A program made the translations under genes and the position numbers. Shown one piece after another: positions 1 through 64,000 of a stretch of DNA of 64,000 bases (its first letter is position 1; each line of letters begins with the position of its first letter). Below the pieces are notes generated by a model. It saw only the letters and a list, made by a program, of their open reading frames with translations. It had not been told where the DNA came from and searched no databases. This DNA is from Wenzhouxiangella marina (GTDB lineage: Bacteria; Pseudomonadota; Gammaproteobacteria; Xanthomonadales; Wenzhouxiangellaceae): the NCBI RefSeq assembly GCF_001187785.1, contig NZ_CP012154.1, positions 986,501 to 1,050,500 of the forward strand, in the 5' to 3' direction.

Positions 1-1974
1 CGTCAGGCCCTGGCGGTGCTCGACCACCCGAACATCGCCAAGGTGTTCGATGCCGGCAGTACGGCTTCCGGACAGCTGTGGTTCGCGATGGAGCTGGTGC
101 GCGGGCAGCCGATCACGCAGTGGGTCGCGGATCGTGGGCTGAGCCTCGAACAGCGCATCGAACTGTTCCTGCCCGTCTGCGAAGCCATCCAGCACGCGCA
201 TCAGAAGGGTCTGATCCATCGCGACATCAAGCCTTCGAACCTGCTGGTGGTCGACCAGGATGGCCGGGGCCAGGTCCGGGTGATCGACTTCGGCATCGCC
301 AAAGCCCTGGAGTCTGCCGACCATGCCTCGAGCGGCGCCACCCGCGTGGGCGAGGCGGTCGGGACGCCGGAGTACATGAGCCCGGAGCAGGCCAGCCTGG
401 GCGAGGTCGACATCGATACCCGTTCCGATGTCTACGCCCTGGGCCTGGTGCTCTATGAATTGCTGACCGGGCGCCTGCCCATTGATCCCGATACGGTCGA
501 TGATGCGTCCTTCGGGGAATTGTGCCGTCGCGTGCGCGAGGATCCGGTGCCGCCACCGAGCCGGGTTGCGCTGGCCGGACCGTCTGCCATCGAACGCAGC
601 GCCTTGCGCGGCGATCTCGATCGGGTGGTGCTCAAGGCGCTGGCTCAGGATCGCGAACGGCGCTATCCCTCCGCCTCGGCGCTGGCCGACGATCTGCGTC
701 GGGTGCTGGCCTGTCAGCCCGTGATGGCCGCGCCGCCCACGCTGGCCTATCGAGTCGGCAGGTTCCTGCGCCGCCATCGCCTGCCCGTGTCGCTGGCTGC
801 CCTGGCCGGACTGGCTCTGATCAGCCTGACCGCCTTGACCTATTGGCAGGCCGGCATCGCTGCCTCGGAGCGCGACCGCGCGCGCATCGAAGCGCAGCGA
901 TCGGAAGCCGTGGTGCGCTTTCTGCAGGACATGCTGGCCTCCGTGGATCCGGCCCAGGCGCAGGGGCGCGATCCGACCGTTCGCGAACTGCTCGACCGGA
1001 CGCGATCGTCCTTGCCCGAGGCCGGATTGGATCTGCAGGCGAGGGCGGCGGTGGAGGAAACGCTCGCGACGACCTACGTCAGCCTCGGCGAGCCCGAAAG
1101 CGGTCTGCCCCTGGCGCAGGCGGCCAGCGCTCGCCTGCGGGAAGCGCTCGGACCCGAGCATCCGCTGACCCTGTCGGCCCAGCACGCCGAAGCCCGCTTC
1201 TATCTCTATCTGGGCCACTACGATCAGGCCGCCGACTTGCTTGAAACGACCCTGGTCGGCCGGGAGCGCGTGCTCGGCGTGCACATGGACACGGCGAGCA
1301 CGATGCACAATCTGGCCTACGCCTATGCCGAGCAGGGCGACATCGAGCGGGCCCTGGCGCTGGACTATCGCCAGCTCGAACTGGTGGAGCAGCTCAGTGG
1401 CCCGGGGAGCGAAGAGGCCCTGGTCACCATGAGCAGCGTGGCGCATGGTCTGACCATGCTCGAGCGCTTCGAGGAGGCCGTCGAGATGTTCGAGCGCATT
1501 CTCGAAGGTTATCGTCAGCATCTCGGTGCCCGACACCCCAACACGCTCAGCGTGCTGCACAACCTGGCCTACCTGACGCGCGCGATGGGCGACAGCGAAG
1601 CGGCCGAGCAGCGTTATCGCGAGGTGATCGCGCTGCGTCGTGAGGTGCTCGGCTCGGAACACCTGCAGACGCTCAACAGCATCGCCAACCTCGGCGCCCT
1701 GCTGATCGAGCAGAATCGCCCGGAGGATGCCCGGCCACTGATCGAAGAGTCCTTGCGGACGCGGCGCTCGATCCTCGAGGAGGGGCATCCCGATGTGCTG
1801 GCCTCCAGGCTGGATGCCCTGCGTCTGCGCTGGCTCGACGGTCGGAGCGAGGGGTTGGCAGAGGAGCTGCGGGCGCTCGACGAGCAGATTTCGGCCGTTA
1901 TGGGCAATGACTCTGATCTGGCACGCCTGTCGGCCTCGTTTGCGGAGCAGCTCTCCGCCAGGCAGGCCCGTTGA
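1..1974 (+). CDS. Serine/threonine protein kinase with C-terminal TPRs (5'-truncated)
   Basis: The reading frame is open from the first base, so the N-lobe (glycine loop and catalytic lysine) lies upstream of the window. Counting from the GTG at 16, the catalytic HRDIKPSN is at about 68-75, the DFG magnesium motif at 91-93 and the activation-segment end GTPEYMSPEQ near 117. A basic stretch (RFLRRHR) precedes one transmembrane helix at about 256-278, and the remainder is a helical repeat region with several TPRs (for example LGPEHPLTLS and LGARHPNTLS). The order kinase, membrane span, TPR is typical of Hanks-type sensor kinases whose TPRs would be periplasmic. Substrate and signal cannot be told from sequence. 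It converges with the RND permease about 60 bp downstream. Confidence 0.93.
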   Translation, partial: RQALAVLDHPNIAKVFDAGSTASGQLWFAMELVRGQPITQWVADRGLSLEQRIELFLPVCEAIQHAHQKGLIHRDIKPSNLLVVDQDGRGQVRVIDFGIAKALESADHASSGATRVGEAVGTPEYMSPEQASLGEVDIDTRSDVYALGLVLYELLTGRLPIDPDTVDDASFGELCRRVREDPVPPPSRVALAGPSAIERSALRGDLDRVVLKALAQDRERRYPSASALADDLRRVLACQPVMAAPPTLAYRVGRFLRRHRLPVSLAALAGLALISLTALTYWQAGIAASERDRARIEAQRSEAVVRFLQDMLASVDPAQAQGRDPTVRELLDRTRSSLPEAGLDLQARAAVEETLATTYVSLGEPESGLPLAQAASARLREALGPEHPLTLSAQHAEARFYLYLGHYDQAADLLETTLVGRERVLGVHMDTASTMHNLAYAYAEQGDIERALALDYRQLELVEQLSGPGSEEALVTMSSVAHGLTMLERFEEAVEMFERILEGYRQHLGARHPNTLSVLHNLAYLTRAMGDSEAAEQRYREVIALRREVLGSEHLQTLNSIANLGALLIEQNRPEDARPLIEESLRTRRSILEEGHPDVLASRLDALRLRWLDGRSEGLAEELRALDEQISAVMGNDSDLARLSASFAEQLSARQAR

Positions 1975-2033
1975 CACCGATCGGTGCCCGGCCGCGACGA
2001 GCCGTGCACCGCTCGAAGCGCGCCCGAATCGAC

Positions 2034-5000
2034 TCAGGCCGACTCGATCAGATCACCGGCCTGCTCCAGCTCCCGACTGAGGCGATCGGCTTCGTGGGCG
2101 CGGGGCTTGCTGATCGGCGCCAGCAGAGCGTAGACCACCGGAGTCAGGAACAGGGTAAAGACCGCAGCCAGACTCAGACCACCGAACACGACCCAGCCGA
2201 TGGAGGCGCGGGCTTCGGCACCGGCGCCGGCACTGAGGATCAGCGGCAGGCCGCCGAGGACCGTCGAAAGCAGGGTCATCACGATCGGACGGACGCGGAT
2301 TCGAGCGCTGTCCACGATGGCGTTGCGGACGCTGGCCCCCTGATCACGTAGCTGGTCGGCGAATTCCACCAGCAGGATCGAGTTCTTGGCCATCAGGCCG
2401 ATCAGCAGCACCAGGCCGATCTGCGAGTAGATGTTGATCGACACGCCGGTCAGGAACAGGGCCAGGATGGCGGCGGCCACGCCGAAGGGCACGATCAGGG
2501 TCACGACCAGGGCGCTGGTCAGGCTTTCGAATTGTGCGGCCAGCACCAGGAACACGATCAGCAGGGCGAGGAAATAGGTCCAGCCGACGTCGCGCGAGGT
2601 CTTTTCCAGCTCGGCTGCCTCACCGATCATGATCAGGGTCGCATCGCCCGGCAATATTTCCTCGGCCAGGGCCCGAACGTCATCGACGGCGGTCTGCAGA
2701 GCGATCCCCGGCGCGATATTGGCGTCGATGTCGATGGAACGGCGCTGCTCGCGGCGGTCGAGTTCGGCGGCCACGCTGTCTTCGCTCAGGGAGATCAGGC
2801 TGGACAGGGGGACCAGCCCGCCGCGTTCCGTCGGCACGTAGAGATTGACCAGGTCGGTGGGGTCGTCGATGCTGCCGGCGGTCGAGCTCAGGCGGATCGG
2901 GATCGATTCGTCGTCCACGCTCAGGCTGATGATCTCGTCCCCGTCGACCATGGCGCGAAGCGTCCCGGCCAGGCCCTCCAGCGGCACGCCGAGGTCGGCG
3001 GCGCGGCGGCGATCGATGACCACCGACAGTTCGGGCTGGGTGGGCTGGTAGCCGACGCGCACGCCCGACAGGTAGGGAATCTCGTCCTCGATGCGCTGAG
3101 CCAGGGTCTGGCTGATTTCGAACAGCCGCGGGTAGTCATTGCCCAGCAGCGCCATCTCCAGGCCGTCACCGGCATCGCGCAGGCTCAGGCTGTTGGGATT
3201 GGAGATGCTCACCCGAACGCCGGGCAGGCGCTGGAGTTCGGGCAGCACGGAGGCCGCGATCTCCTGCTGTGAGCGCTCGCGCTCGTCCCAGTGGACCAGG
3301 GGGATGGTGATCTGGTTGCGGTTCGGGTCGTAGCGGCCGATCAGCGAATACAGGTAGTCGCCTTCGCCACCGTCGACGACCGGCTGCAGGATGGCCTCCA
3401 TGCGGTTCGCCTGGCGTTCGGAATAGGCCAGGCCGACGCCGTCGGGACCGCTGGCGTTGACGATCAGCACGCCCCGGTCCTCGGTCGGGATCAGCTCCTG
3501 GTTGAGGTCCCGATACAGGCCGGCCGCGCTGGCGGCCAGCAGCACGGCCAGCAGCACCGTCGCCCAGGGGCGGTCGAGCAGGCGCTCGAGAAGGCGTCCG
3601 TAGGCATCGGCCAGGCGTCGACCCAGGGCTTCAAGGGCGCGCCGGGCCGGGCTGCTGCGGTCTTCGGCCGGCAGCCTCGAGGTCAGTGTCGGCACCAGGG
3701 ACAAGGCCACGAAGGAGGAGATCGCCACGGCCACGGCCAGCACGACGCCGAACTCGCGGAACAGGCGTCCGGCGGTGCTGGGCAGAAAGGCGATCGGTAC
3801 GAACACGGCCACCAGGGTGATGGAGGTGGCGATGACGGCGAAGAACACCTGCCTCGAGCCGAGCACGGCGGCGGCGCGCGCCGGCAGGCCCTGGGCGCGG
3901 CGGCGCTGGATGTTCTCGAGCACGACGATGGCATCGTCGACCACCAGGCCCGTGGCCAGCACGATCGCCAGCAGGGTCAGCAGGTTGATCGAAAAACCCA
4001 GCAGCCAGATGACCGCCACCGTGCCCACCAGGGCCACGGGGATGGTCACGCAGGGCACCAGGGTCGCGCGCAGCGAGCCGGTGAACAACCACAGGGTGGC
4101 GATGACGATGGCGATCGCCAGCGCCAAGGTGATCAGGACCTCGCGAACGGATTCGCGGATGAAGGTCGCATCGTCGCTGGTCACCACCAGCTCGAGATCG
4201 GCGAAGCGCTGGTTCAGGCGTTCGACCACGGCTCGGACTTCGTCGGAGATCTGGATGGTGTTGGACGAGGCCTGACGAACCACGCCGAAACCGACCACGG
4301 GCTGCCCGTCCAGGCGCACCAGGGAATTCGCGTCGGCGGGTCCGAAGTAGACCTGGGCGACGTCGGCGATGCGGGTCGTGCCGCGGATGACCGTATCGAG
4401 GACCGCTTCCGGGCTCAGGGTCGAGGCATCGGCTCGAACCAGCAGTTGTTGATCATCGGACTTGAAGCTGCCGACGGGAACGTCGAAGCGGGCCTCGCGT
4501 AGTCGGTTGGCGACGTCGGCCACGGACAGGCCGAAGCGGGCCAGTCGGGGCGGGTCGATGACCACGTGCAGCTCGCGCTGACGGTCGCCGAAGATCGGCA
4601 CGTCGGCGACGCCGTCGATGGCGTTGATCTCCGGAATGATGTCGGTCCCGATGATCCGGGTCAGCGCCTCGCTGCGGTGGGTGTCGCTGAGGACCGCGAT
4701 GCTGATGACCGGGTCGGCATCCTGTTCGGCCTTGACCACGCGGATCTCTTCGATCTCGTCGGGCAGTTCCCGCCGGGCTCGATTGACCGCCTCGCGCACG
4801 TCGGAGGCGGCGATGTCCAGGTCCGCATCGGGAGAGAATTCGACCCGGATCCGGGCGCTGCTTTCCTCGCTCGAGGCCCGGATCGACTGCACGCCCGAGA
4901 CTCTGGCCACCGCGCCTTCGAGGATGCGCGTGACCTCGTTGTCCATGGTCTCGGGTGACGCGCCGGGCAGCTGGGCGCTGACGCCGACGATCGGTCGATC

Positions 5001-5135
5001 GACGTCCGGCAGCTCGCGCACTTCGATGCCGCGCAGGGCGGCGAGGCCGGCCAGGGCGATCAGCAGATTCATCACCATGACCATTACCGGGCGCCGAATG
5101 CCCAGGGCGGGAAGGCCGCTCTTCAGATCGCTCAC
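2034..5135 (-). CDS. RND-family efflux permease, AcrB/HAE1 type
   Basis: This 1033-residue inner-membrane protein has full RND length. An N-terminal membrane helix (NLLIALAGLAALRG) is followed by a large periplasmic porter domain, a TM2-6 bundle near 335-480, a second porter domain and a TM8-12 bundle near 860-1010. The TM4 segment contains GLVVDDAIVVLENI, where the paired aspartates relay protons in this family. It should export hydrophobic drugs or lipophilic compounds by proton antiport together with the adaptor encoded immediately upstream; no outer-membrane TolC partner is adjacent. Its ATG overlaps the adaptor stop by 4 bp (5132-5135), so the two are translationally coupled. The substrate is unknown. 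Confidence 0.95.
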   Translation of the reverse strand: MSDLKSGLPALGIRRPVMVMVMNLLIALAGLAALRGIEVRELPDVDRPIVGVSAQLPGASPETMDNEVTRILEGAVARVSGVQSIRASSEESSARIRVEFSPDADLDIAASDVREAVNRARRELPDEIEEIRVVKAEQDADPVISIAVLSDTHRSEALTRIIGTDIIPEINAIDGVADVPIFGDRQRELHVVIDPPRLARFGLSVADVANRLREARFDVPVGSFKSDDQQLLVRADASTLSPEAVLDTVIRGTTRIADVAQVYFGPADANSLVRLDGQPVVGFGVVRQASSNTIQISDEVRAVVERLNQRFADLELVVTSDDATFIRESVREVLITLALAIAIVIATLWLFTGSLRATLVPCVTIPVALVGTVAVIWLLGFSINLLTLLAIVLATGLVVDDAIVVLENIQRRRAQGLPARAAAVLGSRQVFFAVIATSITLVAVFVPIAFLPSTAGRLFREFGVVLAVAVAISSFVALSLVPTLTSRLPAEDRSSPARRALEALGRRLADAYGRLLERLLDRPWATVLLAVLLAASAAGLYRDLNQELIPTEDRGVLIVNASGPDGVGLAYSERQANRMEAILQPVVDGGEGDYLYSLIGRYDPNRNQITIPLVHWDERERSQQEIAASVLPELQRLPGVRVSISNPNSLSLRDAGDGLEMALLGNDYPRLFEISQTLAQRIEDEIPYLSGVRVGYQPTQPELSVVIDRRRAADLGVPLEGLAGTLRAMVDGDEIISLSVDDESIPIRLSSTAGSIDDPTDLVNLYVPTERGGLVPLSSLISLSEDSVAAELDRREQRRSIDIDANIAPGIALQTAVDDVRALAEEILPGDATLIMIGEAAELEKTSRDVGWTYFLALLIVFLVLAAQFESLTSALVVTLIVPFGVAAAILALFLTGVSINIYSQIGLVLLIGLMAKNSILLVEFADQLRDQGASVRNAIVDSARIRVRPIVMTLLSTVLGGLPLILSAGAGAEARASIGWVVFGGLSLAAVFTLFLTPVVYALLAPISKPRAHEADRLSRELEQAGDLIESA

Positions 5136-6235
5136 CGCAGTGCGTCCAGATACGCCTGGACGCCGTCACGGCCGTCCAGGAATTCGTCGTCGATGACCTC
5201 GACTAGGCGACCTTCGGCCATCTTCTGCACGCCTTCCAGCACCACGGCCTGGCCGACGTCGATGTCGCCGTCGAGGAGGACCTGCCCGTCCTTGCGCTGG
5301 ACCAGGGTGACGAGGACACGGCGAGCGCGGGATTGCTCGTCGACGGTCCAGACGTAGGCGCCGTTCGCGCCCCACTGCAGGGCCAGCTCCGGCACCTGCA
5401 CGTAGCTTTCGCCGACCAGATCGAGCCGCACCTGAAAGCCCATGCCGGGCCGCCAGCGATCCGCCTCATTGTTCAGGCGGGCGCGGATGACGAAGGTACG
5501 GCTGCTGGGGTCGATGCGCGAATCCACTTCGGCCACCCGGCCGATGACTTCGCGGCTCAGCGCGCTCCATGGGCTCAGCTCCACCTCGGTGCCGGGCGAG
5601 AGTTGACCCAGGAAAGCCTCGGGCACTTCGAAGCGAACCATCAACTCGCTTCGGTCGTCCAGGGTGGCGATGACGGTCGATTCGCTGACCCGGTCCCCGG
5701 GGTCGATCTCCGTGATGCCGATCCGACCGGTGAAGGGCGCGACGAGCCGACGGTCGTCCAGCGCGATCCTGGCCCGGTCGCGGGCGATGCGTGCCTCGGC
5801 CACGGCCGTCCGCGCCGCGTCCATCTGGGTGGGAGTGAACGCGGCTTCGCTGCCGCCGCGCGTGTAGCGATCCAGCAGGCGTTCGGCATCGGCCAGGCGG
5901 GTTTCAGCGAGCTCCAGCGCCAGACGCTCATCCCGGGCATCGAGTTCGATCAGCACCTGGCCCTGTTCGACCTCGTCACCGGCGGAGAAATGGACCGCCA
6001 CGACCTCACCGGCCGAGGGCGGGTACAGGGTGATCGAGCGCAGGGCCTCGGCCGAGCCGACCGCGTCGAGGCGGACCACCTCGATCGCCGGTCGTGCTTC
6101 GAAGACCGTGATGGTCGACGCGTTCTCCGCCCGGTCGCGAGACTGTGTCGAAGTGGATCCACCCTCGGGCCAGAACGACCAGACGGCAAGCGCCAGGGCG
6201 GCCACAACGAGGGCGGGGATTGCGAATCTGTTCAT
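5132..6235 (-). CDS. RND efflux periplasmic adaptor (membrane fusion protein)
   Basis: The protein of about 367 residues has one N-terminal membrane anchor (PALVVAALALAVWSF), a lipoyl-like half-motif (VHFSAGDEVEQGQVLIELDA), a helical hairpin at about 90-145 and the beta-barrel and membrane-proximal domains that follow. This is the AcrA/MexA layout that bridges an RND pump and an outer-membrane channel. I chose the ATG at 6235; a GTG five codons upstream (6250) is also open. Neither has a strong ribosome site. It is the first gene of a two-gene operon with the permease. The roughly 320 bp upstream, shared with the divergent porin gene, must hold both promoters. Confidence 0.92.
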   Translation of the reverse strand: MNRFAIPALVVAALALAVWSFWPEGGSTSTQSRDRAENASTITVFEARPAIEVVRLDAVGSAEALRSITLYPPSAGEVVAVHFSAGDEVEQGQVLIELDARDERLALELAETRLADAERLLDRYTRGGSEAAFTPTQMDAARTAVAEARIARDRARIALDDRRLVAPFTGRIGITEIDPGDRVSESTVIATLDDRSELMVRFEVPEAFLGQLSPGTEVELSPWSALSREVIGRVAEVDSRIDPSSRTFVIRARLNNEADRWRPGMGFQVRLDLVGESYVQVPELALQWGANGAYVWTVDEQSRARRVLVTLVQRKDGQVLLDGDIDVGQAVVLEGVQKMAEGRLVEVIDDEFLDGRDGVQAYLDALR

Positions 6236-6431
6236 GTCACACCGCTGCACGAAATGAGGGCGCGAAACTACCAGAACTGCATGAATTTAGAGTGATTTTC
6301 CGTCGACATCGGCGAGCCGCGCATTTGCAGGCCCGTGCTGCCTCTGTTAGGGTGAATGGGCTTATGGTCGATGCTCGGTAGTTGACAGCCTCAGCGCTTG
6401 GAGCGTCGATCCTTTCAATCGAGGGTGCAGA

Positions 6432-6489
6432 TGACCGGTCAGGGAAAGGCCGGTAAACGACCTGGCTCGACAAAGGGGTCTGACCGGTC
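6432..6489. promoter_or_regulatory. Paired palindromic sites upstream of the porin gene
   Basis: In the 324-bp gap between the divergent adaptor and porin genes, the perfect 10-bp palindrome TGACCGGTCA lies at 6432-6441, and a near copy (TGACCGGTCC) starts at 6481, 49 bp further on. Two half-symmetrical sites at about five helical turns are compatible with a dimeric repressor or activator, but they could equally form one RNA hairpin (ACCGGTCAG pairs with CTGACCGGT). A TTGACA at 6382 lacks a convincing -10. I see no gene or recognised riboswitch in this gap. Confidence 0.3.
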
Positions 6490-6559
6490 CGGTGGCGGTC
6501 ATCCGCGCGATCACTCATGAAGAGGCCGCTTGGGCTTCGCCATCAAAAACGGTGAACGC

Positions 6560-7879
6560 ATGACCGCACGAACCTGTCTCCGGAGGCTTGCCTCCGCGCT
6601 TCTGCTTGCCTCCTGTCTGGTCAGTCCGCTCTGGGCCGATGATCAGAGCACGGACGCCGATACCGACGAACTCAGACAACAGATCGAACTCATGCAGCGC
6701 GAGTTGATGCGCTTGCAGCAACGGCTCGGTGAACTGGAGGCCGAGCGGGCCGAAAGCCGCGAGCGCGTGAACGAACTCGAGGCCATCGAGCAGCGCGTGG
6801 CCGAGGTCGAGCAGGTCGCCGAAGCGGAGCAGGACGGCATCGATTTCGGTGGAGCGGTCCGGCTCAACTACGCCTGGCGCGACTACGACGACCAGAACAA
6901 GGATCGCTTCGGTGACTTCGAGCTGGAACTGTTCCGGATCAACGTGGCCGGCAGCGTCGGTGACGTGCTGCTCGATGCCGAATGGCGACGCTACAACGAT
7001 TTCCATGCGATTCACCATGCCTGGGTCGGCTACGACTATTCCGACGAGCTGCAGATGCAACTGGGGATTACCCAGGTGCCGTTCGGGATCGGTCCCTACA
7101 TGAGCCGCAGCTTCTGGTTCACCGGCAACTACTACGTCGGCCTCGAGGATGACTACGACACGGGCATCAAGTTCGTGCACCGGCCCAACGATCGCTGGTC
7201 CTTCGACTACGCCTTCTTCAAGAACCCGGAATACGCCAGCGACGGTCGAGCCGATCGCTATTCCTTCGATCTGGTCACCGCTGGCGAGCAGCAGAACACC
7301 GAGACCAATCAGCTCAACTTCCGTGCCGTGCGCCACCTGAATCTGTCGGACGAGTCGAGCATGGATCTGGGTTTGAGCCTCGAGGCCGGGCAGATCTACA
7401 ACCGGACCACCGAGGACAATGGCGAGCGCTGGGCCATCGGTGCCCATATGGACTATGACCGGGGGCCATGGAACCTGCGTCTGCAGGCGCTTCGCTACGA
7501 ATACGACCCGGAGAACCCGGACGGCGTGTCCGATGACTTCGTGCAGATGGGCGCCTTCGCCTTTCCCTTCCTGATCGCGTCGAAGTCGGACATCTATACC
7601 TACAGCGTTTCGCGTGCCTTCGATGTCGAATGGGGGCCGATCACGGGGCTTCGTTGCTACAACGAAGGCACCTTCTTCAATCCCGATGTGGCGCAGTCGG
7701 ATGAGTCGATCCAGAGCGTGACCGGCTGTTCGGTCTCGGCCGGAGGAGTCTTCGCCTACGTCGACTGGATCGCCGGCAAGAACATGTGGTTTGCCGGCGG
7801 TGATGGCATCGGTCGTGGTGCCGGCACGGCCGGGGACTGGAAATCACGTCTGAACATCAACCTGGGCTACTACTTCTGA
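6560..7879 (+). CDS. Outer-membrane porin with N-terminal coiled coil
   Basis: The protein of about 439 residues carries a signal peptide ending near LVSPLWA. A Glu/Arg-rich coiled coil at about 30-90 (leucine-spaced LRQQIELMQRELMRLQQRL) comes next, then a beta-rich domain with many alternating aromatic strands (AVRLNYAWRDYDDQNKDRFG, FELELFRINVAGSV) and a terminal aromatic residue (GYYF), as in outer-membrane barrels. It resembles the phosphate-selective porin O/P class and short-coiled-coil porins; the specificity is not clear. The ATG at 6560 is preferred over an earlier in-frame start at 6530 because the signal peptide begins there. A transporter gene follows 68 bp downstream, so the pair may cooperate in solute uptake. 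Confidence 0.82.
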   Translation: MTARTCLRRLASALLLASCLVSPLWADDQSTDADTDELRQQIELMQRELMRLQQRLGELEAERAESRERVNELEAIEQRVAEVEQVAEAEQDGIDFGGAVRLNYAWRDYDDQNKDRFGDFELELFRINVAGSVGDVLLDAEWRRYNDFHAIHHAWVGYDYSDELQMQLGITQVPFGIGPYMSRSFWFTGNYYVGLEDDYDTGIKFVHRPNDRWSFDYAFFKNPEYASDGRADRYSFDLVTAGEQQNTETNQLNFRAVRHLNLSDESSMDLGLSLEAGQIYNRTTEDNGERWAIGAHMDYDRGPWNLRLQALRYEYDPENPDGVSDDFVQMGAFAFPFLIASKSDIYTYSVSRAFDVEWGPITGLRCYNEGTFFNPDVAQSDESIQSVTGCSVSAGGVFAYVDWIAGKNMWFAGGDGIGRGAGTAGDWKSRLNINLGYYF

Positions 7880-7947
7880 TCGTGGGCGGACGGGCGCCAT
7901 GAACGGGCGCGCATGCCAACGACACGCTCAACCGACTGGAGCAAGAA

Positions 7948-8136
7948 ATGACTGAATCAAGCAATGACAAGGTGCTGATCGAGGAGATCGAGCAGCTCGA
8001 AGAGGTCTACGAGACCGACTACGAAGTCGGCCAGGACAACGTGACCTGGCTGGGACTGGACCTCCACAATCCGGTCTTCGTCATCAGCGCGGTCCTGATG
8101 CTGGCCTTCGTGCTGATCTCCCTGCTGTTTCCGTAA
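7948..8136 (+). CDS. BCCT transporter, N-terminal fragment ahead of an in-frame TAA
   Basis: These 62 codons encode an acidic cytosolic tail and the first membrane helix (NPVFVISAVLMLAFVLISLLFP) of a betaine/choline/carnitine transporter. Translation then meets TAA at 8134-8136. The frame does not shift: the next codons (CAG GCC AAC AGC) continue the expected family sequence into the fragment that starts at 8194. A GAA-to-TAA change would explain it. A good ribosome site (GGAG, 7 nt before ATG) shows that the authentic start is here. Together the two pieces equal a normal BCCT length of about 539 residues. The gene may be a recent pseudogene, may use read-through, or may carry a sequencing error. 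Confidence 0.75.
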   Translation: MTESSNDKVLIEEIEQLEEVYETDYEVGQDNVTWLGLDLHNPVFVISAVLMLAFVLISLLFP

Positions 8137-8193
8137 CAGGCCAACAGCGGTCTGACCGCGACGCGCGTCTGGATCGGCGAACAGTTCGACTGG

Positions 8194-9567
8194 ATGTTCC
8201 TGATCGCCGGCAACATCTTCGTGGTCTTCTGCCTGCTGATGATCGTGCTGCCCTTCGGCAAGATCCGCATCGGCGGCGACGATGCCAAGCCGGAGTTCTC
8301 GACTTTCAGCTGGTTCGCCATGCTGTTTGCCGCCGGCATGGGCATCGGCCTGATGTTCTGGAGCGTGGCCGAGCCCGTGGGCTACTTCACCGAATGGTTC
8401 GGCACGCCGCTGAACGTCGGTGGCGGCGAGGCGGAGGCGGCGATGGGGGCGACCATGTACCACTGGGGCCTGCACCCCTGGGCGATCTACGGGGTGGTGG
8501 CCCTGGCCCTGGCCTTCTTCAGCTTCAACAAGGGCCTGCCGCTGACCATCCGTTCGACCTTCTACTCGCTGATCGGCGATCGCGTCTGGGGCTGGATCGG
8601 TCATGTCATCGATACGCTGGCGGTGCTCGCGACGATCTTCGGCCTGGCGACCTCGCTGGGCCTGGGCGCGCAGCAGGCCGCCGGCGGCATGGGCTTCCTG
8701 TTCGATATCTCTTCAGGCCTGACGACCCAGATCATCATCATCGCCGGTGTGACCTCGGTGGCCCTGATCTCCGTGCTGCGTGGCATCGATGGTGGGGTCA
8801 AAGTGCTCAGCAACCTCAACATGCTGCTGGCCCTGGCCCTGTTGTTCTTCGTGCTCATCGCCGGTGGCCTGACGGCCTTCATGGCGAACTTCGGCACGAC
8901 CGTGGCCGGCTATGCCCAGTACCTCCTGCCGCTGAGCAATCCGGTGGGACGCGAGGACAGCACCTTCTACCACAGCTGGACGATCTTCTTCTGGGCCTGG
9001 TGGATCTCCTGGTCACCGTTCGTCGGCATGTTCATCGCCCGCGTGTCCTACGGCCGCACGGTGCGTGAGTTCATGCTCGCGGTGCTGATCGTGCCGGTGG
9101 TCGTGACGACGATCTGGATGAGTGCCTTCGGTGGCAACGGGCTGGATCAGGTCACGAACCAGGTCGGCGAACTGGCCGATGGCATCGGCGATTCCTCGCT
9201 GGCCCTGTTCCAGATGCTCGAGAACCTGCCCTACACCGCCATCACGTCCTTCCTGTCGATCGTCCTGGTGCTGGTCTTCTTCATCACCTCATCGGATTCC
9301 GGTTCCCTGGTGATCGACTCGATCACCTCCGGCGGCAAGATCGATGCGCCTGACGCGCAGCGCATCTTCTGGGTCGTGATGGAGGGGCTGATCGCCGCCG
9401 TGCTGCTGGCCATCGGCGGTTCGGCCGCCCTGGAAGCCCTGCAGGCCGGCGCGGTCAGTACGGGGCTGCCGTTCACGATCGTGCTGCTGCTGATCTGCGT
9501 GAGCTTGTGGAAGGGCCTGTCGCACGAGCGACGGCTGAGCCAGCTGCAGGAAGTGACCGCCTCGTGA
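8194..9567 (+). CDS. BCCT-family betaine/choline transporter, main portion
   Basis: This is the TM2-TM12 part of a betaine/choline/carnitine transporter. The family landmarks are present: GMGIGLMFWSVAEPV (the GMGIGL sequence is typical of sodium-coupled BetP-like members), HWGLHPWAIYG, and the tryptophan-rich substrate path FFWAWWISWSPFVG followed by RVSYGRTVREF. Such carriers import compatible solutes or choline across the inner membrane. The start at 8194 (ATG, MFLIAGNIF) is only the first ATG after the in-frame TAA at 8134; natural protein begins at 7948. Without helix 1 this part alone may not be functional. A strong hairpin follows the stop. Confidence 0.85.
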   Translation: MFLIAGNIFVVFCLLMIVLPFGKIRIGGDDAKPEFSTFSWFAMLFAAGMGIGLMFWSVAEPVGYFTEWFGTPLNVGGGEAEAAMGATMYHWGLHPWAIYGVVALALAFFSFNKGLPLTIRSTFYSLIGDRVWGWIGHVIDTLAVLATIFGLATSLGLGAQQAAGGMGFLFDISSGLTTQIIIIAGVTSVALISVLRGIDGGVKVLSNLNMLLALALLFFVLIAGGLTAFMANFGTTVAGYAQYLLPLSNPVGREDSTFYHSWTIFFWAWWISWSPFVGMFIARVSYGRTVREFMLAVLIVPVVVTTIWMSAFGGNGLDQVTNQVGELADGIGDSSLALFQMLENLPYTAITSFLSIVLVLVFFITSSDSGSLVIDSITSGGKIDAPDAQRIFWVVMEGLIAAVLLAIGGSAALEALQAGAVSTGLPFTIVLLLICVSLWKGLSHERRLSQLQEVTAS

Positions 9568-9571
9568 GCTG

Positions 9572-9613
9572 ACCGTGGCTCTGCGTTGGGCTTGTCTGAC
9601 GCAGAGCCACGGT
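9572..9613 (+). terminator. Perfect 15-bp hairpin after the BCCT gene
   Basis: ACCGTGGCTCTGCGT at 9572-9586 is exactly complementary to 9599-9613, with a 12-nt loop. It starts 5 bp after the stop codon and is followed only by a short T run, so it is probably a transcription terminator or mRNA-stabilising hairpin ahead of the tRNA gene. Confidence 0.7.
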
Positions 9614-9636
9614 TTAGCATTCGGGTCTGCGCCCAG

Positions 9637-9710
9637 GCGGGCGTCGTATAATGGTATTACCTCAGCTTCCCAAGCTGATGACGACGGTTCGATTCCGTTC
9701 GCCCGCTCCA
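9637..9710 (+). tRNA. tRNA-Gly (anticodon CCC)
   Basis: The 74-nt cloverleaf has acceptor arms GCGGGCG and CGCCCGC, a D arm containing AATGGTAT, and the anticodon stem TCAGC/GCTGA around loop TTCCCAA, giving anticodon CCC that reads GGG glycine codons. The T arm contains GGTTCGATTCC. The 3' CCA (9708-9710) is encoded in the DNA, and a T-tailed hairpin follows. Confidence 0.95.
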
Positions 9711-9719
9711 GATTCGACG

Positions 9720-9746
9720 ACGGCCGGCCACTGCGCCGGCCGTTTT
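9720..9746 (+). terminator. Intrinsic terminator of tRNA-Gly
   Basis: ACGGCCGGC (9720-9728) pairs perfectly with GCCGGCCGT (9735-9743) around a 6-nt loop and runs into TTTT. It begins 10 nt after the tRNA 3' end. Confidence 0.85.
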
Positions 9747-9761
9747 CGTTTCCGCCTGTTC

Positions 9762-9838
9762 AGCCCGCCTGATTCACCACCCGTTCGTTGCGGGGCCTGG
9801 TGGTGCCGCAGTAGAACGGGTGGTGAATCAGGTGGGCT
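9762..9838. repeat. 25-bp inverted repeat between tRNA-Gly and the deacetylase gene
   Basis: Arms 9762-9786 and 9814-9838 are complementary at 24 of 25 positions, the odd pair being a G-T wobble. The 27-nt loop has a small inner stem (TGCGG/CCGCA). The right arm ends on the first base of the deacetylase stop triplet, so the structure probably ends reverse-strand transcription from that gene; its arms are longer than a usual terminator. Confidence 0.7.
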
Positions 9839-10755
9839 CAGGCAATGGCTTCCCCGAAGGCCAGCACGCCGGCTTCCAGTGCCGCAAGATCGTAGCCCCC
9901 TTCCAGGCTGGCCACCAGGCGGCCTCCTGCATGCTGCATGGCGAGCTGCTTCAGCTCGTGGCCGATCCAGTAGAAGTCTTCGTCCTTGAGGCGGAGCTGG
10001 GCCAGCGGATCGCGAACATGGGCATCGAAGCCGGCCGAGACCAGGATCAGCTCGGGACGGAATTCGTCGATCCGGGGCAGCAGGTGCTCCAGCCAGTGCT
10101 CGCGAAACTCGTTGCTGCCGGATTCGGGCGGCAGGCTGGTGTTGAACACGTTGGCCGCATGCGGATCTTCCGGGCGGCCGGTGCCCGGGTAGAGGGGCGA
10201 CTGGTGGCTGGACAGGAACAGCAGGCCGTCCTGGTCGGCCAGGATGGCTTCGCTGCCGTTGCCGTGGTGGACGTCGAAGTCGCAGACCGCGATCCGCTTC
10301 AGGCCGTGGGCCTGTCGAGCGTGCAGGGCGGCGATGGCCACACTGGAGTAGAGGCAGAAGCCCATCGCCCGGGCCGACTCGGCGTGGTGTCCCGGCGGGC
10401 GAACCACGGCAAAGGTGCGTTCGGCGCCGTCGGACTGCATGACCTGGTCCACGCCCTGGCAGGCCGCGCCGGCGGCCAGCGCGGCGGCGCGCAGGCTGCC
10501 CGGCCCGAGGTGGGTGTCCGGGTCCAGAGACAGGCGGCTGCCCGACTGGTCGAGTGACTCGAGGTTGTCGAGGTAGTTCTTGCCGTGGCCCAGCTCGAGC
10601 TGCTCACGACGGACCGGCTCGGCGTCGAGCCAGTGCAGATCGTCGAGCTGCTCGATGCCGCGCAGGGCAGCTTCCAGGCGCTGGGGGCGTTCAGGGTGCC
10701 CCTCGGGGTTGACGTGTCCCAGGCAGTCCGAATGGCTGATGACGGTCAGGCTCAT
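9838..10755 (-). CDS. Histone-deacetylase-family hydrolase (acetylpolyamine amidohydrolase-like)
   Basis: The 305-residue protein has the arginase/deacetylase fold signature. RPPGHHAES at 119-127 provides the tandem catalytic histidines, DFDVHHGNG at 159-167 provides zinc ligands, and GFDAH at 242-246 provides the second zinc aspartate. Such bacterial enzymes remove acetyl groups from polyamines, acetoin-pathway proteins or other small amides; the substrate here is not determined. It is the last gene of a reverse run with the corrinoid adenosyltransferase (21 bp gap), which suggests co-transcription without an obvious biochemical link. Its stop is built into a long inverted repeat. Confidence 0.92.
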   Translation of the reverse strand: MSLTVISHSDCLGHVNPEGHPERPQRLEAALRGIEQLDDLHWLDAEPVRREQLELGHGKNYLDNLESLDQSGSRLSLDPDTHLGPGSLRAAALAAGAACQGVDQVMQSDGAERTFAVVRPPGHHAESARAMGFCLYSSVAIAALHARQAHGLKRIAVCDFDVHHGNGSEAILADQDGLLFLSSHQSPLYPGTGRPEDPHAANVFNTSLPPESGSNEFREHWLEHLLPRIDEFRPELILVSAGFDAHVRDPLAQLRLKDEDFYWIGHELKQLAMQHAGGRLVASLEGGYDLAALEAGVLAFGEAIA

Positions 10756-10776
10756 CGCTTGCAGGCCTCCGGAAGA

Positions 10777-11328
10777 TCAGCGGTCGCGTTCGTGATCCCA
10801 GAGCACCTCGCCCGCACCGGAAGCGCGGGCGACGGTCCGGGCGACCACGAACAGCAGGTCGGACAGGCGGTTGAGATAATGAATGACCGGCTCGTTGACC
10901 GGCTCCTGACGAGCCAGGGAAATCACCCGGCGCTCGGCCCGCCGGCAGATCGTGCGCGCCAGGTGGGCCTGGGCGGCGGCGACGCTGCCGCCGGGCAGGA
11001 TGAAGTCCTTCAGGGGCGGTAGATCGGCGTTGAGGCGGTCGAGTTCGTCTTCCAGGCGCTTGATGTGGCGATCGGCGATCAGCTCCATGTTGGGCATGCA
11101 CAATTCGCCGCCCAGATCGAACAGATCGTGCTGCACATCGAGCAGCAGGCTCTCGAGCGTCTTTTCGTCGAGGTGCGCGATCAGCAGGCCGATGCAGCTG
11201 TTGAGTTCGTCGACGGTGCCGTAGGCCTCGACGCGCAGCGAGTCCTTCTGCGTGCGCGAGCCATCGCCGAGGCCGGTCGTGCCGTCGTCACCGGTGCGCG
11301 TGTAGATCCTGGAAAGTCGGTTGCCCAT
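10777..11328 (-). CDS. Cob(I)alamin adenosyltransferase, PduO type
   Basis: The 183-residue protein begins with the family's ATP-binding stretch YTRTGDDGTTGLGDGSR, followed by VEAYGTVDELNS and, near the C-terminus, the conserved CRRAERRV and the NRLSDLLFVVAR helix. PduO-type enzymes transfer the adenosyl group of ATP to cob(I)alamin, making coenzyme B12 for mutases such as methylmalonyl-CoA mutase. The length is normal. It lies 16 bp downstream of the LolA-like gene and 21 bp upstream of the deacetylase-like gene, in one apparent reverse transcription unit. The propionyl-CoA synthetase at 23.6 kb could feed the same B12-dependent pathway, but that is an inference. Confidence 0.93.
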   Translation of the reverse strand: MGNRLSRIYTRTGDDGTTGLGDGSRTQKDSLRVEAYGTVDELNSCIGLLIAHLDEKTLESLLLDVQHDLFDLGGELCMPNMELIADRHIKRLEDELDRLNADLPPLKDFILPGGSVAAAQAHLARTICRRAERRVISLARQEPVNEPVIHYLNRLSDLLFVVARTVARASGAGEVLWDHERDR

Positions 11329-11344
11329 GGGTGGTCCGTAGTGT

Positions 11345-12103
11345 TCAGTCGGCGGAATTGTCGGACATCAGCGTGACGATCGCAGGCGGGAGCTCGAAAT
11401 TCGCCGCTTCCGGCGGGCCGAATTCGACCGAATCGATCACGATGTGCTGCTCCTGGCCCATGGTCCGCAGGCGGGTCAGGGCGGGGAGCAGACTGTCGCC
11501 GAAGCGCTGGTAGTCGCTGAAGATCATCACGGTCTCCATCTCGCCCATCGGGCTCTGCTCGGTGGACTCGCTGGCCAGCAGCAGGCCGGAGTCGACGGCA
11601 TAGCAGTCCAGGCTTTCCCGACCCGACTTCCATCGGACCTCGACTGCATAGCAGGCCTGACCGTCGTACTCGCGTTGTTCGACGGTTTCCATGGACTCGA
11701 CGTATTCCTCCGAGCGGAGGATGGCGCCGATTTCGTTGGCTTCCACCTGGGCCGCCAGCTCCTGGCCCTCGATCAGGCGCGGCCCCATGAACGGGTCCAC
11801 GGACCAGGCGGTACCGTCGCGATAGCCGCTCTGGATCGTGCCGATGCCCGGCAGTTCGACCTGCATGACGCGCTCGCCGGGCTGGCGCGAGACCAGCTTC
11901 AGCTGGCCTTCCAGTCCGGCCGACGGCATCCGCAGTCGACCGGTCATGGTCGAGTCGGCCTGTGCCTCGATGGCATCCCGGCCGCCGGCGGCTTCGATGT
12001 GGGCGTCGACCAGGCTGCGGGCCGAGGGCAGCGCCTCGTCCGCCAGGCTCGGGCCGCTGGAGACGGCGAGGATGAATGCGATGAGGAGTGAGTTGCGGAT
12101 CAT
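11345..12103 (-). CDS. Secreted protein with LolA/LolB-like fold, unknown function
   Basis: The 252-residue protein has a signal peptide (LLIAFILAVSSGPSLA). The mature part starts with ARSLVDAHIEAAGGRDAIEA, an opening common in periplasmic outer-membrane-lipoprotein-sorting-like proteins, and continues as amphipathic beta-strands (GQLKLVSRQPGERVMQVELP, LFASEST-type strands). Two cysteines (Cys in GQACYAVE and ESLDCYAVD) are close enough to form a disulphide. This fold class binds lipid acyl groups; no ligand can be assigned here. It sits between the S41 protease (32 bp upstream) and the adenosyltransferase (16 bp downstream), all in the same direction. Confidence 0.7.
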   Translation of the reverse strand: MIRNSLLIAFILAVSSGPSLADEALPSARSLVDAHIEAAGGRDAIEAQADSTMTGRLRMPSAGLEGQLKLVSRQPGERVMQVELPGIGTIQSGYRDGTAWSVDPFMGPRLIEGQELAAQVEANEIGAILRSEEYVESMETVEQREYDGQACYAVEVRWKSGRESLDCYAVDSGLLLASESTEQSPMGEMETVMIFSDYQRFGDSLLPALTRLRTMGQEQHIVIDSVEFGPPEAANFELPPAIVTLMSDNSAD

Positions 12104-12135
12104 GGTGTCGGAATCTCGTGCTGAAGAAGTTGGGT

Positions 12136-13518
12136 TCAGTGGACAGGCTGAGCGGCATCGGCCAGCCAGCGCAGTGCCGCCTCCAGGACCGGATCGCTGC
12201 CCGAGGCGAGCGCGTCGCGATCGAGGGTGATGGCTTGATCGGGGATCACGCCGACGCCTTCGATGCGGCGGTCCTGTCCGTCGAGGTAATCGGCAAAGGC
12301 GTACATCAGGCGATCTCCGTTGGCCAGCTCCATCATCTGCGCAGGCAGGGCCATGCCGGGTGAACGCTGCCCGAAGACGCGGGCCCGGCCTGCGGCCTGC
12401 ATGCCGGCGGTGAACAGCTCGGAGGTGCTGGCCGAAAGCGAATCGATCAGGATGGCGATCGGCCCGGTGTAGGGCTGGAGCCGGCGGCCATCGTCGGCCA
12501 CCCGGCGTGGGAAGACACGAAACTGCAGCTGCCCGTCGGCGCGCAGCAGGCGACCGAGGAGCATCGGCTCATCGCTCAGATGCGAAGCCAGCGGCACCAT
12601 CGTCGTGAGCACGCCGCCCAGGTTGCCGCGCAGGTCGATGATCAGACCGTCGCAGGCCAGCAATTCGTCGCGGACTTCGTTGAATCGCTCCATCAGGGCC
12701 GGGACCCAGGTGGAGAATCGCAGCAGGCCGACGCAGGACTCGCCCTGCGGCAGCGTTCGAGTCTGGAAGCGCAGAAACATCGGCGGGAAGTTGCCGAGCT
12801 GCACACGTTCGCCATCGCTGCGGCGCCCGACCACCTCGACCACGCGCGCCTCGCGGTCGCCCGTGGCGACGCGAAGTCGTAGCGGCTCGCCCAGGGCCGG
12901 AAAGCCGATCCGGGCATTCACCTCCGCTTCCAGCAGCAGGGCGGCGCGCTCGCGCGAGGCCTCGGACTCGAGGGTCTGGAGTTCGGCCAGGCGGCCATCG
13001 AGACTCTGCTCGTCGATTGCCAGCAGCCGGTCTCCCGCCATCAGGCCATCCGGGACCGGATCCGGAACTTCGCTGAACACCAGCGCATCGCCGATCAGGC
13101 GGACCGCCAGGCCCGTGTCGCCACGAGGGCCGGTGGTCGGTGCCGGCGTGTGATCCGAACCCGGGTCGGCCGCGAGGATGGCGGCCGCCGGATCGCCCGG
13201 AAGGATCGCGAAATGCGAGGCGCCGATCCGGTCCAGCAGCTCGACGAGGACGCGGCGGAGTTCGCGGTCGTCACGGGCCGCGGCCGCCCTGGGCCGGAGC
13301 GTGTCCCGGGCCCGGTTCCAGTCCTCGGCGATCCGCTCGAAGTCGTAGTAGTTCGAGCGGACCTGTTCCCAGACCTGGTCGAAGGTGGCCAGGGCGGTGG
13401 GCTCGAAGTCGGGCTCGGCCTCGTGGGCCGGTGCGGCACAGGCCGACAGTCCCAGCCAGGTCAGGGCGAGAAGCAGCAGTCGAAGGCCGTGTCGCCGAGA
13501 CGGCGGAGTCTGGAGCAT
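12136..13518 (-). CDS. S41-family (tail-specific) peptidase lipoprotein
   Basis: About 460 residues. A lipoprotein signal ends in GLSAC (lipid-anchored cysteine), so the enzyme should face the periplasm from a membrane. A PDZ-like region is followed by the S41 core, including CDGLIIDLRGNLGG and the nucleophile region ILIDSLSASTSELF. The lysine normally found about 25 residues later in CtpA enzymes is not visible (the segment reads VFGQRSPGMALP), as in tricorn-like S41 members that use another base. I chose the ATG at 13518 because the signal peptide begins there; a TTG at 13545 is also open. First gene of the reverse run 13518-9838 and divergent from the M24 peptidase. Confidence 0.85.
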   Translation of the reverse strand: MLQTPPSRRHGLRLLLLALTWLGLSACAAPAHEAEPDFEPTALATFDQVWEQVRSNYYDFERIAEDWNRARDTLRPRAAAARDDRELRRVLVELLDRIGASHFAILPGDPAAAILAADPGSDHTPAPTTGPRGDTGLAVRLIGDALVFSEVPDPVPDGLMAGDRLLAIDEQSLDGRLAELQTLESEASRERAALLLEAEVNARIGFPALGEPLRLRVATGDREARVVEVVGRRSDGERVQLGNFPPMFLRFQTRTLPQGESCVGLLRFSTWVPALMERFNEVRDELLACDGLIIDLRGNLGGVLTTMVPLASHLSDEPMLLGRLLRADGQLQFRVFPRRVADDGRRLQPYTGPIAILIDSLSASTSELFTAGMQAAGRARVFGQRSPGMALPAQMMELANGDRLMYAFADYLDGQDRRIEGVGVIPDQAITLDRDALASGSDPVLEAALRWLADAAQPVH

Positions 13519-13590
13519 CGGGTAGTGAAGCCGGTTGAACGCCAAGCGATTATGATGCCTGATTCTTCCGCTTCAATTCGAGGACCTCGC

Positions 13591-14958
13591 ATGATTCATG
13601 TGCTCCGAGCCCGAACCGCATGGCTCCTTGCCATGGCGGCCTGGCTGCCCGTGACCTTCTCCCTGGCCCAGCCGGCCGATCAGGGCCGGGTGATCGAGAT
13701 CGAACCGACAGTGCTGGCCGAGCGCGACCGGATCGAACCCGAGAACCGCATGGTGGCCGATCGTCTGGAACATCTGCTGCCCGGCCTGATGGCCGAAACG
13801 GGCATCGATATGTGGCTGGTCATCAATCGTGAATACGCCGAGGACCCGGTCTACTTTACCCTGGTGCCGCAGCCGAGCTTTGCCGCCCGCCGCACGACCA
13901 TGCTGGTTTTCGACCTGCAGGACGACGGCAGCGTCGACCGTCTGAGCGTCAACCGTTATCCCCTCGGCGAGCCCTACCAGGTCGGCTGGTCCGGCGGGGA
14001 TCTCGAGGCCCAGTGGCAGGCGCTCGGTACGCTGATCGCCGAGCGCGATCCCGAGCGCATCGGCATCAACGTCTCTTCGACCTGGCCCGAGGCCGACGGC
14101 CTGACCCACGGCCTGCATCAGAAACTGATGGCGGCGCTGCCCGAGGCCCTGCATGATCGCGTCGTCTCGGCCGAAGACCTGGTCGTGCGCTGGATGGAGA
14201 CCCGCTCCGAGATGGAGCAGGCAGTCTACCCGCACGTGGTCTCGATCGCCCGACGTGCCATCGAAGAAGCCTTTTCCAGCCGCACGATCACGCCGGGCGT
14301 GACGACCACCGACGATGTGGCCTGGGCGATCCGCGACTGGTTCGAGTCGCGCGGCCTGCGCATCTGGTTCATGCCCTACGTCAACATCCAGCGCCCCGGC
14401 CAGGACTGCGAGGCCGACACGCCGTTCTGCGGCGTCTCGGGCGTGATCCAGCCCGGCGATGTGCTGCACACGGACGTCGGCATCTGCTACCTGAAGCTCT
14501 GCACGGACACCCAGGAAATGGGCTACGTACTCAAGATGGGCGAGTCGGAGGTGCCCGAGGCCCTGGTCGAGGCTCTGGCGGAAGGCAATCGCTGGCAGGA
14601 CCTGCTGACCGATGAGTTCGTGACCGGTCGCACCGGCAACGAGATCCTCATGGCCGCGCAAGCCAGCATGGCCAACGAGCCCTGGGGCTTCAATATCTAC
14701 ACCCACCCGATCGGCTTCGTCGGTCACGCGCCGGGCCCGACCATCGGCATGTGGGATCTGCCTGCCGAAGTCGCCAACACGGGCGACTGGCCCCTTTACC
14801 CGAACACGGCCTACGCCATCGAAGGCAACGTCGCCGTGCCGCTGGCCGAATGGAATGGCCAGCACGTCCAGATCAAGCTCGAGCAGAGCGCGATCTTCGA
14901 CGGCGAGCGGGTGATCTACCTGGCCGGACGCCAGACCGAGTGGCACGTGGTTCGCTGA
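13591..14958 (+). CDS. Exported M24-family metallopeptidase (Xaa-Pro aminopeptidase-like)
   Basis: About 455 residues with a signal peptide (LLAMAAWLPVTFSLA). The N-terminal creatinase-like domain is followed by the pita-bread catalytic domain. All five metal ligands of M24 enzymes are recognisable: two Asp in HTDVGICYLKLCTD, His in GFVGHAPG, Glu in AIEGNVAVP and Glu in IKLEQSAIF. It should cleave N-terminal residues before proline, or a related peptide bond, in the periplasm. The ATG at 13591 has a GAGGA ribosome site 7 nt upstream; earlier in-frame starts at 13552 and 13555 lack one. It is divergent from the S41 protease gene, and both encode exported peptidases. Confidence 0.88.
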   Translation: MIHVLRARTAWLLAMAAWLPVTFSLAQPADQGRVIEIEPTVLAERDRIEPENRMVADRLEHLLPGLMAETGIDMWLVINREYAEDPVYFTLVPQPSFAARRTTMLVFDLQDDGSVDRLSVNRYPLGEPYQVGWSGGDLEAQWQALGTLIAERDPERIGINVSSTWPEADGLTHGLHQKLMAALPEALHDRVVSAEDLVVRWMETRSEMEQAVYPHVVSIARRAIEEAFSSRTITPGVTTTDDVAWAIRDWFESRGLRIWFMPYVNIQRPGQDCEADTPFCGVSGVIQPGDVLHTDVGICYLKLCTDTQEMGYVLKMGESEVPEALVEALAEGNRWQDLLTDEFVTGRTGNEILMAAQASMANEPWGFNIYTHPIGFVGHAPGPTIGMWDLPAEVANTGDWPLYPNTAYAIEGNVAVPLAEWNGQHVQIKLEQSAIFDGERVIYLAGRQTEWHVVR

Positions 14959-14972
14959 AGCCAAAGCGACTT

Positions 14973-15095
14973 GTCGCCCCGGACCGGATCCGGGGCCCAG
15001 CGACTAGCCCAATAACCGTCGCCCCGGACCCGATCCGGGGCCCAGCGACTCACCCAAAAACAGTCGCCCCGGACCCGATCCGGGGCCCGGTGACT
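14973..15095. repeat. 45-bp-period tandem repeat with GC-rich palindrome (3 copies)
   Basis: A 33-bp unit starts at 14973, 15018 and 15063, that is, exactly every 45 bp. Each unit holds the stem CCCCGGA/TCCGGGG around a 5-nt loop and ends in GACT. The first copy begins 14 bp after the peptidase stop, and the last ends on the first base of the stop triplet of the reverse-strand gene. It is therefore a triple hairpin between two convergent genes, probably a bidirectional terminator built from a dispersed repeat. Confidence 0.85.
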
Positions 15096-15817
15096 TATCG
15101 AGCCTGGCGGGCGCCGTTCGAGGTCTGATCGGCCACGCAAAAGGCCATCGGCGAGGCCTCGTTGCCGCAGCAGGCATAGGCCGGCTGAAGGCAGAGGGCG
15201 CCGCTTTCCTGGACCGCTTGTGGTCCGAAGGATCCGAAGTCGACGCTGCAGGCGGCCGCGCCCGGTCCGCCGGACGGGCAGGCTTTTTCCTCGATCGAGA
15301 GTTCCGAAATGGGTCGAAGCAGAGGCTGGCTGGCCGGGGCCAGGGCTCGCTGCAGATCGGTGTCGTTGCCGCGCAGTCGAGTGACGGAGGTCGCCCGCAG
15401 TCGATGCGCTTCAGCCGCGCCCGTGTCCCGAATCGTGCTCTCCGGCATGCAGGGCAGGGTGTCGATGCGGAAGTGGATCTTGCGTTCCGGCGAATCCTGC
15501 ACCGTGACCTCGATGTCTCGAAAGAAGTGGCCCCGCCATTCATCGATCGTCAGCTCTGAAGCCTGTCCACCGGTGGTCGGAAAAAGGTTTTCCGCCGCGC
15601 TCGGGTCGACCGGGGCGAAGCGATGGATCGTCGTTTCCCGAGCGCCCGTGTCGGCGTTCAGGACGATCGTCAGATCCCCCGATGCGTTCCAGGACCATTG
15701 GCCCGTGCCCTGGAAAGCATGTTCGGTGAAGTGATCGTTGTGCAGATCGGCTGCGCAGACCGGGACGTTGCCGTTGGCGGTAATCAGCGCGAAAAGTACA
15801 AGACCAGGCATCATCAT
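15095..15817 (-). CDS. Secreted cysteine-containing protein of unknown function
   Basis: I do not recognise this 240-residue protein. It has a short signal peptide (LVLFALITANGNVPVCA) and a predicted beta-rich body. Its C-terminal third is cysteine-rich (ACPSGGPGAAACSVDFG, CLQPAYACCGNEASPMAFC), so a disulphide-bonded extracytoplasmic protein is likely. It lies only 3 bp downstream of the 631-residue secreted protein, in the same direction, so the two probably form an operon. Its stop codon abuts the last copy of the 45-bp repeat. Confidence 0.65.
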   Translation of the reverse strand: MMMPGLVLFALITANGNVPVCAADLHNDHFTEHAFQGTGQWSWNASGDLTIVLNADTGARETTIHRFAPVDPSAAENLFPTTGGQASELTIDEWRGHFFRDIEVTVQDSPERKIHFRIDTLPCMPESTIRDTGAAEAHRLRATSVTRLRGNDTDLQRALAPASQPLLRPISELSIEEKACPSGGPGAAACSVDFGSFGPQAVQESGALCLQPAYACCGNEASPMAFCVADQTSNGARQAR

Positions 15818-15820
15818 GTT

Positions 15821-17716
15821 CTATTCCTCCAATTCGGACACGTCGAGCGGCGCGGGCGCCGAACAGCCCAGATTCCAGCGGTCGTTGATCGCCTCCAGGG
15901 CCGCCAGCTCGCCCACCGTGGCCAGGTCGCTCAGGTAGGCATCCATTTCGGTCTGGCCGGCCGCTTCCCAGTGCGGTTCGTCGAGCTGGCCGTGCACGCA
16001 AATGCTGAAGTTCATCATGGCCGTCTTGAAGGTCATGACTTGCTCGGTCAAGGCTTGGTCGTCCGCCCATTCGGCCAACAGCCTCAGCCCGATATTGCGG
16101 GTGAACAGTCCATTTGGAGCTTCTGCGGCGCGTTCGGCGAAGCGCAGGCAGGGCTCACGGAGTTCGGTCCCGGCATTGCGACATGTCTGAACGGGTGAGG
16201 ACATATCGACCACCAAGGCCATGACGTAGGCGAAGGCCAGGACGGTCGGCTCAGTCGGCGCAGCTTCCTTTCCGGTGCTTGCGAGGTAGGAGGTCAGTAG
16301 ATCCGCGATGATCTGGACCAGCGCCATGCTGTGATCAAGCACCCTGGGTTCCGATCGAAGGAGGTCCTGCCAGGCGGTGGCATCGTTCTGCTTGATCAAC
16401 TGCCCACGACTGAGCAGGTTGCCCGCGTCATGTTCGACGATCGCCTGATCGAGGCCGGCCTCGACACAGCCGTCCTGCGCATCCGCCTGCCGGCAGGCCG
16501 TCGCCAGCAGGAAGAGCAGGCGCGGGTCCTGGGTCTGCGGCAGCAGTTCAGTGATCTGCTCCAGCAGCCCGGCCGAGTCGAATTCGCCGCTATGCAGGGC
16601 GGTCTGCGATTTCAGCCACAGACCGACCGCGCGACTTTCGATCGAGTCCGACTCGAGCAGCCAGCCCGCCACCAATTCGAGATCGAAGGGGTGGAGCTCG
16701 GCTCGAAGCTCGCTGAAGTGGCTGACGGATGGCAGCTCACCGACGAGCTCGTTCAGGCGGTCCCGCTCGACCGGGCAGTCCACATCGTTCACGAAGGCCC
16801 AGTATTCGAAGCCGGCGATTTCCCCATGAAGTGCGGCGATTTCCAGCCAGCGATGGTTCTGCTCCTCCGTGATGGATTCATGATGTTCCACGGGGACGCC
16901 AGCGGCGAGGCAGTTCGTGTAGGACCGCAGGGCAGGCTGGATTTGCTGGAGCTGTTCGACCCTCTCCGTGTCGCCGGCGCCTTCGGCCCCCATCTCCAGC
17001 AGACGCAGGCCAACGGCGTAAGAGGTGAGGCTGGGTGTATCGCTCATCAGGGACCGAGCGATCTGCCGGCAGCGCGGCATCAGACCGTTCTGCTCATCCC
17101 GGCAGGCTTCGATCAGCGGGCCATAGGCGGGCATCGCCACGCTTTGGGCGAGCATCGGTGCCTGAACGCCGACGATCGCATCGAGGTAGTCCGTCGTGCC
17201 GCTGTCCTCGTAGGCCAGGAGTGCCCGATAGGTCAGCAGGGCGATCCCGGTCAGGTGGTCATTGGCGTGGACCGATCGAGCGATGGCATTCGACCAGCGA
17301 TCAAGGTCGTCGCCGAGGAACGGCTCTCGCCACAGGAGGTTGCCTGCATCGTGGTCGATCACCGCCTGCTCGACGCCGAGCTCCCGGCATTCCTCGATGA
17401 GGCCGCCCGCGTCGCAGACAGCGACCAGCATTGCAATCACGATCGGTGATTCCGTTGCACGCAGAATCTGGCCGATTCGCTCCAGCTCAGGTGCCTCCGG
17501 GGCCTCCACGTCCATTCGGCTCGGTGGTCTTGGGGCCTGCTGCAGCAACAGACCGACGGCCTGGAATTCCGGATCGTCCTGTTCCAGCAGCCATTCGGCG
17601 GCATGGGCGGGGTCGATGACGGGTTCCTGGCCCTCGGCTTCCGAAGCGAGACTTGTCGTGCCGACAAACAGGGTGCCGAGACATAGGAAAGGGGTGATCT
17701 GCTTGCGCAAATGCAT
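15821..17716 (-). CDS. Secreted helical protein with an internal duplication, unknown function
   Basis: The 631-residue protein has a signal peptide (PFLCLGTLFVGTTSLAS) and no domain I can name. Its two halves are related. AAEWLLEQDDPEFQAVGLLL and ELGVEQAVIDHDAGNLLWRE in the first half match VAGWLLESDSIESRAVGLWL and EAGLDQAIVEHDAGNLLSRG in the second. Cysteines are also in corresponding places (CDAGGLIEEC versus CRQADAQDGC). The ATG at 17716 is separated from the divergent oxidoreductase gene by about 150 bp. It probably heads a two-gene operon with the cysteine-rich secreted protein. Confidence 0.7.
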   Translation of the reverse strand: MHLRKQITPFLCLGTLFVGTTSLASEAEGQEPVIDPAHAAEWLLEQDDPEFQAVGLLLQQAPRPPSRMDVEAPEAPELERIGQILRATESPIVIAMLVAVCDAGGLIEECRELGVEQAVIDHDAGNLLWREPFLGDDLDRWSNAIARSVHANDHLTGIALLTYRALLAYEDSGTTDYLDAIVGVQAPMLAQSVAMPAYGPLIEACRDEQNGLMPRCRQIARSLMSDTPSLTSYAVGLRLLEMGAEGAGDTERVEQLQQIQPALRSYTNCLAAGVPVEHHESITEEQNHRWLEIAALHGEIAGFEYWAFVNDVDCPVERDRLNELVGELPSVSHFSELRAELHPFDLELVAGWLLESDSIESRAVGLWLKSQTALHSGEFDSAGLLEQITELLPQTQDPRLLFLLATACRQADAQDGCVEAGLDQAIVEHDAGNLLSRGQLIKQNDATAWQDLLRSEPRVLDHSMALVQIIADLLTSYLASTGKEAAPTEPTVLAFAYVMALVVDMSSPVQTCRNAGTELREPCLRFAERAAEAPNGLFTRNIGLRLLAEWADDQALTEQVMTFKTAMMNFSICVHGQLDEPHWEAAGQTEMDAYLSDLATVGELAALEAINDRWNLGCSAPAPLDVSELEE

Positions 17717-17865
17717 GAGAAATAACCTGTATTGGCCAACGCCTCAACAGTCTAGCATGGCTCTTCGCGTCCCCGCGCCCGCGACCCACCCTGCCATTGG
17801 TCACATTGTCCCGGGCGGTGCCGTGTGGCAGATTGAAGGCTGATGATTGAACAGGGCGTGGACCC

Positions 17866-19011
17866 ATGACTCAGACGCGACGTGATCTTCTCAAGCTCGG
17901 GGGGCTGGGCCTCGGGGCGATGGCGATGTCCGGGCTTTCATCCCCGCTGGCGGCGGCCATGGGCGCGGTCACACCGGCACCGCGGCCGCTGAACATCCTG
18001 ATTCTCGGTGGCACCGGCTTTACCGGGCCGTTCCAGGTCCGCTACGCCCTGGCGCGCGGGCATCGGGTGACGATCTTCAACCGTGGCAACAAGTCCATCG
18101 ACTGGCCGGGGCCGGTCGAGGAGCTGGTCGGGGACCGCAACGAGGGCGATCTCTCGGCCCTCGAAGGCCGCGAATGGGACGTCTGCATCGACAACCCGAC
18201 CTCGCTGCCGTTCTGGGTTCGCGACGCGGGTCAGGTCCTGCAGGGCAAGGTCGGCCACTACGTGTTCACCTCGACCCTGTCGGTCTATGCCTCGAACGCA
18301 CAGCGCGGCCAGGACGAGACGGCTGAACTGTTGGCCTACGACGGCCCGGACATGATGGCCGAGACGATGGAGAACCTGCGCGCCAACATGGGGCTCTACG
18401 GACCGCTGAAGGCCGAGTGCGAGCGCGAGGTCGAGCGCTGGTTCCCCGGCAAGAACACCATCATTCGACCGACCCTGATCGTTGGCCCGGGCGACCAGAC
18501 CGATCGATTTACCTACTGGCCGCTACGCCTGGCCCGCGGGGGAGAGGTGCTGGCGCCGGGCGATGGCAAGGATCCGGCGCAGATCATCGACGCCCGTGAT
18601 CTGGCCGAATGGACGATCCGCATGGCCGAGTCCCAGGCCGGCGGCGCCTACAACGCGGCCGGGCCGGACTACGAACTGCATTTCGACGCCATGCTGCACG
18701 GCATCCGTGCCGTGACCGGTGTGGCGGCGAAGCTGAACTGGGTGCCGGCGGAGTTCCTGGCCGAGCAGGGCGTCAGTCCCTGGTCGGACATGCCGGTCTG
18801 GATTCCCAGCCAGGGCGAGTATGCCGGCTTCAGCAGCTGGTCGAACGCGAAGGCGATCGCCGCTGGCCTGAGCTTCCGGCCGCTGGCGGACACGGTCTCT
18901 GCCCTGCTCGAGTGGTTCCGGGAGCAGCCTGAAGAACGTCAGTCCACGATCCGTGCCGGCCTTTCACCCGAACGCGAAGCCGAAGTGCTGGCCGCCTGGA
19001 GGCAGAGATGA
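17866..19011 (+). CDS. Tat-exported NAD-dependent epimerase/dehydratase (extended SDR)
   Basis: 381 residues. The N-terminus TQTRRDLLKLGGLGLGAMAM is a clear twin-arginine signal, so the enzyme is probably folded with its cofactor before export. The Rossmann motif ILGGTGFTG follows at about 44-52, and a YGPLK sequence (about 172-176) fits the catalytic YxxxK. This places it in the extended SDR superfamily (NAD-dependent epimerase/dehydratase); the sugar or other substrate is unknown. An ATGA overlap couples it to the small membrane protein downstream. Confidence 0.85.
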   Translation: MTQTRRDLLKLGGLGLGAMAMSGLSSPLAAAMGAVTPAPRPLNILILGGTGFTGPFQVRYALARGHRVTIFNRGNKSIDWPGPVEELVGDRNEGDLSALEGREWDVCIDNPTSLPFWVRDAGQVLQGKVGHYVFTSTLSVYASNAQRGQDETAELLAYDGPDMMAETMENLRANMGLYGPLKAECEREVERWFPGKNTIIRPTLIVGPGDQTDRFTYWPLRLARGGEVLAPGDGKDPAQIIDARDLAEWTIRMAESQAGGAYNAAGPDYELHFDAMLHGIRAVTGVAAKLNWVPAEFLAEQGVSPWSDMPVWIPSQGEYAGFSSWSNAKAIAAGLSFRPLADTVSALLEWFREQPEERQSTIRAGLSPEREAEVLAAWRQR

Positions 19012-19220
19012 GTACCTTCATGACCTTGGTGGCCTGGTGCCTGCTGTTCGTGCTGGCCTGGCCCCTGGCCCTGCTGGTGCTGATCCTCTGGCCCCTGGTC
19101 TGGCTGATCAGCCTGCCGTTCCGCCTGCTCGGGATTGCCGTGGAGGGCGTATTCAGTTTCCTGCGCGCGATCATCCTGCTGCCGGCGAGATTGCTGGGGG
19201 AGCGGCCGCGCTTCAATTGA
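19008..19220 (+). CDS. Small hydrophobic membrane protein
   Basis: The 70-residue protein consists of one long or two short membrane helices (LVAWCLLFVLAWPLALLVLI and LWPLVWLISLPFRLLGIA) and an amphipathic segment before a basic tail (ARLLGERPRFN). Its ATG overlaps the stop of the Tat-exported oxidoreductase (ATGA at 19008), so it is translationally coupled. I do not recognise a family; it might anchor or assist its partner. Confidence 0.7.
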   Translation: MSTFMTLVAWCLLFVLAWPLALLVLILWPLVWLISLPFRLLGIAVEGVFSFLRAIILLPARLLGERPRFN

Positions 19221-19284
19221 GCGGGCCTGGAGCTCGCGGCGGGCGATGAGGCAACGCTGAAACCGTCCAACTGCCTGTTGCGCC

Positions 19285-19384
19285 CGCAGGTCGGGGCAGC
19301 GCAGGTCGGAGGCGTGGCGCGGTTGGCCGTAGGCCAGAAGCGCCGCGCTGGAGACCGTCCGCGCGTGTCCCCGACGGTCCATCC
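19285..19384. repeat. Dispersed repeat, left arm of a ~100-bp inverted pair
   Basis: This 100-bp stretch is closely similar to the reverse complement of 20196-20297. Both contain the blocks CGCAGGTCGG, GCCAGAAGCGCCGCGC and CGACGGTCCAT in the same order. The pair flanks the NTF2-like gene at 19623-20078. No open frame in it looks genuine. Confidence 0.75.
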
Positions 19385-19559
19385 CACCGGCACCTGCGGC
19401 GAATGGACTTTCGATAGCAAGGGCCATCGGAACCCCATCCTCTCGGAAACCATCGGTGATCGAGAATGCAGTGATTTCTGCGCAATGCGTGTATCGAAAG
19501 TTCGGTGCCGGCTGTAGGATTGCGCCGTCGAATTGACGGAGATGTCGGATGCATGGTCC

Positions 19560-19579
19560 GTCGGGGACGTGGCCCCGAC
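19560..19579. repeat. GTCGGGG-ACGTGG-CCCCGAC palindromic unit, copy 1
   Basis: A 7-bp stem and 6-nt loop recur identically at 20519-20538, followed by CTAC in this copy and CTACC in the other. A degenerate reversed copy lies at about 20336-20359. These are REP-like extragenic hairpins. The remaining sequence between 19221 and 19622 shows no gene. Confidence 0.7.
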
Positions 19580-19622
19580 CTACGGGCGGCTTCGATGAAG
19601 GCTCATTGTCCCGATCAATCAG

Positions 19623-20078
19623 TCAATCGTCGCCGTTCGCTTCGGATTCCGGGGGGATGCGCGTCGCCTGCCAGGTGAAGGCGCGCCATTCGCCGCCTTC
19701 CTTGCGGAAGATGCCGGTGTTGAAGTACTCGCCGATCCGTTCGCCGTCCTGTTCGGCAAACAGGCGGAAGGTGATCACGGCGATGTCGCCCATGACCCGG
19801 ATATTGACCTCTTCGCCCCCGTAGCTGGGGCCGGCCGGCGCCTCTTCGGCTGCCTCCTCGAAACCGGCCATGATCCGATCCTTGCCGAAGCGCTGACCCG
19901 AGGAGCTGGTATAGATCAGGTCTTCGGCCCAGAAGCGCTCGTGGACGGCTTGCTCACCGGCACCGGCCAGGAAAGCGTGCAGCATCCGCTCGAGCTCTGC
20001 CTGCTCGTCGGCCACGGCGGCAAAGGTGGTGGATTGAAGCAACAGCAGGAGCATGGCGAGCAGAAGGCGCTTGGTCAT
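19623..20078 (-). CDS. Secreted NTF2-like (DUF4440-type) protein
   Basis: 151 residues beginning with a signal peptide (LLLAMLLLLLQSTTFAAVA). The body matches the cone-shaped SnoaL/NTF2 superfamily: EQAELERMLHAFLAGAG, a WAEDLIYTSSSG strand, GKDRIMAGF, MGDIAVITFRL and YFNTGIFRKEGGEWRAFTWQ. Members are often small catabolic or binding proteins and the role here is open. The ATG at 20078 is chosen because the signal peptide starts there; the open frame continues upstream into repeat sequence without a coding look. It is isolated between two inverted copies of a dispersed repeat. Confidence 0.75.
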   Translation of the reverse strand: MTKRLLLAMLLLLLQSTTFAAVADEQAELERMLHAFLAGAGEQAVHERFWAEDLIYTSSSGQRFGKDRIMAGFEEAAEEAPAGPSYGGEEVNIRVMGDIAVITFRLFAEQDGERIGEYFNTGIFRKEGGEWRAFTWQATRIPPESEANGDD

Positions 20079-20173
20079 CTCGGGTGTCCGGATCGATGTG
20101 TGGTAGGAGGATAGCGCAGGGCGGCGGAGACTTGGGCATTCGCATACGTGCGCTTTGCCTGCAGCATCGGTCC

Positions 20174-20212
20174 GTCGGGTTCGTGGAGATTTCTGGGACA
20201 TGGACCGTCGGG
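20174..20212. repeat. 39-bp direct repeat, copy A
   Basis: It matches 20486-20524 at 37 of 39 positions in the same orientation (core TCTGGGACATGGACCGTCGG), 312 bp apart. It overlaps the start of the right arm of the 100-bp inverted pair, so this intergenic stretch is a mosaic of repeat modules. Confidence 0.7.
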
Positions 20213-20297
20213 CGCACGCGCGGCCGGTCTTCGGCGCGGCGCTTCTGGCCTGCGGCCAATCGCACCACGCCTTCGACCTGCGCTGGCCCGACCTGCG
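20196..20297. repeat. Dispersed repeat, right arm of the ~100-bp inverted pair
   Basis: This is the inverted partner of 19285-19384. The 20079-20723 interval has no convincing gene; it holds this arm, the 39-bp direct repeats, palindromic units and the katG terminator. Confidence 0.75.
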
Positions 20298-20485
20298 TTG
20301 GGCTTCGATCGATATCGCGAAAATGCGCGCTCGGCGTAGGTCGGCCCCACGTGGCCGACGACCGGACGATTCCGTGGCCACCTGAAATCGGGTGTCTGGC
20401 GAGAAACCGTGCTAATCGTAGCGGAGGCCGAGCTGCCTGCGATATCCGTGCGTCGGGCTTTCCATGATGGTTGAGGCATTGCGCA

Positions 20486-20538
20486 GTCGGGTTGGTGGAG
20501 ATATCTGGGACATGGACCGTCGGGGACGTGGCCCCGAC
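20486..20538. repeat. 39-bp direct repeat copy B plus palindromic unit copy 2
   Basis: 20486-20524 repeats 20174-20212 at 37 of 39 positions. It runs directly into the GTCGGGG/CCCCGAC hairpin (20519-20538), which is identical to the one at 19560-19579. Confidence 0.7.
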
Positions 20539-20630
20539 CTACCGCGGGCCTCGATCGGGCGATGTGTTATCGGTTCTTACAGGGGCATCCGGTGATCCGG
20601 TGTGCCTTCTTTCGGAATCGGGTTTTCCGC

Positions 20631-20661
<31 letters not shown>

Positions 20662-20690
20662 AAAAAAGGCGGGCCCCGAAGGACCCGCCC
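20662..20690 (-). terminator. Intrinsic terminator of katG
   Basis: Read on the minus strand, a GGCGGG/CCCGCC-type stem with a TTCG-containing loop is followed by six T residues (plus-strand AAAAAA at 20662-20667). It lies about 35 bp beyond the katG stop. Confidence 0.85.
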
Positions 20691-20723
20691 ATTCGCCTTT
20701 CAGCGAAGTCTTGCTGTGTCGTT

Positions 20724-22940
<2,217 letters not shown>

Positions 22941-23089
22941 GCTTTTCTCTCCCATGCGTTCTACGCCCGGAATTGGGTCCCATTATTAGATACGATCAAT
23001 ACCGAGGTTTCAATTCAACCTGGCTATGGCTTTGATCGGCGGGGTCAATCGCTTCTGGCGGGATGGGTGCGGCCAGGCGACCGCGCGGC

Positions 23090-23470
23090 CTAGTGGAAAC
23101 GCTCCACTGCATGAGCCTTCAGGGCGTCGAAGGGGACGATGTTCAAGGTCTTCTCGTGGGTGGCTTCCAGGACCACGCGGGGCGCGCAGTCGGCTTCCCA
23201 GGCCTCGCGCCAGCGGGCGGCGCAAAGGCACCAGCGATCGCCTTCCTGCAGGCCGGGGAAACCGAATTCCGGTCGGGGCGTGCTCAGATCGTTGCCGCGG
23301 GACTGGCTGAAGGCGAGGAACTCTTCGGTCATCACGGCGCAGACCGTGTGCACGCCGAGATCATCCGGGCCCGTCTCGCAGCAGCCGCTTCGATAGAAGC
23401 CGGTCTTCGGGTCGTGGGAACAGTCGGCCAGCGTGGTGCCGAGGACGTTGAGTGAGACCTTCTTCTCCAT
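23090..23470 (-). CDS. DUF2237 family protein
   Basis: 126 residues matching DUF2237 almost throughout: LNVLGTTLADCSHDPKTGFY at the start, then SGCCETGPDDLGVHTVCAVM, FLAFSQSRGNDLSTPRPEFG and GDRWCLCAARWREAW. The many conserved cysteines and histidines suggest metal or redox chemistry, but no function is established. It is a stand-alone gene upstream of katG in the same direction (149 bp gap) and divergent from prpE. Confidence 0.9.
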   Translation of the reverse strand: MEKKVSLNVLGTTLADCSHDPKTGFYRSGCCETGPDDLGVHTVCAVMTEEFLAFSQSRGNDLSTPRPEFGFPGLQEGDRWCLCAARWREAWEADCAPRVVLEATHEKTLNIVPFDALKAHAVERFH

Positions 23471-23627
23471 TGGAGTGCATGATCGATCGCTGTGGGAATG
23501 GAGTAAGGATAGCGGCCTTTGCGGATTGGGTTGTCATCGCTCGCTGGGCATTCGCCGATGGTCTAGTGGACCGGGCCGATGGGCTGGGGCAAAGTGGCAG
23601 CCAACGTGTCACTGTCAGGAGCCAGGC

Positions 23628-25505
23628 ATGAGTTCGAGTGCCTATCAGGAGCATGCCGCGCGGGCCGCGGGCGACCCCGATGCCTACTGGTTGGAGCAGG
23701 CCCGGCGAATCCGCTGGCATCGTGCGCCGACGCGTGGTCATGAGGCGGCGACGCAGGGCGGGCAGCAGTGGTTTGCCGACGGCGAGCTCAACACCGCCTG
23801 GCTGGCCCTAGATGCACAGGTCGACGCCGGTCGTGGAGAGCAGACGGCCTTGATCCACGACTCGCCGGCCAGCGGCCGACAGCAGCGATTCACCTATGCC
23901 GAGTTGACCGAGCGGGTTGCCCGCTTCGCCGGCGGTTTGCGTGAGCTGGGTCTGGCGCCGGGTGACCGCGTCGTGATCTACATGCCGATGGTGCCAGAAG
24001 CCGTGATCGCCATGCTGGCCTGCGCGCGCCTGGGGGCCATCCACTCGGTGGTGTTCGGTGGCTTTGCCCCGCACGAGCTGGCCGTGCGCATCGACGATGC
24101 CCGGCCGAAGCTGGTGCTGTCCGCCTCCTGCGGGATCGAATTCGATCGCATCATCGAGCACAAGCCCCTGCTCGATGCGGCCCTGGACGAAGCGGTGCAC
24201 AAGCCCGCCGCGACGGTCATCCTCCAGCGCGAGCAGGCCGAAGCTTCGATGCATCCTGGCCGCGATCATGATTGGCGAGCCGTCGAGGCCAGCGCGTCGC
24301 CGGTCGATGCCGTGCCCGTGCCCGGCAATCATCCGCTCTACATCCTCTACACATCGGGGACGACTGGAAAGCCGAAGGGCATCGTCCGTGACCATGGCGG
24401 GCACGCGGTGGCGATGCACTACAGCATGGAAGTGGTCTACGGGATGCAGCCCGGCGAGGTGTTCTGGGCGGCCTCGGACGTCGGATGGGTGGTGGGTCAC
24501 AGCTACATCGTCTATGCCCCGTTGATCTACGGCTGCACCACGGTCCTGTACGAAGGCAAGCCCGTGCGCACGCCCGATGCCGGCGCCTTCTGGCGAGTCA
24601 TCGCCGAGCATGGTGTCACCGCCATGTTCACGGCACCCACCGCGTTCCGGGCAATCCGCAAGGAAGACCCGGACTGTGCCCTGATGCGGTCCTACGATCT
24701 GAGCGGCCTGAAGCGCCTGTTCCTGGCCGGCGAGCGCCTGGACCCGGCCACCCACGACTGGCTCAAGGAGAAGACCGGGCTGCCGGTGCTCGACCACTGG
24801 TGGCAGACCGAGACCGGTTGGGCCATCGCCTGCAATCCCGTGGGCCTGGAATCGGTCGAGGAAACCGTCGGGGCCGCCGGCAAGGCGACGCCGGGGTTCC
24901 AGGTCGAGATTCTCGACCCCGACGGCGAGACTTGCGGTCCGGGCGTGCAGGGCGCCGTCTGCATCCGCCAGCCCCTGCCGCCGGGCTGCCTGCTCGGGCT
25001 CTGGCGCGACGCCGAGCGCTTCGCGTCGTCGTACGGCGCCGCCTATCCTGGCTACTACCTGAGTGGCGACGGGGGCTACATCGACGAGGCAGGGCAGATC
25101 TTCATCATGGGGCGGATGGACGATGTCATCAATGTCGCCGGCCACCGCCTCTCGACGGGCGAGCTCGAAGAGATCGTGGCCTCGCATCCGGCCGTGGCCG
25201 AATGCGCGGTGTTCGGCGTGGCGGACGAACTCAAGGGCCAGCTGCCGCTGGGCCTGGTCGTGCTGAAGGATGGCGCAACGCAATCGGCTGAAGAGGTGAG
25301 CACCGAGTTGGTCGCCAGGGTTCGGGCCATGGTCGGTGCCGTGGCCTGTTTCCGTCGCGTGGAAGTCGTGCCGCGCCTGCCCAAGACCCGTTCGGGCAAG
25401 ATTCTTCGCCGCACCCTCCGTGCCCTGGCCAACGGCGAGAACCCGGAAGTGCCGTCGACCATCGACGATCCGGCCATTCTCGATGAGATTCGGGCTGCCC
25501 TTTAA
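23628..25505 (+). CDS. prpE: Propionyl-CoA synthetase (propionate--CoA ligase)
   Basis: 625 residues of the acyl-CoA synthetase (AMP-forming) family. It activates propionate, or acetate less well, to the CoA thioester through an acyl-adenylate. The N-terminal AYQEHAARAAGDPDAYWLEQ is typical of PrpE. The P-loop TSGTTGKPKG is near 240, the WWQTETGW signature near 393, and the adenylation lysine is in RSGKILRRTL near 590, a residue often controlled by reversible acetylation. The ATG at 23628 has AGGAG 7 nt upstream. A single-gene unit ending at a GC-rich hairpin; no prp cluster is nearby. Confidence 0.92.
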   Translation: MSSSAYQEHAARAAGDPDAYWLEQARRIRWHRAPTRGHEAATQGGQQWFADGELNTAWLALDAQVDAGRGEQTALIHDSPASGRQQRFTYAELTERVARFAGGLRELGLAPGDRVVIYMPMVPEAVIAMLACARLGAIHSVVFGGFAPHELAVRIDDARPKLVLSASCGIEFDRIIEHKPLLDAALDEAVHKPAATVILQREQAEASMHPGRDHDWRAVEASASPVDAVPVPGNHPLYILYTSGTTGKPKGIVRDHGGHAVAMHYSMEVVYGMQPGEVFWAASDVGWVVGHSYIVYAPLIYGCTTVLYEGKPVRTPDAGAFWRVIAEHGVTAMFTAPTAFRAIRKEDPDCALMRSYDLSGLKRLFLAGERLDPATHDWLKEKTGLPVLDHWWQTETGWAIACNPVGLESVEETVGAAGKATPGFQVEILDPDGETCGPGVQGAVCIRQPLPPGCLLGLWRDAERFASSYGAAYPGYYLSGDGGYIDEAGQIFIMGRMDDVINVAGHRLSTGELEEIVASHPAVAECAVFGVADELKGQLPLGLVVLKDGATQSAEEVSTELVARVRAMVGAVACFRRVEVVPRLPKTRSGKILRRTLRALANGENPEVPSTIDDPAILDEIRAAL

Positions 25506-25531
25506 GAATGCGAGGGCGACTCGCTACCTGA

Positions 25532-25554
25532 GGCGCCGCCCCGTCGGCGGCGCC
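25532..25554. terminator. Bidirectional hairpin between prpE and the collagen-like gene
   Basis: GGCGCCGCC (25532-25540) and GGCGGCGCC (25546-25554) form a 9-bp stem with a 5-nt loop between convergent genes. There is no long T run on either strand. Confidence 0.65.
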
Positions 25555-25579
25555 GGTCTTGCTGTCAATCGCCAGCTGA

Positions 25580-26770
25580 TCAGTTGCGCTGGAAGGTAAT
25601 GGCCAGATTCGTTCCGAGCGAGTAACCGGTCACGCCGGCATTGTTGGCCGCGAAGGGTGCGCCTAGGTCGGTCGTGGAAGCAACGTTGTCGCAGGTGCCG
25701 GTCTGAACGTTGAAGAACGACGTGTACGTGAAGTTGGCGACGGTCGCCGCTGCATCGACGTAGTAGATCGTTCCGTTCGTCTGGAAGACCTGGCCAGGCT
25801 GTGCCGCGCTCGGGAAATCTTCTGCGTAGGCCCGCACGGCACCTGCGCAACCCGTGTTCTGGTAGAGCAGGAAAACCGATTCGAGCGCGTTGTCGGCCAC
25901 TTCGAACTGATAGTTGAGGGTGGTCAGAAAGACCTGTGCGTCGCCGGTGAAGCCGACATATGCCAGGTCGACGCCCGGGTCGTCGATGGACACGCCGTTG
26001 ACGAGGATATCGAACTTTCTTCCCGCCCCAGCTGGACCCGCGGGGCCGGTGGGTCCGATCGGCCCGATGGGGCCAGCGGGCCCCGTATCGCCTGTGGAGC
26101 CGATCGGGCCCGTCGGTCCAGTCGGTCCCGGGATGCCCTGTGGCCCGATCGGCCCCTGAGCGCCGGTGGCACCGATGGGCCCTGTGGGACCCGGAATACC
26201 CTGCGCGCCGGTGGCCCCGGTGGCGCCGATCGGTCCGATCGGGCCTTGAGCGCCGGTGGCGCCGATCGGTCCTGTCGGTCCCGGAATGCCCTGCGGGCCG
26301 GTCGGCCCCTGAGCGCCGGTGGCGCCGATCGGTCCCTGAGCACCCGTGGCGCCCATCGGTCCGGTCGGCCCGGGGGTGCCCTGCGGGCCGGTCGGTCCCG
26401 CGACACCTTGCGGTCCGGTCGGTCCCGGCGCACCCTGCGGCCCGGTGGGGCCGATCGCGCCCTGCGGTCCCGTCGGTCCGGTGGGCCCGATCGCGGCCGT
26501 CGGCGTACAGGGGCCGAGGACGCCGGTCCCTGCATCGAAGCAGAGTACGGTGGTCTGCTGCGTATCGTCGGCGATGCCCGGCAGCACCAGGGTGCCGTCG
26601 TCATTGACCTGCAGATGGATGGCGTTGCCCGCCGAATCCTGGATTTCCACCGTTCCACCCGGCGGCGCCTGGATCACGACGTTCTGGGCGGTGGCGGACT
26701 GGGCCATGAGGATGCCGCCGATGGCGGCGGCGAGCGGAGTGAGTCGAAGTACTCTGGATCGTGTGGTCAT
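25580..26770 (-). CDS. Secreted collagen-like triple-helix protein
   Basis: 396 residues. A signal peptide ([15 protein letters not shown]) is followed by a small N-terminal domain (about 30-90). Then come about 155 residues of uninterrupted Gly-X-Y triplets dominated by GPTGPQG, GATGAQG and GPIGPTG, and a C-terminal globular domain of about 150 residues. Four cysteines lie outside the repeat. Such bacterial collagens form trimeric stalks on the cell surface. The repeat is Pro/Thr-rich and could expand or contract by recombination. It lies 25 bp downstream of the IPTL-CTERM-like gene in the same direction, and the two are probably co-transcribed. Confidence 0.9.
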
Positions 26771-26795
26771 TCGCTGGAATTCCTTGGAGTCGGGT

Positions 26796-27530
26796 TCAAA
26801 GGGCTTGCGACCGACCCACTCGGGCCAGCACCAGCATGGACAGCATCATCAGCAGCAGGCCCGGGATCGTCAGGGTCGGCACCGGGATCAGTTCGAACAG
26901 GCCGCTGCCGAACCAGCCGAAGTCGTTGCCGCTGCCGCCCTGATTGGTTTCGTCCGGGGCCAGGGGCTCGCCGGTGGCGTGCACGTTGGAGACCCCGACG
27001 AAGGCGATGTTCTGGCTGCCGCCGGCCTGCAGCACCATCTCGGCGATCTGCGGAGGGTTGCTGCTTTCAATCTGCACCGGCTGCCCGGAGGCACCGAGGA
27101 TGGTGAGGGAATTCACGATCTGCTGGACCGACCCGCTCTGCAGCACGAAGGCGCCGCCGACCGGACTGGTCAGACTGAGCCCGTAGAAGATCGAGTCGCC
27201 CACCAGCGCATTGCTGCCGCCGCTGGCCTCGATCATGGAAATCTGGCTGGTCTGGGCGTTGAACAGGCCATTGTTGATCCAGTCGCCGCGAAGGAGCATC
27301 GAGCCGCCGCCCCCATCGAAGCTGCCGTTGATGACCACGTTGCCCGCTTCGGTCACGGTGGCCGCTTCGAGGTTGAACTGCCCGTCGACGACCAGGTCGC
27401 CGCCGCCCAGATCGAGGGCCCCGCTGCCGAGGGATATCGACCCTCCGCTGCCCACGGTGATCGAAGCCAGCCCTGCTTGCGCCAGGCACAGCATGCCAAG
27501 GGCGCCTAGAGCGCGTACGAGAGGATTCAC
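26796..27530 (-). CDS. Secreted beta-rich protein with IPTL-CTERM-like sorting tail
   Basis: About 244 residues. It starts with a signal peptide ([16 protein letters not shown]) and continues as repeating short strands rich in Gly/Ser/Asn ([32 protein letters not shown]), like a beta-helix. It ends with the sorting-type tail [20 protein letters not shown] plus a short basic end, resembling IPTL-CTERM signals that are processed at the envelope. The GTG at 27530 is preceded by AGGGGG and places the signal peptide at the N-terminus. It is the first gene of a pair with the collagen-like protein and is divergent from the glycosyltransferase. Confidence 0.75.
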
Positions 27531-27607
27531 GATGATGCCCCCTTGCCAAACGCAGAAAGAAGCAAGCAGACTACTCCACCAGCCCGCCGACCACAAGGTC
27601 GATCGAA

Positions 27608-28729
27608 TTGAGCGACTCACCGCTGCCGGACGTCTGCCTGGTCATGATCGTGCGCGATGAGGCACACGTCATCGAGCGCTGCCTGCGATCGGTTCGTCCG
27701 TTGATTCGCCGCTGGTGCATCGTCGATACGGGTTCGACCGACGATACGGCCGAGCGCATCGAGGCATCGCTCCGTGACGTGCCCGGCCAACTCCATCATC
27801 GGCCCTGGCTGGACTTCGGCCACAACCGCAGCGAGGCCATGGCCCTGGCTCGCGGGCAGGGCGACTGGCTGCTGCTGATCGATGCGGATGAAGAGCTGCA
27901 CATCGAGCCGGGCTTCTGCATTCCCGAGCGCCCGGAGATCGAGGCCTGGCAGATTCTGCAGCGGCCGGGTGGCAGCGCCAACGAGTTCTATCTGCCGCGC
28001 TTGCTGCGTGCCGATCTGCCGTGGCGCTTCGAGGGCGTGCTGCACGAATACCTGGCCTGCGATCGTGACTTCGAGCAGGCCGTGATTCCCGGGCTGTCGC
28101 AGACCGGGCACTTCGACAGCGCCCGCAATCAACAGCCCCAGCGCCAGAAGTACCTCAAGGATGCCGACGTATTGAGGCGTGCGCTGAAGCAGTCGCCGGA
28201 CCATGCGCGCTACCAGTTCTATCTGGCCCAGAGCCTGCGCGATGCGGGAGAGCGGGAGGCGGCCATCCTTGCCTATCGCCGGCGGGCCGGGATGGCCGGT
28301 TGGGACGAAGAACGGTTCTGTGCCTTGCTTGAAGTGGCTCGCTTGCTCGAGCTGACCGGAGCACCCCACGCGGAGCTTCTCGCCGCCTATCTGGGCGCCT
28401 GGAACGCGCGTCCGCAGCGTGCCGAGCCCCTGGTCGAGCTGGCGCGCCTGCACCGACAGCGCGAGGAGTACGCCCTTGCCCAATTGTTCGCCAGCCGGGC
28501 GGTCAGCCTGCCACGGCCGGACGACATCCTCTTTCTCGATGCCGGGGTCTATCAGTGGCGGGCCCGGGATGAACTGGCGGTGGCGAGCTATTGGGTCGGC
28601 GATCCGGTCACCGCCGTCGAGCTGGCACGTGGTCTGCTCGAATCGGGCCTGCTACCCGAAGGCGAACGAGAACGAGTGAGGGATAACCTGCGTTTCTTCG
28701 AGCAAGCGGCCGGGCGTCGGCCGGGCTGA
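27608..28729 (+). CDS. Family 2 glycosyltransferase with C-terminal helical repeats
   Basis: 373 residues. The N-terminal GT-A domain has LVMIVRDEAHVIERCL, the nucleotide-sugar region IVDTGSTDDT and the metal-binding LLLIDADEEL. A TPR-like helical region follows (about 190-370, RYQFYLAQSLRDAGEREAAI). This layout is seen in SPBc2-type cytosolic glycosyltransferases, which may modify surface proteins or glycans. The TTG at 27608 is used because the conserved DVCLVMIVRDE needs residues before the next ATG (27644); AAGGT lies upstream. Divergence from a surface-protein operon makes glycosylation of those products an attractive but unproven idea. Confidence 0.85.
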   Translation: MSDSPLPDVCLVMIVRDEAHVIERCLRSVRPLIRRWCIVDTGSTDDTAERIEASLRDVPGQLHHRPWLDFGHNRSEAMALARGQGDWLLLIDADEELHIEPGFCIPERPEIEAWQILQRPGGSANEFYLPRLLRADLPWRFEGVLHEYLACDRDFEQAVIPGLSQTGHFDSARNQQPQRQKYLKDADVLRRALKQSPDHARYQFYLAQSLRDAGEREAAILAYRRRAGMAGWDEERFCALLEVARLLELTGAPHAELLAAYLGAWNARPQRAEPLVELARLHRQREEYALAQLFASRAVSLPRPDDILFLDAGVYQWRARDELAVASYWVGDPVTAVELARGLLESGLLPEGERERVRDNLRFFEQAAGRRPG

Positions 28730-28764
28730 GCTTCCTGGGACGAAGCGCCGCTTCGGAGCTCAGC
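28725..28764. terminator. Two-tier hairpin between convergent genes
   Basis: An outer stem GCTGAGCT/AGCTCAGC (28725-28732 and 28757-28764) encloses an inner stem CGAAGC-GCC-GCTTCG (28741-28755). It covers the stop codons of both the glycosyltransferase and the ABC transporter genes. Confidence 0.6.
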
Positions 28765-30580
28765 GATAGGCCTCGGCCTGCAGCGTGAACAGCTGCGCAT
28801 AGCGCCCGCCAAGGGCCATCAGTTCCTCGTGGGTGCCCAGTTCGATGATGCGGCCGCCGTCCATCACGGCGATACGGTCCGCCCGGCGCACGGTCGAGAA
28901 TCGATGCGAGATCAGGATCAGGATCTGGTCCCTGGCCGTGGCCTGCAGATGCTCGAAGACTTCGGCTTCGGCCTTCGCGTCCATCGCCGAGGTGGGTTCG
29001 TCGAGGATCAGGATGTCGGCGCGCTTTCGCATGAAGGCCCGCGCCAGGGCGATCTTCTGCCACTGGCCTCCGGACAGCTCGCGGCCGTCCTTGAACCAGC
29101 GCCCGAGCTGGGTTTCGTAGCCCGAGGGCAGGTCGCGGATGAACTCGTCGGCGAGGCCCTTGGCCGCGGCCTCCTCCCAGCGTGCCGCGTCTTCGAAGCC
29201 CTGGATGTCGCCGGCGCCGATGTTGTGGCCGACCAGCCACTGGTAGCGGGCGAAGTCCTGGAAGATCACCCCGATGCGGTCCTGCAGGGCGCGTGGGTCC
29301 CAGTCCTTCAGTGAGGTGCCGTCGAAGCGGATGTCACCCTGGTCGATCTCGTACAGGCCGGCGATCAGCTTGGTCAGGGTGGTCTTGCCCGAGCCGTTCT
29401 CGCCGACCAGGGCCAGGCTGCTGCCGGGTTCGAGCCTCAGATCGATGTCGGTCAGCGCCGCTCGCTCGGTGCCCGGGTAGCGGAAACTCAGATGCTCGAT
29501 GACCAGGCCCGTGCCGGGCTGTGCGCCCACGACGGCCTGGCCGCGCCGGACCGAAGTGGGCTGCTCGAGGAACTCGTACAGGCTGGACAGGTACAGATGG
29601 TCTTCGTACATGCCGTTGATCGAGCTCAGGCTGGCGCTGACCGCCGACTGTCCCTGCCGGAAGACCATCATGTACATGGTCATCTCACCCAGGGACAGCT
29701 GTCCGGCCACGGTGGCCAGCACCACCCAGGCGAAGGCGCCATAGAGTGCCGCCGTGCCGAGCAGGCCGAGGCCGAAGGCCCACCAGCCGCGCCGGATGGT
29801 CAGGGCGCGATCTTCCTTGAACAGTTTGGCGAAGATGGCGCGGTAGCGATCCATCAGGGTCGGCGCCAGATCGTAGAGCTTGACCTCTTTCGTGTAGTCC
29901 TCGCGCGCCAGCACCGATTCCAGGTACATCATTTCCCGCGTGTCCGGCGAGCGCCAGCGGAACAGCTGGAAGGCCTGGCCGGCGAACTTCGCTTCGACGA
30001 AGAAGGCGGGCAGGCCGCCGACGATCAGCAGCAGCACGGCCCAGGGCGAGAAGGCCAGCAGCAGGCCACTGAAGCTCAGGATCGCGATGCCGTTCTGGAT
30101 CACGCCGAAGGTCTTCTGCACCAGGGCCAGGGGGCGCGATGAGGCCTCTCGACGAGCGCGGGTGAGGCGGTCGTAGAACTCCGAGTCTTCGAGCTGGGCC
30201 AGCTCCAGGGTCTGGGCCTTCTCGAGAATCATGAGGTTGACCCGCTGGCCCAGCTGGGCGCGGAGCAGGTTGTTGGCGATGCCAAGCGCGGTCTGCGTGG
30301 CCGCCATGCCGGCGACCAGCAGCGCCTCCAGGCCCAGCCAGAGCCAGATCTCCCGAGACATGGTTTCCAGCTCGATGGCCAGCACGACGCTGTCGACCAG
30401 AAGTTTCCCCACCCAGGCGATGGCCGCCGGCAGCAGGCCGGCCACCAGGGTCAGCGCCGCCAGCACGACGGTCAGCCAGCGGCTGGTCGCCCAGACCAGC
30501 GCCAGCGCGCGCCGACCATAGGTCAGCAGTGGCCGGAACTGGGCCAGCAGGCCGGGCGGGGTGTCGGGGGAGATGGACAT
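28760..30580 (-). CDS. ABC exporter, fused membrane and ATPase domains
   Basis: About 606 residues: a six-helix membrane domain (about 1-330) followed by an ATP-binding cassette. Walker A is GENGSGKTTL near 390, the Q-loop VIFQDFARY, the signature LSGGQWQK, Walker B ADILILDEPTSAMD and the switch histidine ISHRFS. The ABCB/MsbA-like half-transporter should act as a homodimer, exporting a lipid, peptide or drug. The ATG at 30580 is chosen on domain grounds; an in-frame GTG at 30616 exists and neither has a good ribosome site. It lies downstream of an RND pump but is separated from it by a strong hairpin. Confidence 0.9.
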   Translation of the reverse strand: MSISPDTPPGLLAQFRPLLTYGRRALALVWATSRWLTVVLAALTLVAGLLPAAIAWVGKLLVDSVVLAIELETMSREIWLWLGLEALLVAGMAATQTALGIANNLLRAQLGQRVNLMILEKAQTLELAQLEDSEFYDRLTRARREASSRPLALVQKTFGVIQNGIAILSFSGLLLAFSPWAVLLLIVGGLPAFFVEAKFAGQAFQLFRWRSPDTREMMYLESVLAREDYTKEVKLYDLAPTLMDRYRAIFAKLFKEDRALTIRRGWWAFGLGLLGTAALYGAFAWVVLATVAGQLSLGEMTMYMMVFRQGQSAVSASLSSINGMYEDHLYLSSLYEFLEQPTSVRRGQAVVGAQPGTGLVIEHLSFRYPGTERAALTDIDLRLEPGSSLALVGENGSGKTTLTKLIAGLYEIDQGDIRFDGTSLKDWDPRALQDRIGVIFQDFARYQWLVGHNIGAGDIQGFEDAARWEEAAAKGLADEFIRDLPSGYETQLGRWFKDGRELSGGQWQKIALARAFMRKRADILILDEPTSAMDAKAEAEVFEHLQATARDQILILISHRFSTVRRADRIAVMDGGRIIELGTHEELMALGGRYAQLFTLQAEAYR

Positions 30581-30624
30581 TCCAGTCAAGGTGGAGGCCA
30601 ACGCCGGGCCATGCAAGGCAAGGG

Positions 30625-30652
30625 TCGGGCCGCCCAGGGAAGGGCGGCCCGA
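30625..30652 (-). terminator. GC-rich hairpin after the second RND operon
   Basis: TCGGGCCGCCC (30625-30635) pairs perfectly with 30642-30652 around a 6-nt loop, 5 bp after the RND stop. It probably separates that operon from the ABC exporter gene, although it has no long T run. Confidence 0.7.
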
Positions 30653-30657
30653 AGGAC

Positions 30658-33600
30658 TCAGGCGGTCTCGGCGCGCTGGCTGTGGTCGCGGGCCATCAGC
30701 AGGTAGAAGGCCGGCAGCACGAACAGGGTCAGTGCAGTGCCGATGCCCAGTCCGGTCGCGATCGTCAGGCCGATGGCGAAGCGGCTTTCCGCGCCGGGGC
30801 CGCTGGCGATCAGCAGGGGCACCATGGCGACGATCAGGGCGGCCGAGGTCATCAGGATCGGGCGCAGGCGGATCGCGGCGGCGTCGAGCACGGCCTGGCG
30901 ACGATCGAGGCCCTTTTCGATCTGCAGCTGGTTGGCGAACTCCACGATCAGGATGCCGTTCTTCGAGACCACGCCGATCAGGGTGATCAGGCCGACCTGG
31001 GTGTAGATGTTCATCGTCGCGAAGCCGAGCATGATGAAGGCCATCGCGCCGGCCACGCTCAGGGGCACCGAGACCAGGATGATGAAGGGGTCGCGCCAGC
31101 TCTCGAACTGGGCGGCCAGCACCAGGTAGATCACCAGCAGGGACAGGAAGAAGGTCACGACCAGGGCGCTGCCCTGCTGCTTGAACTGGCGCGACTGGCC
31201 CTTGTAGTCGTAGTTGTAGCCGGCCGGGAAGCTGTCGGCCGCGCGCTGCTCGAGAAAGGCGACTGCGTCACCCAGCGCCACGCCTGGCGCCAGGACGCCT
31301 TCCAGGGCCAGCGAGTTGAGCTGGTTGAACTGGGTGCGCCGCGAGGGTTCGATGCGTGACTCGAAGGAGACCACCGTACTCAGGGGGACGAGCTCGCCGG
31401 AGTCGCTTCGCAGGTAGTAGTTGTTCAGGTTCTCCACCGTGGCGCGCGACAGGTCCTCGACCTGGGGGATCACCTCGTAGGAGCGGCCCTGCATGTTGAA
31501 GCGGTTGATGTAGCCGCCGCCGAGCATGCTGGAGAGCTCGCGGCCCACGTCGGCCATCGACAGGCCCAGGTCGGCGACCCGATCACGATCGACGACCACT
31601 CGCATCATCGGCCGGTCGAAGTCGATCGATTTCTGCAGGAACATGAACAGGCCGCTCTGGAAGGCCTGGCCGAGCAGGCCGTCGGCCACCTGTACGAGCT
31701 CGTCGTAGGGGCGGGCGGTGGTGATCACGAACTGCAGCGGCAGGCCGTCGCCGGCGCCGGGAATCGCCGGCCGCGTGAACACCGAGGTGCGCAGGCCGGT
31801 GACTTCGGAGACGGCCCCCTGCAGCATCGGTTCGACCTCGAACTGGCTGATGTCGCGCTCGTCCCAGGGCTTGAGCTTGAAGCCGCCGAAGACCGTGTTG
31901 GGCGACAGGGCGCCGAGCAGCATGAAGCTCTCGTCGTAGCCGGGCAGCTGCTCGAAGCGTTCCTGCAGCTGCGAGCCATAGCGCTGCATGTAGTCCAGCG
32001 TGGCCGTCTGCGGTGCGGCACCGGAGTAGAGCAGGATGCCCTGGTCCTCGGTCGGCGCCAGCTCGTTCTGGCTCAGCTTGAACATGCCGAAGATCGAGAC
32101 CAGCAGGATGGCCGCCAGCACCACCACCGTGCCCGTCGAGGCGAGGGTCCAGTCCAGGGTGCGACGATAGGCATCGGCCAGGCGCTCGAAATTGTGCTCG
32201 ACGGCCTGCTCGAAGCGGGACCGGTCCGAGCCGTCCTTGCTTTTGGGCTTGAGCACCTTGCCCGAGAGCATCGGCGAGAAGGTCAGGGCCACCACGCCGG
32301 AGATCAGTACGGCGCCGGCCAGGGTGAAGGCGAACTCGGTGAACAGGGCGCCGACCAGGCCGCCCATGAAGCCGATCGGGGCGTAGACCGCGACCAGGGT
32401 CAGGGTCATGGCGATGACCGGCGTGGCCATCTCGCGGGCCCCGTTCAGTGCCGCTTCGAAGGGCTTTTCACCCTGCTCGATGTGGCGGTGCACGTTCTCG
32501 ACGATGATGATCGCGTCGTCGACCACCAGGCCGATCGCCAGCACCATGGCCAGCAGGGTCAGCAGGTTGAGGGAAAAGCCGAGCAGCAGCATGATCAGCG
32601 CGCCGCCGATCAGCGACAGGGGCACGGCCAGGGACGGCACCAGGGCCGCGCGCAGCGAACCCAGGGACAGGAAGACCACGATCAATACGATCAATACGGC
32701 TTCGAGCAGGGTCTTGATGACCTCGTCGATGGACTGGTCGATGAACTCCGAGGCATCGTAGGGCAGTTCCACCGCGAGCCCGTCGGGCAGCTGCGAGCGG
32801 ATGTCGGGCAGCAGCTCGCGCACCCGCGCCGCCACGTCCAGAGGGTTGGCGCCCGGCGCCATTTCGATGGCGACATAGGTCGAGGGCTGGCCCTTGTAGT
32901 TGGCGATCGAGTCGTAGGTCTGGGAGCCCAGCTCGGTGCGCGCGATGTCGCCCAGGCGGACGATGCCGCCTTCGTCTTCCTTGATCACCAGGCGTTGGAA
33001 CTGATCCGGATCGGACACGTCGGTGTTGGTCGACAGGTCGATGCGTACCAGCTCATCACGTGTATTGCCGATGCCGGCCTGGTAGTTGTTGGCGAGCAGG
33101 ACCTGAACCAGCTCGCGGGCGGTCAGATCGATGGCGGCCAGGCGCTGGGGGTCGATCCAGATGCGCTGGGCGAAGCGGCGGCCGATCAGTTCGGCCTTGC
33201 CGACGCCCTGCAGGGCCTGGAGCCGGGGCTGGACTTCGCGCAGCAGGTAGTCGGTGATCTCCGGAACCGGGATCGACTCGCTGAAGAAGGCGATGTACAT
33301 CAGCGCCGTCGACTCGCCCGTGGTCGAGGTGATCACCGGATCGCGGGCGGCGTCGGGCAGGTTGTTGCGCTGGCTGGCGACCTTGGCCTGGATTTCGGCC
33401 AGGGCGTCATTGGCGTCGTAGTTGAGCACCATCCGGGCCTCGATCGTCGACACGCCCGGCGAACTGGTGGAGGCCAGGTAGTCGATGCCCGTGGCCTCGG
33501 CGATGGCCTGCTGCAAGGGCGTGGTCACGAAGCCCTTGACCAGTTCCGAATCGGCCCCGGGATAGGCGGTCGTGACCGTGACCGTCGTGCTTTCCAGCTT

Positions 33601-33714
33601 GGGGTACTGGCGCACTTCCAGATCCATGGCCGCGCGCAGGCCGAGGAGCAGGATGAGCAGGCTGACGACCGTCGACAGCACCGGCCGCTGGACGAACAGA
33701 TCGGTAAAGCGCAT
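30658..33714 (-). CDS. RND-family multidrug efflux permease (second system)
   Basis: 1018 residues, standard RND length. It begins MRFTDLFVQRPVLSTVVSLL, a typical HAE1 start. TM4 carries AIGLVVDDAIIIVENVHR with the proton-relay aspartates, and two large porter domains alternate with two six-helix bundles. It differs clearly from the permease at 2034-5135, so this is a separate pump rather than a recent duplicate. Its start overlaps the adaptor stop by one base (TAATG at 33714), so the pair is translationally coupled. The substrate cannot be deduced. Confidence 0.95.
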   Translation of the reverse strand: MRFTDLFVQRPVLSTVVSLLILLLGLRAAMDLEVRQYPKLESTTVTVTTAYPGADSELVKGFVTTPLQQAIAEATGIDYLASTSSPGVSTIEARMVLNYDANDALAEIQAKVASQRNNLPDAARDPVITSTTGESTALMYIAFFSESIPVPEITDYLLREVQPRLQALQGVGKAELIGRRFAQRIWIDPQRLAAIDLTARELVQVLLANNYQAGIGNTRDELVRIDLSTNTDVSDPDQFQRLVIKEDEGGIVRLGDIARTELGSQTYDSIANYKGQPSTYVAIEMAPGANPLDVAARVRELLPDIRSQLPDGLAVELPYDASEFIDQSIDEVIKTLLEAVLIVLIVVFLSLGSLRAALVPSLAVPLSLIGGALIMLLLGFSLNLLTLLAMVLAIGLVVDDAIIIVENVHRHIEQGEKPFEAALNGAREMATPVIAMTLTLVAVYAPIGFMGGLVGALFTEFAFTLAGAVLISGVVALTFSPMLSGKVLKPKSKDGSDRSRFEQAVEHNFERLADAYRRTLDWTLASTGTVVVLAAILLVSIFGMFKLSQNELAPTEDQGILLYSGAAPQTATLDYMQRYGSQLQERFEQLPGYDESFMLLGALSPNTVFGGFKLKPWDERDISQFEVEPMLQGAVSEVTGLRTSVFTRPAIPGAGDGLPLQFVITTARPYDELVQVADGLLGQAFQSGLFMFLQKSIDFDRPMMRVVVDRDRVADLGLSMADVGRELSSMLGGGYINRFNMQGRSYEVIPQVEDLSRATVENLNNYYLRSDSGELVPLSTVVSFESRIEPSRRTQFNQLNSLALEGVLAPGVALGDAVAFLEQRAADSFPAGYNYDYKGQSRQFKQQGSALVVTFFLSLLVIYLVLAAQFESWRDPFIILVSVPLSVAGAMAFIMLGFATMNIYTQVGLITLIGVVSKNGILIVEFANQLQIEKGLDRRQAVLDAAAIRLRPILMTSAALIVAMVPLLIASGPGAESRFAIGLTIATGLGIGTALTLFVLPAFYLLMARDHSQRAETA

Positions 33715-34823
33715 TACCGCGACTCCGCGCCGCTCGCGGCTTCAGCGTCGGCCGCTGGCCTGACCTGCACGGCCTGGCCATCGCGCAGGCGCTGCAGGCC
33801 GGCGGCGACGACCCGGACATCGGCGTCCAGGCCCTCGAGGATTTCCACCTGGCCGTCGCGCACCTCGCCGGTGCGGACCTGGACGCGCTCGACGCGCTGT
33901 CCGCCTTCGTCCTCGTCGATCCGGTACACGAAATCGCCGTAGGTGTTGTAGGAGATGGCGGTGCGCGGCACGGTGATCACCTGACGCTCGATGTCTTCGA
34001 ACACCGTTACGTTGGCGAACATGCCGGGCCGCAGGCGGCGGTCGGGGTTGCTCAGGCGAGCGCGCACTTCCACCGTGCGGGTGGCGGGACGCACCGAGGA
34101 TTCCAGCGCCAGCACTTCGCCGGTGAAGACCTCATCGGGATAGGCCGCCACGCGCACCTCGACCGCATCGCCGGTCCGGATGCGCGGCAGTTCCGCCTCG
34201 CCGATGGTGAAGTCGACGTGGATCGGATCGAGCACGTTGATCTCGACGATGGGCGTGCCGACCGGGACGAACTCGCCCAGGTCGACCTGGCGCAGTCCGA
34301 GGGTGCCGGAGAACGGGGCGCGCACGGACTTCTTGGCCAGCAGGGCCTGCTGCTCGCTGACCCGGGCCTGAGACGCTTCATAGGTCGCGCGCGCCTCGTC
34401 GAACTGCGCCTGGGAGACCGCGTCCTGGCCGATCAGATCCGAGAAGCGCTCGAACTGCTGGCGGGCGCGGCGCGCTTCGGCCTCGGCGGTGGCCAGGGCC
34501 GCGACATCGGTTTCGTCGTCCAGGTGCACCAGCAGATCGCCGGTCTGCACCCGCTGGCCGGATTCGAATTCGATGCGATCGACCACGCCGGCAATCTCGT
34601 TGGCCACGCGCACGCCATTGACGGCGCGCAGGTCGCCGATCGCGCTGACCGTGGCCTGCCATCGCTGCAACTGCGAGCGAGTCGCCTCGACCTGGGCCGG
34701 CGGCGGCTGGCGGGACATCGCGGCCTGCTGGCCCTTGAGCTGCAGGTAGCGCAGGCCGAACAGGCCGCCGAGGATCAGGAACAGGACGAGGAGCCCGACG
34801 AGCAGGCGGGGTGCGTTTCGCAT
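33714..34823 (-). CDS. RND efflux periplasmic adaptor (second system)
   Basis: 369 residues with one N-terminal membrane helix (LLVGLLVLFLILGGLFGLRY). It has the lipoyl-domain halves (GVVDRIEFESGQRVQTGDLL and VRAPFSGTLGLRQVDLGEFV), a helical hairpin between them, and the barrel and membrane-proximal domains. It should connect the coupled RND permease with an outer-membrane channel encoded elsewhere. First gene of the operon; about 170 bp separate it from the divergent DUF4287 gene. Confidence 0.93.
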   Translation of the reverse strand: MRNAPRLLVGLLVLFLILGGLFGLRYLQLKGQQAAMSRQPPPAQVEATRSQLQRWQATVSAIGDLRAVNGVRVANEIAGVVDRIEFESGQRVQTGDLLVHLDDETDVAALATAEAEARRARQQFERFSDLIGQDAVSQAQFDEARATYEASQARVSEQQALLAKKSVRAPFSGTLGLRQVDLGEFVPVGTPIVEINVLDPIHVDFTIGEAELPRIRTGDAVEVRVAAYPDEVFTGEVLALESSVRPATRTVEVRARLSNPDRRLRPGMFANVTVFEDIERQVITVPRTAISYNTYGDFVYRIDEDEGGQRVERVQVRTGEVRDGQVEILEGLDADVRVVAAGLQRLRDGQAVQVRPAADAEAASGAESR

Positions 34824-34997
34824 GGGAAGGGGATTCCGTCGAATTATTCCAATATTTTAGACCCTTGCCGTCGATCGAACTGTGACCGCTTCGACAGTGG
34901 CGCAAATTCCTGTCCGTCGCTCGATCCGGCACGGGCGCCGGGCCTGTCCTGGGCCTATACTCGAACGTTCGATTCAGGCGCAGGGAGCAGCGAGGAG

Positions 34998-35528
34998 ATG
35001 GAGCAGAACCTGAAGGAGAAGACCGGCCGCGATCTCGAGGAGTGGAAGGCGCTGCTGGCAACGAAGGAATTGATCAAGCACGGCGAGATCATGACCTTCC
35101 TCAAGGGCGAATGCGGCCTCACCCATGGCTACGCCAATCTGATCGCGCTGAAGTTCCGCGAGGCCGACGCGGCCTCCAGTGCGCCGGCGGATCTGGTCGA
35201 GGCCCAGTACGAGAAGAAGGCCTCGCTGCGGCCCATCTACGAGCGCCTGCGCGAGGTCATGGTCGAGTTCGGCGACGATGTCGAAGTCGCACCGAAGAAG
35301 GCGGCGGTCAGTTTTCGCCGCAAGCGCCAGTTCGCCCTGGTCCAGCCGAGCACGAAGACCCGCGTCGATTTGGGGCTGAAGTTCGACGACAAGCCCACCG
35401 CGGGCCGGCTGGAAGGCTCCGGGCCCTTCGGAACCATGTGCAGCCACCGCGTCCAGCTCACCGAGCCCGAGCAGGTCGACGAGGAGCTGATCGCCTGGCT
35501 GCGCGAGGCCTACGAGCAGGCCGGGTGA
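34998..35528 (+). CDS. DUF4287/DUF5655 two-domain protein
   Basis: 176 residues. The N-terminal 75 match DUF4287 (KTGRDLEEWKALLATKEL, HGEIMTFLKGECGLTHGYAN), and the remainder matches DUF5655 (ASLRPIYERLREVMVEFGDD, FRRKRQFALVQPSTKTRVDL). This combination is common in soil and marine bacteria; DUF5655-like domains may bind nucleic acid or be transport-related, but no role is proven. The ATG at 34998 begins the conserved region; the open frame extends upstream through the adaptor gene on the other strand without support. Confidence 0.85.
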   Translation: MEQNLKEKTGRDLEEWKALLATKELIKHGEIMTFLKGECGLTHGYANLIALKFREADAASSAPADLVEAQYEKKASLRPIYERLREVMVEFGDDVEVAPKKAAVSFRRKRQFALVQPSTKTRVDLGLKFDDKPTAGRLEGSGPFGTMCSHRVQLTEPEQVDEELIAWLREAYEQAG

Positions 35529-35559
35529 GCGCAGCAATCGGAAGGGGGAGGGCTGTGGC

Positions 35560-36855
35560 ATGAAGGTGCTGGTGACCGGGGCGGGCGGCTTCATCGGCTC
35601 GGCGATCGCGGAACGCCTGCTGAGCGCCGGGCATGAGGTCCGTGCCTGCGCCCGAGGCCCCGGCAACCTGCCCGCTAGCGACCGCGTCGAGCGTCGGGCC
35701 GTCGACCTCAATGAGATGCTCACGCCCGAAGCCTGGCTCCCCCTGATAGAAGGCGTGGATGGCGTGGTCAATGCCGCCGGCATCCTGCGCGAGACGCGCC
35801 GCGGGGACTTCGAGCGGATCCACTGCACGGCCCCCTGGGCCCTGGCCGAAGCCTGCCAGCGTTCCGGGGTGCGTTCCTATGTGCAGATTTCAGCCCTGGG
35901 CGAGCCGGAGGACGGTGAGTTCGTGGCCTCCAAGCATCGCCTGGATGCCCGCCTGGCTGCCCTCGACGGGCTCGATGCCGTCGTGCTCCGGCCGTCTGTC
36001 GTCGTGTCGCGGCGCGGCTCCTATGGTGGCACTTCGATGCTTCGGGCCATGGCCGCGCTGCCCGGCGTACTCGTGCTGCCGGGCCGGGGCGAACAGCGCA
36101 TCCAGCCGCTGTGGCTGGAAGACCTGGCCGAGCTGGTGCATCTCGCGCTGGCCCGTCGGGAACTCGACGAACGGGTGCTCGACGTTGTCGGCCCGGACAC
36201 CCTGACCCTGCACGACTACCTTGCCCTGACCCGGCAATGGCTGAAGATCGCGCCGCCGAAGCTGACCGTGCACGTGCCGATGCCGCTGGTGAGCCTCGCC
36301 AATGCCCTGGGCGACCGGCTGCGCGCCGGCCCCCTCGGACGGACTATGGGGCGAATGCTCGAGCGCGGCAATGTCAGTGAGGAGAGCGCGGCGCGTGCGG
36401 ATCGGGCACTGGGCTTTTCGATGGGCTCGATCCGCGATGGCCTGAGCCAATCGGCGAGCTTCGTGCAGGACCGCTGGCAGGCGCGGCTGTACCCGCTCAT
36501 TCCCTTGGCCTGGCTGAGTCTGGTCATCATCTGGTTGCTGTCGGCGGCCAGCGGCTACCTGGCCCGGCCGCAGGACTACGCGCCGCTGCTCGATCAGATG
36601 GGGGTGCCCGTGTCCATGCAGGCCTCGCTGGTGCTGGCCACCTCGTCGATCAACCTGCTGCTGGGCCTGGCGCTGGCCCTGCGGCGCGCGATCGTGCCGG
36701 TGCTCGCGCTGATGCTGGTCTCGGTCCTGGCCTACACGATCGGTCTTGGCGTGCTGGTGCCGGCGCAGTGGCTCGATCTGACCGGCGGCCTGCTCAAGAA
36801 CCTGGGCCTGGTGCTGCTGATCGCCTTCATGCTGGTCCTGGAGCAGCGACGCTGA
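35560..36855 (+). CDS. SDR-family protein fused to a DoxX-like membrane domain
   Basis: 431 residues. The N-terminal half is an atypical SDR of the NDUFA9/YbjT kind: GAGGFIGSA nucleotide-binding motif at 7-15, and a FVASK sequence where classical SDRs have YxxxK, so the catalytic tyrosine is missing. The last 130 residues form four hydrophobic helices (LIPLAWLSLVIIWLLSAASG and further) like DoxX. A soluble NAD(P)-binding domain tethered to a membrane module suggests redox or quinone chemistry at the membrane. Its stop overlaps the ATG of the DUF2269 gene (TGATG). Confidence 0.85.
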   Translation: MKVLVTGAGGFIGSAIAERLLSAGHEVRACARGPGNLPASDRVERRAVDLNEMLTPEAWLPLIEGVDGVVNAAGILRETRRGDFERIHCTAPWALAEACQRSGVRSYVQISALGEPEDGEFVASKHRLDARLAALDGLDAVVLRPSVVVSRRGSYGGTSMLRAMAALPGVLVLPGRGEQRIQPLWLEDLAELVHLALARRELDERVLDVVGPDTLTLHDYLALTRQWLKIAPPKLTVHVPMPLVSLANALGDRLRAGPLGRTMGRMLERGNVSEESAARADRALGFSMGSIRDGLSQSASFVQDRWQARLYPLIPLAWLSLVIIWLLSAASGYLARPQDYAPLLDQMGVPVSMQASLVLATSSINLLLGLALALRRAIVPVLALMLVSVLAYTIGLGVLVPAQWLDLTGGLLKNLGLVLLIAFMLVLEQRR

Positions 36856-37322
36856 TGACCGACTACTTCACCCTCAAACTGATCCACATCCTGTCCGCCA
36901 CCGTGCTGTTCGGCACGGGTCTTGGCACGGCCTTCGCCATGTGGCGGGCCGATGCCAGCGGCGACATCCGCGCCATCGCCGTGGTCTCGCGCAACGTCGT
37001 GCTGGCCGACTGGCTGTTCACCACGCCGGCCGTCATCGTCCAGCCGCTGACGGGTTTCTGGATGCTGCATCTGCTCGGCATCCCGATGAGCCTGACCTGG
37101 GTCTGGCTCAGCCTGCTGCTCTATGTCGCCATCGGCCTGTGCTGGATTCCGGTGGTCTTCATCCAGCTGCGCGTGGCGCGCCTGAGCGCCGAGCTGGCGG
37201 CTGCAGGGCAGGCGCCCGATCTCGCCTATCGACGCCTGATGCGGGCCTGGTACGCCCTGGGCTGGCCGGCCTTTCTGGCCACGATCGGCATCTTCGGGCT
37301 GATGGTCTTCAAACCGGCCTGA
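36855..37322 (+). CDS. DUF2269-family integral membrane protein
   Basis: 155 residues with four membrane helices. The start YFTLKLIHILSATVLFGTGL with its helix-embedded histidine, and the later WLFTTPAVIVQPLTGFWML, are typical of DUF2269, a group of unknown function. The ATG at 36855 overlaps the preceding stop by one base, so the gene is translationally coupled to the SDR-DoxX fusion. Co-occurrence of the two suggests one membrane complex. Confidence 0.88.
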   Translation: MTDYFTLKLIHILSATVLFGTGLGTAFAMWRADASGDIRAIAVVSRNVVLADWLFTTPAVIVQPLTGFWMLHLLGIPMSLTWVWLSLLLYVAIGLCWIPVVFIQLRVARLSAELAAAGQAPDLAYRRLMRAWYALGWPAFLATIGIFGLMVFKPA

Positions 37323-37481
37323 GCTGGCGCCGGGCGAGCCCGGTCAAGGCCCCGATGGCGGGCAGTGCGCGGTACCGACAAATGGAGTAGCATCCGAGCA
37401 CAGGGAGGCCGTGGTTCGGGTACGAACGAATGCATGGTCAGAGAAGAAACCCGCCAGGGCCGCCAGGCCAAAGGGGACAAG

Positions 37482-38984
37482 ATGAAGACCATCCATTCGA
37501 TTGCTTTTGCGGCATTCGGACTGCTTTCCTGTGGCGCTTCCGCCCAGGTCATGGAAGCACTGCAGACCGGTGACACCTGCAGCTTCTTCGGCGAGGACGT
37601 GCCGGCCAGCGTCACCACCTTCGCCTCCGACAGGGAGGCCGAATCGGCCATCTCGCGGATCGTCGACGCCTCCGGTCTGGTGCAGAACTTCCAGATCCGC
37701 GCCGCCGGCGTGCCCAACGCGGCCGCCGTCGTCTACGAGGACAAGCGCTACATCCTCTACAACCAGCACTTCATGCGCGACACCACCAGCCAGGCCAACA
37801 ACAGCTGGGCGCCGATCAGCATCATGGCGCACGAAGTGGGCCACCACCTCAATGGTCACACGCTGGAAGCCGGCGGCAGCCGCCCGCCGATCGAGCTCGA
37901 GGCCGACTACTACTCCGGCTTCATCCTGCAGCGCCTCGGAGCCTCGCTGGACGATGCCCGCGTGGCCATGGAAGTGCTGGGTTCGGACGTCGGTTCCGAT
38001 ACGCACCCGGCCAAGAACGACCGCCTGGCCGCCATCACCAATGGCTGGATCCGGGCCTGCCAGTCCGATTCCAGCTGTGACCAGCAGACCCCCGACAATG
38101 GTGGTGGCCTGAGCCCCGACTCGCAGAACGCACCGCGCATGCCGACCAGCCCGCCGGTCAGCACGCCGCCGCCGACCCAGTCCGGCGAGAACAGCTGCCG
38201 CTGGGCCTTCGACGGCGAGTGTGACGAGCCGAACCTCTGCGCCGCCGGCACCGACACCGCCGACTGCTCCGCCGCAGGCCCGAACAGCTGCCGCTGGGCC
38301 TTCGACGGCGAGTGTGACGAGCCGAACCTCTGCGCCAGCGGCACCGACACGGCGGACTGCAGCGGCGGTGGCCAGGCCGGCGGTCCGAACAGCTGCCAGT
38401 GGGCCTTCGACGGCGAGTGCGACGAACCCAATCTCTGCCCGCCGGGTTCGGACACCGCCGACTGCAGCGGTTCCAGCCCCGTCGACCGCGCCAACAGCTG
38501 TCAATGGGCCTTCGATGGCGAGTGTGACGAGCCCAACCTCTGTGCCAGCGGCACCGACACGGCGGACTGCCGCGGCGGTGGCCAGGCCGGCGGCCCGAAC
38601 AGTTGCCAGTGGGCCTTCGACGGCGAGTGCGACGAGCCCAACCTCTGCCCGCCGGGCTCGGACACGGCCGATTGCCAGAGCGGTCCGAACAGCTGCCAGT
38701 GGGCCTTCGACGGCGAGTGCGATGAACCCAACCTCTGCCCGCCGGGCTCGGACACGGCGGACTGCCGGAGCGCCGGAGCGCTGAAGACCAGCTCCCAGCC
38801 GGCCCGCCAGGGCAACGCCTCCCTGTACCCGAGCGGACAGCCCATGCAGGACTGCGGCTGCTGGGGCGCCAACCCGGTCCAGACCGCACCGGAACCGCTT
38901 TGCCAGCGTGGCCACGTGCAGCTGGCCATCTGCGACGGTGCATGCCCGGGCGGCGGCAGCCCCTACGGCTACATCTGCCAGTAG
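37482..38984 (+). CDS. Secreted M48-like metalloprotease with six cysteine-rich repeats
   Basis: 500 residues with a signal peptide (IAFAAFGLLSCGASA). The protease-like domain (about 20-200) contains the zinc motif IMAHEVGHHLNGH and, about 20 residues later, IELEADYYSG, which supplies the third ligand as in M48 gluzincins. After a Pro-rich linker, six near-identical units follow (about 236-428) of the form NSC-[RQ]-WAFDGECDEPNLC ... G-[ST]-DTADC, separated by Gly-rich spacers. Four cysteines and clustered acidic residues per unit resemble calcium-binding LDL-receptor class A modules. A cysteine-rich tail ends the protein. The ATG at 37482 has AAGGGG just upstream. Confidence 0.85.
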   Translation: MKTIHSIAFAAFGLLSCGASAQVMEALQTGDTCSFFGEDVPASVTTFASDREAESAISRIVDASGLVQNFQIRAAGVPNAAAVVYEDKRYILYNQHFMRDTTSQANNSWAPISIMAHEVGHHLNGHTLEAGGSRPPIELEADYYSGFILQRLGASLDDARVAMEVLGSDVGSDTHPAKNDRLAAITNGWIRACQSDSSCDQQTPDNGGGLSPDSQNAPRMPTSPPVSTPPPTQSGENSCRWAFDGECDEPNLCAAGTDTADCSAAGPNSCRWAFDGECDEPNLCASGTDTADCSGGGQAGGPNSCQWAFDGECDEPNLCPPGSDTADCSGSSPVDRANSCQWAFDGECDEPNLCASGTDTADCRGGGQAGGPNSCQWAFDGECDEPNLCPPGSDTADCQSGPNSCQWAFDGECDEPNLCPPGSDTADCRSAGALKTSSQPARQGNASLYPSGQPMQDCGCWGANPVQTAPEPLCQRGHVQLAICDGACPGGGSPYGYICQ

Positions 38985-39038
38985 TTCGACCCCACGGCGG
39001 GGGTGGCAAGGCCGCCCCCGCCCGCCAAACGAGGACCG

Positions 39039-39179
39039 ATGCCACCGCGAATCCGCGCCCGCTTCGAGGCCCCCGACGAGCCCCTCGAAGCCCTGATCGA
39101 CCACGCCGACCGAGCCTTCATCCGGGCCGGAATGGCCGGCCGCAACCGAGCCGATCCGGAACAGGCCCCGGCCCCCTGA
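39039..39179 (+). CDS. Possible 46-residue protein
   Basis: An open frame encodes a charged 46-residue peptide (PPRIRARFEAPDEPLEALID and on) with a GAGG ribosome-site-like sequence 5 nt before ATG. It lies in the 240-bp gap between the metalloprotease and DUF418 genes, in the same direction. No family is recognised, and the coding evidence is only the start context and local composition. Confidence 0.3.
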   Translation: MPPRIRARFEAPDEPLEALIDHADRAFIRAGMAGRNRADPEQAPAP

Positions 39180-39185
39180 GCCTTT

Positions 39186-39206
39186 CCGGAAACCGGAAAC
39201 CGGAAA
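39186..39206. repeat. Three tandem copies of heptamer CCGGAAA
   Basis: The same heptamer is present four times at 20633-20660. Here it lies 18 bp before the ATG of the DUF418 gene, just upstream of its ribosome site. Confidence 0.8.
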
Positions 39207-39224
39207 CCGAACGGAGGAATCCCG

Positions 39225-40445
39225 ATGACCCTCGCCACTCCAGTCACCGCCAGGCAACGACTCGATGTCCTGGACATCCTCCGCGGCTTCGCCCTGTTCG
39301 GCATCCTGCTGGCCAATTCCCTGATCTTCTCCGGCGTCTTCTTCGCCAACATGGTCGGCGCCGTCGAGTCCACGCCGCTGGACACGGTGTTCTTCTACGT
39401 CCAGGAAGTCTTCATCCACGGCAAGTTCTACTCGATCTTCTCCATCCTCTTCGGCATCGGCTTCTACCTCTTCTACAGCCGGGCCGCCGAGCGCATGCCT
39501 CGACCGGGCCGCCTGTTCGCCCGTCGCCTGGCCATCCTGCTGGGCATCGGCATCGTCCACGCCACCCTGATCTGGGCCGGCGACATCCTGATCCTCTATG
39601 CCCTGCTGGGCTTCCTCCTGCTGGCTTTCTTCCACGCTCGACCAAGGACCCTGCTGCTCTGGGTCGCCGTGTTCCTGGGGCTCAAGGTCGGCGTCTACTG
39701 CCTGATGTGGGCCAGCGGCATGGGCGACCCCATGGGCCCACCGCCACCGGGCACCCCACGGGACCCGGACGCCTTCAACCCCATCCAGGTGATGCTGAAC
39801 GGCTTCCCCGGCGGCTACTTCGACGTGCTTCAGGCCAACGCCGTCCAGCTGGTCGGGCGCTGGATGAACCTGATCCTCAGCCTGCGACCGTTCCCGGTGC
39901 TGGCCATGTTCGTGCTGGGGCTCTGGATCGGCAAGCAGGGCATTGCCGCCGACCTGGCACGCCATCGTGGTCTGCTCGAAACCATGGCCTGGCTCGGCCT
40001 GGTCGGCGGTGTGATCCTGAACGGACTCTGGGCCTGGCTGGCCAGCGATGCCACGCCGTACCTGCCGGGCTCGGCGCTCGGCGCGGTGGAGGTGCTGGTG
40101 GAAACGATCGGCGTTCCCCTGCTGGCCCTGGGCTACATGGCGGCCTTCGCGCTGCTGGTCAGCGGCGCAGGGCAGGGGAGGCTGGTGAACTGGCTGGCCC
40201 CCGTCGGGCGTATGGCCCTGACCAACTACCTGATGCAATCCATCCTCGCCGGCCTGATCTTCTACGGCTACGGACTGGGCTACTACGGCCAGGTCGGCTT
40301 CGCCGGCGCCACGTTGATGGTGGTGCCGATCTTCCTGCTGCAGATTCCCCTGAGCCACTGGTGGCTGGGACGGTACCGATATGGGCCGATGGAATGGGTC
40401 TGGAGAAAGCTGACCTACGGCGGCGAAGTACCGATGAAGCGCTGA
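39225..40445 (+). CDS. DUF418 family membrane protein
   Basis: 406 residues with about eight to ten membrane helices. It starts RLDVLDILRGFALFGILLAN, the hallmark of DUF418 proteins, and has the C-terminal region with AVGRMALTNY-like (VGRMALTNYLMQSIL) and GPMEWVWRKLTYG sequences that end the family. The biochemical role is unknown; the N-terminal DILRGFALFGIL resembles acyltransferase-3 membrane domains. A strong GGAGGAA ribosome site precedes the ATG. It is the last core-like gene before the AT-richer cassette array. Confidence 0.9.
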   Translation: MTLATPVTARQRLDVLDILRGFALFGILLANSLIFSGVFFANMVGAVESTPLDTVFFYVQEVFIHGKFYSIFSILFGIGFYLFYSRAAERMPRPGRLFARRLAILLGIGIVHATLIWAGDILILYALLGFLLLAFFHARPRTLLLWVAVFLGLKVGVYCLMWASGMGDPMGPPPPGTPRDPDAFNPIQVMLNGFPGGYFDVLQANAVQLVGRWMNLILSLRPFPVLAMFVLGLWIGKQGIAADLARHRGLLETMAWLGLVGGVILNGLWAWLASDATPYLPGSALGAVEVLVETIGVPLLALGYMAAFALLVSGAGQGRLVNWLAPVGRMALTNYLMQSILAGLIFYGYGLGYYGQVGFAGATLMVVPIFLLQIPLSHWWLGRYRYGPMEWVWRKLTYGGEVPMKR

Positions 40446-40632
40446 AGCCGACAGGCCGAACGGCCTCGCTGCGCCGTTGCACCGCCTTGATTTGACGACA
40501 GCCGCTTGTGTCTGCCAATATGCGGCCTAGTGGGTGGCTTGGTGGTGTTATGAGGAAAGTTTCCGGTTTTTCGCAGACCTCGAAGCGGGTAGAAACGCCT
40601 GCTCCATCGAAGGCCAACCCCGAATTCGCCCC

Positions 40633-40663
40633 GGAGCTAAGTGGAATCCGTCCACCTAACTCC
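40633..40663. other. 13-bp inverted repeat at the left edge of the cassette array
   Basis: GGAGCTAAGTGGA (40633-40645) and TCCACCTAACTCC (40651-40663) pair with two mismatches around ATCCG. The CTAAC and the GTTAG copies at 40683 and 40693 recall integron recombination sites, but the structure does not have a full attC layout. The rest of the 40446-40714 gap shows no gene. Confidence 0.35.
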
Positions 40664-40714
40664 GTTTCTCTGGCTTTTCCCAGTTAGTTGTAGTTAGCTG
40701 TCACGGAGCCGGAA

Positions 40715-41095
40715 ATGTTGTCGACATATCAGCGCGAACCGACCAGTGAGGTTTCATGCCCTAGTTGCAAGAAGCAGATTCGCTTCTACGCTTTCTCGGC
40801 CATGGGAGATATGGCCCCGCACTTTTACTGCACCCGCTGTTCCAACGTGTATTTTTCCGAGACAATGCGTCGGAAACGTAAGCAGCAAGGAGCAACGGCA
40901 GACCTTCTATCTGAACTTGAGGATTCACTTCCGAAATGTCCATGCGGTGGCCAATTTCGGCCAGACCAAAGCCCGAAATGCCCCCATTGCCACGTGGAGC
41001 TCGCACATCAGGACACTCCGATGAGCAAGCTAAGTGATCCCTTTGCTATCTTGCTGGACGGCGCAAGTGCGGTATCTCCAAGCAATGACAGCTAA
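40715..41095 (+). CDS. Small zinc-ribbon protein (cassette 1)
   Basis: 126 residues with four cysteine pairs: CPSC at about 15, CTRC at about 39, CPCGG at about 75 and CPHC at about 88. These should make two zinc ribbons. No enzymatic domain is visible; the role might be nucleic-acid or protein binding. The stop overlaps the beginning of an attC-like site (41090-41188), as is usual for integron gene cassettes. Confidence 0.7.
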   Translation: MLSTYQREPTSEVSCPSCKKQIRFYAFSAMGDMAPHFYCTRCSNVYFSETMRRKRKQQGATADLLSELEDSLPKCPCGGQFRPDQSPKCPHCHVELAHQDTPMSKLSDPFAILLDGASAVSPSNDS

Positions 41096-41188
41096 CAAAT
41101 CGCTGCAGCTGACGTTTGACCCGCCACCTACTTTCTCTGTCGCAAAAGTAGGCGTCGCCTCAAACGCAGCTGAGCTCAGGCGTTATAC
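41090..41188 (+). other. attC recombination site 1
   Basis: The 99-bp element begins GCTAAC and ends GCGTTATAC. Outer arms CAGCTGACGTTTGA and TCAAACGCAGCTG pair with a single bulged base, and an inner CCTACTTT/AAAGTAGG stem closes the loop. This is the imperfect-palindrome architecture of integron attC sites. It is about three-quarters identical by eye to the site at 46728-46826, and it sits exactly between two plus-strand ORFs. Confidence 0.8.
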
Positions 41189-41206
41189 CCGAGGGAGAGA
41201 CAAAGA

Positions 41207-41941
41207 ATGCCTGGATACATATTCTTTTCAGATCAAAAAGAAATGGATGCGCCCATCTACCGGATCTTCGGGGTGGAGCGACTCTTTCAGCTTTTTGATG
41301 TTCAGAAGCTTGCATTGGTTAAGCCGTCCGCCTGGGATGATCCTTTCGAAAACTTCATTCTAAAGTCAAAAGCACGATTAGAAAATGGCGAACTTGCTGA
41401 GTTCGCATACGCAAATGACCTTTATGGCCAGTGCTGGTCTTTCAAAGAAGAAAGCGACGCAATGTGGCGCATTTACTCTGCTAACCAGTACGGTGTCAAA
41501 GTTAAAACAACTCCAAGAAAGCTGAGAGAGGCGTTAGCGGGATCCGTGCCGTATTCGGATATTTCCGCATTTATTGGAAAGGTTCGTTATCACACGGATG
41601 CGCAGCTTAGAGGAATGCTGAATGATCGTGCTCGTATGCAAAGAAAGGTTTTTGATGGGGCGGGACAAGGGCTAGCGGAAACTTTATTGTTTAAGCGAAC
41701 AGCTTTTGAGCATGAGCAAGAAGTGCGCTTGATTTACTCAAAAAATGATGGCAGAGAATCTCAGGATATTTTTCTTTTTCCCTTTGATCCATTCTCCAAC
41801 ATAGAAGAAGTCGTTTTTGATCCGCGCATGGATAATCGGCTGGTTGAAATATATTCAAATCATATCCGATCTCTGGGTTTCAAGGGCAAAATCCAAAAAT
41901 CAACACTTTATGAAATTCCAAATCTAGAGGTACAGGTATAA
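41207..41941 (+). CDS. DUF2971 family protein (cassette 2)
   Basis: 244 residues matching DUF2971 in layout. An opening IYRIFGVERLFQLFDVQKLA is followed by PSAWDDPFENF, the central CWSFKEESDAMWRIYSANQY and the C-terminal EQEVRLIYS and IEEVVFDPR segments. The function is unknown; the family is frequent in accessory regions and has been suspected of a role in defence. AGGGAGAG lies before the ATG. Base composition is clearly AT-richer than in the flanking core genes. The stop overlaps attC site 2. Confidence 0.8.
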   Translation: MPGYIFFSDQKEMDAPIYRIFGVERLFQLFDVQKLALVKPSAWDDPFENFILKSKARLENGELAEFAYANDLYGQCWSFKEESDAMWRIYSANQYGVKVKTTPRKLREALAGSVPYSDISAFIGKVRYHTDAQLRGMLNDRARMQRKVFDGAGQGLAETLLFKRTAFEHEQEVRLIYSKNDGRESQDIFLFPFDPFSNIEEVVFDPRMDNRLVEIYSNHIRSLGFKGKIQKSTLYEIPNLEVQV

Positions 41942-42029
41942 CAAAGCCTTCAACCGAGCGCGGGTTAAGCTCCGGGTCGGCTTCGCCGGGTTGGGTCATT
42001 GTCCGCGCTGGTTAAGGCGAATGTTAGAG
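41936..42029 (+). other. attC recombination site 2
   Basis: The 94-bp element begins GTATAAC and ends ATGTTAGAG. GCCTTCAACCGAGCGCGG at its left pairs with CCGCGCTGGTTAAGGC at its right with bulges, and the GGTCGGCTTCGCC segment forms the central loop. It lies between the DUF2971 ORF (overlapping its stop) and the AbiTii-like ORF. Confidence 0.85.
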
Positions 42030-42054
42030 CAATACAGCAATAGAGCAATAGAGC

Positions 42055-43074
42055 ATGAGTGATCAAATCCCTCCTTCCCGACAAGCCCTGAGAGAAGCTC
42101 TGGCATTATCCGAAGACATATTAAAAAATATTGAGCTAAGCGAAATGCCACTTGCAAATATTTTGCTGAAGGCGTCTAGACTAGCTCGATTGTTAAATGA
42201 TTTTGATAATCAAAAAATAATGGAGCTAGAAGCTAGCGGATATCCTTCTTCTCCTAATGGTGTTGATCCTGTCATCTATCGGCTAGCTGTAATTGCAGGC
42301 CGTGAGTCCCAGCAGAAAGATGCAAAAACAGAAAAAATAAATAATTACATATATTTGAATTCGATTGAGGAGCTGGAGCAGGAAGTAAAGTCCGCCGACT
42401 CGGCTTTGGCTGCGGCTCGTGATCCTGATGTTTCAGTATCATCGGCCAATCCAAGCCAGATGGTTTGGAACCCCGTTGGAAATAAATTCGAGAGGGATAC
42501 CATTCGGACGAACGCAGCCCGCGCACAGCGCAGGCTATCATCACGGCGGTCGTTCATATATTCCTATGCATTAAAACGGCATCATGAACTTAAGTTCTCA
42601 GGAATAGCAGACGATATATTTTCTCGAGTGCGTGAAAGCGTGGATAACGCAATCGGCGAGAGAGTTCCAGGTGCGGCCCAGAAGCTTTCAGCTGTTTATG
42701 AAAATTTACAATCCGAGAACCCGGAAGACTGGGCTAATGCTGTTCACAGTTGCCGTCGAATTCTTCAGGATCTGGCAGACTCATTGTATCCACCAAGAGA
42801 TGATGTTGAAAAAGAAATTGGCGGGAAAAAACGTTTAATAAAACTTGGGCCAGATAACTACATAAATAGATTGATAGCATTCCTTGAAGAAAATTCAGAG
42901 TCAGAAAGATTTGAAGAAATTGTTGGAAGTCACCTTGGGTTTGTGGGTGATAGGCTAGATAGTGTATTTCAGGCTGCCCAAAAAGGGTCCCACGCTGCTG
43001 TTTCCAAAGAAGAAGCAGACCGCTATGTTGTTTATACATACTTGGTCGTCGGAGATATGTTGAGCCTGCTGTGA
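42055..43074 (+). CDS. AbiTii-like putative abortive-infection protein (cassette 3)
   Basis: 339 residues. The N-terminal 80 residues match the AbiTii domain pattern: LANILLKASRLARLLNDFDN, an acidic helix ending in LEASGYP, and DPVIYRLAV. The C-terminal end (KGSHAAVSKEEADRYVVYTYLVVGDMLSL) resembles the closing helix of HEPN-like or Abi effectors. AbiTii domains occur in abortive-infection (phage-defence) proteins, so a defence role is inferred, not shown. The gene is markedly AT-rich. Its stop is 4 bp before an attC start (CTCTAAC) that is broken by an insertion sequence. Confidence 0.65.
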   Translation: MSDQIPPSRQALREALALSEDILKNIELSEMPLANILLKASRLARLLNDFDNQKIMELEASGYPSSPNGVDPVIYRLAVIAGRESQQKDAKTEKINNYIYLNSIEELEQEVKSADSALAAARDPDVSVSSANPSQMVWNPVGNKFERDTIRTNAARAQRRLSSRRSFIYSYALKRHHELKFSGIADDIFSRVRESVDNAIGERVPGAAQKLSAVYENLQSENPEDWANAVHSCRRILQDLADSLYPPRDDVEKEIGGKKRLIKLGPDNYINRLIAFLEENSESERFEEIVGSHLGFVGDRLDSVFQAAQKGSHAAVSKEEADRYVVYTYLVVGDMLSLL

Positions 43075-43090
43075 AAAGCTCTAACAAGTC

Positions 43091-43346
43091 ATATATGGAC
43101 TCCTCCCGCAACCCGAGACTGAACGACGCATGAGGTTGGATTCGTTGCAAGCGTATATTCGGCCTCTTGTTGATCGCGGATATTCCTCGATCGGGCCATC
43201 ATGAGTTCCGCGTACCGCGGGCCATTCGCTCAAAGCGGCATTGGCTATGCCGAACTTGTTATCGGCCTTGTGCGGTACCGGTCCAACCTGTGGTGTCATG
43301 AAGCGTTCGGTCTCTTCGCAAACGGTGCAGAGGGATGATTGACGGG
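43091..43346 (-). ncRNA. Putative seekRNA/bridge RNA region of the IS1111-type element
   Basis: The 3' non-coding region of the transposase gene is the position where IS1111-type elements encode their target-selecting RNA. On the minus strand, 43266-43249 reads GCCGA-TAACAAGT-TCGGC, a 5-bp stem with an 8-nt loop. The loop is identical to TAACAAGT at 43082-43089, the attC sequence flanking the insertion. The stem-loop and the match are seen directly; RNA function is inferred from the family. RNA ends are unknown. Confidence 0.5.
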
Positions 43347-44387
43347 TCAGCTCAAGACTGGACCGGGGTTGAACGGGGCGCGTTGTTTCCAGACCGCCCA
43401 GCAGATCCGAGCCATCTTGTTGGCCAGGGCAACGGTGGCCTTGTTGAAGCCGACCCGCTGCTCGAGTCGCAACGCCCAGCGCTGGAGTCGGTTCAGGGGT
43501 TTGCCGGCCTTGGCCAGGGTCTTGGCTCGACAGAGTGCCGACCGAGCGCCATGGATGATCAGCATCCGGAGGTACTTGTCGCCGCGCTTGGTGATCCGTC
43601 CCAGCCATCGCTTGTTTCCACTGGAGCATTCCAGCGGTGTGATCCCCAGCCACGATGCGAAGTGTCGACCGGACTTGAAGTGATCGGGCGAGCCGGCGCA
43701 GGCGACGAGTGCGGTGCTGGTCAACAGCCCGACGCCCGGGACCTGCTGAAGTAGGGAGACCTCGTCGTTATCGCGTGTGAGGGCGTGGATCTGTTGCTCG
43801 GCGAGCGTGATCTTGGCTTCCAGATCAGTGATCTCCTGAAGCAGTTCGGAGAATACGGCGCGAAGGCCGGCGGGAAAGCCCTCCTGATCGATGATCGCCT
43901 GGGCGTGGCGTTTGGCCGCGTTGGGTCCAGCCGGGATGGCATGGCCAAGTTCCCGGAGGCATCCGCGAAGTCCGTTGATGCGAGCGACACGGGTGGATTT
44001 CCACTGCTCTCGAACCCGATGCAGCTGTTGGATCTGCTGCTGGTCAACGGACCGGACCGGGACAGGATGAACCCGCCCGCTTCGATAGGCATCGAGCAGG
44101 GCTTCGGTGTCGGTCTGATCGGTCTTGTTGCGCAGTCGGTACTTTCTGACGAACTGGGCGGGGAGCATGATGGGTTCATGCCCGAGCTCCCGAGCCTGTC
44201 TGCACCAGAAGTGGGCGCTGCCGCAGGCCTCGAACAACACGATGGAGCGATCGGCTTTGGCGAGGAATGCCTCGAACCGGGTTCGCGACAGCCGGTGATG
44301 GGCGTAGGCCTTGCCCTGAGCTCTGGCGAGGGCGACCTGGAAGACCTCCTTTGCGAGATCGACGGCGATGAGAGTAGACTGGTTCAT
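43347..44387 (-). CDS. IS110-family transposase (IS1111-type recombinase)
   Basis: 346 residues from the ATG at 44387. The N-terminal RuvC-like DEDD domain has LIAVDLAKEVFQVAL (first Asp) and LFEACGSAHFW (Glu), with KTDQTDTEAL (Asp pair) further on. The C-terminal domain with the catalytic serine has QQVPGVGLLTSTALVACAG and FASWLGITPLECSSGNKRW. IS110-family enzymes use both halves in an RNA-guided recombination. AGGAGG lies 5 nt upstream of the ATG; 12 nt around this start (GGAGGAGTCCAT) are the same as in the terminal inverted repeats. The frame is intact, so the element may be active. Confidence 0.93.
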   Translation of the reverse strand: MNQSTLIAVDLAKEVFQVALARAQGKAYAHHRLSRTRFEAFLAKADRSIVLFEACGSAHFWCRQARELGHEPIMLPAQFVRKYRLRNKTDQTDTEALLDAYRSGRVHPVPVRSVDQQQIQQLHRVREQWKSTRVARINGLRGCLRELGHAIPAGPNAAKRHAQAIIDQEGFPAGLRAVFSELLQEITDLEAKITLAEQQIHALTRDNDEVSLLQQVPGVGLLTSTALVACAGSPDHFKSGRHFASWLGITPLECSSGNKRWLGRITKRGDKYLRMLIIHGARSALCRAKTLAKAGKPLNRLQRWALRLEQRVGFNKATVALANKMARICWAVWKQRAPFNPGPVLS

Positions 44388-44565
44388 GGACTCCTCCTGT
44401 CGTGGGACATTCAACGAAACGCACCCGAATGTTGGCACATCGCGATGCCGGTAAAAACGCGGGAGGAGTCCATTTCATCAATCAAATACGCGCCTTCGGC
44501 GCCGGACGCAGCAAAGCTGCGCCGACTATTGAGGCGTTAGGTTCAAGAAGGCCCACGGAGGGTGA

Positions 44566-44934
44566 ATGGGAAGAAGGAGATACAAAAGGCGTAGCAGTGC
44601 TGGATCGATAGTGCGAGATGCCGCAGATATCGGCGCCAAACTAAGTTGGCAGGGTGCTTTAATCCTCGGCGCACTATTGTTCATCGTTTTCTATCTTGCG
44701 ATTCCAGCCTGGATTAACTCTGTGCTCGAAGGGCAGAAAAATAGCATGTTCTATCCAACGCTAGAGGCCGTGTTCGCGCGCCGTACGCATTGGGTCCAAT
44801 GGGTGGGGATCGCCTGCGCACTTGTTGGGGCGTTCTTCGCACTAAGAAACTACCATTATGGAAACAGCGCCAGCGGTGACGAGCGGGGGCTCGTGGCGCT
44901 ACTGGCGCGCCTTCTTGGTCGGTCACTTGATTAA
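44566..44934 (+). CDS. Small two-helix membrane protein (cassette 4)
   Basis: 122 residues: a very basic start (GRRRYKRRSS), a membrane helix (GALILGALLFIVFYLAIPAW), an external loop of about 30 residues and a second helix (WVGIACALVGAFFALRNYHY) before a C-terminal tail ending LLARLLGRSLD. I know similar sequences only as hypothetical membrane proteins, often next to restriction or defence genes. GGAGGGTGA precedes the ATG, 24 bp after the end of attC site 3. The following 44935-45123 stretch has no gene and may hold a worn attC (GCCTACC near 44938). Confidence 0.6.
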   Translation: MGRRRYKRRSSAGSIVRDAADIGAKLSWQGALILGALLFIVFYLAIPAWINSVLEGQKNSMFYPTLEAVFARRTHWVQWVGIACALVGAFFALRNYHYGNSASGDERGLVALLARLLGRSLD

Positions 44935-45123
44935 GAGCCTACCAAGGCGGTCAAGCCATTCGTCGCTACGCTCCTCATTCGGACGTTCAGCGCTCCGCAC
45001 TTGCTCTGGCATGGATTCGCCATTTTTACCCGATCAAGCGCTCCATGCTGAAGGCAGCCTACGTGGGTGTTTTACATCAGGGAGGCCGCGGGCCAGGCCC
45101 ATACAATCCGGGAGGCATAACAA

Positions 45124-46245
45124 ATGACGGACATCATTCAGCACCTTAAAGAGGAAGAAAACGACTTCTACTCTGATGACGACCTATTCAAGATCTCATC
45201 GTGGGGCGCCGATCTTTCCTTTCGTGAACTGATAGCCCGGTATGACGACAACGAATTGGTGAAGCCCGAACTTCAGCGTAAGTATGTTTGGGACAGAACT
45301 GAGGCGTCCCGCTTCATTGATTCCTTATTGCTCGGCCTCCCTGTCCCAAGCATTTTTCTAGCGAAAGCGTCAGACGAGAGAATGCTAATCATTGACGGTT
45401 ACCAAAGGATTATGACCGTCTACGACTTCGTGCGTGGAATCTATTCGGGAGACGGGAAGGTATTTAAGCTTTCAAGATCAGAGAAAATCAATTCTCGTTG
45501 GAGAGGAAAAGCCTTTGCCGAACTTGGCGACGCAGAACAACGGAGGATCCGAAATACAACCATTCACGCCATAATTTTCGTCCAAGATCAGCCTTCTGAC
45601 ACTGATACGAGCCTGTATCAGGTTTTCGAGCGCATCAATACGAGTGGGCGAACATTGATGCCTCAGGAAATACGGAACTGTGTGTATCAAGGGGTATTGA
45701 ACGATCTTCTGATTGAGCTAAACAAAACCGACGACTGGCGTTCTTTGTTCGGAGGCAACGAAGATGCCCGGATGCGAGATATGGAGTTTATTCTTCGTTT
45801 CTATGCTCTCGACCCGTCAGAGACTGGGGCTATCGACAAGGAGCGCATTTCTCTGAAGAAGCACCTCAACCAGTTCATGAAAAGGAATTCGACCGCGCCG
45901 AACGGCCAGTTAGAAGAATTCCGTGCTCGCTTTTTGGGCGCTATGCGCCTCATTCACGAAACTTGGGGTAAGTCGGCGTTTCATAACGTCTCACCGACAG
46001 ATCCAAATCGATTGGTGAGGAAGTTCAGTCCTACCATTTTTGATTCCATCTCAATCGCAGCAGCTGTCGCTCTTCATCAAGGGCTCGGTTTGGCCCCTGG
46101 GGATGCAGAGTCTAACAGAAGAAGGCTACTGCACGATCCGGATTATCGCACCGCGATAAGCAAAGAGACGATGACTAAGGACTCCATTACCCGTCGCACT
46201 TCTCTGGCAATTGAGTACCTGTTTGGTGCTGGTCATGAAGAATGA
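45124..46245 (+). CDS. DUF262 domain protein (ParB/Srx-like fold), cassette 5 gene A
   Basis: 373 residues matching DUF262: ELQRKYVWDRTEASRFIDSL near 56, GLPVPSIFLAK, then MLIIDGYQRIMTVYDFVRGI near 90, where the usual active-site DGQQR appears as DGYQR. Later come IIFVQDQ and YQVFERINTSGRTLMPQEIR. DUF262 domains form the nucleotide-hydrolysing part of defence nucleases such as GmrSD and BrxU. The protein lacks the DUF1524 nuclease half; instead a HEPN-type gene overlaps its 3' end. A strong GGGAGG site lies 8 nt before ATG. No relation to neighbouring cassettes is visible. Confidence 0.85.
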   Translation: MTDIIQHLKEEENDFYSDDDLFKISSWGADLSFRELIARYDDNELVKPELQRKYVWDRTEASRFIDSLLLGLPVPSIFLAKASDERMLIIDGYQRIMTVYDFVRGIYSGDGKVFKLSRSEKINSRWRGKAFAELGDAEQRRIRNTTIHAIIFVQDQPSDTDTSLYQVFERINTSGRTLMPQEIRNCVYQGVLNDLLIELNKTDDWRSLFGGNEDARMRDMEFILRFYALDPSETGAIDKERISLKKHLNQFMKRNSTAPNGQLEEFRARFLGAMRLIHETWGKSAFHNVSPTDPNRLVRKFSPTIFDSISIAAAVALHQGLGLAPGDAESNRRRLLHDPDYRTAISKETMTKDSITRRTSLAIEYLFGAGHEE

Positions 46246-46726
46246 CGCTGTCAGAGCCTTGCTGGATGATTGCGAAACGGAGCTTGCTGCTATCGAGACG
46301 CTTATTAACAGCCTCGGCCTTGGAAGCACGATCGTTCCCTACTTGAGTAAGTATGGGCTCATCAAGGCCTGCGGAACCATCGAGCAGGCGTTTAAGTCCG
46401 TAGTTGCCGATCGCTGCTCGTATCGTGCTCGCTCACAGATCAAGAACTACCTTGAAGATAACGTGCGAAACAGCTCCTCTAATCCATCGTTCTCTAACAT
46501 CTGCAAGCTATTGAAATCTTTCGATGAGAGCTGGAAGACTGGATTTAAAGGTGGAGTCAATATGCACGCTAGAGCTAGTTCTTTAAAAACATCACTGCAG
46601 TCATTAGTTGACGCAAGGAATGAGTTCGCTCATGGGGGCAACCCTAGAGTATCCATTGGTGATGTGCGGCAGTATTACCAGGATGCAAGGGAAGTGATTG
46701 TCGAACTCGACCGCGTGGTACGCTGA
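46235..46726 (+). CDS. HEPN-domain protein, cassette 5 gene B
   Basis: 163 residues from the ATG at 46235; a start at 46211 is also open. The all-helical protein resembles RiboL-PSP-HEPN/MAE_28990-like HEPN families: LSKYGLIKACGTIEQAFKSV, a helix ending in LLKSFDESWKTGF, and the diagnostic LVDARNEFAHGG near 130, whose R-x4-H (RNEFAH) is the HEPN RNase active-site pattern. Overlap with the DUF262 gene (11 bp) means translational coupling. The pair looks like a two-component defence or toxin module: DUF262 sensor/NTPase and HEPN ribonuclease. The function is inferred. An attC follows 2 bp after the stop. Confidence 0.78.
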   Translation: MKNDAVRALLDDCETELAAIETLINSLGLGSTIVPYLSKYGLIKACGTIEQAFKSVVADRCSYRARSQIKNYLEDNVRNSSSNPSFSNICKLLKSFDESWKTGFKGGVNMHARASSLKTSLQSLVDARNEFAHGGNPRVSIGDVRQYYQDAREVIVELDRVVR

Positions 46727-46727
46727 T

Positions 46728-46826
46728 GCATAGCAAAGTGTTGCAGCGGACATTTGACCCGCTGCCCACTTTTTCTGCCGCAAAAGCAGGTGGAGGGTCA
46801 AGTGCCGCTGAACACAGGCGTTGGGA
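46728..46826 (+). other. attC recombination site 4
   Basis: The 99-bp site begins GCATAGC (one base off the usual TAAC core) and ends GGCGTTGGGA. GCAGCGGACATTTGACCC pairs with GGGTCAAGTGCCGC with a bulge, and CACTTTTTCTGCCGCAAAAGC forms the centre. It shares most positions with attC site 1, including the TTTGACCCGC and GCAAAAG blocks. Confidence 0.8.
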
Positions 46827-46865
46827 GCAGTTGACGTATATGCATACAGTTTGCGCGCTTGGCGC

Positions 46866-47130
46866 ATGGAGATCGAGTTCGTCCTGGAAAAGGCGTCCTC
46901 CACGTCCGCAAACACCGAGGTGGTTTCGCCCATGCGGAGCAGCCGCTCCGGGATTCACTTGGCTTCACTATTGAGGATCCCGACTCGGAAGGGAGTCTCG
47001 CTTCGTCACTTCTGGCGCGGATTCTCTGGGAAGAATGCTGGTCGTGATCCACACCCCGCGGGATGATCGGGTCCGAATCATTTCCGCGCGGAAGGCCAGC
47101 GCCAACGAGGCAAGGCACTACCATTGGTAA
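46866..47130 (+). pseudogene. brnT: BrnT-type toxin gene with two frameshifts
   Basis: Pieces of a BrnT ribonuclease toxin appear in three successive frames. MEIEFV starts at 46866. A middle part KHRGGFAHAEQPLRDSLG and FTIEDPDSEG follows in another frame up to about 46993. The C-terminal part RESRFVTSGADSLGRMLVV, then IHTPRDDRVRIISARKAS and NEARHYHW, ends at TAA 47128-47130 in the third. BrnT toxins have the same order (RKHGVSF, IGxxxxGRxLVVxxT, RIISARxA). Neither a single start nor a continuous frame remains, so the toxin should be dead unless recoded or mis-sequenced. Confidence 0.72.
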
Positions 47131-47476
47131 AGAGTATGATTTCAGCAAGGGTAAACGGGGTTCCGCGGTAGAATCCACCGGAAAGACCCGCATCACCATC
47201 TTGCGTGATAACGACATTATCGAGTCATTTCGAGCGCGGGCTGAAGCCACAGGTGTTGGTTATCAAACCGCGATCAATGAGGCCGTTCGGGCAGCCCTGG
47301 ATGACGAGAGTGACCCGGTAACTTCCAGCAAACCAAGGGATATATTTCGGCTGGAGTGGCATCATGCCGACTGGGCGTCGAACAGAAAGAGCTCGAGCGG
47401 ATGTGGGGTAACTTTCGGGCCTGCGAAGCCGGGCTGGCTTTGCGCCTGCGCCGCTTTGGATGGACCTTGGCCATGA
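47063..47476 (+). CDS. brnA: BrnA-like antitoxin (ribbon-helix-helix), start uncertain
   Basis: The conserved part, KEYDFSKGKRGSAVES from 47129 followed by GKTRITILRDNDIIESFRAR and GYQTAINEAVRAAL, matches BrnA antitoxins, which bind BrnT and repress the operon by a ribbon-helix-helix. No ATG begins at the expected place: the codon before is GGT with ATT at 47123. The long open frame from ATG 47063 overlaps the brnT remnant out of frame, so natural translation is unclear. The C-terminus runs about 45 residues beyond a normal BrnA with an unconvincing tail. The antitoxin survives better than its toxin. Confidence 0.6.
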   Translation: MIGSESFPRGRPAPTRQGTTIGKEYDFSKGKRGSAVESTGKTRITILRDNDIIESFRARAEATGVGYQTAINEAVRAALDDESDPVTSSKPRDIFRLEWHHADWASNRKSSSGCGVTFGPAKPGWLCACAALDGPWP

Positions 47477-47499
47477 AGATCAGGAATCAGAAAAGTGCC

Positions 47500-48120
47500 A
47501 TGAAAATGGAATCAACAAAGCTCCTTCTCGTTGCCGCGCTGTCGTTGGTCACTGTTTGCGCCAATGCTTCCGAAACGATCGCCATCAGCCCGACGAGTAG
47601 GGCGGCATTGTTGGACGGTCAATGCGGCAACGATGAATGGGAGGTAGCTACAAGGATCGAGTTACCCGCACAGGCCTCGATTCATGTCATGCACGATAGC
47701 GAGTACTTCTATCTCTGCGCCAAAGCCAAAGAAGACGACCACACGGTGCTTGATCTCTATATCGAGAATGCGCAAACGGGACATCTCCATAGATTTCACC
47801 TGTCCGCCCAGATGGGTGAAAGCGTGCTTACGGAGCAAGGGTGGAGTGAGTCGGCTCCATGGGACCTGGACGGCTTCGCTGGCTTCTGGGTGCCGTATGC
47901 CGGGCTGGAAGACCCGGGCAATAGAAGCGGCCCCAGATTCGCTAGAGGAACACACAGACAAATACAGATATCACGCAACAAGTTCCCCGGTATTACGTGG
48001 AACATTATGATTGGTGTAAGCGGCGTTACGCATGAAGGTGAGAGGGCGGAATTCCTCTACCCTGAAGGGGCGTTGGATAGTGACGCTTCGACTTGGCGCC
48101 AGTTTTCATTTTCTGAGTAG
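47500..48120 (+). CDS. Secreted CBM9/DOMON-like sugar-binding-type protein
   Basis: About 206 residues with a signal peptide (KLLLVAALSLVTVCANA). The body follows the family-9 carbohydrate-binding pattern: LLDGQCGNDEWEVATRIELP, a strand with HDSEYFYLCAKA, LDLYIENAQTGHLHRFHLSA and PWDLDGFAGFWVP. It probably folds as a beta-sandwich; the ligand is unknown and no catalytic residues are apparent. The start could be 47473, 47500 or 47506; I prefer 47500 because it places the signal peptide properly. GTTAGGC at 48246 resembles an integron core site, but no full attC is evident downstream. Confidence 0.65.
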   Translation: MKMESTKLLLVAALSLVTVCANASETIAISPTSRAALLDGQCGNDEWEVATRIELPAQASIHVMHDSEYFYLCAKAKEDDHTVLDLYIENAQTGHLHRFHLSAQMGESVLTEQGWSESAPWDLDGFAGFWVPYAGLEDPGNRSGPRFARGTHRQIQISRNKFPGITWNIMIGVSGVTHEGERAEFLYPEGALDSDASTWRQFSFSE

Positions 48121-48274
48121 CGGCGCCTGTGAGTGAGTGCGGATCCTCTTGGGCTTTTCCCTATTGGTGAGGGTGGCTTTTGACTACGCGGTCGAAATGC
48201 CGCCGAACGCCGACTGGAGAAACCCCTTGGGGGCGATGCAAGGACGTTAGGCTTCTGGACAGGGAGACAGAGAA

Positions 48275-48694
48275 TTGAAGTGGTTATCCAGGTTCATCCT
48301 TTCGGCAGGTGGCCATGAGGTGCCGGAGGAGATTGGTCAGGAGCCTGATCCCACCCAGGAACGGGTTGGGGTCCATTTGCTGTCTGACTTTGGGGAGGGT
48401 TACGCGTATGTCTCCGAGGAGCCGTCAATACCGATTGTGGTCGAGTTGATGGAAGGCCTCGATTGGGAGCGTGGATTCTTTCAGGTGATCGTTACACTTG
48501 CTCCCGGCGTGTCCATGGAGCTTGGGGGCTCCTTGAATGGAGTCGATGGCCTGTCGGGTGTGTATCGGAACCGTGCCGAGCAGCTTCATCTGGTGACTTC
48601 CGTGCCCCCGGACAGCGTGGAGGACATGGTCGAAATCATGCAATCCTTCATACGTAAGGATGGTCTTTGGCAGGACAAGTACCAATTCAGCTGA
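48275..48694 (+). CDS. Hypothetical 139-residue acidic protein
   Basis: I do not recognise a family. The acidic protein is predicted to be mixed alpha/beta (ERVGVHLLSDFGEGYAYVSE, IPIVVELMEGLDWERGFFQV, DSVEDMVEIMQSFIRKDG) and has no membrane segment or cysteine. The start is TTG at 48275 with AGGGAG about 10 nt upstream; no ATG is near. It begins 23 bp after a GTTAGGC core-like sequence, so it could have arrived as a cassette, though its composition is close to the core genes. Confidence 0.6.
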   Translation: MKWLSRFILSAGGHEVPEEIGQEPDPTQERVGVHLLSDFGEGYAYVSEEPSIPIVVELMEGLDWERGFFQVIVTLAPGVSMELGGSLNGVDGLSGVYRNRAEQLHLVTSVPPDSVEDMVEIMQSFIRKDGLWQDKYQFS

Positions 48695-48788
48695 TGCCTG
48701 ACAGGGCTTTCAAGCCCAATCCGGCTACAATAGCCGCAAGGCTCATTGGCCTCTGTCTCCCTCACATTGGTGCCATGCAGGAAAGCAG

Positions 48789-49190
48789 ATGACCGTTGGA
48801 CCGATCAGGAGTATTGTTCTGGGCTCTGGGGCCTTCGTGGTGCTTCTTGCGATTTCGCAGTTGGCCGCAAGTGAGCTTCAAGCGGATGGTACATACCATG
48901 AAAATTGGTTGGAGGGGGTCTCGTCGATTCTCGCCTGGTTCTTGCCTGGACTGATTTCAGGCTGGGTGCTTAGAGAGCGGCCGATCATGGTCGGATGCAT
49001 TCTAGGCTTGCTTGTTCTGGTCATCGAGTTTCTGGTGGTCACGCTGATCGATGGTTCGGACTGGGCCTTTGCAGCGCTACTGGCGTTCCCGGGAGCAACG
49101 CTTTTCGGTGTCTTTTCCGTCGTCGTTTTTACCTATGCCGGCTCGCGACTGAGGCAACTGCATCATTCAGAACGGAGCAATGCTGCATAA
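48789..49190 (+). CDS. Small integral membrane protein
   Basis: 133 residues forming four hydrophobic helices (VLGSGAFVVLLAISQLA, SILAWFLPGLISGWVL, MVGCILGLLVLVIEFLVVTL, LLAFPGATLFGVFSVVVFTY) and a short charged tail. No family is recognised. AGGA lies 7 nt before the ATG. The 49191-49452 gap downstream holds only a 16-codon frame at 49281-49331 with a good ribosome site, which I do not call. Confidence 0.6.
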   Translation: MTVGPIRSIVLGSGAFVVLLAISQLAASELQADGTYHENWLEGVSSILAWFLPGLISGWVLRERPIMVGCILGLLVLVIEFLVVTLIDGSDWAFAALLAFPGATLFGVFSVVVFTYAGSRLRQLHHSERSNAA

Positions 49191-49452
49191 TGGGCCTGAC
49201 GGGCTGTTTCGAGTTTCCCTCCACGGGGGGAGATAGAGCGCGCGGCTTGGGCTGAAGGCGACGAGGGAAGGAGAACGACGCATGACCGACATGAAGATCG
49301 ACTTGATGGAAAGCCTGAAGCGTCGTTTTTGAGAAAGATATATCGGTTTGTTCGCCACCTGTTCGCACGCCAGGGTCGAGCGGGATCGGCAATTCCTTGG
49401 GTGCGGTTCCGTAGGGTGGCGCTGCTGAACTTCCACGGTAGGGCGTCAAGTA

Positions 49453-50079
49453 ATGGGTTCCTTTCAAAAACGTGCGCTGCTGATATTGCTCTTGTCAACG
49501 ATCGGCGCTTGCGATAGTTCCAGTGATTCTGTCGACTCCTCTTTCGTGGCGGCGCAGGGCTTGATATTGGTTGGCAACGGGACGGTTGCCGAAATAGCGA
49601 GTGCCATTCGGGGATACGATGAAATGCGCAGAAACGTGTATCCGGCAAAATTTCGTATCGAGCTTCATCCGCAAAGTCAGGGTTCCGTCGCGGTTCTTTT
49701 GCCGGACGGGCTTCCAGCCTATGATCTGCCGAATCTGACGGGCTGGCTGAGCGCTCCGCCAGAACAGGAAGACGTTTCGGATGCCAGGTGCTGGATAACG
49801 TCTCCTGGAAATGGCGAGCAGTATTATCTCGAACCGGAGCTGGACAATCGTTGGGGGGACACCCTGATCGGGGCCAGCTCTGCTGGGAAGTCCATCCGAG
49901 TTTCCTTGCCGGAAACGGGTCTGTCGGAAGTGACATCAGTGTTTTCCTACAGGGAGGAACCTGAAATAGAATTGGCCGAGAATCCGGTTGTTCTGTACTT
50001 GACACTGGATACCAATACCGGCTTCGGCAACCCCACCTTTGTCATTGATAGTCCGATCGACCATGATTGGCGGTGGTAG
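49453..50079 (+). CDS. Putative lipoprotein of unknown function
   Basis: 208 residues. The N-terminal ALLILLLSTIGAC is a lipobox, so the cysteine is lipidated and the protein anchored in a membrane facing the periplasm. The mature part is beta-rich with one cysteine (DARCWITSPGNGEQYY), and no domain is recognised. The start context is weak (TAGGG about 15 nt before the ATG). Confidence 0.55.
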   Translation: MGSFQKRALLILLLSTIGACDSSSDSVDSSFVAAQGLILVGNGTVAEIASAIRGYDEMRRNVYPAKFRIELHPQSQGSVAVLLPDGLPAYDLPNLTGWLSAPPEQEDVSDARCWITSPGNGEQYYLEPELDNRWGDTLIGASSAGKSIRVSLPETGLSEVTSVFSYREEPEIELAENPVVLYLTLDTNTGFGNPTFVIDSPIDHDWRW

Positions 50080-50112
50080 AGATGACAAACGGGCCAAGCT
50101 GTTCCTGTTTCA

Positions 50113-50134
50113 CCTTGGCGCGAACGCGCCAAGG
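50113..50134. terminator. 10-bp palindromic hairpin
   Basis: CCTTGGCGCG (50113-50122) and CGCGCCAAGG (50125-50134) pair perfectly over AA, 33 bp after the lipoprotein stop. It lacks a T run, so it is a weak terminator or a repeat fragment. Confidence 0.45.
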
Positions 50135-50158
50135 CGCGCCGCTTGGCCAGAGCGCTGA

Positions 50159-50566
50159 ATGAATGAAGACGGCTCTAGGCGTTCCTCGGCGCCTGTCACG
50201 GTTGGGTGGTATCTAAGCCCCATCGAGGCCGAAATTGCCCGCGGTCGCCTGGACGTTGAGGGAATTCCGGCGTTCCTGCACAGCCACGGCCATTCGCAGC
50301 TGGATTGGCCAATGACGCTTGCTTTGGGTGGTGTTCGTCTGCAAGTTCCTCCGAGCTTGGCCTCCGAAGCCCTCGATATACTGGCTTCTGTAGAACCGCT
50401 CCCGGACGGCGAGGAGGACGTCTGTCCGGAGTGTGGGTCGACCGCGTCGGTTCCAAATGAACGATCCTGGCGGCTTGCATTCCTGGTAGTTCATCTCGTC
50501 TCGATTCCCCTTCCTTTCAGACGAGGCCGAAGAAAGTGCCTTCGATGCGGTTCAAAGTGGCAGTAG
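50159..50566 (+). CDS. DUF2007-like protein with C-terminal zinc ribbon
   Basis: 135 residues. The first 80 fit DUF2007, a small ferredoxin-fold domain described as a putative signal transducer: YLSPIEAEIARGRLDVEGIP, AFLHS and LALGGVRLQVP. The end has CPECG (about 89) and CLRCG (about 128), the two halves of a zinc ribbon, with a hydrophobic stretch between them (LAFLVVHLVSIPL). The function is not established. The gene stands alone. Confidence 0.65.
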   Translation: MNEDGSRRSSAPVTVGWYLSPIEAEIARGRLDVEGIPAFLHSHGHSQLDWPMTLALGGVRLQVPPSLASEALDILASVEPLPDGEEDVCPECGSTASVPNERSWRLAFLVVHLVSIPLPFRRGRRKCLRCGSKWQ

Positions 50567-50724
50567 GTATCGTGTGGTCTGGTCGGCTGCATGGCCGGGG
50601 AGGATTCACAGAAGGCCAAGCGGTCCGGAGGCGCCTCGGGGCTTCGGTCTGTGGCGGTCGTCCAGGGACAGGGATTGAAACGCAATCCGCGGGCCTTCCA
50701 CAAGCGGCCTGAGCCATCGAAGTC

Positions 50725-50991
50725 ATGAGTGAACATCTTTCGGAGTACTGGTACCTGTACTGGGGCGTGCTCGCCACGGCGGCCTATTTCTGGTATCGCT
50801 TCAGGCAAACCGATTCCAGGAAGTCACGTGCCGAGCGCGCACGCTCACTGATGGCCGGCTCGCAGTATCTGGATCCGAACAGCGATCGGTACAGCAAGGG
50901 CTTGTTCGGTAGGCAGGTGCTGATCGTCATGGTCGGGATGGTGTTCGTGGTGATCGCGCTTTTCATCGTCTGGCTGCTCGGTTCCCTTTGA
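50725..50991 (+). CDS. Small membrane protein with two helices
   Basis: 88 residues: an N-terminal aromatic-rich helix (YWYLYWGVLATAAYFWYRF), a charged middle section and a C-terminal helix (VLIVMVGMVFVVIALFIVWL). I recognise no family. The ribosome site is poor. It lies 150 bp upstream of the amino-acid permease gene in the same direction. Confidence 0.55.
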   Translation: MSEHLSEYWYLYWGVLATAAYFWYRFRQTDSRKSRAERARSLMAGSQYLDPNSDRYSKGLFGRQVLIVMVGMVFVVIALFIVWLLGSL

Positions 50992-51142
50992 TACGGCGCT
51001 TTCAGAGACCATCGCGCATCCAGCTTCCAAGCGGCTTCCGGCGCTGGATCGATCCGAGGCCTCGTCAGCTGGATGAAATTTGCGTTTCATGCCTCTGCCC
51101 GGGCATGCTGTCCCCTCTGATTGGTTTCGATCTGGACCGTCG

Positions 51143-52420
51143 ATGAACCCCGAACCCTCCAAGTACCGCCGCGACATGGGCACGCTCGGCGTGCTCTTCA
51201 TCGTGGTCAACGGCCTGATCGGTGCCGGCATCTTCGGGTTGCCCGAGGCGCTGCACGTGGCCGTGGGCAGTTTCGCGCCCTGGCTACTGCTGATCGGTGG
51301 AGTGCTGGTGATGGCAATTGTCGTCTGCTTTGCCGAGCTGACCCGCCTGACCGATCGCTCGGGTGGTCCGCAGCGCTATGCGGCCGATGCCTTCGGGGCC
51401 TATCCGGGCTTTGTCGTGGGCTGGACCTTCTATGCCGCCCGGCTCATCAGCCAGGGCGCGAACGTCCTGGTGCTGGTCGCCTATGCGGCCGCACTCTGGC
51501 CGGTGGTGGGTGAGGGCGCGGCGAAGGTGGCCTTGATCATCACGGTGCTGGGCGGCATCACGGTCGTCAACGTGATCGGCATCAAGCGCGTCGTGGCCGT
51601 GCTTGGGGCGATGACCCTGTTCAAGCTGCTGCCGCTGCTGATCCTGATGGTGGTTGGAATTTCTGCGGCAGCCAGCCCCGGACCTCTGGTGTTGCCGCAG
51701 TTCAGCGCCGTAGAGGGCATCGCCCTGGCGGCGCTCTATGCCTTTGTCGGCTTCGAGAACGCGACGATTCCGGCGGGCGAGACGCGGGATCCCCAGCGGT
51801 CCATGCCGCGAGCTCTGCTGCTGGGTCTGGCGCTCGTCACCCTGATCTATTTCGGCCTGCAGTGGGCCTACAGCCACAGCGTGATCGCCGGGACGGGGCC
51901 GGAGGCGCCGCTGACCGCCCTGGCGGGCGAGTACGGGGGCGACATCGGCGCCCTGCTGATCGCCGCGACCATCGTGATGAGCGTGCTGGCCAATCTGACC
52001 GCCGGCCATACCTCGGCCAGCCGCATGCCCTCGGCCATGGCCGATGACGGTCTGCTGCCCGGCTGGTTCGGCCGGGTGTCGCGCTGGGGCACGCCCGCCA
52101 ATTCGATCGTCTTCTACGGCGTCGGGGCGATCCTGTTCTCCCTCTGGGACGACTTCCTGGCCCTGGCCGCCGTCAGCACTCTGGCCCGACTGCTCGCCTA
52201 TGTCAGCTCGATCCTGGCCCTGCCGAGGCTCCGCCGCCAGGCGGGCCTGCCCGCGTTCAACACCTCGATCGTCCTGGCCGCGCCTGTCGCCCTGGTGCTC
52301 AGCCTCTGGGCTGCCACTCAGACCAATGCCTTCCACTGGCAGACCCTGTTGGGCTTCGCGGTGGTGGGCAGCTTGCTCTATTTCCTGGCCTGGCGAGGCC
52401 GTTCGCAGGGGGTGGGATGA
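51143..52420 (+). CDS. APC-superfamily amino-acid permease
   Basis: 425 residues with about twelve membrane helices. The first holds VVNGLIGAGIFGLPEAL, the unwound GAGIFG substrate-binding helix of the APC superfamily. Helix 6 (ALAALYAFVGFENATIPAGE) carries the matching FxGFE-type motif followed by ETRDPQRSMPRA. It should move an amino acid or amine across the inner membrane by proton coupling; YjeH-like exporters and AdiC-like antiporters are the nearest families by look. The ATG at 51143 fits the conserved start; an earlier in-frame ATG (51080) adds an unlikely 21 residues. The 52421-52692 gap shows no gene. Confidence 0.9.
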   Translation: MNPEPSKYRRDMGTLGVLFIVVNGLIGAGIFGLPEALHVAVGSFAPWLLLIGGVLVMAIVVCFAELTRLTDRSGGPQRYAADAFGAYPGFVVGWTFYAARLISQGANVLVLVAYAAALWPVVGEGAAKVALIITVLGGITVVNVIGIKRVVAVLGAMTLFKLLPLLILMVVGISAAASPGPLVLPQFSAVEGIALAALYAFVGFENATIPAGETRDPQRSMPRALLLGLALVTLIYFGLQWAYSHSVIAGTGPEAPLTALAGEYGGDIGALLIAATIVMSVLANLTAGHTSASRMPSAMADDGLLPGWFGRVSRWGTPANSIVFYGVGAILFSLWDDFLALAAVSTLARLLAYVSSILALPRLRRQAGLPAFNTSIVLAAPVALVLSLWAATQTNAFHWQTLLGFAVVGSLLYFLAWRGRSQGVG

Positions 52421-52692
52421 GTCCGAGGATCGGGGCATAGGGGCGACTCCGAAGGCGATGCGGATCCGCCCCGCCTCGTCGTCGGCGGGTGGCCAGCGGA
52501 CGGTATGTTGGCTGCGCATGATGTGTGCGCATGAATCCCGTGTTCGCCGCCGACGGGTGACTCATGGCACTGCATGATCGGGACTGCCCCGGGTTATAAC
52601 AAAGTTCAAGGACGGTGGCCCGACGCACGGCGACGCCAGGTCTTCTCTCCGGCATCGGCATCGTATCTTCGCCTCATCGATAGGGACACGTC

Positions 52693-53466
52693 ATGAATGC
52701 TTTGAACGCCATGCTTGCCACTGCCCTGCTTCTGGCCGCTGCGGGCGTCGATGCGGACGAGCCGCAGAAGGTGCTGATCGTCGTTTCCAACCAGGTCGAC
52801 ATGGGCGACCCCGAGCAGCACGATGCCAGAAACGATCTCTTCGAGGTGGCGCCGCCCTTTCATGTCTTTCTGAGCCACGGCTACGAGGTGGATTTCGTTT
52901 CGCCCGACGGCGGCCCGGTGTTCTTCATGCGTGATCCCCTGGGTATCAGCAGCTATGCCATCGCCTATGAGGGTTTTCTGGAGAGGACCGAGGCCACGCT
53001 CTCGCCCGAACAGGTGGACCCGGAAGCGTACTGGGGGGTGTTCATCGGCGGTGGCTATGGCGTCATGTTCGATGTGGCTGCAGATGAGGAAACCCAGGCG
53101 CTGATTGCCGGGATCCACGAAGCTGGAGGGATTCTCGGCGCCAGCGGTCATGGTTCGGCGGGCTTTGCCAATGTACGCCTGTCCACGGGCGCGTATCTGG
53201 TCGATGGCAAGCGGATCGCCGGCTTTCCCGACTCCACGGAAACGACCAAGGACTGGGCGGAGCAGGGCACCTTGCTGCCCTTTCTCCTGGAGACTCGACT
53301 CAACGAGCACGGCGCCATCGCGCTGAACAAGGAGTCCCTGGACGATCAGAACGAGGTGGTCATCGACCAGCGCATCGTGACCACGATGTTCCTGCCCTCC
53401 GCCGCCCTCGTCGCCAAGGAGATGATCCTTCTTCATGAGCAGGACGGTGCTCGGCCTGATGAATAG
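52693..53466 (+). CDS. Exported DJ-1/PfpI-family protein lacking the nucleophile cysteine
   Basis: 257 residues. A signal peptide (LATALLLAAAGVDA) is followed by a DJ-1/PfpI fold: KVLIVVSNQVDMGD, GYEVDFVSPDGGPV, YWGVFIGGGYGVMFD. The strand-nucleophile elbow reads GILGASGHGSAGF (about 146-158). The cysteine that precedes the histidine in active members is serine (Ser151), so glyoxalase or deglycase chemistry of the usual kind is unlikely. The stop is TAG at 53464. The frame then stays open for 34 codons encoding a membrane-helix-like tail. Confidence 0.8.
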   Translation: MNALNAMLATALLLAAAGVDADEPQKVLIVVSNQVDMGDPEQHDARNDLFEVAPPFHVFLSHGYEVDFVSPDGGPVFFMRDPLGISSYAIAYEGFLERTEATLSPEQVDPEAYWGVFIGGGYGVMFDVAADEETQALIAGIHEAGGILGASGHGSAGFANVRLSTGAYLVDGKRIAGFPDSTETTKDWAEQGTLLPFLLETRLNEHGAIALNKESLDDQNEVVIDQRIVTTMFLPSAALVAKEMILLHEQDGARPDE

Positions 53467-53571
53467 GTCCTGGCGAATGAGTTCGGTTTGGCCGTGCCCC
53501 TGGTGGCCGCCTGCTTCGGCCTGGTCTATTGGCGCAAGGGAGTTCGCGAGTTCGCTCGTGTCGAAAACTGA
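53467..53571 (+). other. In-frame membrane-helix-like extension after the DJ-1 TAG stop
   Basis: Continuing in the DJ-1 frame past TAG, the next 34 codons read NEFGLAVPLVAACFGLVYW then RKGVREFARVEN before TGA at 53569-53571. A hydrophobic segment followed by a basic end looks like a C-terminal anchor lost from, or read through onto, the DJ-1 protein. No independent start is apparent. The remaining gap to 53732 shows no gene. Confidence 0.3.
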
Positions 53572-53732
53572 TGGGTCCTGATTGCGCGGACCGGTCACGG
53601 TCATCGAGGAGGCCTTTTACTGGAGCGGCCGCCTCGAGGCAGGCTGCCAGCTCTATGCGCGCATGATTATTCAGAGGTTCCTTAGGTGCTAATGTCCTCC
53701 AGGGCCCGTGAAATCAACCCAGGAGTTTCATC

Positions 53733-54128
53733 GTGATCAAGGGTAGTTGTTGCTGCGGCGCGGTGCAGTTCGAAATCGACAGCAGCCCGCACATGCTCGG
53801 CATGTGCCACTGCAGCCGATGCCGCAAGCTCGGGGCGAGTGCCCTGGCCTTCGTGAGTGCGAAGGACTTCAGGATCACCGCCGGCCTCGATGGGATTGCC
53901 ACCTACAAGGCCGAGCCACCGTTCCAGTTCGACCGGTGCTTCTGTTCGGCTTGCGGTACGGCGCTTGGAGATGTGTTTTCCGCCCAGGCGACTTTCCCGA
54001 TCAACGCGCACTGCATCGACGCCGATCTCGCGCTCGAGATGAGTTTTCACGAGTGGGTCGCTGACAAGCCGAGCTGGTTCTGCATCGGCGACCAGGCCAG
54101 GCAGTTTGCCCAGGACCCGCACGACTAG
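53733..54128 (+). CDS. GFA-family (CENP-V/GFA domain) zinc protein
   Basis: 131 residues. The zinc-binding cysteines of the glutathione-dependent formaldehyde-activating (GFA) fold are all present: GSCCCGAVQFEI at the start, then MCHCSRCRKLGA and later CFCSACGTALGD. The strand EMSFHEWVADKPSW is also typical. Genuine GFA activity is rarely shown for these proteins, so the substrate remains open. A second member of the family lies at 62232-62633. Stand-alone gene. Confidence 0.85.
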   Translation: MIKGSCCCGAVQFEIDSSPHMLGMCHCSRCRKLGASALAFVSAKDFRITAGLDGIATYKAEPPFQFDRCFCSACGTALGDVFSAQATFPINAHCIDADLALEMSFHEWVADKPSWFCIGDQARQFAQDPHD

Positions 54129-54255
54129 TGCCAGGCTTCAGGCGGTGCAAGGGCAGCGTCGCCCCACGCCCGCAGTGGCCGACACCGGTGGTCCCGCACA
54201 GCTCGGGCCGCTCGATCCCCGGCACTCGAATCCAGACGATAAAGGAGCATGAGCA

Positions 54256-55239
54256 ATGAAAGCAGTGGCATGGCGACGATACGGCAGTCCGACGGATGCG
54301 CTGGCAATCATCGAGGCCGAAACGCCGGCGCCGAAAGAGGATGAATTGCTGATTCGAGTCTGTGCCAGTGCGGTCACCTCCGGTGATTCGAGAATCCGCG
54401 CGCTTCGCGTGCCGGTCGGGTTCGGCCTTCTGAGCCGCCTGGGCTTCGGGCTTCTGAAGCCGCGCACGCAGATTCCCGGCATGAGCTTCGCCGGCGAGGT
54501 GGCCGCTGTCGGCGGTGCGGTGAGTTCGTTCAGGGTCGGGGATCAGGTCTATGGCTCGGCGGGAATGCGGATGGGTGCCCACGCCGAGTACCTGTGCCTG
54601 GCCGAATCCGCCGCCGTCATCAAGGCGCCCGACGGGGTCGATGCTGCGACTGCCGCGGCCGCGGTCTTCGGCGGACAGACGGCGATCCATTTCCTGAAGG
54701 CGACCGCCGGCCTTGAAGGCGGGCAGCGCATTCTGATCAACGGCGCCTCCGGCTCCGTTGGCTCGGCGTCGGTTCAGCTGGCGAAGCATCTGGGTGCCGA
54801 GGTGGTGGCCGTCTGCAGCACTGGCAACGTCGAGCTGGTCCGCTCCCTCGGGGCGGATCGGGTCATCGATTACCGGACCGAACGCATCGAGGATGATGCG
54901 GGGGGCTTCGACTTCGTGCTCGATACGGTCGGCAACCTGTCCCTGTCCCGATGCAAGCCCCTGCTCAAGGCCGATGGCAAGCTCATTGCCATCGTGGCCG
55001 GTCTGCTGACCACCCTGTCCTCGACCTGGCGCTCTCGCCTGATCTGCGGCGTGGCGGTCGAAAGCAAGGCCCACCTGGATACGCTCGCCACTCTGCTCGA
55101 GGGCGGGCAGTTCAAGCCGGTCATCGACGAGGTCTACCCGCTTGACCGAATCGTCGAGGCGCACGAGCGCGTCGACGGTTGCCACAAGCGGGGTGAAGTG
55201 GTGGTCGGGATTGGTGAATGCAGGGATTGGCCCGGTTGA
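54256..55239 (+). CDS. Zinc-independent MDR-family dehydrogenase/quinone reductase
   Basis: 327 residues of the medium-chain reductase family. The GroES-like N-domain (ELLIRVCASAVTSGDSRI, IPGMSFAGEVAAVG, FRVGDQVYG) is followed by a Rossmann domain with GQRILINGASGSVGSASVQL and LGADRVIDYRTE. The catalytic zinc cysteine and histidine of alcohol dehydrogenases are missing, so it most resembles NADPH quinone oxidoreductases (QOR/zeta-crystallin type). AAAGGAG lies 8 nt before the ATG. No operon partner is seen. Confidence 0.9.
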   Translation: MKAVAWRRYGSPTDALAIIEAETPAPKEDELLIRVCASAVTSGDSRIRALRVPVGFGLLSRLGFGLLKPRTQIPGMSFAGEVAAVGGAVSSFRVGDQVYGSAGMRMGAHAEYLCLAESAAVIKAPDGVDAATAAAAVFGGQTAIHFLKATAGLEGGQRILINGASGSVGSASVQLAKHLGAEVVAVCSTGNVELVRSLGADRVIDYRTERIEDDAGGFDFVLDTVGNLSLSRCKPLLKADGKLIAIVAGLLTTLSSTWRSRLICGVAVESKAHLDTLATLLEGGQFKPVIDEVYPLDRIVEAHERVDGCHKRGEVVVGIGECRDWPG

Positions 55240-55354
55240 TGCCCGTGATTGGTGGTCCTTCGAGGCGTCGAGCGGGCAAGCGGGTGAGGGCCCACCGGCA
55301 CGCCTTGCGTATACCTGCATGACGTAGCCAGATTTTTTGCAGGGAGTTCCTATC

Positions 55355-57544
55355 GTGCCTCAGCCCAATCATCCTTCGTGCCCCGATAGCGGCCGGCAGC
55401 CCTCGACCTGCGCAGTGACGCGCCCGGGAATCCATCGGCTATGGCGGGGAGTCTGCATTGCGATCGCTCTGATCGTCGTCCAGCCGGTCGAAGCGGCCAC
55501 CATCACCGTCAATACGGCGGAAGTCCTGGCCTCGGCCGATGACGGCTTCTGTACCCTGACCGAGGCGGTGCTGGCGGCCAACAGCAATACGGCGTCAGGG
55601 GCCTTGCCCGGTGAGTGTGTGGCCGGCGAGGCCGTCCCGGTCCAGGATCTGATCGTCTTCGAGCCCAGCCTCTTCCCGGCCCACTTCCAGATCTTCTCGA
55701 CCCTGCATCTGAACGAGTCCATCAAGATCCAGGGGCCGGGTGCAGCGGTGATGGATGTGACCAACCTCGCCGAGACCCGCGTGTTCAATATCCTGAACCT
55801 GCAGGCCAACTCCGAATTCGAGATCAGCGGCATGACGCTCCGGGACAATGTCCTGCGCGCCGTGACCGGCGACTATGGCGGTGCGGCCCTGGTGTCCCTG
55901 GGGCCCGGTTCCAGCCTGCTGTTCGAGAACATCGTCTTCCTGAACAATTCCTCGGAACGTGGCGGTGGCGCCCTCGGCTTCTTCGGCGGCGGCGGCCATT
56001 CCATCACCATCAGAAACTGTACCTTCGACGGCAACCGCGCCGGCAATTTCGGTGACGGCAACGTGGTCGGCGGTGGTGCCGTGTTCATCGGTGCCCAACA
56101 GACGATATCGATCGAGAACAGCAGTTTCATCAACAACGAGACCTTCCACGATGCGCTGGCTCAGCCCCAGGAGGATGCGGCGGGCGGCGCCATTCTGCTC
56201 CGCTCCGGCCAGACCCTGGCCAGCGTCGTGGACATCTTCCAGTCCACCTTCTCCGGCAACTCGACGACCGGGGTCGGCGGCGCGATCGCCCTGGGTGGTC
56301 CGGGCTTTCCGGCCGAAATCTCCGAGTTGAGCCTCAGGCATTCGACCGTGGTCTTCAACATCTCGGACAGCAACGACGACGAGGTCGCGGTGGCCGGCGG
56401 CGGCGGCGTCTGGTCGGCGTCCTCGGCACCGGTTCAATTGTTCAATTCGATCGTGGCGCTCAACGCCGACAATGCCGATTCGCCGGCGCCGGATCTGCAC
56501 GGCAGCATGCAGAGCTTCGGCTTCAATCTCGTCAGCATGAATGCGACCGTGAGCGGGGTGTTCCCCGCCGGCCAGCCGAACGGCAACGATGACTGGGTGG
56601 GCACCGCCCCGTCGCCGCTGGATCCCTTGCTCGAAGCCCTGGATTACGCCGGCGGACCGACGCCCGTGCACGTGCCGATGCTGGGGAGCCCGGTGCTCGA
56701 CCAGGGTCGGTGCACCTCGCGGCTGACGGATCAGCGACTGTTCCAGAACACGCAGACGGGACTCCGAGTCATCGACATCGGCAACATCATCGATGCCGCC
56801 GACGGCTGCGACATCGGCGCCGTCGAGCTATTCAGCGCCAGCTCGAATCCGATTCCCGTCGCGAACGACGACATCTACACGGCCTTCGAGGATCAGCCGC
56901 TCACCGTCGCGGCGATCAACGGTCTGCTTCAGAACGACCTGGACGATGACGCCCTGATCGTGATCGATGCCAGTCCCGCCGACCAGAATCGAGGGCTGGT
57001 GGCGGCCCAGCTCACGGCCAGCGCGGACGGCGCCTTCGTCTTCGAGACCCTGAGTCCCGACACCTCCGGTCAGACGGAGTTCGTGTACGTCATCTCCGAC
57101 AACCTGAACACCGGCTCGGCCAGCGTGTTCATCGATGTGTTGCCGGTCAACGATGCGCCCAGCTTCGCATTCAGCACCGATTCGCTGGCGGCCGTACCCG
57201 CACAGCCGACGCTCATCGAGGACTGGGCCACGGAGATCGGCGCCGGTCCGGCCGATGAGCAGGGCCAGTCGGTACAGTTCCTGGTGTCGCCCGTGGATGT
57301 GCCGGTCGGCTTCTTCTCCGTCTCGCCCAGTCTTCAGTTCGGCGGAACCGGCAATGCGGATCTGAGCTTCGAGATCGCCGCCGGCGCCACCGGCAGCGCC
57401 ATCGTCAGCATCGTCCTGCTGGACAACGGCGGCACCGCCAATGGCGGCGTCAATCTGTCGGATGCGGTCGTGGTCAACATCTCGGCCAGCACGGACTCCA
57501 TCTTCCACAGTCGCTTCGAAGGTATTGACCGGGCAGGCATGTAG
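55355..57544 (+). CDS. Secreted beta-helix protein with CSLREA-like start and cadherin/Ig-like tail
   Basis: About 729 residues. A long signal region (WRGVCIAIALIVVQPVEA) is followed by the CSLREA-type motif, here DDGFCTLTEAVLAANSN. A right-handed parallel beta-helix covers about 100-480 (repeats such as SLLFENIVFLNNSSERGGGA and HSITIRNCTFDGNRAG) and is of the choice-of-anchor Q type. Two Ig/cadherin-like domains follow (about 500-700: VANDDIYTAFEDQPLTVAAI, LPVNDAPSF). It is probably a surface adhesin or polysaccharide-associated protein. The GTG at 55355 has CAGGGAG 9 nt upstream; a TTG at 55337 is less likely. Confidence 0.8.
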   Translation: MPQPNHPSCPDSGRQPSTCAVTRPGIHRLWRGVCIAIALIVVQPVEAATITVNTAEVLASADDGFCTLTEAVLAANSNTASGALPGECVAGEAVPVQDLIVFEPSLFPAHFQIFSTLHLNESIKIQGPGAAVMDVTNLAETRVFNILNLQANSEFEISGMTLRDNVLRAVTGDYGGAALVSLGPGSSLLFENIVFLNNSSERGGGALGFFGGGGHSITIRNCTFDGNRAGNFGDGNVVGGGAVFIGAQQTISIENSSFINNETFHDALAQPQEDAAGGAILLRSGQTLASVVDIFQSTFSGNSTTGVGGAIALGGPGFPAEISELSLRHSTVVFNISDSNDDEVAVAGGGGVWSASSAPVQLFNSIVALNADNADSPAPDLHGSMQSFGFNLVSMNATVSGVFPAGQPNGNDDWVGTAPSPLDPLLEALDYAGGPTPVHVPMLGSPVLDQGRCTSRLTDQRLFQNTQTGLRVIDIGNIIDAADGCDIGAVELFSASSNPIPVANDDIYTAFEDQPLTVAAINGLLQNDLDDDALIVIDASPADQNRGLVAAQLTASADGAFVFETLSPDTSGQTEFVYVISDNLNTGSASVFIDVLPVNDAPSFAFSTDSLAAVPAQPTLIEDWATEIGAGPADEQGQSVQFLVSPVDVPVGFFSVSPSLQFGGTGNADLSFEIAAGATGSAIVSIVLLDNGGTANGGVNLSDAVVVNISASTDSIFHSRFEGIDRAGM

Positions 57545-57675
57545 ATCACATGCCGGACATCGTGCAGGCCTCGAATCAAGGCGTCGCTCGAAGGCAATGC
57601 GAATTGCATCGGCAAGCGCGAGAAGGCCGAGTCGGGGCCTGCCTGGTGTCCCTGACTGATCGATTTCAAATGCCG

Positions 57676-59673
57676 CTAGTTACATGGCCCCAGGCTCCAG
57701 CTCTGACCATCGCTCGATGACAGGGTGTGGCTGCCGTAGGTGGAACCGGGCAGGGGGTCGTCGCTGCCTTCGGCGAAGTAGTCGGGGGCCCAGAAGCTGC
57801 CCGTGCTGTAGGCGCGGCCGGCGGCGCGGTGCAGGTAGTTCAGGGTGGTGAACTCCTGACACTGCGGGTCGGGGTCCGGATCTGGATCGGGGTCCGGATC
57901 GGTGCCGCCGCCCGTGCCCGAGCAGGCCTGGACGGGGCCCTGGCAGGACGCGTCGCCATCGGCGGTCCAGACGCACTGACCGCCACCGGCGGAGGACTCC
58001 CGCATGGTGAAGGGCGCGGTCCCGAAGGCCAGGTAGCAGTTGGCATAGCCGCTGCCCCAGCTGATGTGGCCTTCGTTGATGTGGAAGTTGTAGTCCCCGG
58101 TCCGGCCGGCGTCGATCAGAAAGGTGATGCTGTCGATGCTCGACAATCCGGCTGCGTCGGTGGCGGTGACGGTGGCCTCGACGCTGCCGCCGGGCAGATT
58201 GCACTGGCTGGCGGCGTAGAGCTGGCCATCGATGCTGGCGGTGGCCGATCCGAGCGTGGTTGCGCCGCTGGCGAAGTCGACGACGACCGTGTCGAGGTTC
58301 TGGTTGGCGTCGATCACCGATCCGCTGACCGTGGCGCACTGCCCATCGACGCTCGCGTCGATGTTGCTCAGGGTGGGTGCCTGCTCCGGCGGTGGATCGC
58401 CGATGCGGACGATGACGGTCACCGGGGCGCTGTCCTGGTCATTGTTGTCGGTGGCCACGGCGCTGACTTCGTACAGAGCGTCGGGGAGGGTGGTGCTGGT
58501 GAAGTTGAACTGCCCCGAGCCGTCGACGATGGTATCGATCACCTGGACTTCCACCGGCACGCCATCGATGTCGCTGATCGCGATCTCGACATTGACGACC
58601 GAACCGTCGGCATCGCTGGCGGCGCCCGTGATGCCGAGCGTGTCATTGGTGCTCGCGATTGCGGACAAGGTCGTGACGTCCGGGGCCTCGTTGCGATCGA
58701 TGCGGGGGTTGTTGGCGGCGAAGAACTCGCCGAGGTAGCTGGCGAAGTTGATGCTGGCGCCATTGACGTAGCTGCCGCTGGCGCCGCTGCCGCCGGACCA
58801 GGAGTGGTCGAGGCCGTTGAAGAAGAGCATGGCCACCCGGCCGTTCTGCCAGAGGGTCTCGTCGGCGCTGCCGCCGCCCTCGCTGATCACGGTCGTTCCG
58901 GACAGCTGTGACACGCCGTAGACGCGCGCGTAGCCGTTCGCGTTCTGCTGGTTGTAGCAGGTGCTGACCGTGGTGTCGCTGGTGCCGTGCCCCACGACCG
59001 CGACCTGGGTGTCGAGAAAGGCTTCCACGCTGGCGTCGGCATAGCTGCGACAGCGGCTTTCGAACTGGGCCGGGGACACGGTCTCGCAGGTCCCGATCGC
59101 GCCTGAAGAGCTGGTGCCGATCGTCGGGCCGGCGCTCGGTGCGACGCCGGCGAAGAGGTCCGGGGCCACGCAGCCGGTCTGTGCCGCGAAGGCCGCGCCC
59201 GAGGACAGGCCCGAAATGTAGACCTGGTCGGCGTCGATGGCCTTCGATGCATCATTGGTCAGCGCCTGGGCGAGTCCGATCAGGTTGGCGTAGTCGCCCG
59301 AGCTGCGGGAGATCGTGCCCTGCCAGTAGGACCAGCAGCTGAAACCGGCCTTGTTCATCGCATCGGGCACGGCGATCACCATGCCATGGGCTTCGGCGGC
59401 GTCTTCGAGATTGGCGGTCAGGAAGGCGTCGATGGACTGGGTGCAGCCGTGCAGGACGACCAGCAGGGCGCGGCCGTTGCCGACCGGCGAAGTCGTGTCC
59501 GGGGTGTAAACATGGACTCGATTGAATCCACCGATGGCTTGGTTCTGCTGCCAGGATCCGGCCATCGCTGTCGTCTGCAGTGCGAGCAACAGCAGGACGA
59601 GAAGCCAGCGCGCCGCGACTTGTAGCGATCGACCTGCCTCCCCCCTTGAAATCGTTGCTGGATTCAAGGCCAT
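57676..59673 (-). CDS. Secreted PHB-depolymerase-family esterase, multidomain
   Basis: 665 residues. A signal peptide (LLLLALQTTAMA) leads to an alpha/beta-hydrolase domain (about 40-330). ALLVVLHGCTQSIDAFL holds the oxyanion HGC, the nucleophile elbow is GLSSGAAFA, and the histidine is in NGLDHSWSGG. This is the LpqC/PHB-depolymerase type, which cleaves polyhydroxyalkanoate or feruloyl esters outside the cell. Fibronectin-like beta domains follow, then a cysteine-containing module and an (DP)5 spacer near 600. A C-terminal region with LNYLHRAAGRAYSTGSFWAP, as in substrate-binding domains of such enzymes, ends the protein. GGGAG lies 8 nt before the ATG. Confidence 0.88.
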   Translation of the reverse strand: MALNPATISRGEAGRSLQVAARWLLVLLLLALQTTAMAGSWQQNQAIGGFNRVHVYTPDTTSPVGNGRALLVVLHGCTQSIDAFLTANLEDAAEAHGMVIAVPDAMNKAGFSCWSYWQGTISRSSGDYANLIGLAQALTNDASKAIDADQVYISGLSSGAAFAAQTGCVAPDLFAGVAPSAGPTIGTSSSGAIGTCETVSPAQFESRCRSYADASVEAFLDTQVAVVGHGTSDTTVSTCYNQQNANGYARVYGVSQLSGTTVISEGGGSADETLWQNGRVAMLFFNGLDHSWSGGSGASGSYVNGASINFASYLGEFFAANNPRIDRNEAPDVTTLSAIASTNDTLGITGAASDADGSVVNVEIAISDIDGVPVEVQVIDTIVDGSGQFNFTSTTLPDALYEVSAVATDNNDQDSAPVTVIVRIGDPPPEQAPTLSNIDASVDGQCATVSGSVIDANQNLDTVVVDFASGATTLGSATASIDGQLYAASQCNLPGGSVEATVTATDAAGLSSIDSITFLIDAGRTGDYNFHINEGHISWGSGYANCYLAFGTAPFTMRESSAGGGQCVWTADGDASCQGPVQACSGTGGGTDPDPDPDPDPDPQCQEFTTLNYLHRAAGRAYSTGSFWAPDYFAEGSDDPLPGSTYGSHTLSSSDGQSWSLGPCN

Positions 59674-59971
59674 GATCAGGTCTCCCGATGTGGATGGTCA
59701 CATCAGCCTAGGCCGGGCTTGGTCAGGAGCGCCATTGGACGAAAGGGCAGGCGGGTCCTCGGCTCAGCAGTGGTCCGAGGAACCGGTTGTCGGCTCGGGG
59801 CCCGAGTTCAGTCCGGCAGCTCATCCCTGGTGATTCCGAGCCAGCCGATGGAGTCTGTCTGCGGCGAGCACCGAAGCAACGCAGGTAGGGAAACTCACCA
59901 GGACCTGCCGAGGGTCCCTTAGAATTCAGGCTCGAGTTTGGCGTCCGACATCAGAAAGGCAGTTAGTGACC

Positions 59972-60196
59972 ATGTCCGAAGACCGCAGCGACAATTCAGA
60001 AGCCACGGAAGGCAAGGCGAAGGGCAAGCCCTGGTTCTTCATCGGGATCATCGGCGGCATCATCCTGGGATCGATGTTCGGCAATATCGGCGCCGGGGTC
60101 GCGATCGGGATCTGTCTCTGGCTGCTGATGAGCGCGATGGAGAAGAAGGATGGATCCAGCAAGCCGGACGTGCCGATCGACGAAGAGAAAGACTGA
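59972..60196 (+). CDS. Small single-helix membrane protein
   Basis: 74 residues: a charged N-terminus, a glycine-rich membrane segment (WFFIGIIGGIILGSMFGNIG and AGVAIGICLWLLM) and a charged tail. The Gly-rich helical hairpin resembles small glycine-zipper proteins, but no family is assigned. The ATG at 59972 is preferred over GTG 59966. The 59674-59971 stretch upstream shows no gene or recognisable riboswitch; a CCTCGG/CCGAGG stem lies near 59758. Confidence 0.55.
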   Translation: MSEDRSDNSEATEGKAKGKPWFFIGIIGGIILGSMFGNIGAGVAIGICLWLLMSAMEKKDGSSKPDVPIDEEKD

Positions 60197-60220
60197 GTTC
60201 TGCCAACAGCCTGCTTGCCC

Positions 60221-60373
60221 ATGGATCCGGAACGGTGCAGGATCTGCAACCAGTCGCTGTACGAGGAGTTCGGGCGAGGGCGCTGCATGGTGATCCAGCA
60301 GGCTGAGAATGCGGCCGGGTATGCGCAATCTGCGGCGCTGTCGACCCCGTTACATGATATGCTTCTAATATAA
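60221..60373 (+). CDS. Possible 50-residue CxxC protein
   Basis: An open frame from ATG 60221 encodes a 50-residue peptide starting MDPERCRICNQSLYEEFG with one CxxC and a further cysteine. There is no ribosome site, and the stop lies within an AT-rich spot (TATAAT at 60369-60374) that could be a -10 box of the fpr gene, although no -35 is at the right distance. Treat as tentative. Confidence 0.22.
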   Translation: MDPERCRICNQSLYEEFGRGRCMVIQQAENAAGYAQSAALSTPLHDMLLI

Positions 60374-60457
60374 TAATGAAGTGGAGTGCGGGCTTCCGGT
60401 CCAGCTTGAAACCGGCCCGACTCCGTTGGTCCTCGACACTCCTGATTCTGCAATCGA

Positions 60458-61243
60458 ATGAATGCCATGAACGACCGATTTCGCCGCGAGCGGGTGCTCG
60501 ATGTGCACCACTGGAACGAACGACTGTTCAGTATTCGAACGACCCGCGATCCGGGCTTCCGCTTCGAGAGCGGGCAGTTCATCATGGTCGGTCTGGAAGT
60601 GGACGGGAAGCCCCTGCTTCGCGCCTATTCGATCGCCAGCGCCTCCTGGGAGGAGGAACTCGAGTTCTATTCGATCAAGGTGCCGGACGGCCCGCTGACC
60701 TCACGCCTGCAGCACGTCAAGCCGGGCGATGAGCTGCTGCTGTCGAAGAAGCCGACGGGCACTCTGCTCATCAGCGATCTGCGGCCCGGACCTCGCCTCT
60801 ATCTGCTCGGCACCGGCACCGGCCTGGCGCCGTATCTTTCCATCATCAAGGACCCGGAAACCTACGAGCGTTTCGACACGGTGATCGTTGCGCACGGGGT
60901 ACGCCAGGTGTCCGATCTGGCCTACCGAGAAATGATCAGCCACGATCTGCCCAAGGATCCGATCCTGGGCGAAATCATCAATGGGCACCTGCTCTACTAT
61001 CCGGCCGTGACGAGAGAGCCCTTCATACACGAGGGCCGTCTGACCGATCTGCTCGATTCGGGGCAGATGACGAAGGACCTGGGCTTGCCGGCCTTCGATC
61101 CGGCCAACGATCGCGTCATGCTCTGCGGCAGCATGGACATGATCAAGGACTTCCGAACGCTGCTCGATGGGCGCGGCTTTCGCGCCAGCCAGTTCATCGG
61201 CGATACAGGTGACTACGTGTTCGAACGGGCTTTCGTCGGCTGA
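60458..61243 (+). CDS. fpr: Ferredoxin--NADP+ reductase
   Basis: 261 residues of the bacterial subclass-I ferredoxin/flavodoxin-NADP reductases, which move electrons between NADPH and ferredoxin through FAD. The FAD site is LLRAYSIASASWEEELEFYS, the NADP loop LLGTGTGLAPYLSIIKD, with VMLCGSMDMIKDF near the end, and the C-terminus is YVFERAFVG, whose aromatic region stacks on the flavin. The length matches Fpr. Starts at 60458 (MNAMND) and 60467 are equally good. In other gammaproteobacteria fpr responds to superoxide (SoxRS); no box is recognised here. Confidence 0.93.
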   Translation: MNAMNDRFRRERVLDVHHWNERLFSIRTTRDPGFRFESGQFIMVGLEVDGKPLLRAYSIASASWEEELEFYSIKVPDGPLTSRLQHVKPGDELLLSKKPTGTLLISDLRPGPRLYLLGTGTGLAPYLSIIKDPETYERFDTVIVAHGVRQVSDLAYREMISHDLPKDPILGEIINGHLLYYPAVTREPFIHEGRLTDLLDSGQMTKDLGLPAFDPANDRVMLCGSMDMIKDFRTLLDGRGFRASQFIGDTGDYVFERAFVG

Positions 61244-61375
61244 CGATCTCGGCTGCAGCCGGGTCTGCGCTGCCGGGTCGAGCGCGGGCCTCGTCAATGG
61301 TTCGCGGGCCGGGGTTCGAGGATCACCTGCCGCGGCCGGTGGCCGGGCAGGTGCGGGGATCGATCAGGGGGGGGC

Positions 61376-61930
61376 TCAGCCCTCGTCGCCGGTCAGCTCG
61401 TCCCAGGCCGCGCGCATGTCGTCCATGGCATTGGAGGTGCGTTCGCGGATCTGCTCCCAGGCATCGCCACCGTACTCCTGGGCTTCGGCCAGGGCCTCGG
61501 CGGCCTGCTGACGCGCTTCTTCGGCTTCCGAGCGCAGCTCGGCCCAGGCTTCGCTGCTGCGGTCGAGGCCGGAATCGGCCAGCGCCTGCGCCTTGGCACG
61601 GGCATTCGCCGCGGCTTCAGCGGCGCGCTGCCAGGCTTCCTGGGCGCCTTCGCTGATCTGGTCGCCCATTTCCTGCATGCGTTCGCCGGCAGCATCGGCC
61701 ATGTCGCGAGCGCGATCACCGACGCTCCGGGCATCGTCCTGCATCGCTTCGGTTGAGCGCTCGGTCTGATCGCGGGCCGCTTCGTAGGCCGCTTCAGCCG
61801 CCTCGGCGGTTTCCTCGGCGGCCTGTTCGATCGCCTGCTGGGCTTCTTCCATCTGATCTTCCGGCTCGTCCGACTGGCATGCCGTCAGCATCAGCGCAGC
61901 ACCGATCAAGAGAATCGTCCAGAGTTTCAT
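61376..61930 (-). CDS. Ala/Glu-rich coiled-coil lipoprotein
   Basis: 184 residues. The signal peptide ends in LMLTAC, a lipobox, so the protein is membrane-anchored in the periplasm. Everything after is one long helix of Ala, Glu, Gln and Arg with heptad-like spacing (EEAQQAIEQAAEETAEAAEA, DMADAAGERMQEMG), suggesting a rod or oligomer like Lpp or stress-related LEA-type proteins. Low complexity makes homology hard to judge. The 61931-62231 region upstream has no gene and should contain its promoter. Confidence 0.7.
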   Translation of the reverse strand: MKLWTILLIGAALMLTACQSDEPEDQMEEAQQAIEQAAEETAEAAEAAYEAARDQTERSTEAMQDDARSVGDRARDMADAAGERMQEMGDQISEGAQEAWQRAAEAAANARAKAQALADSGLDRSSEAWAELRSEAEEARQQAAEALAEAQEYGGDAWEQIRERTSNAMDDMRAAWDELTGDEG

Positions 61931-62231
61931 GTCCTACCCTCGGTTTTTGGCGTATGAGATCGCAAAGGGTAATGGCCAGAGCCGCTCGAATGGTGAGAAA
62001 AACGTTAATCGAGCCAGGCCTCGGCCCTTCGGGAAGAAGCCCGGGGAAGTGCAGGGAGCTGGATGCAGGGCGCTGGACACCCATGAAGTCGACCCGAGGG
62101 TATCCTGAGCGGCAGGTCCAGTCGGGGCCAGGGAACCGGGCAGGTTACTGTGTGCTCGTGGTCGTCGGCCACGTCCCTGCAGGACGGGCCAACGTGTCGA
62201 TGCATCTTGAAACGATCAGGAGAGGCGAGTC

Positions 62232-62633
62232 TTGAACTACTCGGGTGGATGTCTGTGCGGAGCCGTTCGCTTCGAGGTCGAGGGCGACTTCGAGCACTTT
62301 TTCCTCTGTCATTGCGCCCGCTGCCGGAAGGGGTCCGGGTCCTCGAATGCCGCCAATCTCTTTGCGCGATCTGCGGCACTCCGCTGGCTGTCCGGGGAGT
62401 CGATGGTCGCGGTCTACGAATTGCCGGGCAGTCGCCATGGCAGAGCGTTCTGCAAGGCCTGCGGCTCGCCCCTGCCGACGTCGCAGGACGGCGGGTCCTT
62501 GCTCGTCGTGCCGGCCGGGAGTCTGGAGACCGACCTGGCGATGCGGCCTCAGGGACACCTGTTCATGGCCAGCCGCGCCAGCTGGGACGATCGCCTGGAC
62601 GAAGTCCCCCGATTCGACGCCTTGCCGGACTAG
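62232..62633 (+). CDS. GFA-family (CENP-V/GFA domain) zinc protein
   Basis: 133 residues, the second GFA protein in the window. It has GGCLCGAVRFEVEG at the start, LCHCARCRKGSGS, and FCKACGSPLPTSQDGG, which supply the zinc cysteines, followed by VVPAGSLETDL. The start is TTG (62232) with AGGAG about 9 nt before; no ATG lies upstream of the first cysteines. It differs enough from 53733-54128 to be an old paralogue. The substrate is unknown. Confidence 0.85.
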   Translation: MNYSGGCLCGAVRFEVEGDFEHFFLCHCARCRKGSGSSNAANLFARSAALRWLSGESMVAVYELPGSRHGRAFCKACGSPLPTSQDGGSLLVVPAGSLETDLAMRPQGHLFMASRASWDDRLDEVPRFDALPD

Positions 62634-62716
62634 CCAGACGTCCCGGGGCAGTCGCTATACTTCGTGCTGTTCCGACGGCCGACCATGGCCGAATTCGAAG
62701 TCTGGCGAGAATCCAT

Positions 62717-63004
62717 ATGCTCAATCTGTTCCGCGTTGCCAGCCTGGCCGAGGGGGTTTCCCTGCTGGTGATCCTCAGTGTCACCCTGGGTTTGATCAGC
62801 CGGGAGTACGTCTACGTTCTCGGCATGACGCACGGTGTGATCTTTCTGATCTACTGCGTGCTGTCACTGATCGTGTCGCACCAGCAGAAATGGTCGGTCA
62901 TCACCTGGTTGCTCAGCCTGCTGGCGGCCGTCCTGCCCTTCGCCTTCATTCCGATGGAGTTGTTTCTGGAAAGGGAACTGAAGAAGCGGGGCTCAGAGGA
63001 GTAG
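62717..63004 (+). CDS. DUF3817 family membrane protein
   Basis: 95 residues with three helices. LFRVASLAEGVSLLVILSVT, then the conserved MTHGVIFLIYCVLSL and a last helix ending in a charged tail (LERELKKRGSEE), fit DUF3817. Members are small integral proteins of unknown role. The ATG at 62717 starts the conserved part. It follows the GFA gene by 83 bp in the same direction. Confidence 0.85.
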   Translation: MLNLFRVASLAEGVSLLVILSVTLGLISREYVYVLGMTHGVIFLIYCVLSLIVSHQQKWSVITWLLSLLAAVLPFAFIPMELFLERELKKRGSEE

Positions 63005-63266
63005 GGTCTGGCAGGAGCGCAGCGCCGTTCTCGGTCAGGGTCATGGCGGACGCTTCGATCCGCGCTGCAGGATCGGTGACAACGATGTTCAGCAATACAT
63101 CCGTGCCCGGATCGTCCAAACGCCCTCGATTGCCGTGCCTGGCCGAATGGGCTAACCTCGGGGCTTCGATCTGACCGACATCTGCTTTCTGACGCTCGAG
63201 CCTCCCTTGCTCGGGGGATGAGGACGCCCGCCGAGCAGGTCATCCGGGATCGGAGGGGAGGCAATT

Positions 63267-64000
63267 GTGGATGGAAAGCTGACGACGGCGGGTGTCTTCG
63301 ACACCGTGTCGGGTGCCCGGCCGGCGCCGCCGCTGGCTGCCGTGGGCCTGGCCTTCGCCATGCTCCTCGCCCTGTTCGGATTGCTGACTCCCGGTTCGGT
63401 CGCCGCACAGAATTGCGGTGGTGACGGGCAGCGCGCCTGCTGCCTGTTCGAAGCCCCCTTCGGCGCCTGCCAGCCAGGGTTGCTGGAGATTCCCGGCTGT
63501 GTCGGTGACTGTCAGTGCAGCAACAGCGTGTTCCAGTCGTCCAGCAGCTGCGTGGCGCCGACGCCCTGTGGGGGTCTGGGTGAGCGAGCCTGTTGCTTCG
63601 GCGAGTCCGCCTTCGGGCCCTGTGAAGCCGGTCTGGTCGAGAACGCGCAACCCGATGCCGGCTATTGCACCAATCTGCCGGGCACCCAGTCGAGCAGTGT
63701 CTGCCTGGCCCCCACGCCCTGCGGTGGCGCCGATCAGCGTGCCTGCTGCGCCGGAGAGGCGGCCTTCGGCGCCTGTCAGGCGGGGCTGGTGGAGGAGCCG
63801 ATCGCAAACACGGGCCAGTGCAACAACCTCGCGCCCGGCATCGAGTCGCAGGGCATCTGCCGCGCCGTCTCGCCCTGCGGTGGCGACGGCCAGCGCGCCT
63901 GCTGCGTGGGTGAAGCGGCCTTCGGGGCCTGCCAGGCCGGTCTGGCCGAGGTCCCTCAGGCCAACGCCGGCCAGTGCGGCAACTTTCCCTGGGGCACGCA
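63267..64000 (+). CDS. Secreted cysteine-rich repeat protein (3'-truncated)
   Basis: The frame from GTG 63267 stays open to the window end. GGAGGGGAGG lies 5 nt upstream, a very strong ribosome site. A signal sequence (LAAVGLAFAMLLALFGLLTP up to GSVAA) is followed by at least four units of about 48 residues. Each carries PCGG-x2-[QE]RACC, then a GE-[AS]-AFG-x-C segment, GL-[VA]-E and a final GxC. Units are at about 56, 103, 151 and 200. All cysteines recur, so disulphide-stabilised modules are expected. I know of no named family; the 3' end is outside the window. Confidence 0.75.
   Translation, partial: MDGKLTTAGVFDTVSGARPAPPLAAVGLAFAMLLALFGLLTPGSVAAQNCGGDGQRACCLFEAPFGACQPGLLEIPGCVGDCQCSNSVFQSSSSCVAPTPCGGLGERACCFGESAFGPCEAGLVENAQPDAGYCTNLPGTQSSSVCLAPTPCGGADQRACCAGEAAFGACQAGLVEEPIANTGQCNNLAPGIESQGICRAVSPCGGDGQRACCVGEAAFGACQAGLAEVPQANAGQCGNFPWGT

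What the first reader, a model, noticed from the sequence alone, without database searches (positions are those of the whole stretch)
43249..43266. Hairpin loop in the IS 3' non-coding region equals the attC target sequence (putative seekRNA guide)
On the minus strand, 43266-43249 folds as GCCGA-TAACAAGT-TCGGC. The exposed 8-nt loop is identical to TAACAAGT at 43082-43089, which is the attC sequence immediately left of the inserted IS. IS1111-type elements are known to use a non-coding RNA from exactly this region (after the recombinase gene) to select their target. Because TAAC followed by AAG is shared by many attC starts, such a guide would explain attC specificity.
Basis: partly seen in the sequence, partly recalled or inferred. 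Interest (0 to 1): 0.75.

Follow-up and report, generated by a model that had tools for sequence, protein, structure and literature searches.

The report
Insertion element's RNA guide to integrons
A small jumping gene that inserts into integron recombination sites carries, just after its recombinase gene, a folded RNA region that matches its landing site; such guide RNAs are already known, so this is a new, distantly related example rather than a new kind of system.

Summary
In detail: loop TAACAAGT (43261-43254, minus strand) equals the attC sequence beside the IS and is very probably its target guide. The reading is partly right and already in print for relatives.

The element (43092-44480) is a divergent member of the IS1111-attC group: 57% identical to the nearest relative found, 45-47% to ISPa25, ISPa21 and ISKpn4. 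Guide RNAs of ISKpn4 and ISPst6 were shown experimentally in 2024.

Corrections: (1) Hairpin GCCGA/TCGGC shows no covariation in 24 aligned elements; the supported fold puts TAACAAGT in an internal loop beside another stem. (2) A second guide, CTTTGAGCG (43235-43227), faces it and matches the other side of the insertion point. (3) Exact 8-nt identity holds at one of the genome's four copies; the others match 6 nt, mostly with wobbles.

Guides track flanks across 36 elements, other targets included; some elements fail. Another segment equals the element's right end in 33 of 34 elements where it was located, suggesting the bridge-RNA layout already predicted for IS1111. Expression and transposition are untested. 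New member of a known kind.

The parts
43092..44480 (-). Insertion sequence, 1389 bp, IS1111 type; left end at 44480, right end at 43092
   Evidence: sTIR pair plus 7-bp and 3-bp extensions; empty attC sites of the same array lack exactly this segment
43347..44387 (-). Recombinase (tnp), 346 aa from ATG; PF01548 and PF02371; GITPLECSSG matches the family motif G--P----S(T)G
   Evidence: motif as given in Siddiquee 2024
44459..44473 (-). Left subterminal inverted repeat ATGGACTCCTCCCGC
   Evidence: 15/15 complementary to the right one
43095..43109 (-). Right subterminal inverted repeat
44474..44480 (-). Left terminal extension TGATGAA (7 bp)
43092..43094 (-). Right terminal extension ATA (3 bp)
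43144..43284 (-). Guide-RNA region: target hairpin followed by donor-end segment (span of model R1)
   Evidence: alignments A1-A3, pair counts, covariance model hits
43254..43261 (-). Target guide 1 (complement of the right flank): TAACAAGT
43227..43235 (-). Target guide 2 (same sense as the left flank, crossing the insertion point): CTTTGAGCG
   Evidence: TTGAGCG exact at three of four copies, TTTGA at the window copy; family-wide test
43247..43252 (-). Inner stem, 5' arm CGGCAT (pairs with 43241-43236)
   Evidence: inner stem 99.2% paired, 3 of 5 pairs with both-side changes
43236..43241 (-). Inner stem, 3' arm ATGCCG
43264..43267 (-). Middle stem, 5' arm GGCC (pairs with 43223-43220)
   Evidence: 94.8% paired
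43220..43223 (-). Middle stem, 3' arm GGCC
43272..43278 (-). Outer stem, 5' arm GTACCGC (pairs with 43218-43212)
   Evidence: outer stem: 6 of 6 pairs with both-side changes in A2
43212..43218 (-). Outer stem, 3' arm GCGGTAC
43152..43158 (-). Putative right-end donor guide ATATACG (equals right end ATATA plus 2 nt)
43201..43205 (-). Possible left-end donor guide CTCAT (complement of left end, 4 of 5 nt here); weaker evidence
43080..43091 (+). attC, left part (TCTAACAAGTCA), interrupted by the IS
44481..44542 (+). attC, right part, ending GCGTTAGGT

Best explanation
The window holds an IS1111-family insertion sequence that targets the same end of integron attC sites. Its 3' non-coding region encodes a guide RNA of the seekRNA/bridge-RNA kind. 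TAACAAGT pairs with the top strand of the target right of the insertion point; CTTTGAGCG, on the other side of the same internal loop, pairs with the bottom strand left of and across that point. The recombinase bound to this RNA would find attC, and join the circular form of the IS to it in one orientation without a target duplication. A further RNA segment that equals the right end of the IS probably helps to recognise the IS's own junction. Shown here: element, ends, insertion sites, conserved fold, guide-flank agreement. Inferred from published relatives: that the RNA is made, is bound, and directs transposition.
For: Four copies in the genome, all in attC, all in one orientation, same point; an integron integrase and ten uninterrupted attC sites TTGAGNGNTTTGTTA beside three of them (0 reverse, 0 in the backward-pattern control). 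Recombinase in one clade with the known attC-targeting elements, 24 of 44 rows, support 100/99. Guide 1, guide 2 and right-end agreement with each element's own DNA exceed all 5000 permutations over 36 elements; also for guides 1 and 2 over 14 non-attC elements alone. Within attC targeters, guide 1 follows target variants: 139 of 184 positions against 126.8 expected, 2 of 10000 permutations as high. Fold: 97.2% of cells paired, 31 both-side changes, 0/500 shuffles; full fold 96.0%, 69, 0/500. A model built only from this clade finds the RNA in 14 of 20 relatives outside it at E <= 0.0055. Published: 82-nt and 86-nt seekRNAs for ISKpn4 and ISPst6, top-strand match 5' of bottom-strand match, the same order as here.
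Against: No RNA or transposition data for this element. The permutations do not remove relatedness, and the structure was derived from the alignment on which it was counted. On the smaller alignment two of five covariation measures are not extreme (76/500 and 16/500). In the per-element test only 15 of 38 rows beat every foreign flank, and 7 of 38 (L012, L023, L032, L033, L034, L040, L049) do no better than many foreign flanks; the reverse order scores as high for some rows, higher for L028 and L035. In a fixed register guide 1 has 6 of 6 leading matches in 20 of 30 copies. Rfam has no match.
Confidence: 0.9

Rival explanations
1. The recombinase reads the folded attC or the DNA sequence itself; the loop identity is a by-product or chance.
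For: An 8-nt word shared with the flanks on either strand is common by chance (624 of 5000 shuffles); attC sites have a conserved structured end; three of four copies lack the exact match.
Against: Guides change with targets across the family, including non-attC targets, and among attC targeters. Published reprogramming of an IS1111 relative by changing the RNA.
Confidence: 0.05
2. The guide is right but acts in the 5-bp hairpin that the first reader drew: GCCGA-TAACAAGT-TCGGC exposes all eight bases in an apical loop.
For: It is in the MFE fold of the window's RNA, 0.5 kcal/mol better than the conserved fold; the two could be alternative states.
Against: Across 24 elements two of its five pairs are mostly unpaired (13 and 20 of 24), and covariation does not exceed shuffles (0.167 against 0.172). 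Its bases are used by the middle and inner stems, which covary.
Confidence: 0.08
3. The copy is a dead remnant: the RNA is no longer made or used, and the match records a past insertion.
For: No promoter-like site inside the IS by the scan (0 found, 0.3 expected), though related elements use a promoter made at the circle junction; no expression data.
Against: Intact 346-aa reading frame, perfect 15-bp sTIRs, four nearly identical copies (recombinase 99.7-100% identical) with the same RNA region.
Confidence: 0.1

Closest known systems
IS1111-attC elements ISKpn4 and ISPst6 with their seekRNAs (Siddiquee et al. 2024, PMC11187229)
   Same: attC target, NCR after tnp, two target matches in the order top strand then bottom strand; in ISKpn4 (L041) the same motif GGCCGATAACAA, middle and inner stems
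   Different: Recombinase about 45% identical to ISKpn4's; different inner-stem and guide-end sequence. ISPst6 itself was not fetched here.
ISPa25, ISPa21, ISPa62, ISPpu24 (named in plasmid annotation)
   Same: One clade, same RNA fold; attC flanks for three of the four copies fetched
   Different: 44.6-46.7% identical recombinases; the ISPa21 copy fetched stands at a non-attC site
L028, element in an uncultured Saprospiraceae MAG contig (Bacteroidota)
   Same: Sister of the window element (support 100/99); same fold and attC-like right flank
   Different: 57% identical; guide 1 reads TAACATTTG and matches its own flank over 9 nt, shifted by one position
IS621 bridge RNA and recombinase (IS110 group; Durrant et al. 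2024, PMC11208160)
   Same: DEDD recombinase; RNA with target and donor segments; closest solved structures are IS621 (8wt6) and ISCro4 (9t56), aligned over the C-terminal part
   Different: IS110 group has the RNA at the left end, short STIRs and, per Siddiquee, reversed order of target matches

Membership tests
IS1111 family | DEDD/Transposase_20 recombinase of about 330-350 aa with G--P----S(T)G motif | tested here: met
   PF01548 3.7e-13, PF02371 2.4e-24; 346 aa, GITPLECSSG. The four DEDD residues were not assigned one by one.
IS1111 family | Subterminal inverted repeats, with 7-bp left and 3-bp right extensions, no target duplication | tested here: met
   15-bp perfect repeats; TGATGAA and ATA; empty sites match the joined flanks
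IS1111 family | Longer non-coding region downstream of tnp | tested here: met
   237 nt between stop codon and right sTIR; 78-80 nt on the left side
IS1111-attC group | Insertion at one end of attC in one orientation | tested here: met
   4 of 4 copies in the genome. attC in relatives was judged from the flanks only, not by an attC model.
IS1111-attC group | Common descent of the recombinases | tested here: met
   24 labelled rows form one side of a branch, 100/99. The label includes L032 (doubtful site) and L040 (non-attC site).
seekRNA / bridge RNA | Two target matches in the RNA, top-strand match 5' of bottom-strand match in IS1111 elements | tested here: met
   TAACAAGT then CTTTGAGCG; family test
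seekRNA / bridge RNA | Conserved RNA fold | tested here: met
bridge RNA | Donor-binding segments that match both IS ends | tested here: inconclusive
   Right end: 33 of 34 elements with the segment located (search pattern chosen after looking). Left end: 21 of 36 full 5-mers against 288 of 1260 foreign, several not at the aligned place; 4 of 5 nt in the window.
seekRNA / bridge RNA | RNA is made, processed, bound by the recombinase and needed for transposition | not testable with these tools
   needs expression and transposition experiments

The most novel reading that the evidence does not exclude
The long RNA of the IS1111-attC clade is a complete bridge RNA with four reading segments: two for attC and two for the element's own variable ends, so that changes at the right end are followed by changes in the RNA (in two related copies, L041 ends in ATATG with RNA ATATGCG, L042 in ATATA with RNA ATATACG). 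Its attC guide is tolerant: a fixed TAACAA core followed by positions where wobbles permit several attC variants, and it is retuned between attC classes (TAACAAGT, TAACATTTG, TAACTATG). This would give the published long seekRNA, whose role was left open, the job of donor recognition, although a short 82-nt form was enough for ISEc11.
Probability: 0.4. Interest if true: 0.5.

Novelty: new member of a known kind. Interest (0 to 1): 0.33.

Why it matters
Integrons are gene-capture platforms, and an element whose RNA is addressed to their recombination sites can interrupt attC sites. The window element widens the IS1111-attC group to a branch shared with a Bacteroidota MAG and gives a natural series of guides and attC variants. 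The agreement of the distal RNA segment with the right end bears on an open point in print, the role of the long RNA. For the finding itself, the principle was established experimentally in 2024, so the gain is extension and correction rather than discovery.

Tried and rejected
Rejected: the GCCGA/TCGGC hairpin as the conserved structure. Rejected: exact 8-nt identity as the criterion, since three of four copies in the genome lack it. Considered and not adopted: the 8-nt match as significant in itself (624 of 5000 shuffles reach a free match).

Led nowhere: Rfam scan of 42900-44700, 0 matches at E <= 1; viral contigs with the recombinase, no relative, and with the translated non-coding region, no relative; blastn against plasmids, no record covering more than 8% of the element; sigma-70-like promoter scan inside the IS, 0 found. 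The circle-junction promoter known from relatives was only looked at by eye in the joined ends (TTGCGG, 17 nt, TGAAAT); weak and not tested.

Mended within the session: the first right-end permutation was trivial because the searched region contained the right end itself; it was repeated with the last 25 nt removed. The tests are post hoc: guide segments and the search pattern for the right-end segment were defined after looking at the sequences. Rows dropped: L016 (short flank); 4 of 40 sequence clusters (L014, L016, L018 short flank; L033 deleted non-coding region); 10 loci left out of the tree (seven further copies of elements already in it, L060, which is a decayed extra copy, the second copy L035, and truncated L011; L022, L025, L027, L023, L024, L061, L062 are the seven). 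The covariance search was given 20 loci outside the clade; second copies L023 and L024 were not given.

Full report
What is there. The minus strand at 43266-43249 reads GCCGATAACAAGTTCGGC, and TAACAAGT occurs in the window only there and at 43082-43089. The surrounding element is an insertion sequence of 1389 bp, 43092-44480, with perfect 15-bp subterminal repeats, a 7-bp left extension TGATGAA, a 3-bp right extension ATA, and a 346-aa recombinase of the DEDD/Transposase_20 type. These are the published features of the IS1111 family (Siddiquee et al. 2024, PMC11187229; parts 1-5 of 9 of the text read, and passages).

Copies and sites. The genome has four full copies. The other three lie in an attC array at 3.641-3.653 Mb next to a gene over the cut-off of the integron-integrase model. 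The same array has ten uninterrupted sites TTGAGNGNTTTGTTA, all forward, none for the backward control pattern. Comparing occupied and empty sites gives the insertion point TTGAG^CGGTTTGTTA; the window site is TTTGAT^TGACTTGTTA. All four copies have the same orientation relative to attC. Two 92-nt repeats that look like attC lie at 41093-41184 and 46731-46822, so the window copy is probably in a small cassette cluster of its own.

The guides. TAACAAGT is the reverse complement of the right flank ACTTGTTA. Further along the RNA, CTTTGAGCG has the sense of the left flank and runs over the insertion point: TTGAGCG is exact at three copies, TTTGA at the window copy. Guide 1 is exact over 8 nt at the window copy; at two other copies 6 nt match and two wobble, at the third 6 match, one wobbles and one mismatches. 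So the window site has the better guide 1 match and the poorer guide 2 match. The order, top-strand match before bottom-strand match, is that reported for IS1111 seekRNAs.

Relatives. Recombinase searches found 13 of 101 close-relative genomes at E <= 1e-40, 7 of 369 class genomes at 1e-70, 2 of 398 phylum genomes at 1e-75 and 10 of 398 order genomes at 1e-70, the window's own genome counted each time; one relative in genome contigs, 57% identical; and 76 plasmid records at 1e-60, all under 60% identity. Ends could be placed in 50 elements, which fall into 40 groups by their non-coding region. In a tree of 44 recombinases the 24 rows labelled attC form one side of a branch with support 100/99, and the window element is sister to the Saprospiraceae MAG element L028 (100/99). 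Of the 24, 22 have recognisable attC flanks, L032 is doubtful and L040 (annotated ISPa21) stands elsewhere.

Do guides track targets? For 36 of the 40 groups I summed the longest exact run between each element's own DNA and its non-coding region and permuted the pairing 5000 times. Guide 1: 238 against a mean of 189.0 (largest 210). Guide 2: 219 against 188.0 (largest 211). Left end: 162 against 147.9 (largest 160). Right end: 180 against 144.9 (largest 159). None of the 5000 reached the observed value in any of these. For the 14 non-attC elements alone: guide 1 97 against 72.3, guide 2 86 against 69.4, again 0 of 5000. Examples are L013 (AACGTGGACA and TTGGGTG), L047 (TGAAGTAC and ATGAAGGCG) and L048 (AATCTCAAG and CAACTTG). 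Within attC targeters, 23 distinct guide-target pairs match at 139 of 184 positions, 126.8 expected, 2 of 10000 permutations as high. Telling cases are L057 (TAACTATG in both), L035 (TAACAAAT in both) and L028 (TAACATTTG, 9 nt, one position shifted).

Results against. Only 15 of 38 rows beat every foreign flank in the per-element test, four of them copies of the window element; seven rows (L012, L023, L032, L033, L034, L040, L049) are no better than many foreign flanks, and the reverse order does as well in some rows and better in L028 and L035. L053, L054 and L056 have mismatches inside the six-base core, L040 keeps an attC guide at another site, L033 has lost the target part and L060 has a decayed end. 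Permutation does not remove common descent.

The fold. The alternative, a middle stem GGCC/GGCC and an inner stem CGGCAT/ATGCCG, is paired in 97.2%, with 31 both-side changes and covariation 0.446 against 0.188, 0/500; two other measures are less extreme (76/500 and 16/500). With the outer stem and the donor part, 26 pairs on 22 elements give 96.0%, 69 both-side changes, 0/500 for all five measures. The two guides face each other across this internal loop. The structure came from the same alignment, which favours it; slid versions give at most 43.9% and 41.0%. For the window alone the hairpin is 0.5 kcal/mol better (-32.5 against -32.0), so both could exist. Predicted folds of L041 (ISKpn4), L028, L053 and L032 show the internal-loop form. 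A covariance model built from the 24 clade members (17 pairs used) finds the region in 14 of 20 loci outside the clade at E <= 0.0055; four more are weak (0.25-0.84) and L015 and L044, the nearest outsiders in the tree, give nothing. In the own genome it finds the four copies and one chance-level match.

Donor segment. A segment after the target hairpin, ATATACG in the window, equals the last five bases of the right end plus two. It was located by a pattern in 34 of 36 elements and agrees in 33; the exception, L060, has a decayed right end. L041 and L042, close relatives, differ by one base at the right end and by the same base in the RNA. A left-end segment is less clear: 21 of 36 elements hold the full 5-mer, several not at the aligned place, and the window has 4 of 5. 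Durrant et al. 2024 (PMC11208160; [quoted passage not shown] Siddiquee et al. left the role of the long RNA open and found a short form sufficient for ISEc11. The segment lies outside the target hairpin; whether it lies outside the 82-nt RNA of ISKpn4 I infer from lengths only.

Mechanism. Shown by sequence: element, ends, sites, fold, guide agreement. Inferred from experiments on relatives: transcription from the circle junction, processing, binding to the recombinase, circle formation and insertion. Not shown for this element by any search.

Place among known things. Defining features of the IS1111 family and of the attC group are met as far as they can be tested; RNA production is untestable here. 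ISKpn4 and ISPst6 seekRNAs are experimental and ISPa25's is predicted in the same paper. The papers that defined the attC group (Tetu and Holmes 2008; Post and Hall 2009) were seen only as citations; the first was looked up and is not held. Searches for later work returned no paper on this element that I recognised from the listings; this covers only the open-licence library. Verdict: a new, divergent member of a known kind, with a corrected fold and a second guide.

Noticed in passing
window 41093-41184 and 46731-46822: Two 92-nt repeats, 76% alike, that begin TAACAAAT / TAGCAAAG and end CAGGCGTT; they look like attC sites and suggest a small cassette cluster around the IS.
   Followed up: partly
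window 42055-43074 and 45124-46245: Genes flanking the IS in this cluster match AbiTii (2e-13) and the GmrSD restriction N-terminal domain (4.2e-27), names linked to phage defence.
   Followed up: no
window 44386-44397: A third copy of 12 nt of the subterminal repeat, GGAGGAGTCCAT, overlaps the ribosome-binding region and start codon of tnp; similar GGAGNNGTCC words stand before tnp in some relatives printed.
   Followed up: no
window 38173-38769, in the reading frame 37365-38984: Six repeats of about 90-105 nt encode a cysteine-rich unit, NSCQWAFDGECDEPNLCPPGSDTADC.
   Followed up: no
L040 (ISPa21 copy, NZ_OL468819.1): This attC-group element stands at a site that is not attC, with ATACGAATTG on both sides of its repeats; possibly an off-target insertion or a rearrangement.
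   Followed up: partly
L023 (G027): One of two copies of an IS1111-type element (L012/L023) has about 270 nt more in its non-coding region, ahead of the guide part; L030 also has a long one with an inverted repeat.
   Followed up: no
L015 and L044: Two elements nearest to the attC clade in the tree give no match to the RNA model; they may use a different RNA form.
   Followed up: no
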